From positions 1 through 52,316 of the IMG/VR virus record IMGVR_UViG_3300032278_000012: a DNA stretch of 52,316 nt; one strand, 5' to 3'. This stretch comes from a virus. The translations under genes and the position numbers were made by a program. Numbering within the stretch: position 1 is the first letter of the stretch; each line of letters opens with the position of its first letter. Shown here piece after piece: positions 1 to 52,316 of this stretch. The notes beneath the pieces are model-generated. The model was not told the origin of the DNA. It did not search any database and saw nothing but the letters and a program-made list of their open reading frames with translations.

Positions 1-111
1 TAAGGGATATCGGAATGATGTGTGGTTCCATAAGACGAGACCGAGGACAATCGTTACCGTTGCAATAACAATGTCTGCAATAAGGACATTGGTGTAGTCA
101 TAGGTGATCAT
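1..111 (-). CDS. Partial small membrane protein (3' end outside window)
   Basis: The reading frame starts at an ATG at 109-111 and runs off the left edge without a stop. The visible 37 residues have a short polar N-terminus (MITYDYTN), then a hydrophobic stretch rich in Ile, Val, Ala and Leu that looks like one membrane span. A GGGAG ribosome-binding site lies upstream. No family recognised. It fits the run of tiny membrane proteins in this end of the window. Confidence 0.5.
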   Translation of the reverse strand, partial: MITYDYTNVLIADIVIATVTIVLGLVLWNHTSFRYPL

Positions 112-169
112 TATATATTATTCTCCCTACTAAGAAGAACATAGTATATGTAGGTAAATTTAAAACCTA

Positions 170-355
170 TCAAAAAATCCAAACAAGAAAAGCACCAACA
201 ATAAATCCATCGATCCACATAAACCATTTCATATGGTAATCGGATAGACCTAATCTGTTTTGGCACCAATCTACTTTGTCTTCAATCCAATCTAGACAGT
301 CTAACACTTTCGTGGGTAGTAATGACTTAAACAATATTTTCTCCGTTGGGAACAT
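170..355 (-). CDS. Small protein with C-terminal membrane span
   Basis: 61 residues with no recognised family. The N-terminal two thirds are charged and tryptophan-rich; the last ~18 residues (from about WIDGF to the terminal IF) are hydrophobic and look like a tail anchor. The start ATG overlaps the TAA of the preceding gene (TAATG), which indicates translational coupling in a minus-strand operon. Confidence 0.55.
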   Translation of the reverse strand: MFPTEKILFKSLLPTKVLDCLDWIEDKVDWCQNRLGLSDYHMKWFMWIDGFIVGAFLVWIF

Positions 356-582
356 TAGACGTTCCCTGTTTTAAAACCAACGTATCGAAACCCGACTTCT
401 TGAGCTTCGAGTTCGATACTCTTTAGATATTTATCTACTCTGAGTCCGTAATCAGAACAATAATCTTCGATTTCTATATAGGTTCCATAGACGTATTCTC
501 TGAAACCGTTACTGTCGTTGACTATTGCGTATTCGTTTTTATCCATGTCACCCGAAGTTATTTTTGGTCGGTGGTTACCCAT
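355..582 (-). CDS. Hypothetical protein, 75 aa
   Basis: Soluble, tyrosine-rich and acidic, with no recognised motif. The ATG at 580-582 has an AAGGA ribosome-binding site about 9 bases upstream, so it is preferred over the internal Met13. It overlaps the end of the 45-residue gene upstream and the start of the 61-residue gene downstream. Confidence 0.6.
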   Translation of the reverse strand: MGNHRPKITSGDMDKNEYAIVNDSNGFREYVYGTYIEIEDYCSDYGLRVDKYLKSIELEAQEVGFRYVGFKTGNV

Positions 583-712
583 AGTATTTAATCCTTAATA
601 ATATAAATCCAAACATCAAACCCAATCCAATCGAGACGAATAGATTAAGTGGCCAGTCAAAATTTGCACCAGCGTATCCATATAACAAAAGAGTTTGATC
701 AGTGTATTCCAT
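575..712 (-). CDS. Small membrane protein, 45 aa
   Basis: Read directly from the minus strand. It begins MEYTDQTLLLYG, has one clear transmembrane stretch at about residues 21-40 (PLNLFVSIGLGLMFGFILL) and ends RIKYYG. Its end overlaps the start of the next gene by 8 bases and its start overlaps the previous gene, so it fills the gap exactly. No family recognised. Confidence 0.55.
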   Translation of the reverse strand: MEYTDQTLLLYGYAGANFDWPLNLFVSIGLGLMFGFILLRIKYYG

Positions 713-893
713 CGGGTTCACCTGTGTCAAACATTAAATCAAAGTTAAGTGGAAGAACCACTCGCATGATTTCCATCATCGCTTCGTAGGTGATTGCATG
801 TTGTTTGAGTTCGTCCAGTTTCTTCTGCACACTCAATAACATGAGATCATTCTTTTTCAGTTCCTTTTCGATTTCTTCTAGTATTTCTACCAT
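699..893 (-). CDS. Small coiled-coil protein, 64 aa
   Basis: The N-terminal 30 residues have heptad-like leucine/isoleucine spacing with many Glu and Lys, predicting a coiled coil. The C-terminus is acidic (FDTGEPDG). No family recognised. It overlaps the genes on both sides in the operon. Confidence 0.5.
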   Translation of the reverse strand: MVEILEEIEKELKKNDLMLLSVQKKLDELKQHAITYEAMMEIMRVVLPLNFDLMFDTGEPDGIH

Positions 894-1003
894 ACCTTTT
901 TTCTCGCTCCCTGTGCTTTTTCTTTTTTACGTTTTTGTTTTTCTTTGGTCGAGACCTTGGGTTTCCCCTTAGCCCGTCCTTTGATATTCCGACCTTTGCT
1001 CAT
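887..1003 (-). CDS. Very basic small protein, 38 aa
   Basis: Starts at the ATG at 1001-1003, begins MSKGRNIKGRAKGK and contains a KEKQKRKKEK stretch. Well over a third of residues are Lys or Arg, suggesting nucleic-acid binding. It overlaps its neighbours by 7 and 35 bases. No named family; function unknown. Confidence 0.45.
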   Translation of the reverse strand: MSKGRNIKGRAKGKPKVSTKEKQKRKKEKAQGARKKVW

Positions 1004-1244
1004 ATTCCTTTTCCCTCATGAAGTCATTCATGAATTTATCTACACTCCAACAGTAGGCATCTATATCCAACTTGGTTCCGAAGATTTGTATTTCGGGGCC
1101 TTCTTGAATAACCAAACCTTCTAGAGTTCGTTCACAAGCCACCATACTTTCCTGTGGAATGGAAACTTCTATTTGTTGTTCGTCACTATTATAAGGAGTC
1201 AGACTCAATATAATATATAAGATGACATCAGAACCGTTAATCAT
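969..1244 (-). CDS. Hypothetical protein, 91 aa
   Basis: Soluble mixed alpha/beta-looking protein with an isoleucine-rich N-terminus and a charged C-terminus. No motif recognised. The ATG overlaps the stop of the preceding 77-residue gene (4-base overlap), which supports the start. Confidence 0.55.
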   Translation of the reverse strand: MINGSDVILYIILSLTPYNSDEQQIEVSIPQESMVACERTLEGLVIQEGPEIQIFGTKLDIDAYCWSVDKFMNDFMREKEYEQRSEYQRTG

Positions 1245-1474
1245 AATGTTCCATTCTTAGGATCGTCATAAATTTCATTTGGAGATATACCCCACACGAA
1301 CCCTTCACCGATACCCCACACGTTCCGTTGAGACCCTTTGTTTATAAGGGTCTTAGAGGTTGTCTGCCGTTCTTTGACCTGACGTATTTGTTCTTTAACA
1401 ACAACCTGTAAATCTTCCAGTTCATTTAAATCTTCTCTGTCGGTGATCCAATCGATCACATCTACTATATGCAT
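1241..1474 (-). CDS. Hypothetical protein, 77 aa
   Basis: The N-terminal ~38 residues form a charged helix (MHIVDVIDWITDREDLNELED onward). The C-terminal half is Gly/Trp-rich and carries TLINKGSQRNVWGIGEG, close in kind to the SETLIDKGFGYNDHEEG of the 98-residue gene at 2336-2632. The two share a tLI(N/D)KG segment and may be distant relatives. Function unknown. Confidence 0.55.
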   Translation of the reverse strand: MHIVDVIDWITDREDLNELEDLQVVVKEQIRQVKERQTTSKTLINKGSQRNVWGIGEGFVWGISPNEIYDDPKNGTL

Positions 1475-1605
1475 TATAACTTTCTCCTTTTAATGCGTCT
1501 AACAATTTCTATTAACACCAAACGTGTTTGCCGATCACCCAGTTCTAGTACACTAACGTGTCCGTTGATAACTCGATCCGTCAACTGATCTATATCCCTA
1601 ACCAT
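1474..1605 (-). CDS. Small charged protein, 43 aa
   Basis: Starts MVRDIDQLTDRV and ends with basic RRIKRRKL. One helix is likely. The TAA overlaps the ATG of the following gene (TAATG) and AGGAGA just before it serves as the neighbour's ribosome-binding site. No family recognised. Confidence 0.45.
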   Translation of the reverse strand: MVRDIDQLTDRVINGHVSVLELGDRQTRLVLIEIVRRIKRRKL

Positions 1606-1703
1606 CCGAAAAATTCCTTGGCGAATAAAAATATAGGAATAATGAGTGCAACTGCACCCATGTAAATCAGGGTTGGATCATCCCATGGAAATTTATCATT
1701 CAT
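1590..1703 (-). CDS. Small membrane protein, 37 aa
   Basis: Begins MNDKFPWDDPTLIYM, followed by one transmembrane stretch at about residues 15-28 (GAVALIIPIFLFA) and ends FFGWLGI. It overlaps the adjacent small genes at both ends. It belongs to the run of single-span peptides here. Confidence 0.45.
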   Translation of the reverse strand: MNDKFPWDDPTLIYMGAVALIIPIFLFAKEFFGWLGI

Positions 1704-1839
1704 AATTACTGCGATCCTTTATTTCCTTTCTAAGTTCTTGACCCATCCAATCTATATGCCTGGCACCGTAAGCGGTAATCCATAATAGAATAAACCACAC
1801 ACTAAACAGACCACCGAGTATAATTCCAAAAGTTCTCAT
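1696..1839 (-). CDS. Small membrane protein, 47 aa
   Basis: The N-terminal ~23 residues are hydrophobic (FGIILGGLFSVWFILLW), followed by a charged cytoplasmic-looking tail with a WMGQELRKEIKDR helix. It overlaps the upstream membrane protein by 4 bases. Function unknown. Confidence 0.5.
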   Translation of the reverse strand: MRTFGIILGGLFSVWFILLWITAYGARHIDWMGQELRKEIKDRSNYE

Positions 1840-2153
1840 GATGATACTAGGGTGGTTACTAAATTTCTAAGTAATAATACTAAACCAAAAGAGTTAAGCA
1901 TTATAAGAGCCCTGTCTTCCCATATCGCAGACACCACTAACCAACCAGCAACACCAACAATTGAGAGAATTAAATCATATAATTGTAATCCTTCTACTCC
2001 TCTCATTGACATTGCAGCTAGAATAAAAATACTTGCTATCCATTTAATATACCAATCAAAGGTATACTTGGGAGTTGCGGATTTAAACCACCTGTTAGAC
2101 TTTTTAAGTTCTTCTTGACTGGGTAAGATACTCATGAGATATACATCATCCAT
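1836..2153 (-). CDS. Polytopic membrane protein, 105 aa
   Basis: About three hydrophobic segments (near residues 37-50, 58-78 and 84-103) follow a soluble N-terminus with LPSQEELKKSNRWF. I believe similar small membrane proteins occur in T4-like cyanophages, but I cannot verify this by search. The ATG at 2153 is preceded by AAGGA; an alternative start is Met7. Function unknown. Confidence 0.6.
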   Translation of the reverse strand: MDDVYLMSILPSQEELKKSNRWFKSATPKYTFDWYIKWIASIFILAAMSMRGVEGLQLYDLILSIVGVAGWLVVSAIWEDRALIMLNSFGLVLLLRNLVTTLVSS

Positions 2154-2218
2154 TCCTTAATTATTATAATGGATATGAATAATAACAATATCATCCACAC
2201 TGGATCAACGGTGGGCAT
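2132..2218 (-). CDS. Possible 28-aa membrane peptide
   Basis: Reads MPTVDPVWM, then a run of Ile, Leu and Phe (about residues 9-21) and a short tail. It fills the gap between two genes and overlaps the start of the next by 22 bases. Size alone makes it uncertain. Confidence 0.35.
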   Translation of the reverse strand: MPTVDPVWMILLLFISIIIIKEWMMYIS

Positions 2219-2226
2219 TCTAGGAA

Positions 2227-2352
2227 TCATTCGTCATACCCTATTCCTAGTTCCACTTCTCTTCTTATAATTTTATTAGAAAGTTTTTTATTATACGCCT
2301 TCTCTTTCTTACTGAGAGAATGTATAGTTTTAATTTTAGTCTTTTGTGCCAT
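2227..2352 (-). CDS. Small basic protein, 41 aa
   Basis: The start is placed at the ATG at 2350-2352 (MAQKTKIKTIHS), which overlaps the end of the upstream 98-residue gene by 17 bases; the longer frame would overlap it by far more. The protein is Lys-rich (SLSKKEKAYNKKLSNKIIRRE) and probably helical. No family recognised. Confidence 0.45.
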   Translation of the reverse strand: MAQKTKIKTIHSLSKKEKAYNKKLSNKIIRREVELGIGYDE

Positions 2353-2632
2353 ACCAATTCCATCTACCATCAGGCATACTGTGAACACCTTCCTCATGAT
2401 CATTGTAACCAAACCCTTTATCTATAAGGGTTTCAGAGGTGTTGTAATTATAGAAGGGAGATTTGTTCTGCTGGTGTAGGTTATACTCACGGATATACCC
2501 ATCAATATCTTTACTAGTGACGAATAAACCAGCAGGCCAAGACTTGGGTCTATCCTTCTGAAAGGTGACTTGATCATCTGACATACGTTTATAGATGTAT
2601 TGTGCTAAAGTCTGTTCGCCCTTTTCGGTCAT
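2336..2632 (-). CDS. Hypothetical protein, 98 aa
   Basis: Soluble, aromatic-rich protein with no recognised fold. The segment SETLIDKGFGYNDHEEGVHS resembles part of the 77-residue product at 1241-1474. A possible 17-codon leader ORF (2629-2682) overlaps its ATG. Function unknown. Confidence 0.6.
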   Translation of the reverse strand: MTEKGEQTLAQYIYKRMSDDQVTFQKDRPKSWPAGLFVTSKDIDGYIREYNLHQQNKSPFYNYNTSETLIDKGFGYNDHEEGVHSMPDGRWNWYGTKD

Positions 2633-2756
2633 AATTTTTTAGAAAAATATTTTTCGTTAGTGTTATTTATCTCTTTTAACATATTCGATAGGGGGGTTGA
2701 GGCACTGGCGATTATTCATAGGAGTCCCAAAATACTGTTTGCCGCTCAGAGGTCAT

Positions 2757-2987
2757 TTAAGACGTTCTCCTGAGTTCGACCACATAACCCTTATCCTCGT
2801 ATTCCTTTGCCAGCGAGAGTCCCTTAGAGAGACTCACAGGTGTCTCAGTTCGACACCTAACAAGTGGCAGTCCTTCATAAGTCATTTCGGTTGCATCTCT
2901 GAGATCACTGTGAGCGGCTTCGCCGCGAGCAGTATAAACCCTGACGGTCTTCCATCCATACTTCTGATCTTTCTCTAAGTTATCCAC
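2757..2987 (-). CDS. Hypothetical protein, 76 aa (GTG start)
   Basis: The frame begins at a GTG at 2985-2987 that lies inside a perfect DnaA-box-like sequence (2980-2988). Composition looks genuinely coding (KYGWKTVRVYTARGEAAH, then SLAKEYEDKGYVVELRR). The gene contains a GCGGC-TTCG-CCGC-type stable hairpin near 2912-2924. It is the first gene behind the strong promoter at 3209-3238, after a ~215-nt leader. No family recognised. Confidence 0.45.
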   Translation of the reverse strand: MDNLEKDQKYGWKTVRVYTARGEAAHSDLRDATEMTYEGLPLVRCRTETPVSLSKGLSLAKEYEDKGYVVELRRTS

Positions 2988-3093
2988 ATGTCATCCACAG
3001 GTTATCCCCTGTTGCATATAACCTTTAGTTATATGTCGTAGTTATAAGAACCTGACGTAAGTCATTGATTCTTCTATATAACTATTCGTTATA
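2977..3093. other. Candidate replication origin: three 11-bp-spaced DnaA-box-like sites plus AT-rich hairpins
   Basis: On the plus strand TTATCCACA (2980-2988, a perfect consensus DnaA box), TCATCCACA (2991-2999, 8 of 9) and TTATCCCCT (3002-3010) begin exactly 11 bases apart, about one helical turn. Next to them lie two perfect AT-rich inverted repeats: CATATAAC/GTTATATG (3015-3035, 8-bp stem) and TATAAC/GTTATA (3077-3093). A box array beside AT-rich DNA resembles bacterial DnaA-dependent origins. The arrangement is seen directly; origin function is inferred. It could instead be a regulatory operator in the leader of the 76-aa gene. Confidence 0.4.
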
Positions 3094-3097
3094 AGGT

Positions 3098-3119
3098 GGG
3101 AGTCTTTCTCATTACTCCC
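3098..3119 (-). other. Hairpin in leader RNA
   Basis: GGGAGT and ACTCCC form a perfect 6-bp stem with a 10-nt loop in the transcribed leader between the promoter at 3209-3238 and the gene at 2987. There is no U-tract, so it is not a terminator. A structural role in the leader is possible. Confidence 0.35.
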
Positions 3120-3208
3120 TTGAGGGTCTCGGTGTTTCTAACCGTCACGACTTCACTCGTTACATACTAAGACAGTATCCGTGACTCACTGTTTTAATTC
3201 ATGTATTC

Positions 3209-3238
3209 ATTATATCATTAGGCGCACCGCATTGTCAA
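3209..3238 (-). promoter_or_regulatory. Consensus sigma70-type promoter (early-like)
   Basis: On the minus strand the -35 TTGACA (3233-3238) is followed after 18 bases by a perfect -10 TATAAT (3209-3214), with a TGA extended -10. The -35 is followed by ATGC, as in the promoters at 3442, 3661 and 13261. It reads into the leader and gene at 2757-2987 and overlaps the 3' end of the gene at 3235-3417. Confidence 0.8.
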
Positions 3239-3417
3239 TACGGTTCGGGTAACTCTTCGAATCTTTTCTCTACTACCCTGTCAACGAGATCATCATATGA
3301 CACCGCGGACACTTCGTTAATAGAGAGACCCAACTCTGCAATCAAGTCGAGTCGATTAAGTTTAAGGACGTATGCCATCAGGCGCTCTTTGCATTCTGTG
3401 TTACCCATGTGACTCAT
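3235..3417 (-). CDS. Hypothetical protein, 60 aa
   Basis: Soluble acidic protein beginning MSHMGNTECKERL; Met1 or Met4 could be the start. The centre (LNRLDLIAELGLSINEVS) suggests a small helical bundle. It lies 24 bases downstream of the -10 of its own consensus promoter (3442-3471), so it is probably expressed early. No family recognised. Confidence 0.6.
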   Translation of the reverse strand: MSHMGNTECKERLMAYVLKLNRLDLIAELGLSINEVSAVSYDDLVDRVVEKRFEELPEPY

Positions 3418-3441
3418 ATTACATTCCCATTCTCTAACTAT

Positions 3442-3471
3442 AGTATATCAAAAAGTGAGAGGCATTGTCAA
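3442..3471 (-). promoter_or_regulatory. Consensus sigma70-type promoter (early-like)
   Basis: TTGACA (3466-3471), an 18-base spacer beginning ATGC and ending TGA, then TATACT (3442-3447, five of six). It directly precedes the 60-aa gene. It shares the spacer start, spacing and extended -10 with the other members of this promoter family. Confidence 0.75.
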
Positions 3472-3660
3472 GTAGGTAGTAGTGGTCAGTGGATTTCCTT
3501 ATGGGTGAGAGGTGATAACCGCCCACTGACCTTCCTCTACTTAAGTTGTTCTGTTGTTAATGCGTAAGTGAGTCCTTACTATTGATTGTTATTATATATG
3601 TTCTGAGGGAGTCCATCCCCACATCTATTACTACTGGACTCAATCATTCATTAGGAGACT
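3472..3660 (-). other. Transcribed non-coding stretch with long inverted repeats
   Basis: No convincing gene lies here. Two perfect inverted repeats are visible: GGTCAGTGG/CCACTGACC (3484-3492 with 3523-3531) and TGAGTCC/GGACTCA (3569-3575 with 3646-3652). It lies just downstream of the promoter at 3661-3690, so it is probably transcribed as a structured leader or small RNA. No terminator is visible. Confidence 0.35.
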
Positions 3661-3690
3661 AGTATGACAGAAAGTGATACGCATTGTCAA
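3661..3690 (-). promoter_or_regulatory. Early-like promoter with weaker -10
   Basis: TTGACA (3685-3690), an 18-base spacer beginning ATGCG and ending TGT, then CATACT (3661-3666, four of six). The extended -10 TGn may compensate. It is the third member of a stacked array of leftward promoters. Confidence 0.6.
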
Positions 3691-3727
3691 GTGTTTTGTT
3701 TAATATTATACCATATATTACGAAGGT

Positions 3728-3750
3728 AAAAACAGTTCCCTGAAGCAGGG
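3728..3750 (-). terminator. Probable rho-independent terminator
   Basis: On the minus strand CCCTG-CTT-CAGGG forms a 5-bp GC-rich stem with a 3-nt loop, followed after AACTG by TTTTT. It would end the non-coding transcript that starts near 4051. The U-tract sits five bases from the stem, so efficiency is uncertain. Confidence 0.55.
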
Positions 3751-4052
3751 CCCATGCGAATCGGCGAATACGACTAACAAGTGTTCATAGTGTAACCTCG
3801 GAGAATCTCTGAAACCCTTTCAAATCAACATCTTATAGACCTGCGTCAAACTGTGTCGCAGGGTAAGACACATTCAGAGTGTCTCCGATGCGCATTGTTA
3901 CACTCCACCTGAAGAGCCTTGGTCGTCTCTGAGAAGGTCTGAAGATTCTCTCCGAGAAAACTAGGCCTTGACTCCTTACTAAATATGTGATTAACATCTC
4001 CGAACAACACCACCAAAACCCACAATAATCCACTTTCCTCACAGTCACACAA
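3728..4052 (-). ncRNA. Candidate ~325-nt structured non-coding RNA
   Basis: The stretch lies between a sigma70-type promoter (4058-4086) and a terminator (3728-3750). Open frames inside it have implausible composition and no credible start. Perfect hairpins occur in tandem: AGACAC/GTGTCT (3866-3884) and CCTGCG/CGCAGG (3840-3862). A longer-range pairing is possible between a CTCGGAGA element near 3946-3957 and a TCTCCGAG element near 3798-3808. These features suggest a stable RNA, but no known RNA family is recognised. Confidence 0.4.
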
Positions 4053-4057
4053 ATCGT

Positions 4058-4086
4058 ATTATATTAGTATAACCCCAAGGTGTTCA
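4058..4086 (-). promoter_or_regulatory. Promoter for the candidate ncRNA
   Basis: On the minus strand TGAACA (4081-4086, four of six), a 17-base spacer, then a perfect TATAAT (4058-4063). Transcription would start near 4051 and run left through the hairpin-rich, gene-free stretch. There is no extended -10. Confidence 0.45.
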
Positions 4087-4141
4087 CCGAAGAATATAAT
4101 CAAGTGCGTCCGAGTCCATTCCGAATTATATTAAAACCCTC

Positions 4142-4170
4142 TTACATCAATACCTTAGTCATGGTATAAT
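4142..4170 (+). promoter_or_regulatory. Rightward promoter for the plus-strand mini-operon
   Basis: TATAAT (4165-4170) is preceded by TTACAT (4142-4147) at a 17-base spacing. It points at the only rightward genes in the window. The -10 is perfect and the -35 weak. Transcription would start near 4177, leaving almost no leader before the ATG at 4180. Confidence 0.5.
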
Positions 4171-4179
4171 AGATGTATT

Positions 4180-4308
4180 ATGAAAGAAAGACTAATAAAC
4201 TACATAGACGAATGGAAGTGGTTCTTTATTAATCTGAATCCTTTTGAGAGAATACTCATAGGTCTACTCGGATTAATGGTCGGATTGTTTCTTCTAGTAG
4301 TATACTAG
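4180..4308 (+). CDS. Small membrane protein, 42 aa
   Basis: Begins MKERLINYIDEWKW and has a hydrophobic segment at about residues 25-42 (ILIGLLGLMVGLFLLVVY). It is the first gene of a three-gene plus-strand unit, opposite to every other gene here. No family recognised. Small membrane peptides expressed apart from the main operons may act on the host envelope, but nothing in the sequence proves it. Confidence 0.5.
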   Translation: MKERLINYIDEWKWFFINLNPFERILIGLLGLMVGLFLLVVY

Positions 4309-4310
4309 AC

Positions 4311-4388
4311 ATGTTATGGAAATGGTTTGTGATCACTATGGTCACATTAGCAGGATTACTACAACTTAGTTTTATACTCTATGGATAG
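4311..4388 (+). CDS. Membrane peptide, 25 aa
   Basis: MLWKWFVITMVTLAGLLQLS then FILYG: almost entirely hydrophobic, a single span. Starts two bases after the stop of the 42-aa gene and overlaps the start of the next gene by 8 bases, which suggests coupling. Confidence 0.4.
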   Translation: MLWKWFVITMVTLAGLLQLSFILYG

Positions 4389-4608
4389 TCACAGAAAGTT
4401 ACATCAACAAACTAGTGCAACAGTATTCTCAGGATTGATTATTAATTATCCTTTGAGTATTACTCTGTTATGGTTCATTATGGATTACCTTGGTATCTCT
4501 AATACGTTTATCATTGCAACACTGGTCACATTCTTTATGACCATCTTTGCATATTGCAGAGTCTATATTGTTCTTCGGTTCTTTGAGAAAAGAGAACCTC
4601 TGCCCTAG
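4381..4608 (+). CDS. Two-span membrane protein, 75 aa
   Basis: Two hydrophobic segments (about residues 18-36 and 40-58) with a basic N-terminus (MDSHRKLHQQ) and charged C-terminus (RFFEKREPLP). Third gene of the rightward unit. Its stop codon overlaps the stop of the convergent gene at 4605. The small two-span shape is compatible with a holin-like or envelope-modifying protein, but no family is recognised. Confidence 0.55.
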   Translation: MDSHRKLHQQTSATVFSGLIINYPLSITLLWFIMDYLGISNTFIIATLVTFFMTIFAYCRVYIVLRFFEKREPLP

Positions 4609-5222
4609 TCCGTGTTAGTGTATTCTAGAAACCTTTGATCTGATATAGTCTTATTCAAGACTGCCTCTCGATGAAACTCAATATGTTTTGGATCGGTATA
4701 TACGTCCATGGCAAAACTGATTCGTGGTTCTCTGAATAGATGAGATGGAACTTTGTGTTCGAGTTCAGCAGAGATTATGTTGATGTCCCCTACCGTGTTT
4801 GGTATGTACCCCACGTCCTCGTAGTGTGTTCCAGTGGATGGATTACCTGAGATGAATACATTGATTGCATAGAACCCATTCGCAAACGTGGTGTCTTCGG
4901 GATGGTTGTGTTTGTGAGTTGGGAGTCTTTCCCCTTGTCTGATGATATTGCACCATGACTGGATCGTCATGTTAGTCACTCCATCAAAATCAGGATACTC
5001 GTATAACCGTTGTGGTATATTCAGACGTTGAAATTCGGGATGACTTAACCAATTGTAAACCGTGTGTTGTGCAGTCAGTCCAGTGTAACCCGATAGATAT
5101 GGATTCTCTAATCCTAACACATAGTTTTCATGTTGTTGAATGAAGGTGGAGAGTGTTCCACATTCCAATTCAGATAGAAAACCTAGATAGGTGTTATGAT
5201 GATTCGGGTCGATGTCCACCAA
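4605..5222 (-). CDS. Probable 2OG-Fe(II) oxygenase-like protein
   Basis: About 205 residues. A double-stranded beta-helix pattern is suggested by LPTHKHNHPEDTTF with NVFISGNPSTGTHYED, then GDINIISAELEHKVPSH and RISFAMDVY, which can supply the metal histidines and the 2OG-binding arginine. Members of this superfamily are common in T4-like marine phages and hydroxylate proteins or small molecules; the substrate here is unknown. The frame opens with TTG (5222) or GTG (5219), so the exact start is uncertain. It overlaps the upstream gene by ~25 bases. Confidence 0.5.
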   Translation of the reverse strand: MVDIDPNHHNTYLGFLSELECGTLSTFIQQHENYVLGLENPYLSGYTGLTAQHTVYNWLSHPEFQRLNIPQRLYEYPDFDGVTNMTIQSWCNIIRQGERLPTHKHNHPEDTTFANGFYAINVFISGNPSTGTHYEDVGYIPNTVGDINIISAELEHKVPSHLFREPRISFAMDVYTDPKHIEFHREAVLNKTISDQRFLEYTNTD

Positions 5223-6090
5223 ATGTTACCCACTTTCTAAGGAAGAGATCAGTGTTCCTGTCTTCGTTATCTCCCTCATCCATATACATGAATTTACATT
5301 GATGGTTAATAGTCTTCCATTCGTGATCGAAATAATAAAGAACATCGGTTTCATCTCCACCCATTCCTTCCCATTTCTCAGGGAAATAGATTTTGACATT
5401 TGCATCCCATAGTGTATTGAGTCCTTTATTCATTGCCTCATTATTCACATAGTAAGGACAGAAGATGCCAGGCGCAGTTGGTAATATGATACCGTCATGG
5501 TTAGTGGATAGAAACTCTGCGAGATCAAAATTGTGTGGGTCTTCGGGACTATGGTCTTCTTTTAATTGTTTGCAATCAAGACCGTTGACTTCAATTAACC
5601 ATGTTTCAAACTTCCTTGAATCATCCCACCAGTTATTAACCAGTCGTAGGTATGCCATGTTCTTTGACTTGATTTCTTTTAACACTTCAATGGGTAGATC
5701 GAGAACTTCCATCGCTTCATTGATGTCTCCCTTCTCAGGCATTGCCATTATGGTTAGACCTTGACTCATTTCTTTAGGGACTAAATTGATATCCCAAATC
5801 ATGGTCTTTTGATATGCATCGAATCCATCATGATTGAAACAATCCAGTTTGTAATAGTCAGGGTTCTGAATATAATTATCCTTCTCATCCTTGACCAATT
5901 CCAAATCCCATATCTCGATTCCCAAATCAGTTTCTAATCCTGTTGGGTCATCAGTATAACACCAGTATCTTATTTGTTGCATACCCATAGTAAAATAGTT
6001 TAATCTTTGCATTGCTAATGCAATGTCATTTACCTTTTGGGTATCTTGTGGGTTATTACCCAGTTTCACGGTTACAATATTTTGGGACAT
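5194..6090 (-). CDS. Hypothetical protein, 298 aa
   Basis: A large soluble protein with no recognised family. It is rich in Trp, Asp and Tyr (EIWDLELVKDEKDNY, LVNNWWDDSRKFETWLIEV) and lacks membrane segments and Cys clusters. It starts directly before the coiled-coil gene's stop (abutting at 6090/6091). Its neighbour downstream is oxygenase-like; a shared pathway is possible but unsupported. Confidence 0.6.
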   Translation of the reverse strand: MSQNIVTVKLGNNPQDTQKVNDIALAMQRLNYFTMGMQQIRYWCYTDDPTGLETDLGIEIWDLELVKDEKDNYIQNPDYYKLDCFNHDGFDAYQKTMIWDINLVPKEMSQGLTIMAMPEKGDINEAMEVLDLPIEVLKEIKSKNMAYLRLVNNWWDDSRKFETWLIEVNGLDCKQLKEDHSPEDPHNFDLAEFLSTNHDGIILPTAPGIFCPYYVNNEAMNKGLNTLWDANVKIYFPEKWEGMGGDETDVLYYFDHEWKTINHQCKFMYMDEGDNEDRNTDLFLRKWVTFGGHRPESS

Positions 6091-6321
6091 TTATTCTTTC
6101 TCCTTTTCGGGGTATTGCAGATTATACATGTCTGCATTTTGTTTGTTCTCTAAGATTGAGATTGCACGATTTGATTCATTCAATCTATTCACAAGTGCAA
6201 CAATCGATTGTTCAATTCGATCTAGTCTTTCTAGAAGGAGTGGATATCGTTCTGCTTGTTTGTTTTCAATCTTCTTAATCTTAGTCATTAAGATTCTTGT
6301 AGATAATTGTGGTGTGGTCAT
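6091..6321 (-). CDS. Coiled-coil protein, 76 aa
   Basis: Leucine/isoleucine heptads run through residues ~15-65 (RLDRIEQSIVALVNRLNESN), giving a strong coiled-coil appearance. Probably a small oligomeric structural or adaptor protein. No named family. Confidence 0.5.
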   Translation of the reverse strand: MTTPQLSTRILMTKIKKIENKQAERYPLLLERLDRIEQSIVALVNRLNESNRAISILENKQNADMYNLQYPEKEKE

Positions 6322-6323
6322 TA

Positions 6324-6479
6324 TTAAATACTCATATCACGATGTGGTGGTTCATGTTTATTACTGCAATGTGGACATGTCATTGAATGGGTCTTAATGA
6401 AACCATCGGTTGCAATACTCCACCACAAATCACATTTCTCACAAACAAAATGATATATCTTTTCAACACTAAAATTCAT
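6324..6479 (-). CDS. Zinc-ribbon protein, 51 aa
   Basis: Read directly from the minus strand: MNFSVEKIYHFVCEKCDLWW, then HSMTCPHCSNKHE. Two CxxC pairs at about residues 13-16 and 35-38 form a zinc ribbon. It has a TATAAATA late-type promoter 15 bases upstream. A small nucleic-acid- or protein-binding factor is likely; the target is unknown. Confidence 0.6.
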   Translation of the reverse strand: MNFSVEKIYHFVCEKCDLWWSIATDGFIKTHSMTCPHCSNKHEPPHRDMSI

Positions 6480-6493
6480 ACTTTATTATCTCA

Positions 6494-6501
6494 TATTTAT
6501 A
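6494..6501 (-). promoter_or_regulatory. Late-type promoter TATAAATA
   Basis: An exact match to the T4 late promoter core, 15 bases before the ATG of the zinc-ribbon gene. Activity would need a phage late sigma factor and sliding clamp, which are not in this window. Confidence 0.45.
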
Positions 6502-6509
6502 AGGTTTAT

Positions 6510-7073
6510 TCAAGAGGGTTTTCGTAAGTTCATAATGAAATCATGAAACTCTTCTGTTCCTCTTTGATAAGGTTCTCCGTTCACACGGTATTGAAGATTG
6601 ACTCCATTCTCAGTGCAATAACAGATCAACCAGTTTAATACATCACTTCTAATAGTAACACCACACTCCACTACACTCCAATATTCTCCACCAGTCCATT
6701 TCTTCGGGACAATGATCACATCAGATTTGTCGGGTTTCATCCATTCGGGTATCTTCTTTAAATTCTCTTCTCGTTTCCATCCACAATCATATGATGCATT
6801 GCAAAAAGACTTTGCATAGATATGTCGTTCTTCCCAAATTGAACACCCATCACCGACTTTACAATAGTGACAAGGGATTCCACCATATATTCTATTACTA
6901 TAATCAGTGTCTTCGGGTTGAATCTTACTAGTGATGTAATTCGTTTCCATTGCACCATTGAAGAAAGGTTCATCATGGTCAGTTCTCCATTCACAACACT
7001 TAGTGCAACCATCACATTCTCGTGTGGTATCGACTAGACCTTGAAGTTCTTTAAAGTTGGCCACGTTGCTCAT
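6510..7073 (-). CDS. CxxCxxCC (YkgJ/UPF0153-like) metal-cluster protein, 187 aa
   Basis: Carries CDGCTKCCEW at about residues 20-29, then PCHYC, GDGCSIWE and SFCNASYDCGW, the spacing of the YkgJ/UPF0153 family that chelates zinc or an iron-sulfur cluster. It is a tandem paralogue of the upstream gene: both end with a WxxTxxGVxxNWL...REFH/EEFHD-type C-terminal region. The biochemical role of the family in phages is unknown. It overlaps its paralogue's end by 23 bases. Confidence 0.6.
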   Translation of the reverse strand: MSNVANFKELQGLVDTTRECDGCTKCCEWRTDHDEPFFNGAMETNYITSKIQPEDTDYSNRIYGGIPCHYCKVGDGCSIWEERHIYAKSFCNASYDCGWKREENLKKIPEWMKPDKSDVIIVPKKWTGGEYWSVVECGVTIRSDVLNWLICYCTENGVNLQYRVNGEPYQRGTEEFHDFIMNLRKPS

Positions 7074-7599
7074 TCATCAATACCTTTTCTAATGTCTTTG
7101 AATCCATCCACTCATGGAATTCTCTTGATCCCAATCTATTGAATCCACCATGAACCATGTATTCACAATCGATTCTCCATTTCTCAACGTGAATGATTAA
7201 CCAGTTCAATACCACTCCTGTCATGGGTTTACTCATTTCGGTGACTGCCCAATAATCATGTTCTCCATTATCACCCCACTTCTTCTTTGCAATAATGATA
7301 CCTGATTGATTTGGTTGCATCCAGTCAGGTATACGAAAATCCTTATCCCCTAACCATTCACAAATAAATCGTCTGCATGGATTCAGTGGTCGTTTGTCAT
7401 AGACAGTGCAACCAACTCCTTGATCAATATATTGGCAGGGTCTGCCGGGATACATTGATGTCAATTCATGACCTTCAACTTCAATATCAGCGTGCAACCA
7501 TCCTTCACAACATGCAGTGCATGTCCCACAAGATCGATTTGGTTTTGGGCCTTCCAGTTGGACTACTGGAATATCACTGAGTTTTTGGTTGTTCTTCAT
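7051..7599 (-). CDS. CxxCxxCC (YkgJ/UPF0153-like) metal-cluster protein, paralogue
   Basis: Carries SCGTCTACCEGW, RPCQYIDQGVGCTVYDKRPLNPCRRFICEW: the cysteine pattern of the YkgJ family, including the typical Y..RPL..CR segment. The frame is open to 7668, but that extension overlaps a well-formed lipoprotein gene (7574-7726); the last Met before the domain, at 7599, is preferred (182 residues). Paralogous to the next gene. Function unknown; metal binding is the safe inference. Confidence 0.6.
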   Translation of the reverse strand: MKNNQKLSDIPVVQLEGPKPNRSCGTCTACCEGWLHADIEVEGHELTSMYPGRPCQYIDQGVGCTVYDKRPLNPCRRFICEWLGDKDFRIPDWMQPNQSGIIIAKKKWGDNGEHDYWAVTEMSKPMTGVVLNWLIIHVEKWRIDCEYMVHGGFNRLGSREFHEWMDSKTLEKVLMNEQRGQL

Positions 7600-7726
7600 C
7601 GGGATATTCATCGGGACATAGGTATGTTCCATCTCTGTCATTATAACACAGGCCTGGCAAAATCTCAATAGACGAACAACTAGTGAAGGTTATACTCACT
7701 AGTATAATCAGAAATGTCTTGATCAT
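7574..7726 (-). CDS. Small lipoprotein, 50 aa
   Basis: Read from the minus strand: MIKTFLIILVSITFTSC, a classic signal peptide with a FTSC lipobox (Cys17), then a short acidic Cys-containing tail ending EYPDEEQPKTQ. It should be lipidated and anchored in the envelope. Its stop codon lies within the N-terminal region of the next gene. Function unknown; an entry-exclusion or o-spanin-like role would be guesswork. Confidence 0.6.
   Translation of the reverse strand: MIKTFLIILVSITFTSCSSIEILPGLCYNDRDGTYLCPDEYPDEEQPKTQ
7640..7668 (-). promoter_or_regulatory. Possible internal promoter
   Basis: TTGAGA (7663-7668), a 17-base spacer ending TGT, then a perfect TATAAT (7640-7645). It lies inside the lipoprotein gene and would serve the CxxCxxCC genes. 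Because the sequence also encodes the lipoprotein, the match may be chance. Confidence 0.35.
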
Positions 7727-7951
7727 CTAACCACACTCTGATAAAAACTGTTCTCTCATCTCAACTTCCTTCGTCACCTCTTCAATGACTTCTTCAAGAA
7801 TTGCAAGTGGTTTATCCACCAACAATGCTTGACCGTCATTCTTCGGTTGAAGGTCATTTCGAATGATCAAGAGTTTATTTAAAATCTTCATATTCTCCAT
7901 TATCATACTCGTTTGAAGGAATTCCATCCTTCTATTAATCTCCCATGACAT
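7727..7951 (-). CDS. Helical/coiled-coil protein, 74 aa
   Basis: The product is almost entirely charged helix (MEFLQTSMIMENMKILNKLL; LAILEEVIEEVTKEVEMREQ). No motif. It overlaps the 3' end of the SET-domain gene by 49 bases, so a later start (Met9, 7927) is possible. Confidence 0.45.
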   Translation of the reverse strand: MSWEINRRMEFLQTSMIMENMKILNKLLIIRNDLQPKNDGQALLVDKPLAILEEVIEEVTKEVEMREQFLSECG

Positions 7952-8274
7952 TCACAATGAAATGGTTCTGCCATGTGTTCTTCGGTGGTCTCGTAGTCGA
8001 AAGTTATTTCTTCACCTTCCTCAATCTTTCGTCTTGCAACGACCAACCCTTCTTTTATTAATTCAACCACTACTATTACTGCACTCGGATCACAATGATG
8101 ATTCATAAAACCACCGTTGACATCTTCAATGTGTTTATCCCTTACTTGGATAGATGTCCGAGTTGGGACATCAAACCCATTTCCGTCCAAAACCAAGATG
8201 AGTTGATTCTTGTCAATTTGCTGACTTGCAAATAAACCCGAATAATCTCCCTTAATTCTTTTTATCTTTACCAT
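7903..8274 (-). CDS. SET-domain protein, 123 aa
   Basis: Conserved SET-domain blocks appear in order: GDYSGLFASQQIDKNQLIL near the N-terminus, FMNHHCDPSA (canonical NHSCDPN) at about residues 56-65, GEEITFDYETTE at about 87-98 and FHCECHGRLIEGW, resembling the post-SET cysteine segment. SET proteins transfer methyl groups from S-adenosylmethionine to protein lysines. At 123 residues it is a minimal domain without accessory parts. It lies just downstream of tRNA-Ala. The target could be a host or phage protein; catalytic activity is inferred. Confidence 0.75.
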   Translation of the reverse strand: MVKIKRIKGDYSGLFASQQIDKNQLILVLDGNGFDVPTRTSIQVRDKHIEDVNGGFMNHHCDPSAVIVVVELIKEGLVVARRKIEEGEEITFDYETTEEHMAEPFHCECHGRLIEGWNSFKRV

Positions 8275-8283
8275 GTTTTTTAG

Positions 8284-8359
8284 TGGTGGAGCGAATAGGA
8301 ATCGAACCTACGACCTACTGGATGCAAACCAGTCGCTCTCCCTACTGAGCTACCGCCCC
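8284..8359 (-). tRNA. tRNA-Ala (anticodon TGC)
   Basis: A full cloverleaf folds from the minus strand: acceptor GGGGCGG with TCGCTCC, anticodon stem ACTGG/CCAGT with loop TTTGCAT, T arm with GTTCGATTC, discriminator A and an encoded CCA. The G3-U70 pair, the main identity element for alanyl-tRNA synthetase, is present. It lies between the SET gene and a small basic-protein gene. Confidence 0.95.
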
Positions 8360-8367
8360 AAGACTAA

Positions 8368-8667
8368 CTATTTCTTTTTACGTCTACTCTTGGGTGGAGC
8401 AATACCACCTTTGTAGGCTTCGTTCCTACGTTTCGTAGATTTGTCATCAGCCTTGAATTTACCTTTGGCACCTCTTGCTCTCTTATTACGATCCGCAGGT
8501 GTTATTCCATCGACATATGCTTCATTGACATCCGTAGTGGTTGGATCATCTTTGATGTAATGTCCTTTCTTATTCCTTGCACGTTCTCCCGAACCACCAA
8601 GAAAAAAAGATCGAAACCAACTACTCATTCCAAATCGTCCACGTCTAGGTTTTTCACTTCTAGCCAT
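8368..8667 (-). CDS. Small basic protein with internal tandem repeat, 99 aa
   Basis: The start at 8667 (MARSEKPRRGRFG) has a GAGG ribosome-binding site; the frame extends further but overlaps the upstream gene. Two copies of a ~28-residue unit are visible: RARNKKGHYIKDDPTTTDVN plus EAYVDGITP, and RARGAKGKFKADDKSTKRRN plus EAYKGGIAP. It ends in a KSRRKKK tail. No named family. The repeats and charge suggest binding to nucleic acid or to a repetitive surface such as the capsid. Confidence 0.6.
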   Translation of the reverse strand: MARSEKPRRGRFGMSSWFRSFFLGGSGERARNKKGHYIKDDPTTTDVNEAYVDGITPADRNKRARGAKGKFKADDKSTKRRNEAYKGGIAPPKSRRKKK

Positions 8668-8887
8668 TATCCTCTTCCTCTTTATTACTAAACACAACTC
8701 CACCTCGTCTGACGAGTTCATTTCTGATCTTCGCTCTCAACTTCGGTTTCGTTCTCTCATTATTAAATGCTTCAAGAAGATCACTCTTACTTTTACACTT
8801 CATATAATTATATTCCCAACGAGTTATACTACCACCAGTGGCAGTCCTTTTCCATTGTTTTACTGTCGGCCCAAACTTAATCGGCAT
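8660..8887 (-). CDS. Small basic protein, 75 aa
   Basis: The start at 8887 (MPIKFGPTVKQWKR) follows a GGAG site. Strongly basic in the centre (KLRAKIRNELVRRGG) with an acidic tail (SNKEEEDNG). It overlaps the next gene by 8 bases. I recall similar short proteins in T4-like marine phages but cannot assign a function. Confidence 0.55.
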   Translation of the reverse strand: MPIKFGPTVKQWKRTATGGSITRWEYNYMKCKSKSDLLEAFNNERTKPKLRAKIRNELVRRGGVVFSNKEEEDNG

Positions 8888-9086
8888 GGTATAAATCTCC
8901 AACTGTGAAGAAATTCTTATAAACACTCTTGTAATTCAAATTTGGATTTTCTTCATGTTCCAAACAACATTCTGCACCACAAAAGAACACTCGACCAATA
9001 GTTGAACTTGGAACATTCTTCCAATATTTCAATCTCTCATGTGGAAACTCAGTTCCACAGTTATTACATTTAATCAATTGAGGCAT
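8877..9086 (-). CDS. Zinc-finger protein, 69 aa
   Basis: CNNCGTEF near residues 7-14 and FFCGAECC near 34-41 form a four-cysteine treble-clef/TRASH-like zinc site. The rest is aromatic and unremarkable. It lies between the oxygenase genes and the basic-protein genes. A small binding protein is likely. Confidence 0.55.
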   Translation of the reverse strand: MPQLIKCNNCGTEFPHERLKYWKNVPSSTIGRVFFCGAECCLEHEENPNLNYKSVYKNFFTVGDLYHAD

Positions 9087-9729
9087 CTTTTAATTCCTTT
9101 GGTAGTATGTAGTCTTGAAACTTTGGTTTTATTTCTTCAACATTCTCTGATTCTAAAAACTCTTGAGTGTCGTCATTTCTTCCAAACCATAATCTCAATT
9201 CATATTTTTCCCCTTTGAGAATTGGTTCCACTCCATTAAATCTATGACTAATATTATTCCAACAAATGATCGATCCTTCTTTTGGATAGATTATATGAGC
9301 ATCCACTTGAACTCGACCACCCCTGTAACCCTCGTTCAATTCAACTACCACACATGCAGTGTCATTTCTTTCCATCCCATCTAAATTAAATGGTCTAGAT
9401 GCATCAACTGGATATCTGATAATTTGTGCAAAATGGATTACTTCATAATCCATATCAGTTGGTAAAAAGGGTTGAAGTTTTTTCACGATGTAGTCAAAGT
9501 CTTTATTCCCATCACTACTAAAAGTATACATCTCCTTTCCAAAGTCATCTTTAAATTTCAATCTATGATTGTCTGAATCATTCACTGCGACTGGTTGAAA
9601 ATCTTCTGTCAACTCTCCTTCCTTACATTGAGTAAATGGAAGTCTTGTGAATCGATCTATGATCAATGAACACTCATCACTAGTCAATGCTTGATCAAAA
9701 ATAAATAATGTGTCTGCTAGTCTAAGCAT
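9070..9729 (-). CDS. 2OG-Fe(II) oxygenase family protein, 219 aa
   Basis: The start is placed at 9729 (MLRLADTLFIFDQALTSDEC) because the longer frame overlaps the upstream gene; this leaves an 8-base overlap. Jelly-roll features are visible: ACVVVELNEGYRGGRVQVD, GSIICWNNISHRFNGVEP (metal His) and YELRLWFG (2OG-binding Arg). The residues match prolyl-hydroxylase-like phage proteins. It sits next to a second oxygenase, so both may act in one pathway. Substrate unknown. Confidence 0.65.
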   Translation of the reverse strand: MLRLADTLFIFDQALTSDECSLIIDRFTRLPFTQCKEGELTEDFQPVAVNDSDNHRLKFKDDFGKEMYTFSSDGNKDFDYIVKKLQPFLPTDMDYEVIHFAQIIRYPVDASRPFNLDGMERNDTACVVVELNEGYRGGRVQVDAHIIYPKEGSIICWNNISHRFNGVEPILKGEKYELRLWFGRNDDTQEFLESENVEEIKPKFQDYILPKELKDASID

Positions 9730-10411
9730 TTTTTTGAGGATTGAAAAATTGGACTTGAGTGAATCTCCACTTATCGTCCTTATATGAATTATAATCTTCG
9801 ATGTATCCACCATGCAATCTGTTGCCGGGAAAAATGACACATCGATTAAATTTGTGAGGGATTATTCGTTCTAGAGTAAACAGTTCTTCTACTGGATATA
9901 GTAAATTGAATCGTTCATCATTGGTTATCCATTCTCCGTCATAAACGGCAGTTCCACCATCTTCCTCTTTGTCCAAATAAATGATGCAATTTAACACTGC
10001 GGAAGTGTCAGGAGTGTCGAACCGATCATCGGTGTGTGGGTAATGTTGGACTTTTGGATCAAATTCGGTTATTGTCTGAAAACAGTTAAACTCATACATT
10101 ATGTCCCAATGGTAAGTTGCCTTCCAATAATACTGTCTGCAAATATTCAGTATTCTTTCCATCTCTGTAAAATAGGTTCGAGTCGGATGTGCAATGTTGT
10201 ATACCAATCTACAATCATTGTAAACTTTGGAATTACTACTATTTCTTTCGGGATTGTATTTCCAATAAGGATATGACTGATTACTTAACCACTCATAAAT
10301 CTCTTCGGAATTCTCATAGATATTATCGATGGTTACTGTCAATCCATCGAAAGAATGTTCTAGTTTTGATGAGAATTTAAATAATTCGTCTAATGCAAAT
10401 TGCTTTTTCAT
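9722..10411 (-). CDS. 2OG-Fe(II) oxygenase (prolyl-4-hydroxylase-like), 229 aa
   Basis: A clear catalytic core: HYPHTDD (HxD metal ligands), LNCIIYLDKEEDGGTAVYDG, then VIFPGNRLHGGY (second His) and WRFTQVQFF (2OG-binding Arg). This is the signature of the prolyl-4-hydroxylase alpha-like superfamily. It hydroxylates an unknown substrate using 2-oxoglutarate and O2. Confidence 0.75.
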   Translation of the reverse strand: MKKQFALDELFKFSSKLEHSFDGLTVTIDNIYENSEEIYEWLSNQSYPYWKYNPERNSSNSKVYNDCRLVYNIAHPTRTYFTEMERILNICRQYYWKATYHWDIMYEFNCFQTITEFDPKVQHYPHTDDRFDTPDTSAVLNCIIYLDKEEDGGTAVYDGEWITNDERFNLLYPVEELFTLERIIPHKFNRCVIFPGNRLHGGYIEDYNSYKDDKWRFTQVQFFNPQKNA

Positions 10412-10427
10412 AATCTACTATAATCAA

Positions 10428-10775
10428 TTAGTTTTCTTCCACATCCGATTCAAATGCACCACTGTAATCCATCCCACCTTCGTTGTTCCAATCATCCCTT
10501 GCCCGAGAGTCTTCTTCATCTTCATCATGAGACTTTGAATATTCATCATTATCGTATGGGTCTTTTGTCTTTTCCCAAACAGTTCCCTTTCTCCAATCTT
10601 CTAAGTCTGACTCATCCAATTCTATCAGGAGAGTTTTACTATTTTCTCGTGTGAGTTTTCTGAGGTGTCTCCCCAATTCTTCATCATTAGGAAAATCCTT
10701 ACAAAGTTGTAAGAGTTCTAGAACTCCTAAAGATTGATGTTCTTTATCTCTGATCTGTATCATTAAAAAATCCAT
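10428..10775 (-). CDS. Acidic hypothetical protein, ~115 aa
   Basis: The N-terminal half is helical (SLGVLELLQLCKDFPNDEEL); the C-terminal half is highly acidic and likely disordered (DPYDNDEYSKSHDEDEEDS). It overlaps the upstream oxygenase gene by 32 bases; Met5 (10763) is an alternative start. Acidic tails of this kind can mimic DNA, but nothing supports that directly. Confidence 0.5.
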   Translation of the reverse strand: MDFLMIQIRDKEHQSLGVLELLQLCKDFPNDEELGRHLRKLTRENSKTLLIELDESDLEDWRKGTVWEKTKDPYDNDEYSKSHDEDEEDSRARDDWNNEGGMDYSGAFESDVEEN

Positions 10776-11517
10776 AGGACATGTCTTGTCCTGTTTCGTT
10801 ATTGTCTATAATATCTCTGTGTTTCAAATTGAAACTCAAAGATATCCGTTCATATTTATCATCCGTTTCTTCATAGTTTGGTGGAACGGAGTGCATGATG
10901 TATGACGGCCACATTAGAAATTCACCATCCATTGGATGGACAAACATTTCACTGTCAACTCCCGCGACTCCTGTAAATTCGATGTTGGGCATATCTTCCC
11001 TTGATTGAGGATGATCAGGTGCATTGTGACTAAAATTACTCATGATATTTGGACTATAAAATCTGATCGGCATTGTTGAAGGTGATGTTTTGATATACCA
11101 TGTTCCTGAGATATGTGAATGCACATGATTATGAATTTCATGTTGATGATGTCCTTCATAACGACTGATCCATGAAAACAAATGAATATCATTTCTGTTG
11201 AGATGATCAACAGGTTCTTCAAAAGTCCCTGAGATGAATGAAATGTAAGTGTCTTTAATTCTGTCTGAAAATTCTTTATACCACTCAAACTCATGCATTG
11301 CAGTTCTTATATCTTCATCAAAATAAGTGGTGTAATCTCTTGATGTGTTCCCGACATTTCTTTCAGAAATGATTGAAATAAGTTCTCTCGCACTCTCTGT
11401 GACTAGTTCAGTGTCAATATCCAAAATTCCCCTTAAAAAGGGGATTGAAAATACTGGTAGAATGTCTGCCCTTGCGGGTTCAAATTTTGGTTCTCTACTC
11501 TTCGGAGTTTCCGTCAT
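10744..11517 (-). CDS. 2OG-Fe(II) oxygenase-like protein (TIGR02466-like), 257 aa
   Basis: Contains HNHVHSHISGTWYIK (metal HxH), IRFYSP, GEFLMWPSYIMHSVPPN (distal His) and RISLSFNLK (Arg), the arrangement of the putative oxygenase family TIGR02466 found in many T4-like marine phages. The start at 11517 (MTETPKSREPK) is preferred to the longer frame. It overlaps the preceding lipoprotein gene by 23 bases. Substrate unknown. Confidence 0.7.
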   Translation of the reverse strand: MTETPKSREPKFEPARADILPVFSIPFLRGILDIDTELVTESARELISIISERNVGNTSRDYTTYFDEDIRTAMHEFEWYKEFSDRIKDTYISFISGTFEEPVDHLNRNDIHLFSWISRYEGHHQHEIHNHVHSHISGTWYIKTSPSTMPIRFYSPNIMSNFSHNAPDHPQSREDMPNIEFTGVAGVDSEMFVHPMDGEFLMWPSYIMHSVPPNYEETDDKYERISLSFNLKHRDIIDNNETGQDMSYGFFNDTDQR

Positions 11518-12061
11518 CTTTCTTTCTCGGAAATAAACCAATTGATGGTCGTCTACTATTTCCTTCATCCTCTAATTTCACTCCAACACCAACTGCTGGT
11601 TCACCTTTGATGGTGACATTTCTATAATAAATCACTACTTCACCCAACTCTCTGATGTATCGTCTGAGTTCTTGCATGTTTGCACTCATCGCTTCGTAAT
11701 CACCAATAGTGGTTGCAACGAATACGATACTTCCACCATTTTGTTTTGCGATCTCATCTAAGAATCGATCAAGGTAAGTGTATCCTTCGGGCCAATCGTT
11801 CTCTTTACCCAGTTTACAAGTCTTGTCTTCATTCCTTACTCTTTTGCCTTCCTCGTTTTTTACACAAGGATTTGCAATGACCGCCTCTGATACCACATAC
11901 CATGTTGGTTCAATCAAATTGACTGCTCTTGGTAATTGTGGTTGCATGATATCAATCTCTATGGGTTTAGAGACTATCTCCACTTCCTTGGTTCCCATCA
12001 GGGAACAACTACTAATCAGTGGGATCAGGATTAGTAAGCTGATTAAGTTCTTTAGTATCAT
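11495..12061 (-). CDS. Lipoprotein, candidate outer-membrane spanin subunit, 188 aa
   Basis: Begins MILKNLISLLILIPLISSC: signal peptide with lipobox ISSC (Cys19). The mature part has a helical section (MSANMQELRRYIRELGE). Its start is nested in the end of a gene for a membrane-anchored coiled-coil protein, the typical i-spanin/o-spanin layout, so it may be the outer-membrane partner that fuses the membranes at lysis. It is longer than most o-spanins, so the call is tentative. Confidence 0.5.
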   Translation of the reverse strand: MILKNLISLLILIPLISSCSLMGTKEVEIVSKPIEIDIMQPQLPRAVNLIEPTWYVVSEAVIANPCVKNEEGKRVRNEDKTCKLGKENDWPEGYTYLDRFLDEIAKQNGGSIVFVATTIGDYEAMSANMQELRRYIRELGEVVIYYRNVTIKGEPAVGVGVKLEDEGNSRRPSIGLFPRKKDDGNSEE

Positions 12062-12395
12062 TTTCTATACTCTCAAATACATCCGCGGTTCCTTTATTGA
12101 TTCGGTTCTCAATCAGGCCAGGCTTTGCTTCTGCGAGTTGATTTAAATTATGTCTACGAAAAATATCCAAATATCGATTCATGTCTTCCTCGATTTCTGC
12201 ATTGCGTGTCTGCATTTGCATCAAAGATTGTCCTTGTAATTCATAGGACTCTTTCATGACCTTCATCGTTTCTTTTTGTTCTTCTACTGCAATCTCTAAC
12301 TTGTAATTATTTGCTTTCAGAGTTTGATTGTCCTGATACAAAAAATAACTAAAGAGACCCAAAGCAACTAGAAGACCAATTAATATCTGTTGCAT
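12012..12395 (-). CDS. Inner-membrane coiled-coil protein, candidate i-spanin (Rz-like), 127 aa
   Basis: One N-terminal membrane span (about residues 4-20, ILIGLLVALGLFSYFLY) is followed by a long periplasmic coiled coil (NYKLEIAVEEQKETMKVMKE onward) with a DIFRRHNLNQLAEAKPGLIE region. This is the shape of Rz-type i-spanins, and the overlapping downstream gene encodes a lipoprotein. Together they would disrupt the outer membrane after the lysozyme at 43231-43680 has acted. Confidence 0.65.
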   Translation of the reverse strand: MQQILIGLLVALGLFSYFLYQDNQTLKANNYKLEIAVEEQKETMKVMKESYELQGQSLMQMQTRNAEIEEDMNRYLDIFRRHNLNQLAEAKPGLIENRINKGTADVFESIENDTKELNQLTNPDPTD

Positions 12396-12625
12396 TATTT
12401 TTCCTCTATTTTATAATCCAAGTTCGCACCACGAACTTCAACTATTTTCTTGGTTTCCCAATCTCTGAATTTTAAGTGATTTGGTTTCTTGATCAGTATC
12501 CTCTTCGCATTATAATTTGACCGATACATATGTCCACCTTCGGACTGTCTGTATACGGTGATTTCAAATTCATCAAGAAAGAGATGAATGAACCATTTCC
12601 ATATTTTTTTCAATCTATTCTTCAT
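12395..12625 (-). CDS. Hypothetical protein, 76 aa
   Basis: The N-terminus is basic and aromatic (MKNRLKKIWKWFIHLF), possibly a membrane-associating helix; the rest is beta-rich with many basic residues (NAKRILIKKPNHLKFRDWET). The frame extends to 12670, but Met at 12625 looks better. TAA overlaps the next ATG. No family recognised. Confidence 0.5.
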   Translation of the reverse strand: MKNRLKKIWKWFIHLFLDEFEITVYRQSEGGHMYRSNYNAKRILIKKPNHLKFRDWETKKIVEVRGANLDYKIEEK

Positions 12626-12673
12626 AATTTGACCGAGGGAATCTCCCTCTTCCTTCCAATATATAGCCACCTA

Positions 12674-12710
12674 TCTCCTAAACTTATCCTTCATAGTCTT
12701 ATTTAGGAGA
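12674..12710. repeat. Perfect 9-bp inverted repeat, possible terminator
   Basis: TCTCCTAAA (12674-12682) and TTTAGGAGA (12702-12710) flank a 19-base loop. The plus strand has TTTTT directly after the stem, so the geometry suits a rightward terminator although no rightward gene is near. On the minus strand it separates the HAD gene from the 76-aa gene and could act as an RNA-stability element. Confidence 0.4.
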
Positions 12711-12713
12711 TTT

Positions 12714-13214
12714 TTAGGTAGGGTCGGGGGTTCTCAATGCCTTGAGTTGATCAATTGTTGATCTTGCACTGGTGTGTAGGATTCCTATTCCACCATTTTT
12801 TTCCCAAGCATCGATGTTTCTTTGTCTATCGTCAATCAACACACAATTTTTCATTGCAAATCCACCCTTCTGATTACCATTATAGGTGCAAGTGACTACA
12901 ACATTAGGACTGACCCACTGTTTGATCCACTCATTTTTGTCGTAAACAACCAGTTCTCTGTTAATAGTCCCAGCTGCAGTCAAAATTTCCCAAGGTAATT
13001 CGGTGTGTCTGATGTATGCAAGTAAATCATGCATATCCACCATTGGTGGTAGATTTCTAAAGAGTCTTTTGTTCGTTAATTCTAACTTTCTTTGATCATA
13101 GATCATGTGACCATTATTATCAGGTGTTAATGGTTCTCCAATCATGGCAGAACAACCCTGTATAAAGTCGGCAAGGACTCCATCCATGTCTACAAATATT
13201 CTTTTTATGTTCAT
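12714..13214 (-). CDS. HAD-family 5'(3')-deoxyribonucleotidase-like phosphatase, 166 aa
   Basis: HAD motif I VDMDGVLADF near residues 7-16 (nucleophile Asp and acid Asp), motif II LTAAG, a lysine-containing middle section and motif IV VLIDDRQRNIDAW. The pattern matches the NT5C-type deoxyribonucleotidases common in phages, which dephosphorylate dNMPs and help balance nucleotide pools. The start at 13214 is used (MNIKRIFV). A consensus early-like promoter lies 47 bases upstream, consistent with early nucleotide metabolism. Confidence 0.7.
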   Translation of the reverse strand: MNIKRIFVDMDGVLADFIQGCSAMIGEPLTPDNNGHMIYDQRKLELTNKRLFRNLPPMVDMHDLLAYIRHTELPWEILTAAGTINRELVVYDKNEWIKQWVSPNVVVTCTYNGNQKGGFAMKNCVLIDDRQRNIDAWEKNGGIGILHTSARSTIDQLKALRTPDPT

Positions 13215-13260
13215 AATATATCTCACAAGATAAACGTCTAAACCCTCATCTTACATACAT

Positions 13261-13290
13261 ATTATCTCATTATTGCGGAGGCATTGTCAA
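13261..13290 (-). promoter_or_regulatory. Early-like promoter before the nucleotidase gene
   Basis: TTGACA (13285-13290), an 18-base spacer starting ATGCC and ending TGA, then GATAAT (13261-13266, five of six). It has the same -35, spacer start and extended -10 as the promoters near 3.2-3.7 kb. It overlaps the 3' end of the HExxH-protein gene. Confidence 0.7.
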
Positions 13291-13717
13291 CCCTTTTCCA
13301 GTATTTTTCAAAGATTTCGACCTCATCTCTATACGCTTCTCGTTCCCATGGTTGACTCATATATTGGTCATAAAGTATGTTTTTTCTCTCATTCCACCTC
13401 AAATTTGCCGATAAATCACCCTTCAAAAACTGTTTTGCATGGATTAATTCATGTCCAAGATTCAACATTATCTCATCGAAAGGAAAGTCCGAGTCTTCTG
13501 ACCCTCTTGCAATTTCTATTTCAACACTGTTTCGGTTTCCCCAACACAATGCATAGTAATTGTTCTCACATCTATTCACCACTTCAATGTCTATGTCAAT
13601 GGGTCTCATTGCTCGTGGCATGTAATGAAAGATCACGTCTCTCACATACTCTCTAATTCTTTTCTTCTGTGCAATCCGACCCTTGATTCCGACAAATATG
13701 TTCCAACCATCTACCAT
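13262..13717 (-). CDS. HExxH metallopeptidase-like protein, 151 aa
   Basis: HELIH at residues 89-93 within LNLGHELIHAKQFLKGD is a gluzincin-type zinc motif; a downstream WEREAYRDE supplies a candidate third ligand. Family members with this layout are putative zinc-dependent peptidases of small phage or plasmid type. Activity and substrate are inferred only from the motif. The start at 13717 overlaps the upstream gene by 7 bases. Confidence 0.55.
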   Translation of the reverse strand: MVDGWNIFVGIKGRIAQKKRIREYVRDVIFHYMPRAMRPIDIDIEVVNRCENNYYALCWGNRNSVEIEIARGSEDSDFPFDEIMLNLGHELIHAKQFLKGDLSANLRWNERKNILYDQYMSQPWEREAYRDEVEIFEKYWKRVDNASAIMR

Positions 13718-13947
13718 GGTAACATCGTCATCCCTATTTGTCTAAGAATAAACTCTATGATTATAAAGAAAACCCCACAAACTACGATCTGATAAAACCA
13801 CCACTTCCAACCAGTCAGTGACCTTGACCATTGTGCAAGTTTACTGTTATGTGCCTTGTCATATGCACCAGTTTTATTACCTATCTTTTCCGCCCAGTAA
13901 TTAGGGTCTACAAAATTCTTGATTGATTTTAAAAATTTAATAACCAT
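13711..13947 (-). CDS. Single-span membrane protein, 78 aa
   Basis: The N-terminal ~45 residues are soluble and basic (NKTGAYDKAHNSKLAQWSRS), followed by a hydrophobic segment at about residues 50-66 (FYQIVVCGVFFIIIEFIL). The start at 13947 (MVIKFLKSIK) is chosen because the longer frame overlaps the upstream gene further. No family recognised. Confidence 0.5.
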   Translation of the reverse strand: MVIKFLKSIKNFVDPNYWAEKIGNKTGAYDKAHNSKLAQWSRSLTGWKWWFYQIVVCGVFFIIIEFILRQIGMTMLPW

Positions 13948-14101
13948 TCTCTTCTTTCTCACACTGAAGCTCTTCATCTACTTCTTCACCACAAAATGGA
14001 CAGTTACAGATGTGATACCCACCATTACTATTCTCAGACATTTCATGTTCAATGACACTTTCTGATTGACACTTGTCACAATGTAAGAGAATTCTAATCA
14101 T
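13937..14101 (-). CDS. Zinc-ribbon protein, 54 aa
   Basis: CDKCQSESV near residues 8-16 and CNCPFCGEEV near 32-41 form two CxxC pairs. The ATG at 14101 overlaps the stop of the upstream gene by 8 bases. A small zinc ribbon of unknown partner. Confidence 0.5.
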   Translation of the reverse strand: MIRILLHCDKCQSESVIEHEMSENSNGGYHICNCPFCGEEVDEELQCEKEENGY

Positions 14102-14384
14102 TGTCTCTCCAACTTTTAGTGTCATAATCTTTTGGGATGTATTCATCCTCTGCTAATCCACTGTCTACCATAATTATGTTGTATAGATTTTCATACGTCT
14201 TCTTCTTTCCATCCATTGTTGCATATGGAAGTGCATCAAGTGTTGAATATGGAAAATCAAATCCTGCGGTCAGGATTCGAACTTCTTGAAACTCACGATC
14301 AATTTTATTGAACAGGTGTTTCCACCTCTCACAAATAATGTCTTGGTTCGCAGGAGTTGGTAAGTATAATTTATATTCCTTCAT
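14094..14384 (-). CDS. Hypothetical protein, 96 aa
   Basis: Soluble protein beginning MKEYKLYLPTPANQD. No catalytic motif seen. Its start overlaps the glutaredoxin gene by 14 bases, so both are co-translated. Function unknown. Confidence 0.55.
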   Translation of the reverse strand: MKEYKLYLPTPANQDIICERWKHLFNKIDREFQEVRILTAGFDFPYSTLDALPYATMDGKKKTYENLYNIIMVDSGLAEDEYIPKDYDTKSWRDND

Positions 14385-14649
14385 TGGTCACCCATTCTGC
14401 AAATTCAGTGTAACCACCGATGTAATTAAATTTATCAGTGTCGTAAAGAACCTCATTCAATACGTTGGCTTCCTTGAGTTCAATGATTTGAGGAAATGTC
14501 CTTGCATCAGGAAATTTCTCTTTGAGTTCTTCTCTAGTGAAATCTTCATCCAGTTGATGGTAGATGTAATCAATATTTTTATTGTGACACATCCTCTTGG
14601 CTGCATCACAAAATGGACAGTTTGGTTTACCCCATATCTCAATCATCAT
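14371..14649 (-). CDS. Glutaredoxin, 92 aa
   Basis: Begins MMIEIWGKPNCPFC, with the CPFC redox motif at residues 11-14 and the TFPQI cis-proline segment near 54-58, then GGYTEF. It is the size of phage glutaredoxins such as T4 NrdC. It can reduce the class I ribonucleotide reductase encoded downstream at 15860-20295. The ATG at 14649 overlaps the stop of the barrel-protein gene. Confidence 0.85.
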   Translation of the reverse strand: MMIEIWGKPNCPFCDAAKRMCHNKNIDYIYHQLDEDFTREELKEKFPDARTFPQIIELKEANVLNEVLYDTDKFNYIGGYTEFAEWVTNEGI

Positions 14650-15311
14650 CACCAAATGTATCCTATATTAAAAGACAAGATGTTGTCACTGAATGGGTCT
14701 TCCGTATAAATGTTCTTAAGACCTATCTTTACTTTGTCTGTCAACAAATAATCAAATGACGTTTCATTTCTAATTAACGGAGTGTTTGCAGATTCATAAA
14801 GAAACTTATTTGTGAACTTTACTTTGGGTGCAACTTTATAAAAGAACCAAAGACTGTTCCTTATGATAATCTCATCTTCATTTAACAAACCTATTGCAAT
14901 TTCATTACTCATTTTAATCTTTTCCGTTCTCAGGATTTTGTAACCCCAACCCATATTGATCTGCCGTCTAGAATCTAGGTCTCTGAATTCATTATAATCG
15001 TATCGAACTAATCCGAATACATATTGTTTTGTATCGAATTCATATCTCTGTTTGAATGCAATCAACCCTTTGTTCGTGATTGTTTGTTCATTTCTATCTT
15101 GATAACGATAATCAAATTCAATATCATTTTCAAATCTTTTACCTTGCCAAGAATAATCTACACTTGTGGTAAATGACAGATCACCATCGTCAAATTTACC
15201 ACCAAGATCAAATTGACCAGTGGCATTGGCTTGAGTTGATGCAATGAATAATATTCCAATTGCACAAACAGCACCAATTATTGCAAAGATACGTTCAAGT
15301 TTAGGACTCAT
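14649..15311 (-). CDS. Outer-membrane beta-barrel protein (DUF481-like), 220 aa
   Basis: A signal peptide (about residues 1-30, ending near ANA) is followed by alternating amphipathic strands rich in Asp, Arg, Tyr and Phe (DYSWQGKRFENDIEFDYRY; KQYVFGLVRYDYNEFRD). The C-terminus ends NIGYIW, an aromatic-terminated last strand suitable for BAM insertion. The pattern resembles DUF481 (YdiY-like) barrels. A phage copy could mask or alter the host surface, for instance to block superinfection; this is inference. Confidence 0.6.
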   Translation of the reverse strand: MSPKLERIFAIIGAVCAIGILFIASTQANATGQFDLGGKFDDGDLSFTTSVDYSWQGKRFENDIEFDYRYQDRNEQTITNKGLIAFKQRYEFDTKQYVFGLVRYDYNEFRDLDSRRQINMGWGYKILRTEKIKMSNEIAIGLLNEDEIIIRNSLWFFYKVAPKVKFTNKFLYESANTPLIRNETSFDYLLTDKVKIGLKNIYTEDPFSDNILSFNIGYIW

Positions 15312-15445
15312 CCCTGACCCCGATATGCTTTATATGATCTTCTTTTATTTTTATTCATTGTTGATGTACTAATTTTAGTTTTCCGTCCACGACCACCTCT
15401 TCCAATCGATGATGCTTTTTTATGTTGAACCCAAAACTTTTTCAT
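15308..15445 (-). CDS. Small very basic protein, 45 aa
   Basis: Read from the minus strand: MKKFWVQHKKASSIGRGGRG, then RKTKISTSTMNKNKRRSYK and AYRGQG. About a third Lys/Arg with a GRGGRGR motif. I recall near-identical small proteins in T4-like cyanophages but cannot check. Nucleic-acid binding is likely. ATGA overlap with the barrel gene. Confidence 0.6.
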   Translation of the reverse strand: MKKFWVQHKKASSIGRGGRGRKTKISTSTMNKNKRRSYKAYRGQG

Positions 15446-15657
15446 TCTTTCTCATTATTAAAGAGAGGCACACTGATATATTCACAATAAATATTCTCGT
15501 CATCACAAATTAGGATGTTCGTTCTTAACCCACATTTATCACCATCGCAACTGAGTTTGATTAGATGATCGTTGGGATAAATGTTTGCCCCACCTATGTA
15601 AGGAATAAGTGAACAACCCTGTAGCATTAACAGTAGTATAATTATAACTTTTGTCAT
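15442..15657 (-). CDS. Small lipoprotein, 71 aa
   Basis: MTKVIIILLLMLQGC is a signal peptide with lipobox LQGC (Cys15). The mature part has several Cys (SCDGDKCGL; CDDENIYCEY), so disulfides are likely in the periplasm. Starts by ATGA overlap with a tiny membrane-peptide gene. Function unknown. Confidence 0.55.
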   Translation of the reverse strand: MTKVIIILLLMLQGCSLIPYIGGANIYPNDHLIKLSCDGDKCGLRTNILICDDENIYCEYISVPLFNNEKE

Positions 15658-15740
15658 GTGTTTATCTTTATCACTCCTATCAGTGACACTAGAAATAACA
15701 CTACACTGAGACCAAAAATAATCTTCACTGCCTTATTCAT
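15654..15740 (-). CDS. Membrane peptide, 28 aa
   Basis: MNKAVKIIFGLSVVLFLVSL then IGVIKINT: a single hydrophobic span. It overlaps the genes on either side by four bases, consistent with coupled translation. Confidence 0.4.
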   Translation of the reverse strand: MNKAVKIIFGLSVVLFLVSLIGVIKINT

Positions 15741-15850
15741 ATTAATTTTCTCAACCAATATATACAAAAAGATAGGCAAGCACCTAAAACAATAATAACC
15801 CACCAAATAGAGAATCTATAATTTAATATCTTATCAATTAATTTCTTCAT
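15737..15850 (-). CDS. Membrane protein, 37 aa
   Basis: MKKLIDKILNYRFSIWW then VIIVLGACLSFCIYW forms one membrane span with a basic start. A good AGGAG ribosome-binding site precedes the ATG at 15850. It directly follows nrdB in the operon. Confidence 0.5.
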   Translation of the reverse strand: MKKLIDKILNYRFSIWWVIIVLGACLSFCIYWLRKLI

Positions 15851-15859
15851 CTTCTTCTC

Positions 15860-16957
15860 CTATAATTTAAATCCGTCAAAGGTATCGTCCTCTACGTCTT
15901 GTTTAATTCCACCAATGACATAAGATTCAATCTCTGTCTCTTGTGGTGCATTCTGTAACCCTCTACTAGTGAACCAATGTTGTGTCCATGGTAATGGATT
16001 ATTCGTGGAAGGAATATCGTATATAGGTTTTAGTCCAATTGCACGAAGTCTCCTGTTGCAAATGAATTCGATGTAATTCCCTAGAACCGTAGTGGACAAT
16101 CCAATAATTGAACCTTCCTTGAATAAGAACTCTGCCCAATCCTTTTCTGTTTTGACTGCCTCTTCATAGAGTTCATACACTTCCTTCTCACAATCTTTCA
16201 TGACCTTAGTCATGAGTTTATCCTTCTCAAATTTCTGATAATTCTTGATGATGTGTTGAGTGATTGCAAGATGTTGTGATTCATCTCTTGCAATCAAACT
16301 AATAATCTTTGCACTTCCTTCCATAAGTTTCAGTTCACCAAATGCAAAGGAACATGCGAATGAAACAAAAAATCTAATTCCCTCTAAGATGTTAACTGAT
16401 ACTAGGGTAAGGTAGAGTCCCTTATAAAGGTCGTATTCATCCACTTTTAGACCTAACAATTGTCTTCGTCCTAGTGCAATGAACTCATCATACTTTTTAG
16501 TGACCATTTCTGCTCGTTTAATGATTGCTGGTTCAGTAATTATGGTGTCGAACACATCACTTGGGTCTGCATAAACATTCTTTATGATATGAGTGTATGA
16601 CCTTGAGTGAATTGTTTCCATGAAGTCCCATGCAATAATAGAAGACTCAAGTTCAGGTAGAGAGACAAATGGTAGAAATGCTATGGATGGCCCTCTGCCC
16701 TGAACCGAGTCTAAAAGAGTTTGATATCTCAAATTGGAAGTGAAGATATGTTTTTGTGCATCATTCATTGTTTGAAAATCTACACGATCTTTCTGTAAGG
16801 ATATTTCTTCGGGTCTCCAAAAGAATCCTAATTGTTTCTGTGTGAGTTTGTCAAAGACAGGATACTTAAAGGTATCAAATCTCTGAGTGTTCAGTGGTTC
16901 ACCAAAGAACATCTTCTCTTTAGTGAAGTCTATATTTTTCTTGTTAAAAACTGTCAT
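15860..16957 (-). CDS. nrdB: Ribonucleotide reductase class Ia, beta subunit
   Basis: 365 residues from the ATG at 16957 (MTVFNKKNIDFTKEKMFFGE). Diiron-radical protein motifs are visible: AWDFMETIHSRSYTHI (Glu and His ligands), EGIRFFVSFACSF and ARDESQHLAI (EsxH ligands). It houses the tyrosyl radical that starts ribonucleotide reduction and pairs with NrdA (18004-20295). One oxygenase-like gene lies between the two subunits, and the stop of that gene directly precedes this start. Confidence 0.95.
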   Translation of the reverse strand: MTVFNKKNIDFTKEKMFFGEPLNTQRFDTFKYPVFDKLTQKQLGFFWRPEEISLQKDRVDFQTMNDAQKHIFTSNLRYQTLLDSVQGRGPSIAFLPFVSLPELESSIIAWDFMETIHSRSYTHIIKNVYADPSDVFDTIITEPAIIKRAEMVTKKYDEFIALGRRQLLGLKVDEYDLYKGLYLTLVSVNILEGIRFFVSFACSFAFGELKLMEGSAKIISLIARDESQHLAITQHIIKNYQKFEKDKLMTKVMKDCEKEVYELYEEAVKTEKDWAEFLFKEGSIIGLSTTVLGNYIEFICNRRLRAIGLKPIYDIPSTNNPLPWTQHWFTSRGLQNAPQETEIESYVIGGIKQDVEDDTFDGFKL

Positions 16958-16958
16958 C

Positions 16959-18041
16959 TTATCCACCCTTCTTTGTTGCTGGATAATTGTTTTCGGGTCG
17001 TACATAGTCAGGTGAAACTTCTGATGGTTTTTTGATATATTTCTCAGATTTATGAGGTCTCTTCACTTCGTCAAATGTGAAGTTATTGATATACTTTGCC
17101 ACCTCTTCTGAGTCCATTCCTTCATAAACATTAAGAAGCCAGTCTGCCATTCTCTTCTTCTCAGGTGATTCATCGTCAGTATCATAACGATTCCGTCTTC
17201 CATCAAAATCTAACACTGTTCTAGGTTCTGCATTTATTCCTGCTTTGTTATCCCATGTCATCTCATAGGTTGCATCAGGCATCTCTCTGACCTTACCTAA
17301 GTCATTAATGAAATGAAGAAAGACATGATAACTATACTCACCTAATAAATAATCTCTCCAATGTGCAATGTTCGGGCCTTGGTAAACGAAGATGTCGCCT
17401 GGCTCTAAATCAAAACGAACTGAACCTGCCTCTACTCTATCCCTATTTTTTAATGCTTGGGTTTCTTCATACAATGTCTCTTGGTCTTTTCGTTTTAGTA
17501 TCCAATTCTCAGTTGAGTTGCCCCATAGTGTCCATGGAGTGTTATCATCTGTCTTATAATCCAAACAGAGAGTGACACTTATTTCACATGATGGTCTATC
17601 TGAATGTGCTTTGAGATATGCACCTCGATAATATTTTCTTGTATAAGAATAGGTCTCTCTTAATTTGAGATTGAGATAATCTCTTAGTTTATTTCTGACA
17701 TAGTGGTGAAGTGCAACTGCTGGTGGGAAACAGTAGGCACCGTGTGATTTTTCTAATGAACTTTGAGGAGATTCTTGAATGATGTCTACTTCTCTGTCAC
17801 CAAAGTATAATTTTTGTTGATCAGGATTATTCTCAATGACTTTCCATGCATCCAAAGTCATCGTGATAATCTCTTTAGGGATAAAATCTTTTAGAACAAT
17901 ATATCTATCGTTAACAAAATCTAGTGTGGTTTGATCAGTGAATCCAGTGTAAGGAGTCTCCTTATCTGAATGTTCATCATGAACCTTTTCTTTTATTCTC
18001 TTGTCATATCGCGCAAGTTTCGCACTCGTCACCGTCATCAT
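16959..18041 (-). CDS. 2OG-Fe(II) oxygenase-like protein between nrdA and nrdB, 360 aa
   Basis: Contains RGAYLKAHSDRPSCEISVTL (HxD metal ligands) and LEPGDIFVYQGPNIAHWRDY (distal His) with YHVFLHF, a cupin/double-stranded beta-helix pattern. The C-terminal ~110 residues are charged and may be disordered. It overlaps the end of nrdA by 38 bases. Similar large oxygenases occur in marine T4-like phages; the substrate is unknown. The position within the nrd cluster suggests joint expression rather than a proven role in reduction. Confidence 0.65.
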   Translation of the reverse strand: MMTVTSAKLARYDKRIKEKVHDEHSDKETPYTGFTDQTTLDFVNDRYIVLKDFIPKEIITMTLDAWKVIENNPDQQKLYFGDREVDIIQESPQSSLEKSHGAYCFPPAVALHHYVRNKLRDYLNLKLRETYSYTRKYYRGAYLKAHSDRPSCEISVTLCLDYKTDDNTPWTLWGNSTENWILKRKDQETLYEETQALKNRDRVEAGSVRFDLEPGDIFVYQGPNIAHWRDYLLGEYSYHVFLHFINDLGKVREMPDATYEMTWDNKAGINAEPRTVLDFDGRRNRYDTDDESPEKKRMADWLLNVYEGMDSEEVAKYINNFTFDEVKRPHKSEKYIKKPSEVSPDYVRPENNYPATKKGG

Positions 18042-20295
18042 CTACCTCAATTCCAACAGGAAGGTCTTCCTGTATTACATCCTCTATTTTTCCATCCATT
18101 GTATTCTGATAATATGCAGTCTTCCATCCATATTTATATGTAGTCAACAAGTCCTTTGCCATGACTGAGATTGGCACCTCATGATTATCATAATGTTCGG
18201 GATTGTATGACCAATTTCCACTGATGGACTGATCAAAAAACTTTTGCATCACTGAAACAATATTAATATACCCCTCATTGTCTTTCATATCCCATAATAA
18301 TGTATAATTATTCTTCAAATGTTGATACTGTGGAACCACCTGTTTTAAAGTTCCCCTTTTACTCTTTTTAACACTGATATAGTCTCGTGGGGGTTCTACT
18401 CCATTCGTTGCATTAGAGACCACTGAGGAGCTCTCAGAGGGCATCTGAGAAGATAGTGTAGAGTGTCTTAGACCATGGTCTAAAATTGACTTTCTGAGCT
18501 TCTCCCAGTCACATTTTAACTTAAATTTACCCAATGTATCCACATCTTTCTTATAGGTATCAATGGGTAGTATTCCTTGTGAATACTTGGTTCTATCGAA
18601 CCACTCACATGCACCTTTTTCTTCTGCAACTGCATTAGACGCCTTCAATAATGAATACTGAAACTGTTCAGACAGTTCATGGACTAAATCTAATGCAACA
18701 GGGTCTTCATATTTGACCTTATTCTTTGCAAGAAAATGTGCAAGTCCAATATAACCAATACCCAATGAACGTCTGTTTTGGGTTGAAACCTCTGCAGCCT
18801 TCACTGGGTATTTTTGATGATCTATCAGTTCTTCAAGACCTCTCACTGATAAATCACACAAGTTATCAAGTTCTTCTAACTTAATAATTCCAACATTAAT
18901 TGCACTTAAAATGCAGAGTGCAATCTCTCCCTCTCCATCAATATGTTGAATCGGGTCTGTTGGTAAAGTAATCTCTTGACAAAGATTTGACATGTTCACT
19001 TTGTCAAGAAAACTACTATGAGTATTGGCATGATCTATGTTCATGACATAGATTCTACCTGTCTCTGCTCTTTCTTTTAAGATATCAGTGATCAGTTCTC
19101 TTGCACTAACTTTCTTCTTAGGTATGGAAGTTGCTCTTTCATACTTCTCATAAAGTTCATCAAACTCATCTGTTCCAAATGCCTCATAGAGACCTTCGAC
19201 ATGATGAGGTGAGAATAATGTAATATCTTGATTGTTAAGGAACCTTTCATAAAAGAGTTTAGACATCTGAATTGAGTAATCCAGTTTCCTTACTCTGTTG
19301 TCTTCGGTTCCTTTATTGTTCTTTAGAACAATAATATCTTCAATCTCTTGATGCCAAATTGGAAAATGCACGGTTGCACTTCCACCTCTAACACCATTCT
19401 GAGTGCAACATCTAACTGTTGACTCATATTTTTTTAAGAAGGGGATCACTCCTGTGTGTTGGACTTCTCCACCCCTTATCTTTGATCCTAATCCTCTAAT
19501 CCTTCCTGCGTTGATTCCAATACCTGCTCTCTGTGCAACGTATTTTCCAATTGCATTGTCTGATGAGAATATTGAATCAAGTGTATCATCTACATCCACT
19601 AAGACACAACTTGCAAATTGTTTAAGTGGTGTTCTTACCCCTGCCATGATTGGAGTTGGTATGTTAATTTTAAATGTTGAAATTGCATCATAATATCTCT
19701 TGACGTAATCTAAACGAGTCTCTTTCGAATATCTCTGAAAGAGTGTCATTGCAATTAACATATACATGAACTGTGGTGTTTCAAAAACATGACCTGATGA
19801 TCTATCTTGAACCAAATACTTGTCTACAATTTGTTGAAGACCTGCCCAAGTGAAATCTAAATCTCTACCATGTTTAATGTATGCGTCCAGTGATTCTATC
19901 TCTGAACTGGAATACTTTCTTAAAATCTCACCATCGTAAACACCCTGTGTGATGTTTCTTTCTACGATGTCTAATAATGACGGATAAATCTCTGCATCTT
20001 TCCACTTAGTGTTGAATACCTGTTTCTGAATTGCAAACAATAAAAGTCTTGCCGCAACGAATTGGTAATTAGGATTGTCTAATGAAATTAAGTCTGATGC
20101 AGATCGGACTAAAATGTTTTGAATGTCCTTAGTGGTGATACCATCGTAGAATTGTAAACCACTGTTCATTTCTACTAATGATTCACTAACCCCTGTGATT
20201 CCTCTACAGGATTTTTCTACCATTCTATGAATCTTTTCTAAGTCTATCCCGACTCTCTTTCCATCGGACTTAATGACCTTCATTTCTGAATTCAT
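18004..20295 (-). CDS. nrdA: Ribonucleotide reductase class Ia, alpha subunit
   Basis: 763 residues, full length for phage NrdA. An ATP-cone-like N-terminus (VIKSDGKRVGIDLEKIHRMV) is followed by the catalytic barrel (PTPIMAGVRTPLKQFASCVL; NLCQEITLPT) and SSQMPSESSSVVSNATNGVE, where substrate and radical-transfer residues lie. It ends DDGDECETCAI, giving the redox-active CxxC that glutaredoxin would reduce. Start at 20295 or Met5 (20283). It overlaps the primase gene by four bases. Confidence 0.96.
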   Translation of the reverse strand: MNSEMKVIKSDGKRVGIDLEKIHRMVEKSCRGITGVSESLVEMNSGLQFYDGITTKDIQNILVRSASDLISLDNPNYQFVAARLLLFAIQKQVFNTKWKDAEIYPSLLDIVERNITQGVYDGEILRKYSSSEIESLDAYIKHGRDLDFTWAGLQQIVDKYLVQDRSSGHVFETPQFMYMLIAMTLFQRYSKETRLDYVKRYYDAISTFKINIPTPIMAGVRTPLKQFASCVLVDVDDTLDSIFSSDNAIGKYVAQRAGIGINAGRIRGLGSKIRGGEVQHTGVIPFLKKYESTVRCCTQNGVRGGSATVHFPIWHQEIEDIIVLKNNKGTEDNRVRKLDYSIQMSKLFYERFLNNQDITLFSPHHVEGLYEAFGTDEFDELYEKYERATSIPKKKVSARELITDILKERAETGRIYVMNIDHANTHSSFLDKVNMSNLCQEITLPTDPIQHIDGEGEIALCILSAINVGIIKLEELDNLCDLSVRGLEELIDHQKYPVKAAEVSTQNRRSLGIGYIGLAHFLAKNKVKYEDPVALDLVHELSEQFQYSLLKASNAVAEEKGACEWFDRTKYSQGILPIDTYKKDVDTLGKFKLKCDWEKLRKSILDHGLRHSTLSSQMPSESSSVVSNATNGVEPPRDYISVKKSKRGTLKQVVPQYQHLKNNYTLLWDMKDNEGYINIVSVMQKFFDQSISGNWSYNPEHYDNHEVPISVMAKDLLTTYKYGWKTAYYQNTMDGKIEDVIQEDLPVGIEVDDDGDECETCAI

Positions 20296-21317
20296 ATCTT
20301 TTTATACTCCGTCAATTTCAGTTTTGCTGAAAGACCATCAAATATTGAAGTATTAATAATATCAAGAATCACACTCTGACTTAACCCATTCATAATCATT
20401 TCATTAACATCTTTTAAATCACTCACCCTTTTGTCGTTCCATATACAAACTTTATAACCAAGATCAATCACCTCTTTAAGTTTTTTGACTATCTCTCTAC
20501 TACGAGGTTCATTATCAAAAATGATTACTGCATTGTCTTTGATACTATTGTCTAATTTCTTAAAGTCACTACCACCGACTGCAATACTGTTTGGTAGGAA
20601 TAAACTGTCTATCGGCCCTTCTGTCACATAGACGGTTTTAGTTTTGTCCACTCTATTAATGTTGTAGATAAGTGGAACATCCTCTAGGAATTTCATTGTT
20701 AAGTATCTTAATGGTGAGTCATTAATCGCTCGACCTGATACTCCAACTAATTCCCCACTCTCTGAAAAGAATGGCAATACGATTCTTGGGTCATTTCCTA
20801 AAACTCTATCTTCATATTTCTTCGATAAATTCGACAAATGTTGTGAATTATCGACATAGAAGAGTTCTTTTATTTTCTCGTCAGGAATCTTTCTGTGTTG
20901 AAGATAATCTCTAGAAACAATCTTGTCCCATGCTGGCCAACAGACTGCCCTGAGTGTCTCAACACTGATATTTAGTAAATCTTGTTTTGGAGTAAACTTG
21001 AATTCGTTGGAAGAAGGCATCTTTTTTACCTTCGGTGTTACCCCTGATTCTTTTAACCATTCAACCAAATATTCTCGATGAATGGTAGGGAAATTATCCT
21101 TAAGAAAATGGACTGTAGAGGTTGCCTTGCCACAATTGTGACACTTATAGACAAAGTTTTGTTCCACCACAAAATGATATCCCCTCGCTTTGTAGTCATT
21201 CTTTTTAGAATCACCACAATAGGGACATCTGTGATTTAATGTATTATCACCCTTCCATTTGGCTTGATCCAAGTGAACCAATGCCATAGAAAGATACTTT
21301 CTTTCTAACCATAGCAT
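20292..21317 (-). CDS. DNA primase (T4 gp61-like, zinc finger plus TOPRIM)
   Basis: 341 residues. A zinc-binding domain (HRCPYCGDSKKNDYKARGYH; FVYKCHNCGKATSTVHFL) is followed by a catalytic region with DPRIVLPFFSESGELVGVSG, VYVTEGPIDSLFLPN (TOPRIM Glu) and AVIIFDNEPRSREIV (TOPRIM DxE-like). It makes RNA primers for lagging-strand synthesis with the DnaB-type helicase at 37079-38467. The start lies almost on the expected transcription start of the upstream promoter; Met11 (21287) is an alternative. Confidence 0.85.
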   Translation of the reverse strand: MLWLERKYLSMALVHLDQAKWKGDNTLNHRCPYCGDSKKNDYKARGYHFVVEQNFVYKCHNCGKATSTVHFLKDNFPTIHREYLVEWLKESGVTPKVKKMPSSNEFKFTPKQDLLNISVETLRAVCWPAWDKIVSRDYLQHRKIPDEKIKELFYVDNSQHLSNLSKKYEDRVLGNDPRIVLPFFSESGELVGVSGRAINDSPLRYLTMKFLEDVPLIYNINRVDKTKTVYVTEGPIDSLFLPNSIAVGGSDFKKLDNSIKDNAVIIFDNEPRSREIVKKLKEVIDLGYKVCIWNDKRVSDLKDVNEMIMNGLSQSVILDIINTSIFDGLSAKLKLTEYKKI

Positions 21318-21323
21318 TATACT

Positions 21324-21352
21324 ATTATACTATGATTAGGGTATCTTTACAA
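21324..21352 (-). promoter_or_regulatory. Promoter before the primase/nrd operon
   Basis: TTGTAA (21347-21352, four of six), a 17-base spacer, then a perfect TATAAT (21324-21329). A second TATAAT overlaps the start codon (21316-21321). It would drive primase, nrdA, the oxygenase and nrdB with little or no leader. Confidence 0.5.
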
Positions 21353-21359
21353 GATGGTT

Positions 21360-21590
21360 TTAGGTTATTTCTGCAAGTCTTGCGTCGAGTTTTGCAATTT
21401 GAGTATTATAAGACTCCATTGCTACATCGTAAGATGCAACTGCAGCTTCAAGTGCTTCATCTTCCAAATCATCACCATATGAAGGAACTTCTAGTTCTTC
21501 TTTGGCTGCTGTAAGTTTAGCAATTTCTTCTGAATGATCTACTTCTACTTCTTCTGTTACTTCTTCGACTACTGTTTCTTCGTCTGCCAT
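21360..21590 (-). CDS. Acidic coiled-coil protein, 76 aa
   Basis: The first ~25 residues are nearly all Glu and Val (EETVVEEVTEEVEV); later helices (AKLTAAKEELE; QIAKLDARLAEI) are coiled-coil-like. Starts after CGGAG and 29 bases downstream of a CATAAATA late-type element. Possibly a virion accessory protein. Confidence 0.55.
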   Translation of the reverse strand: MADEETVVEEVTEEVEVDHSEEIAKLTAAKEELEVPSYGDDLEDEALEAAVASYDVAMESYNTQIAKLDARLAEIT

Positions 21591-21618
21591 GATTACTCCG
21601 TTATTAAAGTTTATTACT

Positions 21619-21626
21619 TATTTATG
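21619..21626 (-). promoter_or_regulatory. Late-type promoter variant CATAAATA
   Basis: Seven of eight bases match the T4 late core TATAAATA, with good spacing to the acidic coiled-coil gene. Support comes from the recurrence of T/CATAAATA before likely structural genes here. Confidence 0.35.
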
Positions 21627-21628
21627 TA

Positions 21629-22390
21629 TTAAAAATGTTCCTCAGATCGTTTTGTTAGAACTTCACAACTATTTTGGGTTACTACAAGAGTATGTTCCCA
21701 TTGTGCAGAATTCTTTCCATCTACTGTTTCTACTGTCCAATCGTCTGATAAAACTTTAGTGTCATAAGTTCCTGCGTTGATCATAGGTTCAATGGTGAGA
21801 CACATACCTTTTCTCAACTGGAATCCTGTTCCACGTTCTCCGTAATGTAAGACCTTTGGAAAGTCATGATAAATCTCTCCAATCCCATGCCCACCGTAAT
21901 TTCTAACAACTGAATATCCATTTTCCTCTGCATGTTGTTGAATTGCATTGCCTATGTCACCCAAATATGCACCGTCTCTTACTTCTTTTATTCCTTTATA
22001 AAGACACTCTTGAGTAACTCTTACCAACCTATCCTCGTTTGGTTGAGTGTTACCCACTAAAAACATCTTAGAAGTGTCACCGTGAAAACCATCTTTCTTT
22101 ACAGTGACATCAATGTTTAGAATATCACCATGTTTTAATGTCTGATTATAGATAGGAATACCATGACAGACAACATGATTTACACTGGAACAGATTGTTT
22201 TTTCAAAACCTGTGTATCCAAGATTAGCAGGAACTGCACCTTGTTTACGAACTATGTAATTATAACACATGTAATCAAGTTCACCAGTTGATATGCCTGG
22301 CAAGACTTCATCAGTTATCATGTCCAAGACTTCTGCCGCAAGTCTCCCTGCGATTCTCATCTTCTCTATATCAGCGGGTGATTTTATCAT
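21629..22390 (-). CDS. map: Methionine aminopeptidase, type I
   Basis: 253 residues from the ATG at 22390 (MIKSPADIEKMRIAG); the longer frame overlaps the upstream gene. All five metal ligands of the pita-bread fold are recognisable: DVTVKKDGFHGDTS (two Asp), GGHGIGEIYHD (His), LTIEPMI (Glu) and AQWEHTLVV (Glu). It removes initiator Met from nascent proteins, probably helping processing of phage proteins. It follows a large membrane coiled-coil protein gene. Confidence 0.93.
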   Translation of the reverse strand: MIKSPADIEKMRIAGRLAAEVLDMITDEVLPGISTGELDYMCYNYIVRKQGAVPANLGYTGFEKTICSSVNHVVCHGIPIYNQTLKHGDILNIDVTVKKDGFHGDTSKMFLVGNTQPNEDRLVRVTQECLYKGIKEVRDGAYLGDIGNAIQQHAEENGYSVVRNYGGHGIGEIYHDFPKVLHYGERGTGFQLRKGMCLTIEPMINAGTYDTKVLSDDWTVETVDGKNSAQWEHTLVVTQNSCEVLTKRSEEHF

Positions 22391-23567
22391 TGACCTTCGG
22401 AAGTTTGTCTTTTGGAATCTGTAGAACGTATCTGTTCTCAACCACTGGTGGTGGTTTATGATATTGACCTTGAGGTCTTGCAATTAATCCTGTTGAAGTA
22501 ATCAAAAGTAACACAGCCAATGGGTCAAACACGAAAATGATTGCATAAATGACCGCTCTAACTGCATTGTCAAGGTACTTGACAGACTCTTCTTCTCCAT
22601 AAATCACCTCTGCAAGATACTTAATCGGGCCTATTTCCTTCTCAAATCCAAGTATTTCCTGTTCATGAACAAATCTTTCATCTCTTAACTCTGATATTAT
22701 AACATAAATGTCATCAATCTCCGAGTTGATTTCGTCAGTTTTTCCAATTACCTCATTTTGTCCTGAATTATTTAAAGTTTGAAGTCGCTGTATTTCGGTG
22801 TTTGAAGTGTTTATAGTGTCTTGTGCCTGTTGTCTGTAGGTGTCAATGGTTGTCTGTAATTTATCTATTTGTGCATTTGCATCCAGTTGGAGTTTATCTC
22901 TCTGAGGTTGTTGATCCTTTCTTACTTGAATACCTAGTGCAACATTATCCGTGATCTCTCTATTGAATGCACTTCCTGATGTGACTGTTCCCTGTTCTGT
23001 ATAACTCTTGACAATCTCATCTAGTGCATCTATGTCTTCTTTAAGTCTTCCACGGATATCATCTATCTGTCCCTGTGCATAATCTATATCACCTTGAACC
23101 CTGTCCCATGCACCATCTCTTATTGTTTCCTGTGCATTAACACTGTCTGTTATGTCAAATTGACCCCTACCAAGTGTATCAAGTCTTGTGGTAAGGGTCT
23201 TAATTTTGTTTTCTTGTCTTAGGATTTGAGTGTTGTATCGATCAACTTCTGCTTGTGATGATGCAGTTGCATAAGAAGTGTCTGAAGATGCTTTTGCAAG
23301 GTATCCAAAAATACCCAATGAGGTGATCAACATGAGAATAATGACTGCCCCAACCATGAAATATTTTTGGTAGTTGAGTCTGTCCCAAACTATGTGTAGG
23401 TATGCAGCGGTGACAAGTTTACCAAATTCCAATACACCTGTCATGATCACAATTCCTAACCATGCACCAGCAAAAATGGTTGCAAGACCAAGGACTGAGA
23501 AATATGCAGCGATAGATGCAATTGAGATTGCACTGAACAAAGCAAGGTAGTTCAAAAATTTAATCAT
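22371..23567 (-). CDS. Membrane protein with long periplasmic/cytoplasmic coiled coil, 398 aa
   Basis: Three N-terminal membrane spans (about residues 5-26, 29-50, 70-90), then ~210 residues of coiled coil (RYNTQILRQENKIKTLTTRL; KLQTTIDTYRQQAQDTINTS), then a final span near 332-358 (YAIIFVFDPLAVLLLI) and a Pro-rich tail. I recall similar proteins in T4-like marine phages. The build suggests a membrane-spanning scaffold; its role is unknown. Confidence 0.65.
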   Translation of the reverse strand: MIKFLNYLALFSAISIASIAAYFSVLGLATIFAGAWLGIVIMTGVLEFGKLVTAAYLHIVWDRLNYQKYFMVGAVIILMLITSLGIFGYLAKASSDTSYATASSQAEVDRYNTQILRQENKIKTLTTRLDTLGRGQFDITDSVNAQETIRDGAWDRVQGDIDYAQGQIDDIRGRLKEDIDALDEIVKSYTEQGTVTSGSAFNREITDNVALGIQVRKDQQPQRDKLQLDANAQIDKLQTTIDTYRQQAQDTINTSNTEIQRLQTLNNSGQNEVIGKTDEINSEIDDIYVIISELRDERFVHEQEILGFEKEIGPIKYLAEVIYGEEESVKYLDNAVRAVIYAIIFVFDPLAVLLLITSTGLIARPQGQYHKPPPVVENRYVLQIPKDKLPKVNDKITR

Positions 23568-23576
23568 AATGTAAGG

Positions 23577-23741
23577 TTACTTCTTTTCTAAGGCAGCTCT
23601 TTTCCAAATCTCATATTGTTTCTTTTTCTTTTTCTTTCTTACTATGGGTTGATCTGTGGACACAGCAACCCCTGTTGCATTAATAGGTGCATCTTCTTCT
23701 ATGGATTCGTTAAATTGCTTGAATGTTTTAATATAAGTCAT
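23577..23741 (-). CDS. Small protein with capsid-targeting-like N-terminus, 54 aa
   Basis: Begins MTYIKTFKQFNESIEEDAP, matching the K-T/S/R-F-x-x-F-x-x-E pattern of T4 internal head proteins (MKTYQEFIAE), with an IEE that could be a prohead-protease site. The C-terminus is basic (VRKKKKKKQYEIWKRAA). A packaged DNA-binding internal protein is a fair inference. Confidence 0.55.
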   Translation of the reverse strand: MTYIKTFKQFNESIEEDAPINATGVAVSTDQPIVRKKKKKKQYEIWKRAALEKK

Positions 23742-24321
23742 CTGCTGTTACCAATACTCTGTCACCTTGAATGAAACCGACATATAAATTTATACCGTAA
23801 ATTGCACTATGTTCTGCTACCACATCAATCTCTTCTTTCAGTGGATATATTCTCGCATTTTGTTCTAAAGGTCTCCTTAATCTATACTTAATACCTGTTC
23901 CAACTGTAGTCAATTCATTGATCTCTACCAGTTGTTGTGTAGTAAGCATGTCATTATCCCTTAGATAATTATAAAATCTTTCACATAATTCATTTGCTTG
24001 TTCTTCATCCAGTTCACACTCTTCCTTCAATAGTGCAAGTGCAACTGCGTATGATGCAAATACGGTTTTCCCAAATGGGACTTTACTTATTATCCTCTTG
24101 AGATTAAAAACTAACCTTGTTAAAGGTGTTATTGTTGCCTTCTCTTCTTTTGTTGACGGATCATTAGGAATCCATTGTTGTTTATTGTCGGGATGTCTTT
24201 TCGACTTAATTCTTGCTCCCTTTTTATCAATAAACCCCATCTTATATGCAGGCATATCTTCCCACTTAGTGGTCAACATTTTAAGAATACGAAATACAAT
24301 TAATGTGTCTATAACTCTCAT
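23728..24321 (-). CDS. Hypothetical virion-type protein, 197 aa
   Basis: Soluble protein beginning MRVIDTLIVFRILKML with a central helical region (SKVPFGKTVFASYAVALALL) and an EELCERFYNYLRD-like helix. I recall homologues next to structural genes in marine T4-like phages but cannot confirm. A CATAAATA element lies 6 bases upstream of the ATG, which would give a leaderless message. Confidence 0.55.
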   Translation of the reverse strand: MRVIDTLIVFRILKMLTTKWEDMPAYKMGFIDKKGARIKSKRHPDNKQQWIPNDPSTKEEKATITPLTRLVFNLKRIISKVPFGKTVFASYAVALALLKEECELDEEQANELCERFYNYLRDNDMLTTQQLVEINELTTVGTGIKYRLRRPLEQNARIYPLKEEIDVVAEHSAIYGINLYVGFIQGDRVLVTADDLY

Positions 24322-24345
24322 ATATCTATTTATGCATTAAGAATG

Positions 24346-24422
24346 TGGAGCTGGTGGTCAGATTCGAACTGACGACCTGAGGTTTACAAAACCCCTGCTC
24401 TGGCCAACTGAGCTACACCAGC
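24346..24422 (-). tRNA. tRNA-Thr (anticodon TGT)
   Basis: The minus strand folds into a cloverleaf: acceptor GCTGGTG/CACCAGC, D arm GCTCAGTTGGCCAGAGC, anticodon stem GGGGT/ACCTC with loop TTTGTAA, T arm with GTTCGAATC, discriminator T and encoded CCA. It begins right after the stop of the gene at 24423. Confidence 0.93.
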
Positions 24423-24794
24423 TTAGAGGTCTCGGAGTCTTTGTGTAAGTTCATCATCTAAGGGAATGTCTGTTTTCCACCCCTCTTCAACATATCCTAA
24501 GAAAAGGAACATAGTTTTGAGAGATGACCAATAGTTATCCTCTTTGATTTTGAATTCTAACATCCTCATGCATGGATCGAATCCAAATACATTGAAGAGT
24601 GTTATTAAATGATTTAACATGAGACGTTCTCTCAGTTCACCATTTTCATGGTATCTGTGGAGAAGTCGTTTGAGGTATCTGAATCTACGAACATCCTCTT
24701 GGAAGTCCTGAATGTCGATACATTGAGGGTCATCATAGTAACTTAAGGCAAAAGCCTGAAAGTTCTTGACTGTGAGTTTTTCAAAATCACTCAT
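24423..24794 (-). CDS. Hypothetical protein, 123 aa
   Basis: A helical protein with FRYLKRLLHRYHENGELRER and LMLNHLITLFNVFGFDPC segments, a type I recall in marine T4-like phages near structural genes. No catalytic motif. tRNA-Thr follows directly. Confidence 0.6.
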   Translation of the reverse strand: MSDFEKLTVKNFQAFALSYYDDPQCIDIQDFQEDVRRFRYLKRLLHRYHENGELRERLMLNHLITLFNVFGFDPCMRMLEFKIKEDNYWSSLKTMFLFLGYVEEGWKTDIPLDDELTQRLRDL

Positions 24795-24826
24795 AATATA
24801 ATGATATTTAGTTGTTTAAGTTTGAC

Positions 24827-25237
24827 TTAAACTAGAGAACCGTAGACTTTATAACTACCTGTATCTAACTTTTCGTATCTGACTGAGAGATTAACTATTC
24901 TCTCTTCGACTTCAATCTCATCATGAGGTGTGTCTACTGTCTTACCGAAAATATCACCATATCTTTTGAATGGGATTTCAATTGCACCGTTTTCACCGAT
25001 TTCAACATCATCCATTGCACCTTCCACCATTGCAAGTCCAAGTAATGAAAGTTTTGCTTCCATTTGATTGAACGCTGCTTCGGGATTCAAGTATTCCAAT
25101 GTTGCTGTTGCACCGAGAATTGCATTAATTTTTTGAACGACAGCAGGGTCATCTATATCGTGTGGGATATGTTCAGAGGATAATGCCGCACTTGGATATA
25201 TCCCTGCTTCTTCTGTAAATTGTTTAAATCTTTTCAT
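24827..25237 (-). CDS. Probable internal/structural virion protein, 136 aa
   Basis: The N-terminus MKRFKQFTEEAGIYPS fits the capsid-targeting-like motif (K-R-F-x-x-F-x-x-E). The rest is mixed, with a beta-rich C-terminus (RIVNLSVRYEKLDTGSYKVY). It lies downstream of a likely capsid decoration protein, consistent with a packaged or capsid-associated protein. A GTTTAAGT/ACTTAAAC hairpin lies just after the stop. Confidence 0.55.
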   Translation of the reverse strand: MKRFKQFTEEAGIYPSAALSSEHIPHDIDDPAVVQKINAILGATATLEYLNPEAAFNQMEAKLSLLGLAMVEGAMDDVEIGENGAIEIPFKRYGDIFGKTVDTPHDEIEVEERIVNLSVRYEKLDTGSYKVYGSLV

Positions 25238-25299
25238 ATTTTTCCTTAAGCTATATGTGACCTATAGAACTCCATATACATGTAGTTCCTAATCATATA

Positions 25300-25878
25300 T
25301 TATGCTACTACTGTAATTGTTCCAGCAAGTGTTCCGATACCAGCTACGGAAGTAATGGTTGCATTACCACCACCAACTGTATCTACTATTGTTGAACCAC
25401 CAGCGTGAGCTACAGCATTTGCACCAACACTCAATACATCATCTGCATTAGTAGCTGCGTTTGCTGCTGCTATTACAAGATTAAATGTAAGTTGGTTAGT
25501 TGTTGAACCTGATGCGTATACTAATACATGTGGCCCTCTACCTGAACCTGAACCTTCGTTTCCGTTGGTTACAGATAAAGTAGGTGAACCTGTTACAGTT
25601 ACCGCTTCGTTATAACTTACTGTTGCAGATAGTGTTCCACCAGCAGATTTGTCAAATGCTGTTGATACCCAATCTATTGCAGTAATGTCTGCTTGTCCAA
25701 TATCTGTTGCAAGACCTGTATTACTTCCAACTGCGACTAAAAGTTCCTCTAGAGTTCTTGCCCCTACAGTTTTTCTTAGCACCCAACCGGCTGCGCTTGC
25801 AAAAGTGTTTGATTTATCTGTTGCTGATAACCATTTAGGTTTTGCTTCGTCAGCGTCTGATACTCCCCATAATGCCAT
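25300..25878 (-). CDS. Probable capsid decoration or fibre-type protein with Ig-like repeat, 192 aa
   Basis: Starts MALWGVSDADEAKPKWLS, a start I associate with structural proteins of T4-like cyanophages. The second half matches the SwmB-type Ig-like pattern: GGTLSATVSYNEAVTVTGSP, then TLSVTNG and TNQLTFNLVI. It ends in a Gly/Ala/Val/Thr-rich stretch. Rich in Ala, Gly, Ser and Thr with almost no Cys, as expected for an exposed virion protein. Confidence 0.65.
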   Translation of the reverse strand: MALWGVSDADEAKPKWLSATDKSNTFASAAGWVLRKTVGARTLEELLVAVGSNTGLATDIGQADITAIDWVSTAFDKSAGGTLSATVSYNEAVTVTGSPTLSVTNGNEGSGSGRGPHVLVYASGSTTNQLTFNLVIAAANAATNADDVLSVGANAVAHAGGSTIVDTVGGGNATITSVAGIGTLAGTITVVA

Positions 25879-25892
25879 TTGTTTATCCTCTC

Positions 25893-26435
25893 TTATGCTA
25901 CTCTTAGAATAGCGTTAAACGTCTTTTTAAAGGATTTTTGATCCTTTCTTAAAAGTCTTAAGTATTTAGACCTCGGTGATGGTTTAAGAGTCAATAAAGC
26001 ATCTTTTACTTTTACTGCATCTTTCCATTTAACCTTGGTTTTCTTCATATCATCTGTCCTAACATCGGTATCTCGTTTAGTGTCTTCCATACCTTTTAGT
26101 TGCATTAATACGTCTGCATCAGGTCTGAGTTGCATTCCTTTTGCACCTTTTGAATCCATTGCATCCATTGCTGTCTGCACTACGTCATCATCTCCTGCTT
26201 CGGAATACTTCCCACCTGCCATCTTAGAGATTTTCTCTAATTTGGACTTAAGTTCTTTTTCATTCTTGCTCTGTGCAACTGCACGAGCAACTTTCTTATT
26301 GCCTGCATCGGACATCATGCCGAAGTCTGCAATAACTTCCATCACGTTATTGACCTTTTTAGCCTGATCTTTAATGTATCCGAGTTTTGCTATTTTCTCT
26401 TTAAAGATACGGTATCTTGCATCAAGTCTATCCAT
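25893..26435 (-). CDS. Probable virion protein, basic helical, 180 aa
   Basis: Lysine-rich and helical (KIAKLGYIKDQAKKVNNVME; KNEKELKSKLEKISKMAGG), ending in a basic tail (SPRSKYLRLLRKDQKSF). No named domain. It sits in the run of structural-type genes; DNA- or scaffold-binding in the prohead is possible. Confidence 0.55.
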   Translation of the reverse strand: MDRLDARYRIFKEKIAKLGYIKDQAKKVNNVMEVIADFGMMSDAGNKKVARAVAQSKNEKELKSKLEKISKMAGGKYSEAGDDDVVQTAMDAMDSKGAKGMQLRPDADVLMQLKGMEDTKRDTDVRTDDMKKTKVKWKDAVKVKDALLTLKPSPRSKYLRLLRKDQKSFKKTFNAILRVA

Positions 26436-26440
26436 GATGA

Positions 26441-26752
26441 CTAATCCGACTCGTTATCGCCTTTCCAGTTCTTGTCAACGTAGTCGTAAAATTCTTTTTC
26501 TTTGTCCCCTTTTAATTCGGCTGGAGACTTAACACCAAATTTCTTTAGTGCAGATTGAAAAAACTTCTGATATTCGGCTTTGTCACCAGTAACTTCTTTG
26601 ACTGGTGCATCTTTAACTGTTGTTCCACTTCCTTTTCTGCCGTCTTTTTCAGCAACTCTTCGTCTTGAACCGTCTGCCTTAATCCACTCAGTTGCAAGTC
26701 TTTCTTTAACTGCGTCAATTAGACCTTTTGGTAAACTTTTTATATCGTTCAT
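26441..26752 (-). CDS. Probable virion protein, 103 aa
   Basis: Contains KSLPKGLIDAVKERL at the N-terminus and FGVKSPAELKGDKEKEFYDY near the C-terminus, a segment I recall in cyanophage structural ORFs. No enzyme motif. It overlaps the upstream gene by four bases. Confidence 0.55.
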   Translation of the reverse strand: MNDIKSLPKGLIDAVKERLATEWIKADGSRRRVAEKDGRKGSGTTVKDAPVKEVTGDKAEYQKFFQSALKKFGVKSPAELKGDKEKEFYDYVDKNWKGDNESD

Positions 26753-27339
26753 TGTTTTAATTCCCCTTTTTCAAAATAATTGAAAAGTTGTTCTTTACCC
26801 TGTTCATTAAGTTGCAACTGTTTTGACAGACGACCTAACATGTTTCTTTCCATGAGTTTTTCAACCGTTTTTTCAAGATTGTGTGGTTTTTCTTCCACTT
26901 CTTCTGCAATAAACCCTGTTCCATCGCAGTTTGGACACGTTTCTTGTCCTGATTCAGAGACTTCTACTGTTTCAGTAGGTTTTTCTACTTGTTCCCCATC
27001 GATTTCTTTCAAAAGTAATTCGATTTCTTCGGTAACTGAGGGCTCTTTTACACTTTCATCCATATCATCTAACAAACCATCAATAACTTGATCTGCATGA
27101 TCAGGATCATCAGTCTTAATTAAACCATGATCATAGGCATGTCTCAATAATGCCATCTGTAAAGGACTTCTATCTTTAGGGAAACTTCCTTTTAGTTTGG
27201 CAAGTTCTCTCTTATATTTCTTTTTAATTTGATCGAGAGACATTGACTTTCCTTCGTCAATTGCCACCGTTGCAACTTCTTGCACATGTTCACGAACTTG
27301 TTTAAGTTTATCGTGCCAGTTTTCTGATTTATAACTCAT
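26749..27339 (-). CDS. Virion-cluster protein with DnaJ-type CxxCxGxG motif, 196 aa
   Basis: The N-terminal helical part (MSYKSENWHDKLKQVREHVQ) and a PLQMALLRHAYDHGLIK segment precede an acidic linker. CPNCDGTGF near residues 135-143 is one DnaJ-like CxxCxGxG unit; a full DnaJ zinc domain has four, so zinc binding would need a partner or dimer. The C-terminus is helical (LMERNMLGRLSKQLQL). Preceded by a perfect late-type TATAAATA. Confidence 0.6.
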   Translation of the reverse strand: MSYKSENWHDKLKQVREHVQEVATVAIDEGKSMSLDQIKKKYKRELAKLKGSFPKDRSPLQMALLRHAYDHGLIKTDDPDHADQVIDGLLDDMDESVKEPSVTEEIELLLKEIDGEQVEKPTETVEVSESGQETCPNCDGTGFIAEEVEEKPHNLEKTVEKLMERNMLGRLSKQLQLNEQGKEQLFNYFEKGELKQ

Positions 27340-27347
27340 AGTCTTAT

Positions 27348-27671
27348 TTATAATATTGTTTTCTTTAGATACGGATGATAATGTTCTTCTATCCTTATCA
27401 CTAAATCATCAACACCCTTTTGTAATTGACATTTTCCTTGTTTGGGAAGATGATAATCTATTCCCACTTTAAACTCTATAGATGGTCTATCTTCCACTAA
27501 AAATTTCCATCCGTTTCCTTGTAAAATATGTATAGTTCTTGATCTAGTGTCTGAACGATACCACGTTAGGTCTCGTTGATCTATATTCTTTGAAAAGGTT
27601 CTGATACGATATTCTCGTCCAGTCCCATGTTTCTCTTGAACTGTCTCAGTGTATGGTAACACGTTTGCCAT
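27348..27671 (-). CDS. Hypothetical protein, 107 aa
   Basis: The start at 27671 (MANVLPYTETVQEKHGTGRE) follows an AGGAG-like site; the longer frame overlaps the upstream gene. Beta-rich protein with basic residues (REYRIRTFSKNIDQRDLTWY) and no recognised motif. Probably part of the virion gene run. Confidence 0.5.
   Translation of the reverse strand: MANVLPYTETVQEKHGTGREYRIRTFSKNIDQRDLTWYRSDTRSRTIHILQGNGWKFLVEDRPSIEFKVGIDYHLPKQGKCQLQKGVDDLVIRIEEHYHPYLKKTIL
27353..27360 (-). promoter_or_regulatory. Late-type promoter TATAAATA
   Basis: Exact T4 late-core match, 14 bases before the ATG of the gene at 26749-27339. The position within a structural-type cluster supports late expression. Confidence 0.5.
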
Positions 27672-27688
27672 CACTGTCTTACTCCTAT

Positions 27689-29770
27689 TTACTTGTATAA
27701 ATGTCCGCCGTGGTAATTTCGAGGATACTTTGCAACAAAATCTATGTATCGTTGATCTGTAATATTTCCTCTTGCACCTTTGGCAGCCTGTTTCCAACCT
27801 GCGGGTTTGAATATGTCACCGTTTGCAATGTCTATGAATGCATGAATAGAACCTGCCTTACCCATTTCCCATGTTTCAACACGGTAAAATTTCTGTGCTT
27901 TTCTTGCCTTGATCTCGGTCTTTCTTTCTTTGTGCATCTTTGCAAACTCACCACTGTTTAACTGTTTGTTAATTGCATCTTCATACTTTTTAACACCATC
28001 TTCGACTGAATGATCACCTTGTATCTGACCTGCTTGAGTTGATGGTAATACTGGTGCTTCATTAATACTTTCATTTCTTATGTCAACTTCGTTTCGACCT
28101 ATTCTTAATTTTGTCAGTATCTTTTCTACTTCTGAACCACCCCAAACTGGGTGGATATTAGAAATTATGATAGCATCATCACTGTCTTGCATAACTTTTG
28201 CACCTTTACCAAGTTTGTTTTGTGCCTTTTTTAATGCCTTGAGTAGGTTTGACATATGTTTTGAGTCTATGTCCATTATGGTCACATCACCCTGTCTTTC
28301 TGCAAGAATCCTTTCGAATAGTGAAGGATTTGAAGCTAAATATTCTTGATCTTCTTTTCTAAGTTTTACTAGTTTTTGTGAATCGTATTTGAATCGAGAG
28401 ATTAAATTAGACGCTGCAAGTAAGGAAATGAAATTAATATCTGCCTTGTATAGTGCAACCAATTCGTCTTCGGGTCTACCCCTCATCATTGCTAAGAGTT
28501 TCTTACCTGTTGAAGATGTTGGATCAACACCTTTAAGACCAGCATATGCTGATTTTAATTTCTTTATCTGTGGTTCTGAAAATCCTTCTATTATCTGTTC
28601 AAAGGTAACTTCTTCATTTGCATATTGAAGTGCTTTCTTCACATCTTTATGATTAGAGAGACCTCTTTTAAGTTTCTCAATCTTTTTAACTGCATATGTC
28701 ATTGCACCACTATGATCAAGTGCAATTGTTGCTGCTTTTCTGACCATCTTATCTTTGACTGGATTTTTTCTAAAGTATGAACTGATCTCTTGTCCAGTAA
28801 GTATAGAACCATCCATTCTTCCCATTTTTTCTTGGAATTCTTCGAATGATGGTTTATCGTATTCAACACTTTCTTTCATTGTTGCATCGATGTCTGCTTT
28901 ACTGTAACCAAGATTCATTAATTTTTCTTTGAATGCTTTAGTTCTTCCATCGACACCTTTCTTTTCTTTCATTCCATATCCCCAATCCTTCAACCAATTT
29001 TCTATTGGGTCTTTCTCTTCACCCATGGCTATATCTATTGAAGAACCTTTAAGTTTCTTCCACTCGGCAGCCCATTGTTTAACTTGTTTGAGATCAACAC
29101 CGTATTTCTTTGCAATCTTGTTTACATTCAAACCGTCTTCAATGTCTGCAGCGATCTTTGAGAAATAACCTTCATCAAAATCCACTTCTTCTAGGTCTTC
29201 TGACTGAACGAATGCATTTTTCCTTTTCTTTAAATCTTTATCATCCTTTCGATCATCACCATCTGCACAATTCTCACCGTCTTCTTTCTGAACTTCTGCA
29301 TTGATCATACTTCCCCAACTCTTACTCTTGTTCGGGCCGTAGGTGTTTAACCATTTAGTAATTACACCCCTTGCATCTTTGTTAGATGGTAGAGCTGCAA
29401 TATCATCTGCTAAACCATCATCATCAACATAAGGAGAGATTGCTTGTTGTGCATCTTTTGCTTTAAGAGGTTTTTGTAATAATTTCTTTAATGCCTTTTG
29501 TTGTTGTTTGGTCTTAGGAACTGTCATTGTTCCTTCTTCTAGAGGTTTTTCTGTGACTGTGATTTCTTCGTTATAAGGATAACCTTTAAGAGGATTTGAA
29601 AATACTTGTGAGAATTGTTTCCGAGTTTTTTTCTTTTGTTCGTGGAAAAACTTTTCTCTTTCTTTTATAAAAGACATAACAGTTTGGCCAGGCGTATCTG
29701 CTTGATATGCAGTCCTAGTTTCATCAGTTCCCTGTTCGTGAACTCCGTTATCTGTGTAATTACCTGACAT
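27689..29770 (-). CDS. Large virion-cluster protein, 693 aa
   Basis: A lysine-rich, mainly helical protein. Recognisable parts: FIKEREKFFHEQKKKTRKQF near residue 33, an AKKYGVDLKQVKQWAAEWKK helix-turn-helix-like element, a module YAVKKIEKLKRGLSNHKDVK plus KALQYANE shared with the 489-aa protein downstream, and a compact C-terminal domain (RVETWEMGKAGSIHAFIDI; DIFKPAGWKQAAKG). No signal peptide. I infer an internal or capsid-associated structural protein. Confidence 0.6.
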   Translation of the reverse strand: MSGNYTDNGVHEQGTDETRTAYQADTPGQTVMSFIKEREKFFHEQKKKTRKQFSQVFSNPLKGYPYNEEITVTEKPLEEGTMTVPKTKQQQKALKKLLQKPLKAKDAQQAISPYVDDDGLADDIAALPSNKDARGVITKWLNTYGPNKSKSWGSMINAEVQKEDGENCADGDDRKDDKDLKKRKNAFVQSEDLEEVDFDEGYFSKIAADIEDGLNVNKIAKKYGVDLKQVKQWAAEWKKLKGSSIDIAMGEEKDPIENWLKDWGYGMKEKKGVDGRTKAFKEKLMNLGYSKADIDATMKESVEYDKPSFEEFQEKMGRMDGSILTGQEISSYFRKNPVKDKMVRKAATIALDHSGAMTYAVKKIEKLKRGLSNHKDVKKALQYANEEVTFEQIIEGFSEPQIKKLKSAYAGLKGVDPTSSTGKKLLAMMRGRPEDELVALYKADINFISLLAASNLISRFKYDSQKLVKLRKEDQEYLASNPSLFERILAERQGDVTIMDIDSKHMSNLLKALKKAQNKLGKGAKVMQDSDDAIIISNIHPVWGGSEVEKILTKLRIGRNEVDIRNESINEAPVLPSTQAGQIQGDHSVEDGVKKYEDAINKQLNSGEFAKMHKERKTEIKARKAQKFYRVETWEMGKAGSIHAFIDIANGDIFKPAGWKQAAKGARGNITDQRYIDFVAKYPRNYHGGHLYK

Positions 29771-29785
29771 AATTTCCTCTCTTAT

Positions 29786-31255
29786 CTATTTATTTGCATT
29801 AAAAGCAGCGATTGCCATTGACCTAACTTTTTTTGCAGATTTACCTTTGAATTGTGGTGCATCTGATTTACTAAAATCACTGATGTAATCACCTACAGTT
29901 GCATTTGCATCTAATTCTTCTGTTACTTTAAGACCTAATTTCTTTTGATATCTGTTAATCTGTTTTAGTAAAGTCTTCTTCTCACCCTTATTCTTTGTGT
30001 TAAGATACTTTTGCATGAGATCAATCATTGCATCACCATCAACACCTTCTGAATGTGTGTGCATACCCTTCTTCTTGTGGTGTTCATTTGCAGTTCGAAG
30101 TGCAGCTAATACCCTTGAATCATCTGATAATCCTTTCTTCAATTTCTCTATTGCTTTGACTGCACCAGTATAATTTCCTTGAAAATATTTTGGAGACTTG
30201 ATAAGTTTGATTGCCTTGTTCACTAATGAACGTGAGAATGATTCTTGAATGGATTCTGCTTTATAACCCTTTTTAAGTAAGTCTTTCTTAAACTTTTCAA
30301 GTGATGGTTTGTTTTTGAATATTTCCATATCAAAGAAATCACTGCCATCTTTATGTTTCTTTTTACCATCGTGATAACTTATAGTATATTTTGCCTTACC
30401 AACATTGTCTGTTTGACGAAATGTTTTTTTACCTTCTGAAAAAGATTCTCCATATCCTATTGCATCTTTTTCCTTATTCTTTGGTATTGAATCCCAATAC
30501 TTATCTCTTGAAGATGGTAATTTTCTAATGGAATTATATAATTTGTTTAAATTAACTGGTGGTTTTAATTTCTTTTTCGTATCACCAAATGCTACCATAA
30601 GTGGATCGGGGCCATGGACATAATCTTTTTTAAAGAGTTTAATTGCATGTTTTGGTGCATGAATTCTAAGATAAGCTTGAACTAATTTATCTGCTTTTTT
30701 CCAGTCTGATTCTTTACCAAACCTAATCTCGAAATCATCAATCATTTCTTCTTGAAGATTTGCTTCAAATAAAGCACCTATATCACCACCACTTACATAA
30801 TCAGGTAACATTTTGTTTAAATCAAAAGCTGAAATCTTATGGATTTTTGCAACTTTTTTTGCAAAAGCACCCATTGTCTTACTCTTCATCATCTTCTTTG
30901 CAATATCTTTACCTTTTGCTTGTTTCTTGGAGAATGCTTCGTTTGTTTCTCTTGACGATTGATTTGCTTCTCTTTCTTTTTCTGTATCGTCATTATCTTT
31001 CTGTCTTTCGTTCTCTCTTTCGTGACGTGTTTTAAGTGCCTCTTTTTCTCTTTCGTGTTTATTTGCAAGGTCATCTATTTCCCCTGCTTGGTCTACTTTA
31101 AGTCTTGCAGCGTCTTCTGCATCTTCCATGAAGACATTAAAAGTTTTTGTGTGGGGATAATTAGGAGTTTTTATAGGATATCGTTGCAAAACTTGATCTA
31201 TATCATCGTCTTGAATTTTCCTAATTCTATCTATAATCTTGAATAGTGTTGTCAT
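29786..31255 (-). CDS. Virion-cluster protein with shared internal module, 489 aa
   Basis: Residues ~37-52 contain KTFNVFMEDAEDAARL, resembling the capsid-targeting motif. Next comes a highly charged coil (HEREKEALKTRHERENERQK), a central mixed region, then the module TGAVKAIEKLKKGLSDDSRV plus AALRTANE, close to one in the 693-aa upstream product. The C-terminus is YISDFSKSDAPQFKGKSAKK. It ends adjacent to the next gene. Structural or internal role inferred. Confidence 0.6.
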   Translation of the reverse strand: MTTLFKIIDRIRKIQDDDIDQVLQRYPIKTPNYPHTKTFNVFMEDAEDAARLKVDQAGEIDDLANKHEREKEALKTRHERENERQKDNDDTEKEREANQSSRETNEAFSKKQAKGKDIAKKMMKSKTMGAFAKKVAKIHKISAFDLNKMLPDYVSGGDIGALFEANLQEEMIDDFEIRFGKESDWKKADKLVQAYLRIHAPKHAIKLFKKDYVHGPDPLMVAFGDTKKKLKPPVNLNKLYNSIRKLPSSRDKYWDSIPKNKEKDAIGYGESFSEGKKTFRQTDNVGKAKYTISYHDGKKKHKDGSDFFDMEIFKNKPSLEKFKKDLLKKGYKAESIQESFSRSLVNKAIKLIKSPKYFQGNYTGAVKAIEKLKKGLSDDSRVLAALRTANEHHKKKGMHTHSEGVDGDAMIDLMQKYLNTKNKGEKKTLLKQINRYQKKLGLKVTEELDANATVGDYISDFSKSDAPQFKGKSAKKVRSMAIAAFNANK

Positions 31256-31263
31256 AATACTAT

Positions 31264-32595
31264 TTATCCTTTTGCTTTCTTCATTAATTCATGTTCTTTC
31301 CAATGAAGTGCATTCTTAGTAGAAGGGAATCTAGAAGTCCATGACAACATTTGACCGTAGAGTTTGTTTGCCTTTTTCTTCAATGCATCCAACGTATCAT
31401 CATTCTTTACTTCAATAAAATCATTACCAAACATTCTCAGGTAATCTTGACCGTGTTTTTGTGCATTCATCCAATCCTTTTCAACTATCGCAGGTGGAAG
31501 TTTTCTTGACCGTGCTAAATTTCTATCCTGTGCATTTGCAAGTGAAGTGTTTACATAGATCATCTTGTATTCATATCCAAGTGTATCTAATAATGCTTTG
31601 TATGCCTGTATTTTAGTTTTCTTTGCACTAGTAGTGTCAAAGATTAATCCGAGTCTTCCTTGGATATATCCATTCAAACCTTTTGCAACGAGTTCCTTTG
31701 CTCTTCCACGAAGTTGATCCCTGACCTTGGGATCAATTGTTCTTAAATCCAATGAAATTGAATTTTTCTTTAATGCCTTTTCAAATGCAGTGTCAGTGTT
31801 TACCAGTTTAAGACCAAGTGCTTTGAGGGACAGTGCATTCACTATAGTGGATTTACCACTGCCGGGGCCACCCATGAGGAACACTGCCTTAAAGATACCC
31901 TGATCATATACCCCTTCCTTAATCAAGTCTTCTAAGATGTAGGTTGGTAGAGTTGACTCTGTAATCCCCATACCTTTTCTGACTGCCTTATAGAGTGTCT
32001 CTGCATCTTTCTTGTTTTTCGATGGAACACCCTTTTTAAATTCTTCGAAATCACCCTTATCTGCAAACATTCTTAGTTTTGATGCACTCATACCTGACAC
32101 GTCATCTGAGTCGGGGTCTCTTTCCCCTGCTGAAATGATTTCAATCGATTTAAAATCGTAGTGTCCGTGTCTTCCGTATTTTCCGTTGTATGTTCGGATG
32201 AGTTGATCAAATTCTCGAACCCTATCTGACCCTACAACAAGTCTTATACTAGTGTATCCCTGTTCATACAAGAATGCAAGACAATCAAATATCGTTCTCG
32301 CAGGAGTGTCTATTACTTTAACCTTCTTAAAGAACTTCCTAAGAAACTTTATCTTAACTTTGTGGGTTAGTGGATTTTTTCTTGCATCCACGGAATGAGT
32401 TGGAAACAACATAACGTGAAATCCACCCTTAGATGCTTTGTTTAATTTATCAACAAGTTTTCCATGTCCTATGGTAGGTGGATTGAAACGACCAAAAGTG
32501 AACACTACACCCTTGTCTTTCTTTGCTTCGTTTATAAACGATTCAAATGTTTTAACTGGTGATATTTCTGATGGTTTTATTTCCATTACATCCAT
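31264..32595 (-). CDS. Nucleotidyltransferase-kinase fusion with capsid-targeting-like N-terminus, 443 aa
   Basis: Residues ~14-25 read [12 protein letters not shown], like T4 internal-protein targeting sequences. Next is a cytidylyltransferase-like (NMNAT/PPAT fold) domain: [20 protein letters not shown] (HxGH-type), [12 protein letters not shown] and [15 protein letters not shown] (ISSTxxR-like). After residue ~235 a P-loop kinase domain follows: [20 protein letters not shown] (Walker A) and [12 protein letters not shown]. The order recalls NadR-like NMN adenylyltransferase/kinase proteins, so NAD metabolism is one option; an RNA- or protein-modifying role is another. Confidence 0.7.
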
Positions 32596-32723
32596 TCCTC
32601 AAACATGTCTTTTCCTACTCCACAATCGGGACATTCCCAATCGTCAGGAAGGTCTTTAAAAAGGATGTCTTCTTCCCATTCATTATACTCATGGGCACAG
32701 ACGATGCATTTGTAAATATGCAT
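32586..32723 (-). CDS. Rubredoxin, 45 aa
   Basis: Read from the minus strand: [19 protein letters not shown], then [20 protein letters not shown] and EEWM. Both iron-binding pairs (CIVC and CPDC) and the [15 protein letters not shown] signature of rubredoxins are present. The mononuclear Fe(Cys)4 centre carries one electron at low potential. It overlaps the start of the nucleotidyltransferase-kinase gene by 10 bases. An electron donor to a phage or host oxygenase or peroxidase is plausible; no partner is proven. Confidence 0.85.
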
Positions 32724-33095
32724 TTACGCATCCTTCTTCTTCTTAGTCTTCATCATCTCTTTTGCTCTTACTTTAGGAATCATTTTCTTTGCAATTCTTT
32801 GGATAGCAGACTTCTTCTTCTCTAATCTTTTTTCTAGTTCTTTCTTTGCACCCATAGACAAATCTGATTTACTTCTACCCTTAAGAATCTTCCTGATTAA
32901 AAGATTTCTTGCAGCCTTATTTGCTTTCTTTGCAACCTTTTTAGGATTCAGAATAGGTTTCTTCATTGCCTTCTTTCTTTTGAAAAGAATCTTTGCTTTG
33001 TTCCTTCTGAACGCAGCGCGCATCTTCATACGAGTTTGCATAGATGCAACCTCTTCTATTCCTTCTTCTCCTATAAATTCTTTAAATGATTTCAT
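32724..33095 (-). CDS. Very basic internal-type virion protein, 123 aa
   Basis: Starts MKSFKEFIGEEGIEEVASMQ, an excellent match to the T4 capsid-targeting sequence, with IEE as a possible prohead-protease site. The remainder is extremely Lys/Arg-rich (FRRNKAKILFKRKKAMKKP; LNPKKVAKKANKAARN), fitting a DNA-condensing internal head protein. It overlaps the start of the rubredoxin gene neighbourhood. No enzyme motif. Confidence 0.65.
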   Translation of the reverse strand: MKSFKEFIGEEGIEEVASMQTRMKMRAAFRRNKAKILFKRKKAMKKPILNPKKVAKKANKAARNLLIRKILKGRSKSDLSMGAKKELEKRLEKKKSAIQRIAKKMIPKVRAKEMMKTKKKKDA

Positions 33096-33096
33096 C

Positions 33097-33501
33097 TTAA
33101 CCTTTTAATGGTGCTAGTTTGTTCTTCTTTCTCAATACATTTAACTGTTTGACAACCTTCTTGTATGCATCTGACCCTGCTGGTAAGTCCATTGCATTAC
33201 CAAACAATTTAGACATTTTTGCATCATCAGGTGTTCCCCAAAATTCTCTTAATCGTGGTTCTGTTCTATTATACTTTTGTGTAACAACAGATAAATTAGA
33301 CCTGTCATTATTCAAGGGATCATTATCCTTATGATGCACGTCCATTCCTTTAAGGTTCTTTCTATTCTTTAAGAGTCTTCGTGCTTCGTTTCTTTTAGAT
33401 CGTCTTGCAATCTGTTCGGGTCTAGAATGATAATTCTTATACTCTTTCTTGTAGTTCCGTTCTTCACCCCACATTCTAACAAATTCTTGAAATGAAAACA
33501 T
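33097..33501 (-). CDS. HNH-type endonuclease-like protein with targeting-like N-terminus, 134 aa
   Basis: The start at 33501 (MFSFQEFVRMWGEE) is chosen because the longer frame overlaps the ligase-like gene. HNH core: MDVHHKDNDPLNNDRSNLSV, with His-His and Asn. A basic region (RPEQIARRSKRNEARRLLKN) precedes it. The first ten residues match the F-x-x-F pattern seen in internal head proteins, so the enzyme may be packaged rather than being a homing endonuclease. Confidence 0.65.
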   Translation of the reverse strand: MFSFQEFVRMWGEERNYKKEYKNYHSRPEQIARRSKRNEARRLLKNRKNLKGMDVHHKDNDPLNNDRSNLSVVTQKYNRTEPRLREFWGTPDDAKMSKLFGNAMDLPAGSDAYKKVVKQLNVLRKKNKLAPLKG

Positions 33502-33502
33502 C

Positions 33503-34711
33503 TTACTTATCCCACTGTTTTGCAGCGGTGAAATTATTGAATGCAAATTCCATTCGATCAACCAATTTTACTGCCTTACCTTGTCGATCAATTGCAACAT
33601 AACCTTCGGGATTAACTGCTTCAAATCCCTTATCCGTTTTCTTGAATGTTCCTATTGACTTAACCCTATTCAATGCATTGATAATAAGTTGTTTTGACTT
33701 TACAAGGTATCCTTGAAACTTTGTTAAATTGATCAATAATTTTTTAAGACCTTTTAACTCGGACATTATCTGTTCACCAATCTCTACTTTAACATCAATG
33801 TTTTGTTGTTTCTTTAACTTACCAACTACCTTATCTCTCCAATACACTTCAACATGATTAAGATATCCTTCGGGAGTTGGGTTGTAGGTTCCACTTCTGA
33901 TAAGTGCATTATGATATGTCTTATAAGTTGCACCTGCGGCACCTTTACTAGTCATGGTTTTTTGGATTTTCATAAACTTACCTAAATCGTTCTTGGTGAT
34001 ACCATGAAATGATTTACCCACTACACTCAATGATTGTGTTAACGTAAGTGTTTCTTTTGCAGTCATGTTTCCAGTTCCACTAACATCTTTATAGGTTGCA
34101 TCATCAACCCAAATATCTTTAGAATGTCCTAAACCTTTAAGGTTTACACCAAATGATGCAGACAATCCATCGATTGTTGACCCCTTGTAAGTAGTGTGAA
34201 ATACTATACCAAATTTTGCATCTCGAATCTCAGAACCTAAGTCTGAATCTTCGTCCACTGCATAGAGAATAGTATTGGGTTGAAAGGTAATATAAGACTT
34301 ACCATCTATATTTTTTGTTTTCTTATCTCCACTGGTAAACATTAGATCACCTTGAAGAATATTTTTAAAAGATAATTTAGATAGATGTTTGAATGCTTCT
34401 AAGAATTTAGTTTCAAGATCACCACTTAATTCGGGTGCATCTTTGATTTGTTGTTCGGATGTATAGAACTTAGGGTCTTTAGTGAATAGAGATTTCTTTG
34501 CAACAAAGAACTGATTCGTTTCGGGATGTTTTCCAACAAAAAGAGCAGGAGCTCCGTCCCATTTAACAGTCATATTGACTTTAGACTTGGAGTTCCCCTT
34601 TAACATGTCTCGAAGGCCTCGTAGGAAGTTAACTGCACCCCTACCACCATCAATACCTTGATTGATGATTTCGTCTTCTAGATGTTCTAAATGTAAATTT
34701 TTTGCGCCCAT
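33503..34711 (-). CDS. Nucleotidyltransferase/ligase-like protein with KxDG motif, 402 aa
   Basis: VKWDGAPALFVGKH near residues 48-61 matches motif I (KxDG) of covalent nucleotidyltransferases (DNA/RNA ligases and capping enzymes), in which Lys becomes adenylated. A motif III-like LQGDLMFTS, a motif IV-like KFGIVFHTTY and a motif V-like KVVGKLKK can be picked out at suitable distances. It looks like a phage family of unassigned function. The location among head-type genes argues for a virion-associated enzyme. Ligase activity is inferred. Confidence 0.6.
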   Translation of the reverse strand: MGAKNLHLEHLEDEIINQGIDGGRGAVNFLRGLRDMLKGNSKSKVNMTVKWDGAPALFVGKHPETNQFFVAKKSLFTKDPKFYTSEQQIKDAPELSGDLETKFLEAFKHLSKLSFKNILQGDLMFTSGDKKTKNIDGKSYITFQPNTILYAVDEDSDLGSEIRDAKFGIVFHTTYKGSTIDGLSASFGVNLKGLGHSKDIWVDDATYKDVSGTGNMTAKETLTLTQSLSVVGKSFHGITKNDLGKFMKIQKTMTSKGAAGATYKTYHNALIRSGTYNPTPEGYLNHVEVYWRDKVVGKLKKQQNIDVKVEIGEQIMSELKGLKKLLINLTKFQGYLVKSKQLIINALNRVKSIGTFKKTDKGFEAVNPEGYVAIDRQGKAVKLVDRMEFAFNNFTAAKQWDK

Positions 34712-34747
34712 AATAGTAGAATAACACTTTTGTGTGTGTTTATCTAC

Positions 34748-34755
34748 TATTTATG
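34748..34755 (-). promoter_or_regulatory. Late-type promoter variant CATAAATA
   Basis: CATAAATA, 36 bases upstream of the ligase-like gene's ATG. It resembles the other late-type elements in the structural region. Confidence 0.35.
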
Positions 34756-34761
34756 ATTTTT

Positions 34762-35160
34762 TTACGTTGCAGATTGACCGTATGCTACATCCATAGAAAT
34801 CTCCCAATTTCCATCGATTTGTGCTTGGTATGCAATCTTCTTAAGATTCATATTATCAATGACTGCTTGTGCAGCTGTTTTATCTGTTGTCCAACGTGAA
34901 AGTTGTGTAGCAATATATGTGTCAACTTCTGATTGTGTTCCAAGATCACCTTCGCCTCTGCAAACTAAAGGTTCAGCAGGATCACCAGCCGTTTCACTAT
35001 AGTTGGTAATTGCAGTAGATAATTCTTCTTTAGTAGTTCCAGCGGAAAGACCGTCATAGAAATCAATCATTTTTTGTTGTTCAGTCATGCCTGATTGGAT
35101 ACTAGTAATATTTGTGTTTATTACTGTAATAGTATCTGCAAGATCGTCAAGATGTGCCAT
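34762..35160 (-). CDS. Helical hypothetical protein, 132 aa
   Basis: The N-terminal coil (LADTITVINTNITSIQSGMT) and a C-terminal helix with YQAQIDGNWEISMDV suggest an oligomeric structural protein. Gly/Thr/Ala content is high in the middle. No motif. Likely belongs to the virion gene run. Confidence 0.55.
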   Translation of the reverse strand: MAHLDDLADTITVINTNITSIQSGMTEQQKMIDFYDGLSAGTTKEELSTAITNYSETAGDPAEPLVCRGEGDLGTQSEVDTYIATQLSRWTTDKTAAQAVIDNMNLKKIAYQAQIDGNWEISMDVAYGQSAT

Positions 35161-35196
35161 TTGTTTACCTCTAAATTAAGTGATTTATATCGTTAT

Positions 35197-35373
35197 TTAG
35201 GTTTTTGCAAGTGGCATAGAGTGTAGATGTTTATCTATTTTGTTGATTTGTCGAGTAAGTAATCTGACTTGTTTTTTGTCGTTTTCTGATTTTGCGACGC
35301 GTAACTGCATTTTCAACGATACCTTTTTACTGATATCATCAATAACTTCATGTGATTTTAAGTTCTTACCCAT
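35197..35373 (-). CDS. Small basic protein, 58 aa
   Basis: Read from the minus strand: MGKNLKSHEVIDDISKKVSL, then KMQLRVAKSENDKKQVRLLT and RQINKIDKHL. A basic, helical protein of coiled-coil character. A perfect TATAAATA lies 22 bases upstream of the ATG. Confidence 0.5.
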   Translation of the reverse strand: MGKNLKSHEVIDDISKKVSLKMQLRVAKSENDKKQVRLLTRQINKIDKHLHSMPLAKT

Positions 35374-35395
35374 AATATTAAATAATGTATAATGG

Positions 35396-35403
35396 TATTT
35401 ATA
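35396..35403 (-). promoter_or_regulatory. Late-type promoter TATAAATA
   Basis: Exact T4 late-core match reading left into the 58-aa gene and then the virion-type gene run that follows. Confidence 0.45.
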
Positions 35404-35409
35404 TGCATT

Positions 35410-36894
35410 TTACATATTATTCAGACATAAGAGATACCCCTCATATCCTTTAACCTGTTGAACTAAATTTCCTCTATTACCGTTTGCGCCTTCAAACTCA
35501 TCACAAGTATCATCACCATCATAATAATATGCCCAGTTTCCTTTTTCATATCTAAGATAATCATTAGTATCATAATAATAACTCACAAAGTTGTCTCTAT
35601 ATTGAATAGTTGTGTCTAGGTCTGTGAGTGTTGTGTGTATATCTGTTAATGCATAAACGTCTCTATAAGACATAATATCTAACATATCATAGTTAAATGA
35701 CGTGTTACCATTCTGCATTTCAAACAAAAAATACGATGATGAAGACAAGCATGTGTCATCAATACTTCTTAAATTACCTTTGATCCTATAACTATGATAA
35801 CATCCATTACCAGTAGTTGGCATAAAATCAACAAAAGTATTTTCTACTCCATTGACCTGTTCAACTGCAATTCGTATAGTATCACCATCAATCAAATCGT
35901 ATGCAATATAGTTTTCAGATATTCTAACTTCTGCAAGAGAGGTTATATTTTCAAGTGTAATTTCTATTGCATTACCCTCTGCATCTAAAATTTGACCTGT
36001 AGAATTTGCAATTAATCCATTGATGTTATGCATTCTTGAAAATACAAAATTATCATCCGCTTGTTCTGTTGGTGATTCGTTTCTTAGATCAAAAGTAATA
36101 GTTACGAATGGTGTATTTGTTAGAATTGATTCTACTAAATTACTTGATACCATTGATATCATATCAAGATTATAATGTTCTTCAACAACTCTTTCAATCT
36201 TACTTGACGTTCCTAAAAAATCAACTATCCTTTCTCCAATTTCTTGTTTCTCAACATCTTCTGATGCAATAAAATCTTCATAAAAGTCTACTGGATTTAT
36301 GTAATATTGATTATGTAAATCAAATAGAACATCGTCTATCCTTGAGGTTACATTATTTGCAATAGTATTAGCAGACACATCACATCCTTGTGATGCATCT
36401 ATAGATGTTGTAAGTTCGTCTTGAATATAGGAAGTAAATAGTGTGGTAAAAGGTGTTATATTTGCCTTCTCAGTAGATGAGTTATAAGGAAAATACATCA
36501 TGGTATATGCTTCAGTGACCGTTCCCCTAGTAGAGTCTGTTGCCCCTACAGGGACTTCTGCAACCCTTGGTCTATTAGATGCACATGCTAAAGTGTAATC
36601 ATCAATATAAAGAAATTGAGATTCAACAAAGTAATACTCTTCGTTTGCTAAATCTTCTGTTGCAGATGGTTCACCTTCATCTTGCACTAGATTCCAATTG
36701 AAATCTATAAAAACATTTGCACCACTGATATACCCATCAATAACCTTTGTCTGTAATAGATAAGGATTACTTGATGCAGTCGGTGTTGCCGTGACAGCTG
36801 TCGATGATAGCGAGGATTCTCCTACTGAATACTCAGTATTCCCACCACCACATGCAGTTAAAATCGTTAATAATAATATACTCAAATATCTCAT
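35410..36894 (-). CDS. Surface lipoprotein, 494 aa
   Basis: Starts at 36894 (MRYLSILLLTILTACGGG): signal peptide with lipobox LTAC and a Gly linker. The next recognisable part, VIDGYISGANVFIDFNWNL, resembles a conserved segment of large bacterial surface lipoproteins. The rest is beta-rich, Thr/Asn/Tyr-rich and acidic, with few Cys. It has a strong early-like promoter 159 bases upstream and is set apart from the structural genes, suggesting expression during infection. A role at the host surface is inferred. Confidence 0.6.
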   Translation of the reverse strand: MRYLSILLLTILTACGGGNTEYSVGESSLSSTAVTATPTASSNPYLLQTKVIDGYISGANVFIDFNWNLVQDEGEPSATEDLANEEYYFVESQFLYIDDYTLACASNRPRVAEVPVGATDSTRGTVTEAYTMMYFPYNSSTEKANITPFTTLFTSYIQDELTTSIDASQGCDVSANTIANNVTSRIDDVLFDLHNQYYINPVDFYEDFIASEDVEKQEIGERIVDFLGTSSKIERVVEEHYNLDMISMVSSNLVESILTNTPFVTITFDLRNESPTEQADDNFVFSRMHNINGLIANSTGQILDAEGNAIEITLENITSLAEVRISENYIAYDLIDGDTIRIAVEQVNGVENTFVDFMPTTGNGCYHSYRIKGNLRSIDDTCLSSSSYFLFEMQNGNTSFNYDMLDIMSYRDVYALTDIHTTLTDLDTTIQYRDNFVSYYYDTNDYLRYEKGNWAYYYDGDDTCDEFEGANGNRGNLVQQVKGYEGYLLCLNNM

Positions 36895-37040
36895 AATTTT
36901 CTCCAAAAAATCTTTAAAGAGAGATACCCCACAGCAGTTCCAGTAGGACTAGACCCATTATCATCGATACGTTCTGTGTCTGCACGGATAGGCTCTGTGT
37001 CAGTATCGAATTTGAGGATCGCCAGAGTGGGATATCCCAA
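36891..37040 (-). CDS. Possible 49-aa protein with TTG start, coupled to the lipoprotein
   Basis: An open frame from TTG at 37038-37040 reads GYPTLAILKFDTDTEPIRAD, then TERIDDNGSSPTGTAVGY. The composition looks protein-like, and TGA overlaps the lipoprotein ATG (ATGA). The unusual start and lack of a recognisable family leave it uncertain; the stretch may instead be an untranslated leader. Confidence 0.4.
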   Translation of the reverse strand: MGYPTLAILKFDTDTEPIRADTERIDDNGSSPTGTAVGYLSLKIFWRKL

Positions 37041-37052
37041 TTCTTAACGTCT

Positions 37053-37082
37053 ATTATAGTAAAAAGCATAGGGCAGTGTCAA
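37053..37082 (-). promoter_or_regulatory. Consensus promoter for the lipoprotein unit
   Basis: TTGACA (37077-37082), an 18-base spacer, then a perfect TATAAT (37053-37058). The same spacing as the early-like family, although it follows with CTGC rather than ATGC. It overlaps the end of the helicase gene. Confidence 0.75.
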
Positions 37083-38467
37083 TAGGAAAAATCCTTAAAT
37101 TTCTGTTGTTTTGCCCTGTCGAATACAGGTGTCTCATCATCATAATTATCCGCGGCATCAATTAATTCTTCCTGTGCTTCCTGTTCACAATCATATAACT
37201 TCATACGACTTCTATCGATCCCTATAACGAATCGTTTAAAGATTGTTGGATCATTATATCGATTCTTTAACTGTTTAATGACTATTTGGTCTAATTCTTC
37301 TAATTCATCAGATGTAATCATTGCAAACATAAAATCTGCTGTTGTTGGTAATCCAAATGATTCAGATGTATCTGTTAAACCAATATCAGTAGAACCAAAA
37401 CCACTTCTTGTGGTTTGAGTTGCACTCATAATTGGAACATTATATTCCACAGCCAATCCTCTGATTTCTTCTGCAATACTTTTAACTAATGTGTATGAGT
37501 TTGCGCCTGCGCCTGGCCTAATTCTGTTTGATGCACAGATATTTAAATAGTCAATGAATATTACATCGGGCCTAAAATCTTTCTTAATCTCTAACTCTTG
37601 GATTAAGTGTCTGAAATGACCAACATGAGCTGCCGCAGTTGGGTATTCTTTAGTAACTAACTTCCCTTTAGTTTTTTCTTTAATCTTATCAATCTTTTTA
37701 CTATACATTTTCTTGGAAAGATCAGGTAATTCCTTCATTGGAATATTAAGAATGTTTGCATCAATTCTCTCTGCAATTCTTTCCTCACTCATTTCAAGTG
37801 TAATGTAAAGAACATTCTTACCCATCATAAGACTTGCACTTGCCATGTGGCACATGAATAGGGATTTACCCACCCCTGTTCCTGCCAAACAAATGTTAAG
37901 TGTCTTATTGGGTAATCCACCTTTCGTAATCTTATTAAAGTATTCTAAATCAAATGGAAGTTTCTCTTCTTCCGTATGATAAAAATCAAATCTTTGATCT
38001 TCATCTTCAAGTTGATCATGACCTATGGATATGTCAAAAGACACGGAAAGCGCATCCTTAAGAAGTTCGGGTATTTCACCTGTAGACCTTTTTGATTTCT
38101 TGTCAATGACTTCGATACTGTCCATGACTGCAATATAGATTGCTCTATCTTTGCACCATTTTTCAGTTTCATCAACCAACCAGTCTTGTGGTGTATCTTC
38201 TTTATTTTTACCAATTATCTCTACAATAGACTTGGAGTTCTTAACAACTATCTCGTTTAAATTAGAATTGTTATCAAGATTTATGAGAAGTGCCTCTATT
38301 GTTGGAGTTTTGGTATACTTATAGAAGTATGTCTGTATCTCTGAAAATACAGTTTTTTCATCACTCTCGGTGAAATACGCCGACTTCAGAAAAGGAATTA
38401 CTTTCCGTGAATATGCTTCATTTTGAACTAGATTCTTGAGAATCGTCTGTTCTAACCGTTGTTCCAT
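37079..38467 (-). CDS. Replicative DNA helicase (DnaB-type, T4 gp41-like)
   Basis: 462 residues, close to T4 gp41. The P-loop [19 protein letters not shown] is near residue 194, followed by [19 protein letters not shown] (Walker A-proximal DnaB motif), [17 protein letters not shown] (Walker B) and [10 protein letters not shown] (motif with the sensor residues). The N-terminal half is the helical primase/hexamer-interaction region. It unwinds DNA ahead of the polymerase and works with the primase at 20292-21317. Its start overlaps uvsX by 50 bases. Confidence 0.9.
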
Positions 38468-39470
38468 AACTAAAATATCTTTGTGCTGTTTCTTCCAATT
38501 GTATCATTACATCTTCTGTAAAATACTTTTCGGGATTATTATTAATCGTTTTTGCAAACTCTGTTTTACCTGTGGGTAGTAATACCCTTGTGGATGCCTT
38601 TTTGAAAATATCAAATGCAAGTGCCATATCTAATAGACCATAGTATCTATCGAGTCCTTTGTCATAAGTTAATCTGACATCGACTACTCTATTCTCTACG
38701 GTTAACCTAGATTTTGCATTCTTGCAATGAATAATATTTCCAATGATCTGCGTTCCTTCCTTTTCTTTCTTCCTAGAAAGATATACGATTGATGACGCTG
38801 CATACTTAAGACCTGATCCACCACCCATTTCTTTTTGTGGGAACATAGAACCAATCACATCATATGTGTGATTAGTTACAATCATAGGAACTTTTGCACG
38901 ACCAAGTTTTAAGGTAAGAACTCTAAATGTTCCTTTAACAATTTGAGCTCGGGTCATATCCTTAGTTTCTTTTCCCTCGGCAGTGTCTTCTATTTCTTTA
39001 GTTGTGGATAACATCCCAAGTGAATCTATGACAAACAACATTGGTGGTCTCTCTTTTTCGGGAGTTTCCAAATATTTGTCTAAGATACTTAAGGATTGAT
39101 TACGGAACTCTTGAACAGTGACTACTGGAACAATTACGACTCGCTTAGAATCAATACCTCTTGATTCAATCATATCTTTTGATAATGCAGATTCACTCTC
39201 AAAGTAAATAACTGCAGCTTTGGGATTATCCTCAAGGAATTTTTGACACACTCCTAAGGCAAAATAGGTTTTACCTGTTGCAGATTCCCCTGCGAGTGCT
39301 GTGATTTTGTTAGATGGTAGTCCACCGTAAAGTGAACCACTTAGGAGTGCATTGAAAATGTATGATCCAGTATCAATAAATGAATCTACATCACCAGCTG
39401 CGACTCCATCGGAAACGAGACTTGCATACTCATTACCACTGGATTTAATTAAGTCTTTAATAAATGACAT
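38418..39470 (-). CDS. uvsX: Recombinase of the RecA family (T4 UvsX-like)
   Basis: 350 residues from the ATG at 39470, which has a GAGAGG ribosome-binding site. Walker [15 protein letters not shown] near residue 47, Walker B-like [14 protein letters not shown], and [20 protein letters not shown], a pattern of phage UvsX. It forms filaments on single-stranded DNA for strand exchange and recombination-dependent replication. A middle-type promoter with a CTCTAGT box lies just upstream. Confidence 0.93.
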
Positions 39471-39494
39471 AAACACCTCTCATAATGTATATAC

Positions 39495-39527
39495 ATTATA
39501 TCATGAAATTGTTGAAATTGACTAGAG
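39495..39527 (-). promoter_or_regulatory. Middle-like promoter before uvsX (CTCTAGT box)
   Basis: CTCTAGT (39521-39527), 20 bases, then TATAAT (39495-39500) with a TGA extended -10. The box lies within AAAACCCTCTAGTC followed by AATTTCAA. The same 14 bases and an ATTTCAA occur before hsp20; there is no good -35. It resembles the T4 MotA-box plus -10 layout. Confidence 0.5.
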
Positions 39528-39532
39528 GGTTT

Positions 39533-39697
39533 TTAGTCTTTACCGTTATATTTTTCGCACATTTCACCTTCTCCATTCAACCATCTTTCTTCAATCATGA
39601 CTTTGATTTGATGAATTTGTAGTTCAATGAGTCCAAGAGATACGAAAAGAACTCCTATTAGAGTGAGATATAATATGTCTAGTGTTGTTATATCCAT
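39533..39697 (-). CDS. Small membrane protein, 54 aa
   Basis: MDITTLDILYLTLIGVLFVS then LGLIELQIHQIKVM: one N-terminal membrane span and a charged tail ending EMCEKYNGKD. It lies between the nuclease gene and uvsX. No family recognised. Confidence 0.5.
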   Translation of the reverse strand: MDITTLDILYLTLIGVLFVSLGLIELQIHQIKVMIEERWLNGEGEMCEKYNGKD

Positions 39698-39701
39698 AAG
39701 T

Positions 39702-39758
39702 CTACCAAAACACTAATAAAAATACTATAAGATATACTACTAATATAAAAATGTCCAT
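39702..39758 (-). CDS. Possible 18-aa membrane peptide
   Basis: MDIFILVVYLIVFLLVFW, entirely hydrophobic. The ATG lies two bases after the nuclease stop codon. It may be a small membrane peptide or a chance ORF. Confidence 0.25.
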   Translation of the reverse strand: MDIFILVVYLIVFLLVFW

Positions 39759-39759
39759 G

Positions 39760-40173
39760 TTATGCTAATCCTTTTTCAATCAAGTATTCTCGATTTTTTA
39801 AATGACCTTTTTTAATATCATCTTTACTTTGTCCATGATACGGAACTGCATGATGTGCTTCAATTGCCATATCATTCCAACATTCGGTCTTATCGGGATT
39901 ATATAGATTGCCTAATATTCTCCCAAATTTACCTTTTGCAGAACTTTCTACTAAAATGTGTGGGTATTGTTCAACCCAATCTACTAAAAACTGTTTTGCA
40001 AGATTTCCAAATTTCTTCTCTACTTTGTCTCTTGTTCTACTTTCGGGCGTGTCGATGCCAACGAGTCTAACTCGTCCTTTCTGAAAGAAGTTGAAGCCTA
40101 GGTCTAACATCACGTCAATGGTGTCGCCGTCAACGACTCTTAATACTTTTGCTTTATATATAAAAGGGTTCAT
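39760..40173 (-). CDS. Staphylococcal-nuclease-like (thermonuclease) protein, 137 aa
   Basis: The SNase fold is evident: KVLRVVDGDTIDVMLDLGF, then GRVRLVGIDTPESR (Arg and Asp of the active site) and AKGKFGRILGNLY (active-site Arg and a calcium-binding region). It cleaves single- or double-stranded nucleic acid in the presence of calcium. No signal peptide, so it acts in the cytoplasm, perhaps on host DNA. Similar enzymes are common in T4-like marine phages. Confidence 0.85.
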   Translation of the reverse strand: MNPFIYKAKVLRVVDGDTIDVMLDLGFNFFQKGRVRLVGIDTPESRTRDKVEKKFGNLAKQFLVDWVEQYPHILVESSAKGKFGRILGNLYNPDKTECWNDMAIEAHHAVPYHGQSKDDIKKGHLKNREYLIEKGLA

Positions 40174-40187
40174 AGTGTCTATTCTAT

Positions 40188-42689
40188 TTATTGAAAGAAA
40201 GAATCTAAACTTGCAACAGGTTCAACATTCCAATTTATTAAATTGATAACTGCCTTTAATGGTTCCACAAATGACTTATCAAACTGTTTATCATAATCCA
40301 CATATCTCCTTAAATCGAATTCCCTAGGAAAAACATTTGTAAAAGATATAACATTTTCATTCAACGTATTGGGTATTGTTAGATAAGTGAAGTGTATTTT
40401 ATCCCCATTTTTGATTAATTCATACCGTTTATCAATGTTCTTTTGTTTAAGTAAGTGATTGAATAACAATGCACCCCTGACATGAATTGGTGTTCCCTTT
40501 GAATATATGTTAGATACGTCTGAATACTGTTGTAAATTATTACACCCTCTTGGTGATGCAACTTCTTCGGGTGGAAGTTTTCTAAATTCTTTTCTTGATG
40601 TCTCTACAAATTCCCACAAATCTTCTTCTGTTCCTTGCATTACTAGGTGGAATGCCTCTGTTAATTTACCCCTAACCCACTGTGGTGTTGAACTCTTTGC
40701 AGTTTCAATACCCATCATTTTGAGTTTAGGTTCACGGAGTCTAACCCCTTCGTTATCATGAACATTTAAAATATATCGTTTTTTTGCAGTCCAAATACCT
40801 CTATCTGCAATCACCTCTCTACCCATGTCCATCTTTTGTTGAAAGGCATTGGTGTATTTTGCGAGGTCTTCAAATCCATTCGTCAAAACACTCTCGATTT
40901 TCTCTTTTGCAATTGTATCCAAGAAGTCAATAATCTTCGTTTTTGGAGTGTCTTCGGGAAACACTTGAGACACTAGTTTGTCTAAAGTTATATACAGTGA
41001 ATCCGTATCCATTGCAATCACATAATCTTCATCCTCAGTTTGAAGAATCTGATTAAGATATTTGTTAATAGTCTTTTCTGCCCATTGAATCACCAATTGT
41101 CCTGATGTCGTAATTGCCTCTGCAAGGTCTATACTAAAGAATGCGAAATATTGGTTCGCAAGAGCTCCATATGCGGAGTTTAATGCGATCTTTCTGACTT
41201 GCTGGTTGTTATACGCTCTTTTAATTAAAACGTCTAATTCTGCGCGTCTTTCGGCATCTGCACTCTGATATTCAACCTGATACTCAATCATCTTTTTCTT
41301 CCACAATCGTCTCTCATCGTAGAATTTTTCCATGAGTTCGGGAAGGAATCCTTGTTTATCTCTCTTGAATAACACTCCATTAGGTGTCACAGTGTGTTTC
41401 TTAAGATGAGATAAATCAACTTCCTCATTCAATATCTTATTTACACTGACATCCTGTTTGTCACCCTTCACCATTTTCTCAGGTGAAATATTATACTGCA
41501 TAATCAAATGTGGATATAGACTGTTTAAGTCAAATGACACTACCCAATCATGACCACCTACTTGTGGTTCCTTAACATATGCACCTACAATAGAATGAGT
41601 TTTCCCTTCATATTTAAGTCTCTGTGGTGGAGTTGCAATGTTTTGTTCTTTTAAGAAATTATAAATGATGGTTTCCCAATACTTTACCATCCCAAAAGTA
41701 TCATTATAATTGCACTTTGCATTATAAGACATTGCCTGAACTAACTCAATCAATCCAAGTTTGTCTTCCAACTCTTCAATTAAAACTGCATCCTTGACAT
41801 TATACTCAAGAAACTTTGGATAGTTCTCTCGGTAAAGTGTATGAAGATTTCCATACTCAGAATAATCTAACTTACCTTTACCCAACTCTACATTTGCAAT
41901 GTGGTTTAATGAATAGGATTCTTGATTAACAAAAGTGTGTTTACGATATAGTTCTAGATAGTCAAGAATGTTAACACCATACAAAGTGTATGCCATGTTC
42001 TTATCACGATATTGACCACCAACCCATTCTCTAACCTGACTCATTCCCCATGGAGAAAGTTTTTTATGTTCATCCTCACCAAGAATCTTGTCAATACGAT
42101 TACACAAATAAGTGATATCAAATGAATCAACATTCCATCCTGTAATGATATCGAAAGACTGTTTTCTCCAATATGCAATAAACTGTCTGAGAAGATCAGG
42201 TTCATTTTCACATTCATGATAAACAACACCATTTTTCTCCCAAGGCCCGATTCCAAATGTCTGTGGTTGTTTACCAAATGGTTTGATGGTTATTGCATTG
42301 ACCTTTTCTTCTGCAAGTGCTGGTTCGGGAAATCCATTCTCACTTTCACACTCAATATCGAGTGATGCAATTCGAATTAATTTAGGATCGTAAGGAATAA
42401 CTCCTTGGAATTTATCTGCAATGTAAGTGTAAACATAACGATCATATCCGTGGATTTGAAATCCTTTGACGGCATTATATTTCTCTCTGAACTTTCTTGC
42501 ACCACCCATTGAATTGAGATTAACCATCTCAAGTGGTCTTCCATCTAATGAACGATATGGAGAATCTTTTTTAGTTGGAACGTAATGATTAGGACGATAG
42601 GCAACAGACAGTTTTACCTGTTTGTTTCCTTTATATCCTTTGACTAGAATCTTGTCACGAGTGCGACAGACATTTGTATAAAAATCCAT
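40188..42689 (-). CDS. DNA polymerase, family B (T4 gp43-like)
   Basis: 833 residues (T4 gp43 has 898). Exonuclease motif I ASLDIECESENG near residue 109 and FDIITGWNVDSFDITY (Exo II) are intact. Polymerase motif A VSFDLNSLYPHLIMQ, motif B KIALNSAYGALANQYFAFF and motif C YVIAMDTDSLYITL are all present. The C-terminus SLDSFF resembles a clamp-binding peptide. It is the replicative polymerase with proofreading. The 7-deazaguanine pathway acts after synthesis through DpdA, so no altered substrate use is needed. Confidence 0.97.
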   Translation of the reverse strand: MDFYTNVCRTRDKILVKGYKGNKQVKLSVAYRPNHYVPTKKDSPYRSLDGRPLEMVNLNSMGGARKFREKYNAVKGFQIHGYDRYVYTYIADKFQGVIPYDPKLIRIASLDIECESENGFPEPALAEEKVNAITIKPFGKQPQTFGIGPWEKNGVVYHECENEPDLLRQFIAYWRKQSFDIITGWNVDSFDITYLCNRIDKILGEDEHKKLSPWGMSQVREWVGGQYRDKNMAYTLYGVNILDYLELYRKHTFVNQESYSLNHIANVELGKGKLDYSEYGNLHTLYRENYPKFLEYNVKDAVLIEELEDKLGLIELVQAMSYNAKCNYNDTFGMVKYWETIIYNFLKEQNIATPPQRLKYEGKTHSIVGAYVKEPQVGGHDWVVSFDLNSLYPHLIMQYNISPEKMVKGDKQDVSVNKILNEEVDLSHLKKHTVTPNGVLFKRDKQGFLPELMEKFYDERRLWKKKMIEYQVEYQSADAERRAELDVLIKRAYNNQQVRKIALNSAYGALANQYFAFFSIDLAEAITTSGQLVIQWAEKTINKYLNQILQTEDEDYVIAMDTDSLYITLDKLVSQVFPEDTPKTKIIDFLDTIAKEKIESVLTNGFEDLAKYTNAFQQKMDMGREVIADRGIWTAKKRYILNVHDNEGVRLREPKLKMMGIETAKSSTPQWVRGKLTEAFHLVMQGTEEDLWEFVETSRKEFRKLPPEEVASPRGCNNLQQYSDVSNIYSKGTPIHVRGALLFNHLLKQKNIDKRYELIKNGDKIHFTYLTIPNTLNENVISFTNVFPREFDLRRYVDYDKQFDKSFVEPLKAVINLINWNVEPVASLDSFFQ

Positions 42690-42695
42690 ACTGTT

Positions 42696-42727
42696 ATTAT
42701 AACACAGCTGGGTCTATTCTACTAGAG
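42696..42727 (-). promoter_or_regulatory. Middle-like promoter before DNA polymerase
   Basis: CTCTAGT (42721-42727), 19 bases, TATAAT (42696-42701), with a TGT extended -10. It lacks the extended identity of the uvsX and hsp20 copies, and the box overlaps the end of the previous gene, so it is a weaker member. Confidence 0.4.
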
Positions 42728-42941
42728 TCTTTGGAGTGTCTTCTTGAAAATGATTTTCTAAAACTAAAAGTTTATCTTCTGCTTCTGCAATCAATTCTAC
42801 TTGTGTGTCAATTGCAGATAGAATTTCGGGATGTTCCCCGATACCTGCTGAATTGGTTAAGTAGATTTCAATGTTTGCTTGCGCTTCCGCAATTGCACCT
42901 TGATACTTTAGTTCTAGTGCCTTCACTATAACTGCTCTCAT
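42714..42941 (-). CDS. Hypothetical protein, 75 aa
   Basis: The ATG at 42941 (MRAVIVKALELKYQGAIAEA) is preceded by TTGAGG, so the longer frame starting at TTG is rejected. Two helices with EAQANIEIYLTNSAG and LIAEAEDKLLVLENHF. I recall related small proteins in T4-like cyanophages. Function unknown. Confidence 0.65.
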   Translation of the reverse strand: MRAVIVKALELKYQGAIAEAQANIEIYLTNSAGIGEHPEILSAIDTQVELIAEAEDKLLVLENHFQEDTPKTLVE

Positions 42942-42953
42942 AATATACCTCAA

Positions 42954-43238
42954 TTATCTTTTATTACCAGTTGCTACCTTGTAATTTGTTTCTAATGCTG
43001 GTCTAGGTTCGAAAACCGTTACAACATGTCTATATGGAATATCAAAATTGTATTCCTTTGCATATGCAGCCCATGGTGCAAAATTTACACTCATAGATTG
43101 CGTTTCTTCATTTGCATCTAAAACTAAAATATTACAATCTTCAATTATATACGATAACTTCCACCATGCATTGGTAACAAATCCCATAAGGACTTGACCA
43201 TTTAATAGTCTTATGCACTTTACTTTTTTACTAAACAT
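42954..43238 (-). CDS. Hypothetical protein, 94 aa (Sm-like beta start)
   Basis: Begins MFSKKVKCIRLLNGQVLMGF, which resembles the start of LSm-type small beta folds; later segments (NILVLDANEETQSMSVNFAP) fit a beta barrel. Similar proteins occur in T4-like marine phages, as far as I recall. RNA binding is a guess. Confidence 0.55.
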   Translation of the reverse strand: MFSKKVKCIRLLNGQVLMGFVTNAWWKLSYIIEDCNILVLDANEETQSMSVNFAPWAAYAKEYNFDIPYRHVVTVFEPRPALETNYKVATGNKR

Positions 43239-43680
43239 TTTTTACCATTTCTTGTAGTTCTTTTGATCGTCTCCCTACCTGACCAAACCAAGTAGAGTCT
43301 TCCATTTCGCTGGCCATTTCTTTCCACTCATGTCGTCTTGCACAACCCAACATTTTTCTGAATTTAGAAAGTCGTGGAGCTCCAAGATTAAAACACATAT
43401 TCACTAAAACATGTTGTATATCTTCGGGTAATTCATAAAAGTCTTCTTCATTACCAAAAACATGAATTGTCTCAACCAAATGTGTTGCAAAATCTATTTC
43501 AAAGTAACCATCAACAACATCTTGATCAATACGTTGACCTACTGGCCAGTCATAATGTTCATCATCAGGTTGACAAAGATGTCCTATTCCTAATGTTTTT
43601 AATCCTAGAGAATCTAAGTAGATTTCTAGAACTTCACCTTCATGTCTCTTTATCTGTTCTTTCAATATCTCTTTGTTCAT
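43231..43680 (-). CDS. Lysozyme, T4-type (GH24), 149 aa
   Basis: The active-site pattern of T4 lysozyme is preserved: RHEGE (Glu14, T4 Glu11), YLDSLG (Asp23, T4 Asp20) and TLGIGHL (Thr29, T4 Thr26). The length of 149 is near T4's 164. It hydrolyses peptidoglycan at lysis after a holin opens the membrane. No signal peptide is present, so a holin is expected elsewhere; the spanin-like genes at 12012-12061 and 11495 are its likely partners. Confidence 0.92.
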   Translation of the reverse strand: MNKEILKEQIKRHEGEVLEIYLDSLGLKTLGIGHLCQPDDEHYDWPVGQRIDQDVVDGYFEIDFATHLVETIHVFGNEEDFYELPEDIQHVLVNMCFNLGAPRLSKFRKMLGCARRHEWKEMASEMEDSTWFGQVGRRSKELQEMVKNV

Positions 43681-43948
43681 GCTTTATTTTTTCCTCTAGG
43701 AGTTCAACTAAGATATCACCCATTAATGTGTTAAGTTCTTTATTATTTATAAGGGTGTTCATCCCCTCTCCTGACAAAGGTAGTCTTCTAATGGTTCTTT
43801 CAAAATTGATATTGGGTTTTCCGTCCTCAAATTGAACCTTACCATATTGATAAACCAGTCCTTTCCATTCACCACTGGTTATCTCTATCGCGGCGTCCTT
43901 TTCATTAGGATTTTCTACCACTTGAAACACTTCACCAAATAATTTCAT
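43640..43948 (-). CDS. Hypothetical protein, 102 aa
   Basis: A beta-rich N-terminus (MKLFGEVFQVVENPNEKDAA; GEWKGLVYQYGKVQFED) and a helical C-terminus (LMGDILVELLEEKIKHEQRD). It overlaps the lysozyme start by 41 bases. No named family. Confidence 0.55.
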   Translation of the reverse strand: MKLFGEVFQVVENPNEKDAAIEITSGEWKGLVYQYGKVQFEDGKPNINFERTIRRLPLSGEGMNTLINNKELNTLMGDILVELLEEKIKHEQRDIERTDKET

Positions 43949-43949
43949 C

Positions 43950-44360
43950 TTACGCTTCCCATGGAAATACTACCCACTTTCCTTCATTAAGGTGTAAAAA
44001 TTGAACATCATCATTGTTTGGGCGACCAAATAAACATACTGGATGAACATCTTTATGAATAAACTCTATAATCTTTTTCATTGTAAACCCTGTATCATAG
44101 ATATCATCAATTAATAATATCGGTGCAACTTTGTTTCCTATTTTGTTTAATAACCATTTTGGTTCTTTGTCAGTTCCGTCTCTACTTTGAAATCCTATAA
44201 TACTCAATTCTGCATCTTTTAAATTAGATAAATGTGTTGCAATAGGTAGACTTCCTCTATAGATTCCAACGACATGTTTAAACTCTATGTTGTCTGCAAT
44301 ATAATGAATATCCTTTTTGTATTGAGTCCAACTATAGGTGAGTTTAGGTGAAGAACTCAT
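43950..44360 (-). CDS. Phosphoribosyltransferase (xanthine/hypoxanthine type), 136 aa
   Basis: The PRPP-binding motif ILLIDDIYDTGFTMKKI near residues 81-97 is clear (two Asp followed by TGxT). The N-terminal VVGIYRGSLPIATHLS is the second PRTase landmark. It converts a purine base plus PRPP to a nucleotide. It overlaps the end of dpdA and lies at the end of the deazaguanine operon. It could salvage guanine for GTP, the FolE substrate, or process a modified base; the sequence does not decide. Confidence 0.7.
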   Translation of the reverse strand: MSSSPKLTYSWTQYKKDIHYIADNIEFKHVVGIYRGSLPIATHLSNLKDAELSIIGFQSRDGTDKEPKWLLNKIGNKVAPILLIDDIYDTGFTMKKIIEFIHKDVHPVCLFGRPNNDDVQFLHLNEGKWVVFPWEA

Positions 44361-45639
44361 TTAACGAACCCCCCCATTGCTCAGAAAGTTTATCCTGACT
44401 TCCTTGTAAGGGTAACCACTCGTTGATAAATTGTTCATAGTCGTTGATTCTTGATAATCCTCTGTCATTTAAGAGAGAAGGATTCTTTATGTATTTATCT
44501 ACATGATCCATGTAATGCTCAACTGTTTGCATAACATTATAGAATGCTAACAGGTGAGACCCATCGAAACCAATGTCACTATGCCACTTAATTTTATTCT
44601 CTATATTTCTACTTGACCACTTAGTGCATTCTTCAATTAAGAAATCATAATCAAGTATATTAAAGGTCTTGAATGCCTCTTTATTTTTCTCATATAAATC
44701 ACTGAACACTGGAACTAACTGATTTTGATAAATCCATGTGTCTGACTTCTTCGTTGTTGCTGGACTCTCTATATCAATGTTAATCCAATTCTCGTCTCTG
44801 TATCTTGAGAAGAACCATGAGTTGGCATGAGTTGATGAATCGTAAGAAACATTTTTTACAAAACTAAAATACTCAGGTGATATGAAAAATGGCATCATCA
44901 TTTTGTGTGATCCCACTCCCAATAAATGAATGTTCTCTTTAAGAGACATTGGAATCTCTAAACCTTTAACTGCGTAGATCATTTCCATTCGGTTATCAAG
45001 ACTTGCACCACTACATGCAGACGATAGAGAAATACCACAACAGTGTGATAACTCTTCTTCTGTTAATCCATTCACAATCGTTTCAATGTATTCTCTGTAT
45101 GATTCTAAGTCCTGTCCTTGAACTATGAGTGTAATCTTAGTGTCACTTTCTAGTGCATTAAACACTTGTATCTGTCTCTTAACATTTGTAAGTGTTGATC
45201 TTGCAGTATTACCAATTAAGTCTCTTGCAAATCTTCTACCAAATGTAGATGTCTTCATTGACCATCCACTATTTGATCCATCAAACTCCACTGGAATATC
45301 ATCAAAGATCATTGCAATATCTGAATAGGTTCCTTGATGATTATAAATCTTATCTTTTATCTCAGGTGTTAATCCTTTCTTTGTTCTTGAAAGTTGTAAA
45401 CCGCCACTGTCTGCATATAGATTATGCCATTGAGGAAGATAGTCATGCATTGCAACTCCATGACTTGGTTCTGTATGAGAATTGAACAACATGGATATGT
45501 TTTGATTATCATATTTGTCGTTCATATATGCTATCTTATTATTAAAGACTTCTGCATATGGAACAAGCACGGACTGATCGTAATAGAGATTACTAGTCCC
45601 CATCGTCATACCTGAGATTACATATTCAAAATTAATCAT
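44344..45639 (-). CDS. dpdA: DpdA-like DNA 7-deazaguanine transglycosylase
   Basis: 431 residues with a TGT-like barrel. YADSGGLQLSR (residues 76-85) matches the TGT DSGGFQ catalytic segment; HLLGVGSHKMMM and a Cys-containing CCGISLSSACSGASL support it. It replaces guanine in phage DNA with a preQ0-type base, as known for phage DpdA. Upstream genes supply the base. It overlaps folE by 8 bases and the phosphoribosyltransferase by 17. Length and motifs fit phage DpdA rather than host tRNA TGT. Confidence 0.8.
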   Translation of the reverse strand: MINFEYVISGMTMGTSNLYYDQSVLVPYAEVFNNKIAYMNDKYDNQNISMLFNSHTEPSHGVAMHDYLPQWHNLYADSGGLQLSRTKKGLTPEIKDKIYNHQGTYSDIAMIFDDIPVEFDGSNSGWSMKTSTFGRRFARDLIGNTARSTLTNVKRQIQVFNALESDTKITLIVQGQDLESYREYIETIVNGLTEEELSHCCGISLSSACSGASLDNRMEMIYAVKGLEIPMSLKENIHLLGVGSHKMMMPFFISPEYFSFVKNVSYDSSTHANSWFFSRYRDENWINIDIESPATTKKSDTWIYQNQLVPVFSDLYEKNKEAFKTFNILDYDFLIEECTKWSSRNIENKIKWHSDIGFDGSHLLAFYNVMQTVEHYMDHVDKYIKNPSLLNDRGLSRINDYEQFINEWLPLQGSQDKLSEQWGGSLNEFFT

Positions 45640-46279
45640 TCACAATCGACATAAATTCTGCTCGTGCTTGAGGAATATCAAAGAATGCACCACCCAATCT
45701 ACTTGTAACCATAGATGAGTTTACATCTTCAACACCTCTTGCTTTTACACAGAAGTGATCACACTCCATGTAAACTGCAACATTGTCAGTTTCTAATATC
45801 AACTGTAATGCACGAAAAGTTTGTTCAGTTAATCTTTCTTGAACTTGTGGTCTCCTTGCAAAGAAGTTTACCACTCTGTTTAGTTTTGACAGTCCTATTA
45901 CATTTCCAGTAGGAATGTATGCAACATGACATTTACCGTAGATGGTTTGAAAATGATGTTCACAAACTGACTTAACAATGATGTTCTTTTGAACTACCAT
46001 TGAATCAAATTTCATCTTGTTTTCAAATATCGTGCATCTAGGAAACTTCTCATAATCCATTCCACTGAATAGTTCATCAAAGAACATAGTTGAGACTCTA
46101 AGAGGACTATCTCTCATGGAATCATCTTCCATATCACAACCAATTTTTTCCATTATATCTCGGAATTTCATTTCGACAAACTCAACATTATGTTCATAAC
46201 CACCGTTCATTGGAGTTTCTACTCCCAATTCAATTAAATGATTGTGAACTTGTTGTCCTAATTCTGCATCATACTTCAT
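45632..46279 (-). CDS. folE: GTP cyclohydrolase I
   Basis: 215 residues from the ATG at 46279, ATGA-coupled to the amidotransferase gene. Zinc and catalytic segment KSVCEHHFQTIYGKCHVAYI near residues 103-122, VIGLSKLNRVVNFFARRPQV, then QERLTEQ and MECDHFCVKARGV (zinc Cys). It converts GTP to 7,8-dihydroneopterin triphosphate, the first step to preQ0. Its co-localisation with queD/E/C shows it serves base modification, not folate. Confidence 0.93.
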   Translation of the reverse strand: MKYDAELGQQVHNHLIELGVETPMNGGYEHNVEFVEMKFRDIMEKIGCDMEDDSMRDSPLRVSTMFFDELFSGMDYEKFPRCTIFENKMKFDSMVVQKNIIVKSVCEHHFQTIYGKCHVAYIPTGNVIGLSKLNRVVNFFARRPQVQERLTEQTFRALQLILETDNVAVYMECDHFCVKARGVEDVNSSMVTSRLGGAFFDIPQARAEFMSIVND

Positions 46280-46950
46280 TCTATCTCTCCAAACCAATAT
46301 GGATTTTCTTTCGTTTCAAATCTATTTAGCGGTTCTAAAACCTTATTGTGAAAATCCATTTTATAATTAACTCCTGCTTCAGTTTCCCACCATGACTCAT
46401 TAAACTGAACTGAACTAATATTCAAATCTCCATCATAAAACAATGGACTAATCTCATTTCTAAAAAGGGTGACTTGCTCTCCGTCATATCTTGCACAACT
46501 AAATGTTCCATCAACATCATCAAGATAACCACCTAGTAATATGTGTCTATGTAATAATTCTGTATCCCAACTAAGACCACCATATCCGTCTTGCCATTCT
46601 TTTATTTGATACTCTTTAATGATACCATTGTGCCATAACATATCCTGTCTTATACAGGAAGGATGCATATCTTTACTTTGTGTTGTTGGTGCTTGAACAT
46701 GACCTAACCAATATGTCTTATAAAGTGTTGAATCATATTCTTTAAAATAATCCCTGTCCCAAGTTATTCTTGGAAATTCACCAAGAGATTTTCTCATTCT
46801 TGAACTAAAGACCGTTTCACCGTCTCTATAATGTTTAAATGCACCTGTAACAAATTGTGTTACAGACCATGAATAATCACCTCTATACTGATTAGCAGTT
46901 GCTAACTCTTCAAACTTTTCTTTATCAAAACTTCCAAATATCGCGCACAT
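46276..46950 (-). CDS. Class II glutamine amidotransferase (Gat) of the Gat-QueC type
   Basis: 224 residues starting MCAIFGSF: after Met removal Cys becomes the N-terminal nucleophile of an Ntn glutaminase. Further class II features: YRGDYSW, WLGHVQAPTT, WHNGIIKE, and YDGEQVTLFRNEISPLFYDG. In phage 9g and some archaeal viruses Gat is fused to QueC and makes 2'-deoxyarchaeosine from preQ0. Here it is a separate gene that starts exactly at the end of queC, so the same amidine-forming role is likely. Confidence 0.75.
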   Translation of the reverse strand: MCAIFGSFDKEKFEELATANQYRGDYSWSVTQFVTGAFKHYRDGETVFSSRMRKSLGEFPRITWDRDYFKEYDSTLYKTYWLGHVQAPTTQSKDMHPSCIRQDMLWHNGIIKEYQIKEWQDGYGGLSWDTELLHRHILLGGYLDDVDGTFSCARYDGEQVTLFRNEISPLFYDGDLNISSVQFNESWWETEAGVNYKMDFHNKVLEPLNRFETKENPYWFGEIE

Positions 46951-47684
46951 TATAATGTTACCACCCAGTCTATTATTATATCATAAGGTATAGGGTCTTG
47001 CCTACCGACTTTCATGAAATTCATAATTCTTTCTGCACATGATGGACACTTCCCACATGATACTGATGCAAGAGGTTCATAGCAAGTCATTGTATGTTTT
47101 AATAGATCGAACTGACCTAAGTCTATTGCAATTTTAATCTCATCTGCTTTTGACATCTGACTGAACGGTGCAACAATCTCAATCGTATTATGTCTATTCT
47201 GTGATGCAACTGCATTCATTGAATCAACAAACTTTTGTGTTGTATCCCAATAACCATATTCATCATGAACTTGTAAACCTGTATAGACCTTATTACACTT
47301 CTGAACCTCTGCTTGCGATAATGCGAGTGATAGTAAAATCATATTCCTAAATGGAACATAGGTCACTGGTTGAGGATCACCCAACACTTCTTTAATGTTA
47401 GGCATGTCTATATCTGTCCCTTCAATATTTGCAGATAACGGTCTTGCGATCTCTCCTAATATACTTAAATCTAATACGGTGTGTTCAACACCCAATGCAT
47501 TACAAAGTTCCCTTGCTTTAAATATTTCTATTCTTTGTTTTTGATTATAGTCAAAAGTAACTGCTTTAACATTGTCTTTACCATATTGGTCTACTAACAT
47601 CATGGTTGCCACGGATGAATCTAACCCACCTGATAACACTACCAATACTTTATCGTCTAATTGTTTAACTTTTAATTCATTCAT
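46950..47684 (-). CDS. queC: 7-cyano-7-deazaguanine synthase
   Basis: 244 residues from the ATG at 47684 (MNELKVKQLDDKVLVVLSGG). The PP-loop SGGLDS is at residues 18-23; YVPFRNMILLSLALSQAEV follows; the zinc cysteines sit in CYEPLASVSCGKCPSCAER. It converts 7-carboxy-7-deazaguanine to preQ0 using ATP and ammonia. Eight-base overlap with the upstream gene and one-base contact with the amidotransferase gene. Confidence 0.93.
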   Translation of the reverse strand: MNELKVKQLDDKVLVVLSGGLDSSVATMMLVDQYGKDNVKAVTFDYNQKQRIEIFKARELCNALGVEHTVLDLSILGEIARPLSANIEGTDIDMPNIKEVLGDPQPVTYVPFRNMILLSLALSQAEVQKCNKVYTGLQVHDEYGYWDTTQKFVDSMNAVASQNRHNTIEIVAPFSQMSKADEIKIAIDLGQFDLLKHTMTCYEPLASVSCGKCPSCAERIMNFMKVGRQDPIPYDIIIDWVVTL

Positions 47685-48387
47685 AATCGTATATCGTTCT
47701 AATTTTAGATTCATCATATCCAAATGTTTCTACCTGTTGGATAAGACCATCTAAAATAAATTTATGTAAATCAGGGAACATATCACCTGCTGAGTTTGGA
47801 CTTCCATGAAATCCATCGTCCTTTGCTTTGTTATATAATTCTTTCTCAGGGATTATTGCAAAATTTTCTATTGCACCAACTTTTTTTAATTCTGTTAATG
47901 ACTCTTTTGCTGGATCATAATTTCTTTGTTTTGGATTGAAATTTGCAATCACATTTTTATATGGATGTCCTAATCCTTGCATAGTTATAAAAAAGAGCAT
48001 CATTCTCTCATACATTACACTTTTATATAACTCATCATTCTCATGTGGCCCTGCTTCGTAATTAAGATACGGCCATGACTCCCAAAATGGTTCGGGAACC
48101 ATACCACCATTTGATACAACAATCATATCTACTTTAGGCCCAAAACTCTCTTGAAATTTTCTCCATTTTTGACTGCGGTAATAGGGTCTAGTCGATGTGC
48201 ATAAAGATAAGAATGCAGTAGGTTGTGTTGGTATATGTTGTTCCACTACTCTTTCAAATGCTTCATGTAATATTGGAAGTTTTAAAACTTTCGTTTCACA
48301 ATCCATTTCACTGGATGGAATCCAATCATCTGACCGAAAAAGTTTTTCATCACCTTTAGGGAGAAATTTATCTCTGTCTATTTTCAT
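47677..48387 (-). CDS. DUF5591/ArcS-like protein in the deazaguanine operon, 236 aa
   Basis: FLSLCTSTRPYYRSQKWRKF, with MIVVSNGGMVPEPFWESWPY and LNYEAGPHE, resembles the region of archaeosine synthase (ArcS) and related DUF5591 proteins that reads C-x-x-x-x-P-Y-S-x-S-x-x-H-x-x-F. ArcS adds lysine to preQ0 in archaeal tRNA. The similarity is by memory and pattern only. A role in modifying the 7-substituent is possible. It lies between queE and queC. Confidence 0.5.
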   Translation of the reverse strand: MKIDRDKFLPKGDEKLFRSDDWIPSSEMDCETKVLKLPILHEAFERVVEQHIPTQPTAFLSLCTSTRPYYRSQKWRKFQESFGPKVDMIVVSNGGMVPEPFWESWPYLNYEAGPHENDELYKSVMYERMMLFFITMQGLGHPYKNVIANFNPKQRNYDPAKESLTELKKVGAIENFAIIPEKELYNKAKDDGFHGSPNSAGDMFPDLHKFILDGLIQQVETFGYDESKIRTIYDYE

Positions 48388-48541
48388 CTCTAGGTTTAGT
48401 TTGATAGTTCACTCGACAATAATCACTACAAAAATTAGAATCTTTATTTTCTACTCTATTAAAATCTGTAATTACAGATGTAAATGGGTCTCCACAATAT
48501 ATGCAGACTTCTTGTGAAGATCGTGCTATTCTTTTACTCAT
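48368..48541 (-). CDS. Small zinc-finger protein, 57 aa
   Basis: Read from the minus strand: MSKRIARSSQEVCIYCGDPF, then ENKDSNFCSDYCRVNYQ. C-x2-C plus C-x3-C forms a treble-clef or MYM-type zinc site. Its ATGA overlaps the queE stop, and it overlaps the ArcS-like gene by 20 bases, so it belongs to the modification operon. Confidence 0.6.
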   Translation of the reverse strand: MSKRIARSSQEVCIYCGDPFTSVITDFNRVENKDSNFCSDYCRVNYQTKPRDENRQR

Positions 48542-49365
48542 GTTCCTATTTGATTACCCCATATGTAACAGTGGACTCTTGCAGAAACATTATATCCTCT
48601 TTCCATGGTTTGTTCTGCAACCATCGCTGCATTATCGTGTTGACTTTCTTCTGTTGCACCTACAGGCATAATCCATATTGGATAGTTCACTTTAGAATGT
48701 CTAAAGGTTGCAATTGCATCTTCTATCTCATCCCATGATTGTTCTGAACCATTACAAACAAACTTTAACTGACCCACTTCTGATGCCCGAGTATATCCAG
48801 CAACTATATCAGGACAAATTCTATCCTTTTCTCCACTGGTTCCAAATATCTTAGGACTAACAGAAAAGAAAAATTCAGTATCTAATGCTTGCATCATATT
48901 ATGTAATTCGGGTAGTATTTCTCTTGTTCCATTGGTTTCAATAGTAATCTTTGGAATTTTACCATATGCAACAAAGTATTCTAATATCTTGACTATGTTT
49001 TTTTGTGCAGCCTTCAATAACGGTTCACCACCTGTAAATGCAAGATGGTTATCATGTTTTATCTTATTGAGTAATCGAGTTGCTACCTCTTCAACGGTTT
49101 CATTCTTTTGAAGATGTTTGAATCTTTTTGACCACGAGTAAGAAGAATCACAACCATACTTAAAGACTGGTAAAGACTCTATCGTTTGCATAGGATGTAA
49201 TGGTAGTTCTAGATAAGGTAATTCATAAGTAGATGGATCAGTAGGGTCTTTCTGACCAAACCCATTACACTCTAAATTACATCCAAAAAATCTTAACCAT
49301 ACTGTTGTCACTCCTGTATAGTGTCCTTCACCCTGTATGCTTTTGAATATTTCAGAATATAACAT
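48538..49365 (-). CDS. queE: 7-carboxy-7-deazaguanine synthase (radical SAM)
   Basis: 275 residues. FKSIQGEGHYTGVTTVWLRF is the typical start of QueE, followed by GCNLECNGFG with Cys29 and Cys33. The third cluster Cys is most likely Cys72 in KYGCDSSYSWS, giving C-x3-C-x38-C: an insert of about 36 residues compared with C-x3-C-x2-C enzymes. AFTGGEPLL and TIETNGTRE are canonical radical SAM/QueE segments. It makes 7-carboxy-7-deazaguanine from 6-carboxytetrahydropterin. Confidence 0.9.
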   Translation of the reverse strand: MLYSEIFKSIQGEGHYTGVTTVWLRFFGCNLECNGFGQKDPTDPSTYELPYLELPLHPMQTIESLPVFKYGCDSSYSWSKRFKHLQKNETVEEVATRLLNKIKHDNHLAFTGGEPLLKAAQKNIVKILEYFVAYGKIPKITIETNGTREILPELHNMMQALDTEFFFSVSPKIFGTSGEKDRICPDIVAGYTRASEVGQLKFVCNGSEQSWDEIEDAIATFRHSKVNYPIWIMPVGATEESQHDNAAMVAEQTMERGYNVSARVHCYIWGNQIGT

Positions 49366-49886
49366 TATCTCATGCTTGGTAAATCCCCATGTAAGATTTC
49401 TCTATTAAGGTCTTTAAGATCACTAAATCGAAGTCTATCGGGGTCTTTAAACGGTTCATAGATTGCAGAGTTTTTTGCACACTCATGATGTTCACTACTT
49501 ATTACCCAACATCTACTCTCATATTTTTCTTTCAGAAATGAATCTACATACTCACCAACATATTGTGCAAGCCCTTCACTACTAATTAAAGGAAATGTCT
49601 GTAATTTACAATGACCGTCTTCGGTCAATCCTTGAAAGGTAGGGACTAATGGATCATCAGATTGAAGGATTACTGTGTGGTCAAACCATTCGTCAAGTTG
49701 TCTTTTTACTTCTTTTAAACCACCAAAGTCTACTACAAAACCTTGCTTGTCTAAATGTTTACATCCAAAAACAAACTTAAATGAACGATCATAACCATGC
49801 AGTAAATAACAATCGGTGTCTGACTTCCAATTCCTATAGGCACAAGGCCCGATTTCAATATACTCTTTAGTTGACGTAAAACTCAT
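49365..49886 (-). CDS. queD: 6-carboxytetrahydropterin synthase-like (QueD)
   Basis: 173 residues. CYLLHGYDRSFKFVFGCKHL and FVVDFGGLKEVKRQLDEWFD plus HTVIL match the PTPS/QueD fold, with Cys26 as the catalytic Cys. The classical HGH zinc motif reads HGY here, so the metal site differs from standard QueD; later SSEHHECAKNSAIYE may supply ligands and the catalytic His/Glu. It converts dihydroneopterin triphosphate to 6-carboxytetrahydropterin. It abuts the peroxiredoxin gene and overlaps queE. Confidence 0.8.
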   Translation of the reverse strand: MSFTSTKEYIEIGPCAYRNWKSDTDCYLLHGYDRSFKFVFGCKHLDKQGFVVDFGGLKEVKRQLDEWFDHTVILQSDDPLVPTFQGLTEDGHCKLQTFPLISSEGLAQYVGEYVDSFLKEKYESRCWVISSEHHECAKNSAIYEPFKDPDRLRFSDLKDLNREILHGDLPSMR

Positions 49887-50393
49887 CTAAAGATTTTCTA
49901 AAACATTCTGTGGTGTTGAAACTATATAAGGATCAGAATCGATGTTATCACCGAATCCATCTTCTACAAAAGTTTTTTCTATCACTCCGTTATCTACGAC
50001 TAATGCATATCTCCATGATCTTCGACCAAAACCGAGATTTGCTTTTTCTACTTCTGCACCAATTTCATGAGTAAATTCACCATTACCATCGGGTAATGGA
50101 TAAACATTAACAATACCTAATTGATCAAACCAATTATTCATTGCAAAAGTATCATTTACTGATAAACAGTAAATTTCTTCAATACCTTTTCCTTGAAATT
50201 GTCTATATAATTCTTCAAAGCCTGGCAACTGGTAAGTTGAACAGGTTGGTGTAAATGCGCCTGGCAATGCAAATAAAATTATTCTTTTGCCGGCAAATTG
50301 TGTTCCTGTTTCAAGGAACGCGAAGTCATCTCCTACCCTTATAGGTAAGGTAACATTAGGGATTGTATCTCCCACTTGAGGATTAAAACTCAT
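49887..50393 (-). CDS. Peroxiredoxin (Prx5-like), 168 aa
   Basis: PGAFTPTCSTYQLPGFEELY carries the P-x-x-x-T-x-x-C peroxidatic motif of Prx5-type peroxiredoxins; YCLSVNDTFAMNNWFDQLGI is also typical. It reduces peroxides with help of a thiol donor such as the phage glutaredoxin. It is the first gene of the deazaguanine operon, downstream of a promoter with an operator-like palindrome, so both may be induced together. Confidence 0.9.
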   Translation of the reverse strand: MSFNPQVGDTIPNVTLPIRVGDDFAFLETGTQFAGKRIILFALPGAFTPTCSTYQLPGFEELYRQFQGKGIEEIYCLSVNDTFAMNNWFDQLGIVNVYPLPDGNGEFTHEIGAEVEKANLGFGRRSWRYALVVDNGVIEKTFVEDGFGDNIDSDPYIVSTPQNVLENL

Positions 50394-50419
50394 AAATCAC
50401 TCCATAATATAATTAGAAT

Positions 50420-50445
50420 ACACCTATTATACTACAAATAGGTGT
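50420..50445 (-). promoter_or_regulatory. Operator-like palindrome overlapping the -10
   Basis: ACACCTATT and AATAGGTGT form a perfect 9-bp inverted repeat with an 8-base centre, spanning the TATAAT at 50426-50431. The position suggests a repressor site controlling the peroxiredoxin/deazaguanine operon; in RNA it would also form a hairpin at the very 5' end. Confidence 0.5.
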
Positions 50446-50455
50446 GTTCTGTAAA
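50426..50455 (-). promoter_or_regulatory. Promoter for the peroxiredoxin/deazaguanine operon
   Basis: TTTACA (50450-50455, five of six), an 18-base spacer, then a perfect TATAAT (50426-50431), 32 bases upstream of the peroxiredoxin ATG. The -10 sits inside a palindrome. Confidence 0.65.
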
Positions 50456-50465
50456 GAGAGTTTCT

Positions 50466-50879
50466 TTATTTAATTTTGATAAGTTGAGGCTTATCTTCTT
50501 CGGGAATGACTCTCTCAATTGCGATACTCAAGATACCATCTTTAAGTTCTGCACCCACGATTTCTACATCGTCTGCAAGTGTAAAACTTCTACGGAATTC
50601 TCTTGATGCAAGTCCTCTATGGACATACTCTTGTTCGCTATCAGCCTGTTTTCCTTCTATTACAAGAGATTCTTTCTCTTTTGAAATAGAAACATCTTTC
50701 TTACTGAATCCTGCTACTGCAAGTTCAATAGAAAAGTGTTCATCGTCTTGTTTGACGATATTATAAGGTGGATAGTTAACGGAAGGTGCTTGTGCAGCTC
50801 TTTCCAGTAATTGAAAGGTTCTGTCGAACCCGATTGCGAATGGGAAGGTTCTCCCATAAATGTCATCGAATAATGTCAT
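50466..50879 (-). CDS. Small heat-shock protein (Hsp20/IbpA-like), 137 aa
   Basis: Alpha-crystallin domain: YPPYNIVKQDDEHFSIELAV with AGFSKKDVSI, ending in SREFRRSFTLADDVE and LKDGILSIAI. The N-terminus AIGFDRTFQLLERA is like IbpA. It holds unfolded proteins in solution. Hsp20 is a common gene of marine T4-like phages and may aid head assembly or host stress tolerance. Both a middle-like and a late-type promoter lie upstream. Confidence 0.93.
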   Translation of the reverse strand: MTLFDDIYGRTFPFAIGFDRTFQLLERAAQAPSVNYPPYNIVKQDDEHFSIELAVAGFSKKDVSISKEKESLVIEGKQADSEQEYVHRGLASREFRRSFTLADDVEIVGAELKDGILSIAIERVIPEEDKPQLIKIK

Positions 50880-50941
50880 TTTTATCTCCTTTTTTAAGCA
50901 AGTTAAAATTAATGTAGACCCATAATTGGCATCTACAATAG

Positions 50942-50949
50942 TATTTATA
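50942..50949 (-). promoter_or_regulatory. Late-type promoter TATAAATA before hsp20
   Basis: Exact T4 late-core match 62 bases upstream of the hsp20 ATG. It would give late expression beside the middle-like promoter at 50964-50994. Confidence 0.45.
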
Positions 50950-50963
50950 ATACTATAGTACCT

Positions 50964-50994
50964 ATTATACAGATTTTTTTGAAATAGACTAGAG
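50964..50994 (-). promoter_or_regulatory. Middle-like promoter before hsp20 (CTCTAGT box)
   Basis: CTCTAGT (50988-50994), 18 bases, TATAAT (50964-50969). The box is part of AAAACCCTCTAGTC followed by TATTTCAA, nearly identical to the copy before uvsX. It overlaps the stop codon of the cyclase gene. Confidence 0.5.
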
Positions 50995-52316
50995 GGTTTT
51001 GTGTAATTTCCTTACTTCTTTTCTTCCACCATATCTTGTATCAAATAACGGTGCATATATGATCACTGGTTCATCTTTTCCCTTTACTTTAATTTCATCT
51101 ATTTTTTGACATGGAATATCTTGTAATTTGTTGTAAGTGTATTCAGATATTAAAATAGGTGTATCAAATGTCCTTGTTTGAACTTCAAGTCTTGCACCGA
51201 GGTTAACAGCATCCCCGACTACTGAATAATCGAATCTTAGTTCAGAGCCCATATTCCCTACAATACAAGTTCCAGTGTTGACGCCTGTTCCTATGACAAC
51301 TGGTGGTAAATCTAATCCTTCTTCCTTTATTTCTTTGTTCATTTGTTCAGTCAGGTATTCTATTTCCATTGCAGATTTAACTGCCATATCTGCATGGTTT
51401 TCACACGGTAAGGGTGCATTCCAAAATGCCATAATACAATCGCCCATGTATTTGTCTATGGTTCCACCATTATTAAGTATAACCCTAGTCATCCCATCTA
51501 AGAATCTATTGATAAGTTCTACCAGTCCTTCGGGATCATCTCTCTGCATGTATGATTCACTAATAGGAGTAAATCCAACAATATCAGCAAACATAAAGGA
51601 CATCTCCTTTCTATCTCCACCAAGTCTCAATAGTTCGGGCTCTTTTTGCAGCTTTTCAACCATGTCAGGTGATAAATACTTTTGAAACTGCTTTCTAATT
51701 TGTTCTTTAAGTTGGAAAGTAACGTAGTATTTGTTAAACGACGCATGGCCGAACACGAATAGGGAGGCTACAGATGAGTAGAAAGTATCAACGAGAACGA
51801 GACTTGAAGACCATGCGTAATAGCCTATACCCACCTGACATCCAACAATACCTAGACTCACTATCCCCGCAAAAGCTGTGGGAAGTTTGTAGACCACTAC
51901 AAGCAATATTAAGAGAACTACCAAGAGGAGAGCAAATTCGAGCAATTCAAGATAAAAGGATCGTTGTATTTGGACTCCTGTCAAAACGGTATGAATCAGG
52001 TTGGCTTGAACTTCGTGGGGATACATTGCACCCACTGGGGTTGAAACTGGATTGTCAAATCCCTCAGCTGTCATACCCCAAATTAAAATCTTATTCTCAA
52101 GGTTTGTCGTGACTAAATCAGCGGCAGAAACAGACTGGAATTTATTCCAATAAGTTATCATGATATCACCAGTGGGAGTTGTTTGGATTGGAGGCTGCAC
52201 GCCCATTCTGATCCACTCGACTCCGACTTCTGTCACCTTTAATTGATAACTTGGTTGATCGAAATATGCACGAAGAGTTTCTAATGCAAGAGAAGGATAT
52301 AACTGATTATTAGCAA
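50989..52316 (-). CDS. CHASE2-type membrane adenylate cyclase (5' end beyond window)
   Basis: The frame is open to the right edge, so the N-terminus is missing. From the edge: the end of a periplasmic CHASE2-like sensor (LYPSLALETLRAYF; WGMTAEGF), three membrane spans (about 51690-51960), then a class III cyclase domain. FMFADIVGFTPIS holds the first metal Asp, DKYMGDCIMAFWNAP the second and the purine Lys, and DYSVVGDAVNLGARLE the Asn and Arg of the transition state. Lys with Ser at the base-specifying positions suggests ATP as substrate. It would make cAMP in the host membrane in response to an outside signal. Confidence 0.85.
   Translation of the reverse strand, partial: ANNQLYPSLALETLRAYFDQPSYQLKVTEVGVEWIRMGVQPPIQTTPTGDIMITYWNKFQSVSAADLVTTNLENKILIWGMTAEGFDNPVSTPVGAMYPHEVQANLIHTVLTGVQIQRSFYLELLEFALLLVVLLILLVVVYKLPTAFAGIVSLGIVGCQVGIGYYAWSSSLVLVDTFYSSVASLFVFGHASFNKYYVTFQLKEQIRKQFQKYLSPDMVEKLQKEPELLRLGGDRKEMSFMFADIVGFTPISESYMQRDDPEGLVELINRFLDGMTRVILNNGGTIDKYMGDCIMAFWNAPLPCENHADMAVKSAMEIEYLTEQMNKEIKEEGLDLPPVVIGTGVNTGTCIVGNMGSELRFDYSVVGDAVNLGARLEVQTRTFDTPILISEYTYNKLQDIPCQKIDEIKVKGKDEPVIIYAPLFDTRYGGRKEVRKLHKTL

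Follow-up and report, generated by a model that had tools for sequence, protein, structure and literature searches.

Cyclase gene at the right end of the window

The window (the whole stretch of marine bacteriophage DNA analysed here, 52,316 nucleotides) ends on its right inside an open reading frame on the minus strand (52314–50989) that encodes 441 residues and is open at the contig end. Full-length relatives have 601–641 residues (683 in Melnitz) and the window protein aligns with them from about residue 192 onward, so that this CHASE2 adenylate cyclase gene (50989–52314, minus strand) is 5′-truncated, with 441 of an expected ∼630 residues, and its product lacks ∼190 (about 191) N-terminal residues. 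Pfam places a CHASE2 domain (PF05226) at residues 4–137 with an E value of 1.8e-15 and a Guanylate_cyc domain (PF00211) at residues 236–416 with an E value of 2.5e-19 (70 bits against a cut-off of 21.9), both well over their cut-offs. The CHASE2 match spans profile positions 128–255 of 257 and the window therefore holds only the C-terminal half of this domain; the full-length relative L001 has a complete CHASE2 (Pfam E 1.4e-29). In the AlphaFold model of L001, which is of good quality over CHASE2 and the membrane-spanning segments and poor over the catalytic domain, the periplasmic CHASE2 is flanked by one N-terminal and three C-terminal membrane helices. Helices 312–335, 338–363 and 370–402 of this model, shifted by 191 residues, give the helix positions in the window protein.

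On this basis, the C-terminal part of the periplasmic CHASE2 (residues about 1–114) is encoded at 51973–52314, the three membrane helices and the start of the cytoplasmic linker (residues about 121–211) at 51682–51954, where hydrophobic stretches are visible in the translation, and the complete class III catalytic domain (residues 236–416) at 51067–51609, all on the minus strand. The solved structures nearest by sequence (phmmer) are a phytochrome–cyclase fusion, Pseudomonas aeruginosa CyaB and further bacterial class III cyclases, CyaC among the matches, and a Foldseek search with the L001 model agrees with these assignments. The gene thus encodes a membrane-bound CHASE2 class III cyclase, seemingly intact except for the cut at the contig end. 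By its architecture this is an inner-membrane protein: the CHASE2 sensor lies on the periplasmic side, the cyclase, of class IIIb type as judged from its sequence, lies in the cytoplasm, and the full-length relative has four membrane helices.

Catalytic residues and nucleotide specificity

The preliminary description had stated that all catalytic residues are visible, and this holds. Metal-binding Asp244 lies in the segment FADIVGFT (codon 51583–51585); codons 288–292 (KYMGD, 51439–51453) supply the adenine-recognising Lys288 and the second metal ligand, Asp292; codons 364–375 (51190–51225) supply Ser364, a base contact of class IIIb type, and the transition-state residues Asn371 and Arg375, all on the minus strand. 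Both Asp residues, the Lys and the Arg are kept in 83 of 83 phage homologues, and the Ser and the Asn in 82 of 83 each. A misalignment of these residues is ruled out by the phmmer alignment with cyclases of solved structure together with their conservation across the 83 homologues. At the Ser364 position, 79 bacterial relatives have Ser (64) or Thr (15). Lys combined with Ser or Thr is a sign of ATP-using class IIIb cyclases; the window cyclase is predicted to be ATP-specific, with cAMP as its probable product. The single exception is the Melnitz cyclase (L083:9431–11482), which has Ser in place of the catalytic Asn and Asp in place of the base-contacting Ser. The activity of this enzyme is possibly altered or lost and, given the Asn-to-Ser change, cyclase activity may not persist in every phage.

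Phage identity and neighbouring genes

Homologues of gp43, NrdA, NrdB, UvsX, gp41 and gp61 identify the window as a T4-like phage, in keeping with the original assignment of the membrane-bound CHASE2 cyclase to such a phage. Its gene content overlaps more with that of Pelagibacter phage HTVC008M than with that of the compared stretch of cyanophage S-SM2. NrdB is 68% identical to that of HTVC008M versus 59% to that of S-SM2, and UvsX 70% versus 56%; the DNA polymerase is closer to S-SM2 (48%) than to HTVC008M (45%). A tRNA-Thr(TGT) gene (24346–24422, minus strand) matches a stretch of the SAR86 genome G057 at 90% over 59 bases, and the best match of the tRNA-Ala gene, to an alphaproteobacterium, is 79%; these matches do not single out a host. 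G057 also encodes a CHASE2 cyclase.

The neighbour about 110 bases 3′ of the cyclase is phage hsp20 (50466–50879, minus strand; Pfam PF00011, E 1.6e-19; PHROG 432), as the preliminary description had noted. In 39 of 39 same-clade contigs that reach far enough it is found downstream of the cyclase, and this recurring order refutes a chimera with host DNA. A redoxin/peroxiredoxin gene (49887–50393, minus strand), also present in HTVC008M and most relatives, separates hsp20 from a block on the same strand (45632–49886) that encodes FolE (GTP cyclohydrolase I), QueC, a DUF5591-like protein, a QueE-like radical SAM protein and QueD (PTPS). This gene set suggests 7-deazaguanine modification of DNA or tRNA; a tblastn search found no match to these genes in HTVC008M. 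Elsewhere in the window, a protein encoded at 16959–18041 (minus strand) matches phage ferrochelatase-like families (PHROG 2954).

A T4-type late promoter motif, TATAAATA, is located between the cyclase and hsp20 (50942–50949, minus strand). Across the whole window the motif is not commoner than chance. It precedes hsp20 in 14 of 42 related loci, which are not independent of one another, compared with a background of 1.7%; upstream of cyclase starts it is found in 0 of 72 cases, upstream of FecR in 0 of 42, of CsgG in 0 of 40 and of CsgF in 1 of 40 (HTVC008M). hsp20 is probably a separate late transcription unit. The absence of the motif upstream, combined with a position beside replication genes, points to early or middle expression of the cyclase and the genes inherited with it, probably together with regA, gp44 and gp62 and before the late hsp20.

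A curli/FecR cassette in the relatives

The window ends inside the cyclase, and its relatives, including the closest (74% identity), carry curli genes upstream. In 31 relatives the sequence extends 7.3 kb or more upstream of the cyclase; 30 of these have the order CsgF–CsgG–curlin–FecR–curlin–cyclase and the sole exception has FecR–curlin–cyclase only; FecR is present in all 43 relatives with at least 4 kb upstream. In the closest relative, Pfam matches CsgF (5.9e-13), CsgG (1.8e-48) and FecR (1.4e-8), and the curlin repeats are weak. By analogy with these relatives, the window phage would carry its own curli and FecR genes beyond the right edge. The cyclase is probably not the free-standing sensory enzyme of the preliminary description, since it occupies the end of a curli/FecR cassette in the relatives.

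Cassettes of this gene content were found at three kinds of insertion site, which are newly seen here. In the clade of the window the cassette lies between regA and hsp20/(peroxiredoxin)/gp43. HTVC008M and Melnitz carry the same gene set between gp32 and the tape measure gene. In other contractile-tailed phages (L055, L060 and L078) it is near tail-fibre-like or collagen-repeat proteins and tail-sheath-type genes. L048–L080 had been considered as podophages; L055, the one tested, has tail-sheath genes and is thus contractile-tailed. A candidate gp32 at L001:1292–2239 proved to be the clamp loader gp44. Additional genes occur between the second curlin and the cyclase: a NifU-like protein in L001 (8873–9355) and, in the third phage group, a DUF5658-like protein and an NAD/FAD-binding oxidoreductase (L078:7934–9150).

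A pelagiphage curli cluster with FecR and adenylate cyclase is described by Wittmers et al. 2022 (PMC9599517), and the HTVC008M cyclase is annotated as such (AGE60353). The window gene is therefore of an already known type. The relatives of the window phage have the same genes as HTVC008M, with the cyclase last, and the window protein is 46.7% identical to the HTVC008M cyclase over 420 residues; the cassettes of the window's clade and of HTVC008M differ in insertion site. Zaragoza-Solas et al. 2020 (PMC7029224) and Buchholz et al. 2022 (PMC9004378) treat the curli genes of the cluster, and the words ‘cyclase’, ‘CHASE2’ and ‘FecR’ were not found by text search in either.

The FecR protein and its C-terminal tail

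The N-terminus of the phage FecR resembles a signal peptide. Each of the 25 distinct phage FecR proteins, which are related and do not represent 25 independent events, ends in a hydrophobic-x-hydrophobic (or Thr)-x-Gln motif followed by 0–3 residues. In a 12-sequence alignment, a variable region closes with the invariant residues Ile374, Ile376 and Gln378. Most cassette curlins also end in this motif, and the C-terminus of Escherichia coli K-12 CsgB, AIRVTQR, is comparable. Of 20 FecR proteins encoded at bacterial loci that lack curli none has the motif, and 2 of 501 other phage genes do, a comparison that is descriptive, as the motif was first noticed in the data and counted afterwards. The FecR model is weak (mean pLDDT 53.6); it ends in six short strands, the last of which is the tail motif, and part of it, of low confidence, resembles the PupR cell-surface signalling domain. 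The last repeat of CsgB, R5, has been implicated in CsgF binding (PMC10192328), and FecR may likewise dock on curli components through its tail. The curlin-like strand at the end of phage FecR is a new observation; text searches of PMC9599517, PMC7029224 and PMC9004378 gave no mention of it or of the domain exchange described below.

Bacterial counterpart and probable exchange of domains

A scan of GTDB contigs with a single-protein query gave no match, and a query with an alignment did. The best match, a Caulobacteraceae MAG (L084), has CsgF, CsgG, two curlins, FecR and a CHASE2 cyclase in a row, amid glycosyltransferase, peptidase and TonB-receptor genes, and these six genes also occur together in another genome of this GTDB family (L205). 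Their cyclases are 93% identical and thus represent a single lineage. Around the remaining CsgF-bearing loci retrieved from this family and its class, no FecR or cyclase was detected. Both bacterial FecR proteins share the C-terminal motif. The phage cyclases form one group (SH-aLRT 92) with the Caulobacteraceae pair as its sister (SH-aLRT 94). All six genes occur together as in the phages, but in the bacteria two curlins precede FecR, whereas in the phages curlins flank it, and identity to the phage cyclase is only about 36%. According to Wittmers et al. 2022 (PMC9599517), FecR and the adenylate cyclase are not found in bacterial T8SS operons; the Caulobacteraceae cassettes are an exception to this statement.

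Directly 3′ of the cyclase in L084 is a gene for a PycTM-type membrane effector (12464–13057, E 8.8e-25), which a phmmer search did not find in L205. A cyclase on a Rickettsiales MED657 MAG contig (L085) forms a long branch beside the phage and Caulobacteraceae group, and no curli genes occur within the fetched stretch of that contig. More broadly, about 22 of 80 bacterial loci have FecR close to the CHASE2 cyclase, and curli are absent from all of these except one.

Comparison of phage cyclases reveals unequal identities in the two halves. L010 and L040 are 95% identical in CHASE2 and 58% in the cyclase domain; L040 and L027 are 64% identical in CHASE2 and 90–97% in the cyclase domain; the linker is 85–100% identical in the compared pairs. 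The simplest reading is that recombination at the linker has swapped sensor and cyclase halves among phages.

A possible curli-sensing relay

In the relatives, CsgF, CsgG, two curlin-like proteins and a secreted FecR are co-inherited with the cyclase. We propose, with the balance of probability about even, that the cyclase is the output enzyme of an envelope signalling relay within a phage-borne curli (type VIII secretion) cassette, in which FecR couples curli secretion to the CHASE2 cyclase. FecR would dock by its curlin-like tail on the curli pore or fibre (CsgF, CsgG or curlin), CHASE2 would read whether FecR is occupied or free according to curli export, and cAMP synthesis would be switched on or off while infected cells export curli. 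The sequence features are observed; the contacts of FecR with CHASE2, CsgF and curlin, the coupling to the cyclase, its product and its target are putative. More tentatively, the phages may have captured a complete fibre-sensing circuit that was assembled in a bacterium before transfer, with an exported, curlin-strand-mimicking FecR informing the CHASE2 cyclase of the state of the curli pore or fibre that the phage makes, which would give the infected cell a new second messenger, and with the halves of the cyclase then reshuffled among phages.

Parts of such a relay have bacterial parallels. In Sinorhizobium meliloti, the outer-membrane barrel NsrA feeds the CHASE2 cyclases CyaD1, CyaD2 and CyaK (PMC13001267); these are likewise CHASE2 cyclases under an outer-membrane protein, but they are bacterial and not phage-borne, act via Clr and are described with no mention of curli. 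The BiofilmReg operon of Burkholderia pairs an exported FecR/LysM protein with a CHASE2 sensor and is linked to biofilms (PMC5192318), but its output is a histidine kinase instead of a cyclase and it is not found in phages.

Alternative interpretations

A different envelope signal (ions, osmolarity or membrane stress) could act on CHASE2, the curli genes being adjacent because a whole bacterial operon was captured and kept for the sake of another gene. The ligands of CHASE2 domains are mostly unknown (PMC5192318), sensor and cyclase halves recombine, and most bacterial CHASE2 cyclases were found, with or without FecR, outside curli operons. However, the linkage to FecR and curli is nearly complete over three kinds of insertion site and the curlin-like tail of FecR is specific to curli cassettes, and we regard this explanation as unlikely.

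The preliminary description had suggested that the cyclase raises host cAMP and that host transcription is redirected during infection, which would require a CRP-type regulator in the host. Its enzymatic part stands, as a phage-encoded membrane CHASE2 cyclase predicted to be specific for ATP; its transcriptional part is weakened, because cyclic nucleotide receptors are mostly missing from the phages and from the SAR11 family. No cNMP-binding domain was found in 16 phage records, some of which are fragments, and a phage-encoded CRP-like receptor was accordingly rejected as a candidate. In 197 genomes that we take to be the SAR11 family, having reached them through a match to a 16S probe, a cNMP-binding domain occurs in 12, mostly as 870-residue proteins with marginal scores, and a class III cyclase in three; about three of the genomes have CRP-sized cNMP-binding proteins. 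This is the host family of the cultured relative HTVC008M and may not be that of the window phage, so the scarcity may not apply and the transcriptional role is no more than weakened. The CHASE2 cyclases of S. meliloti do act via a CRP-family regulator, Clr (PMC13001267). On balance, we consider a redirection of host transcription through a CRP-type regulator to be improbable.

A Pycsar-like defence or superinfection exclusion, in which the cyclic nucleotide would activate a membrane effector directed at competing phages, is more improbable still. PADLOC PycC models match the cyclase domain (E 5e-23) and the PycTM-type protein follows the cyclase in one bacterial cassette, that of L084. The position of Lys288, however, appears to be Arg in EaPycC (Arg142) and Asp in BcPycC (Asp94), with residues taken from PMC11224242 and positions mapped by their distance from the metal Asp, a placement that is certain for EaPycC and inferred for BcPycC, and is Lys in 83 of 83 phage cyclases. 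No PycTM was found in the 16 phage records, some of them fragments, and the downstream neighbour in the window is hsp20. The cyclase thus has neither UTP/CTP-type residues nor an adjacent PycTM or PycTIR effector, and the combination of Lys288 with the missing effector disfavours this route. Finally, although the gene is cut by the contig end, the chance that it arose as an artefact of the contig or is a host fragment in decay is negligible, as its frame is open, the catalytic residues are kept in the family and the same gene order recurs in many contigs and in the isolate HTVC008M.

Implications

The purpose of phage-borne curli is debated, with published proposals that extend from the timing of lysis to the capture of siblings; the literature has so far treated FecR and the cyclase as putative regulators. 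The tail of FecR offers a concrete and testable physical link between fibre export and the cyclase. If the proposed relay is correct, it would provide a new second messenger to the infected cell in a lineage where a cAMP system is almost lacking, and the near-absence of cAMP components in the SAR11 family sharpens the question of what role a phage-made cAMP may have there.
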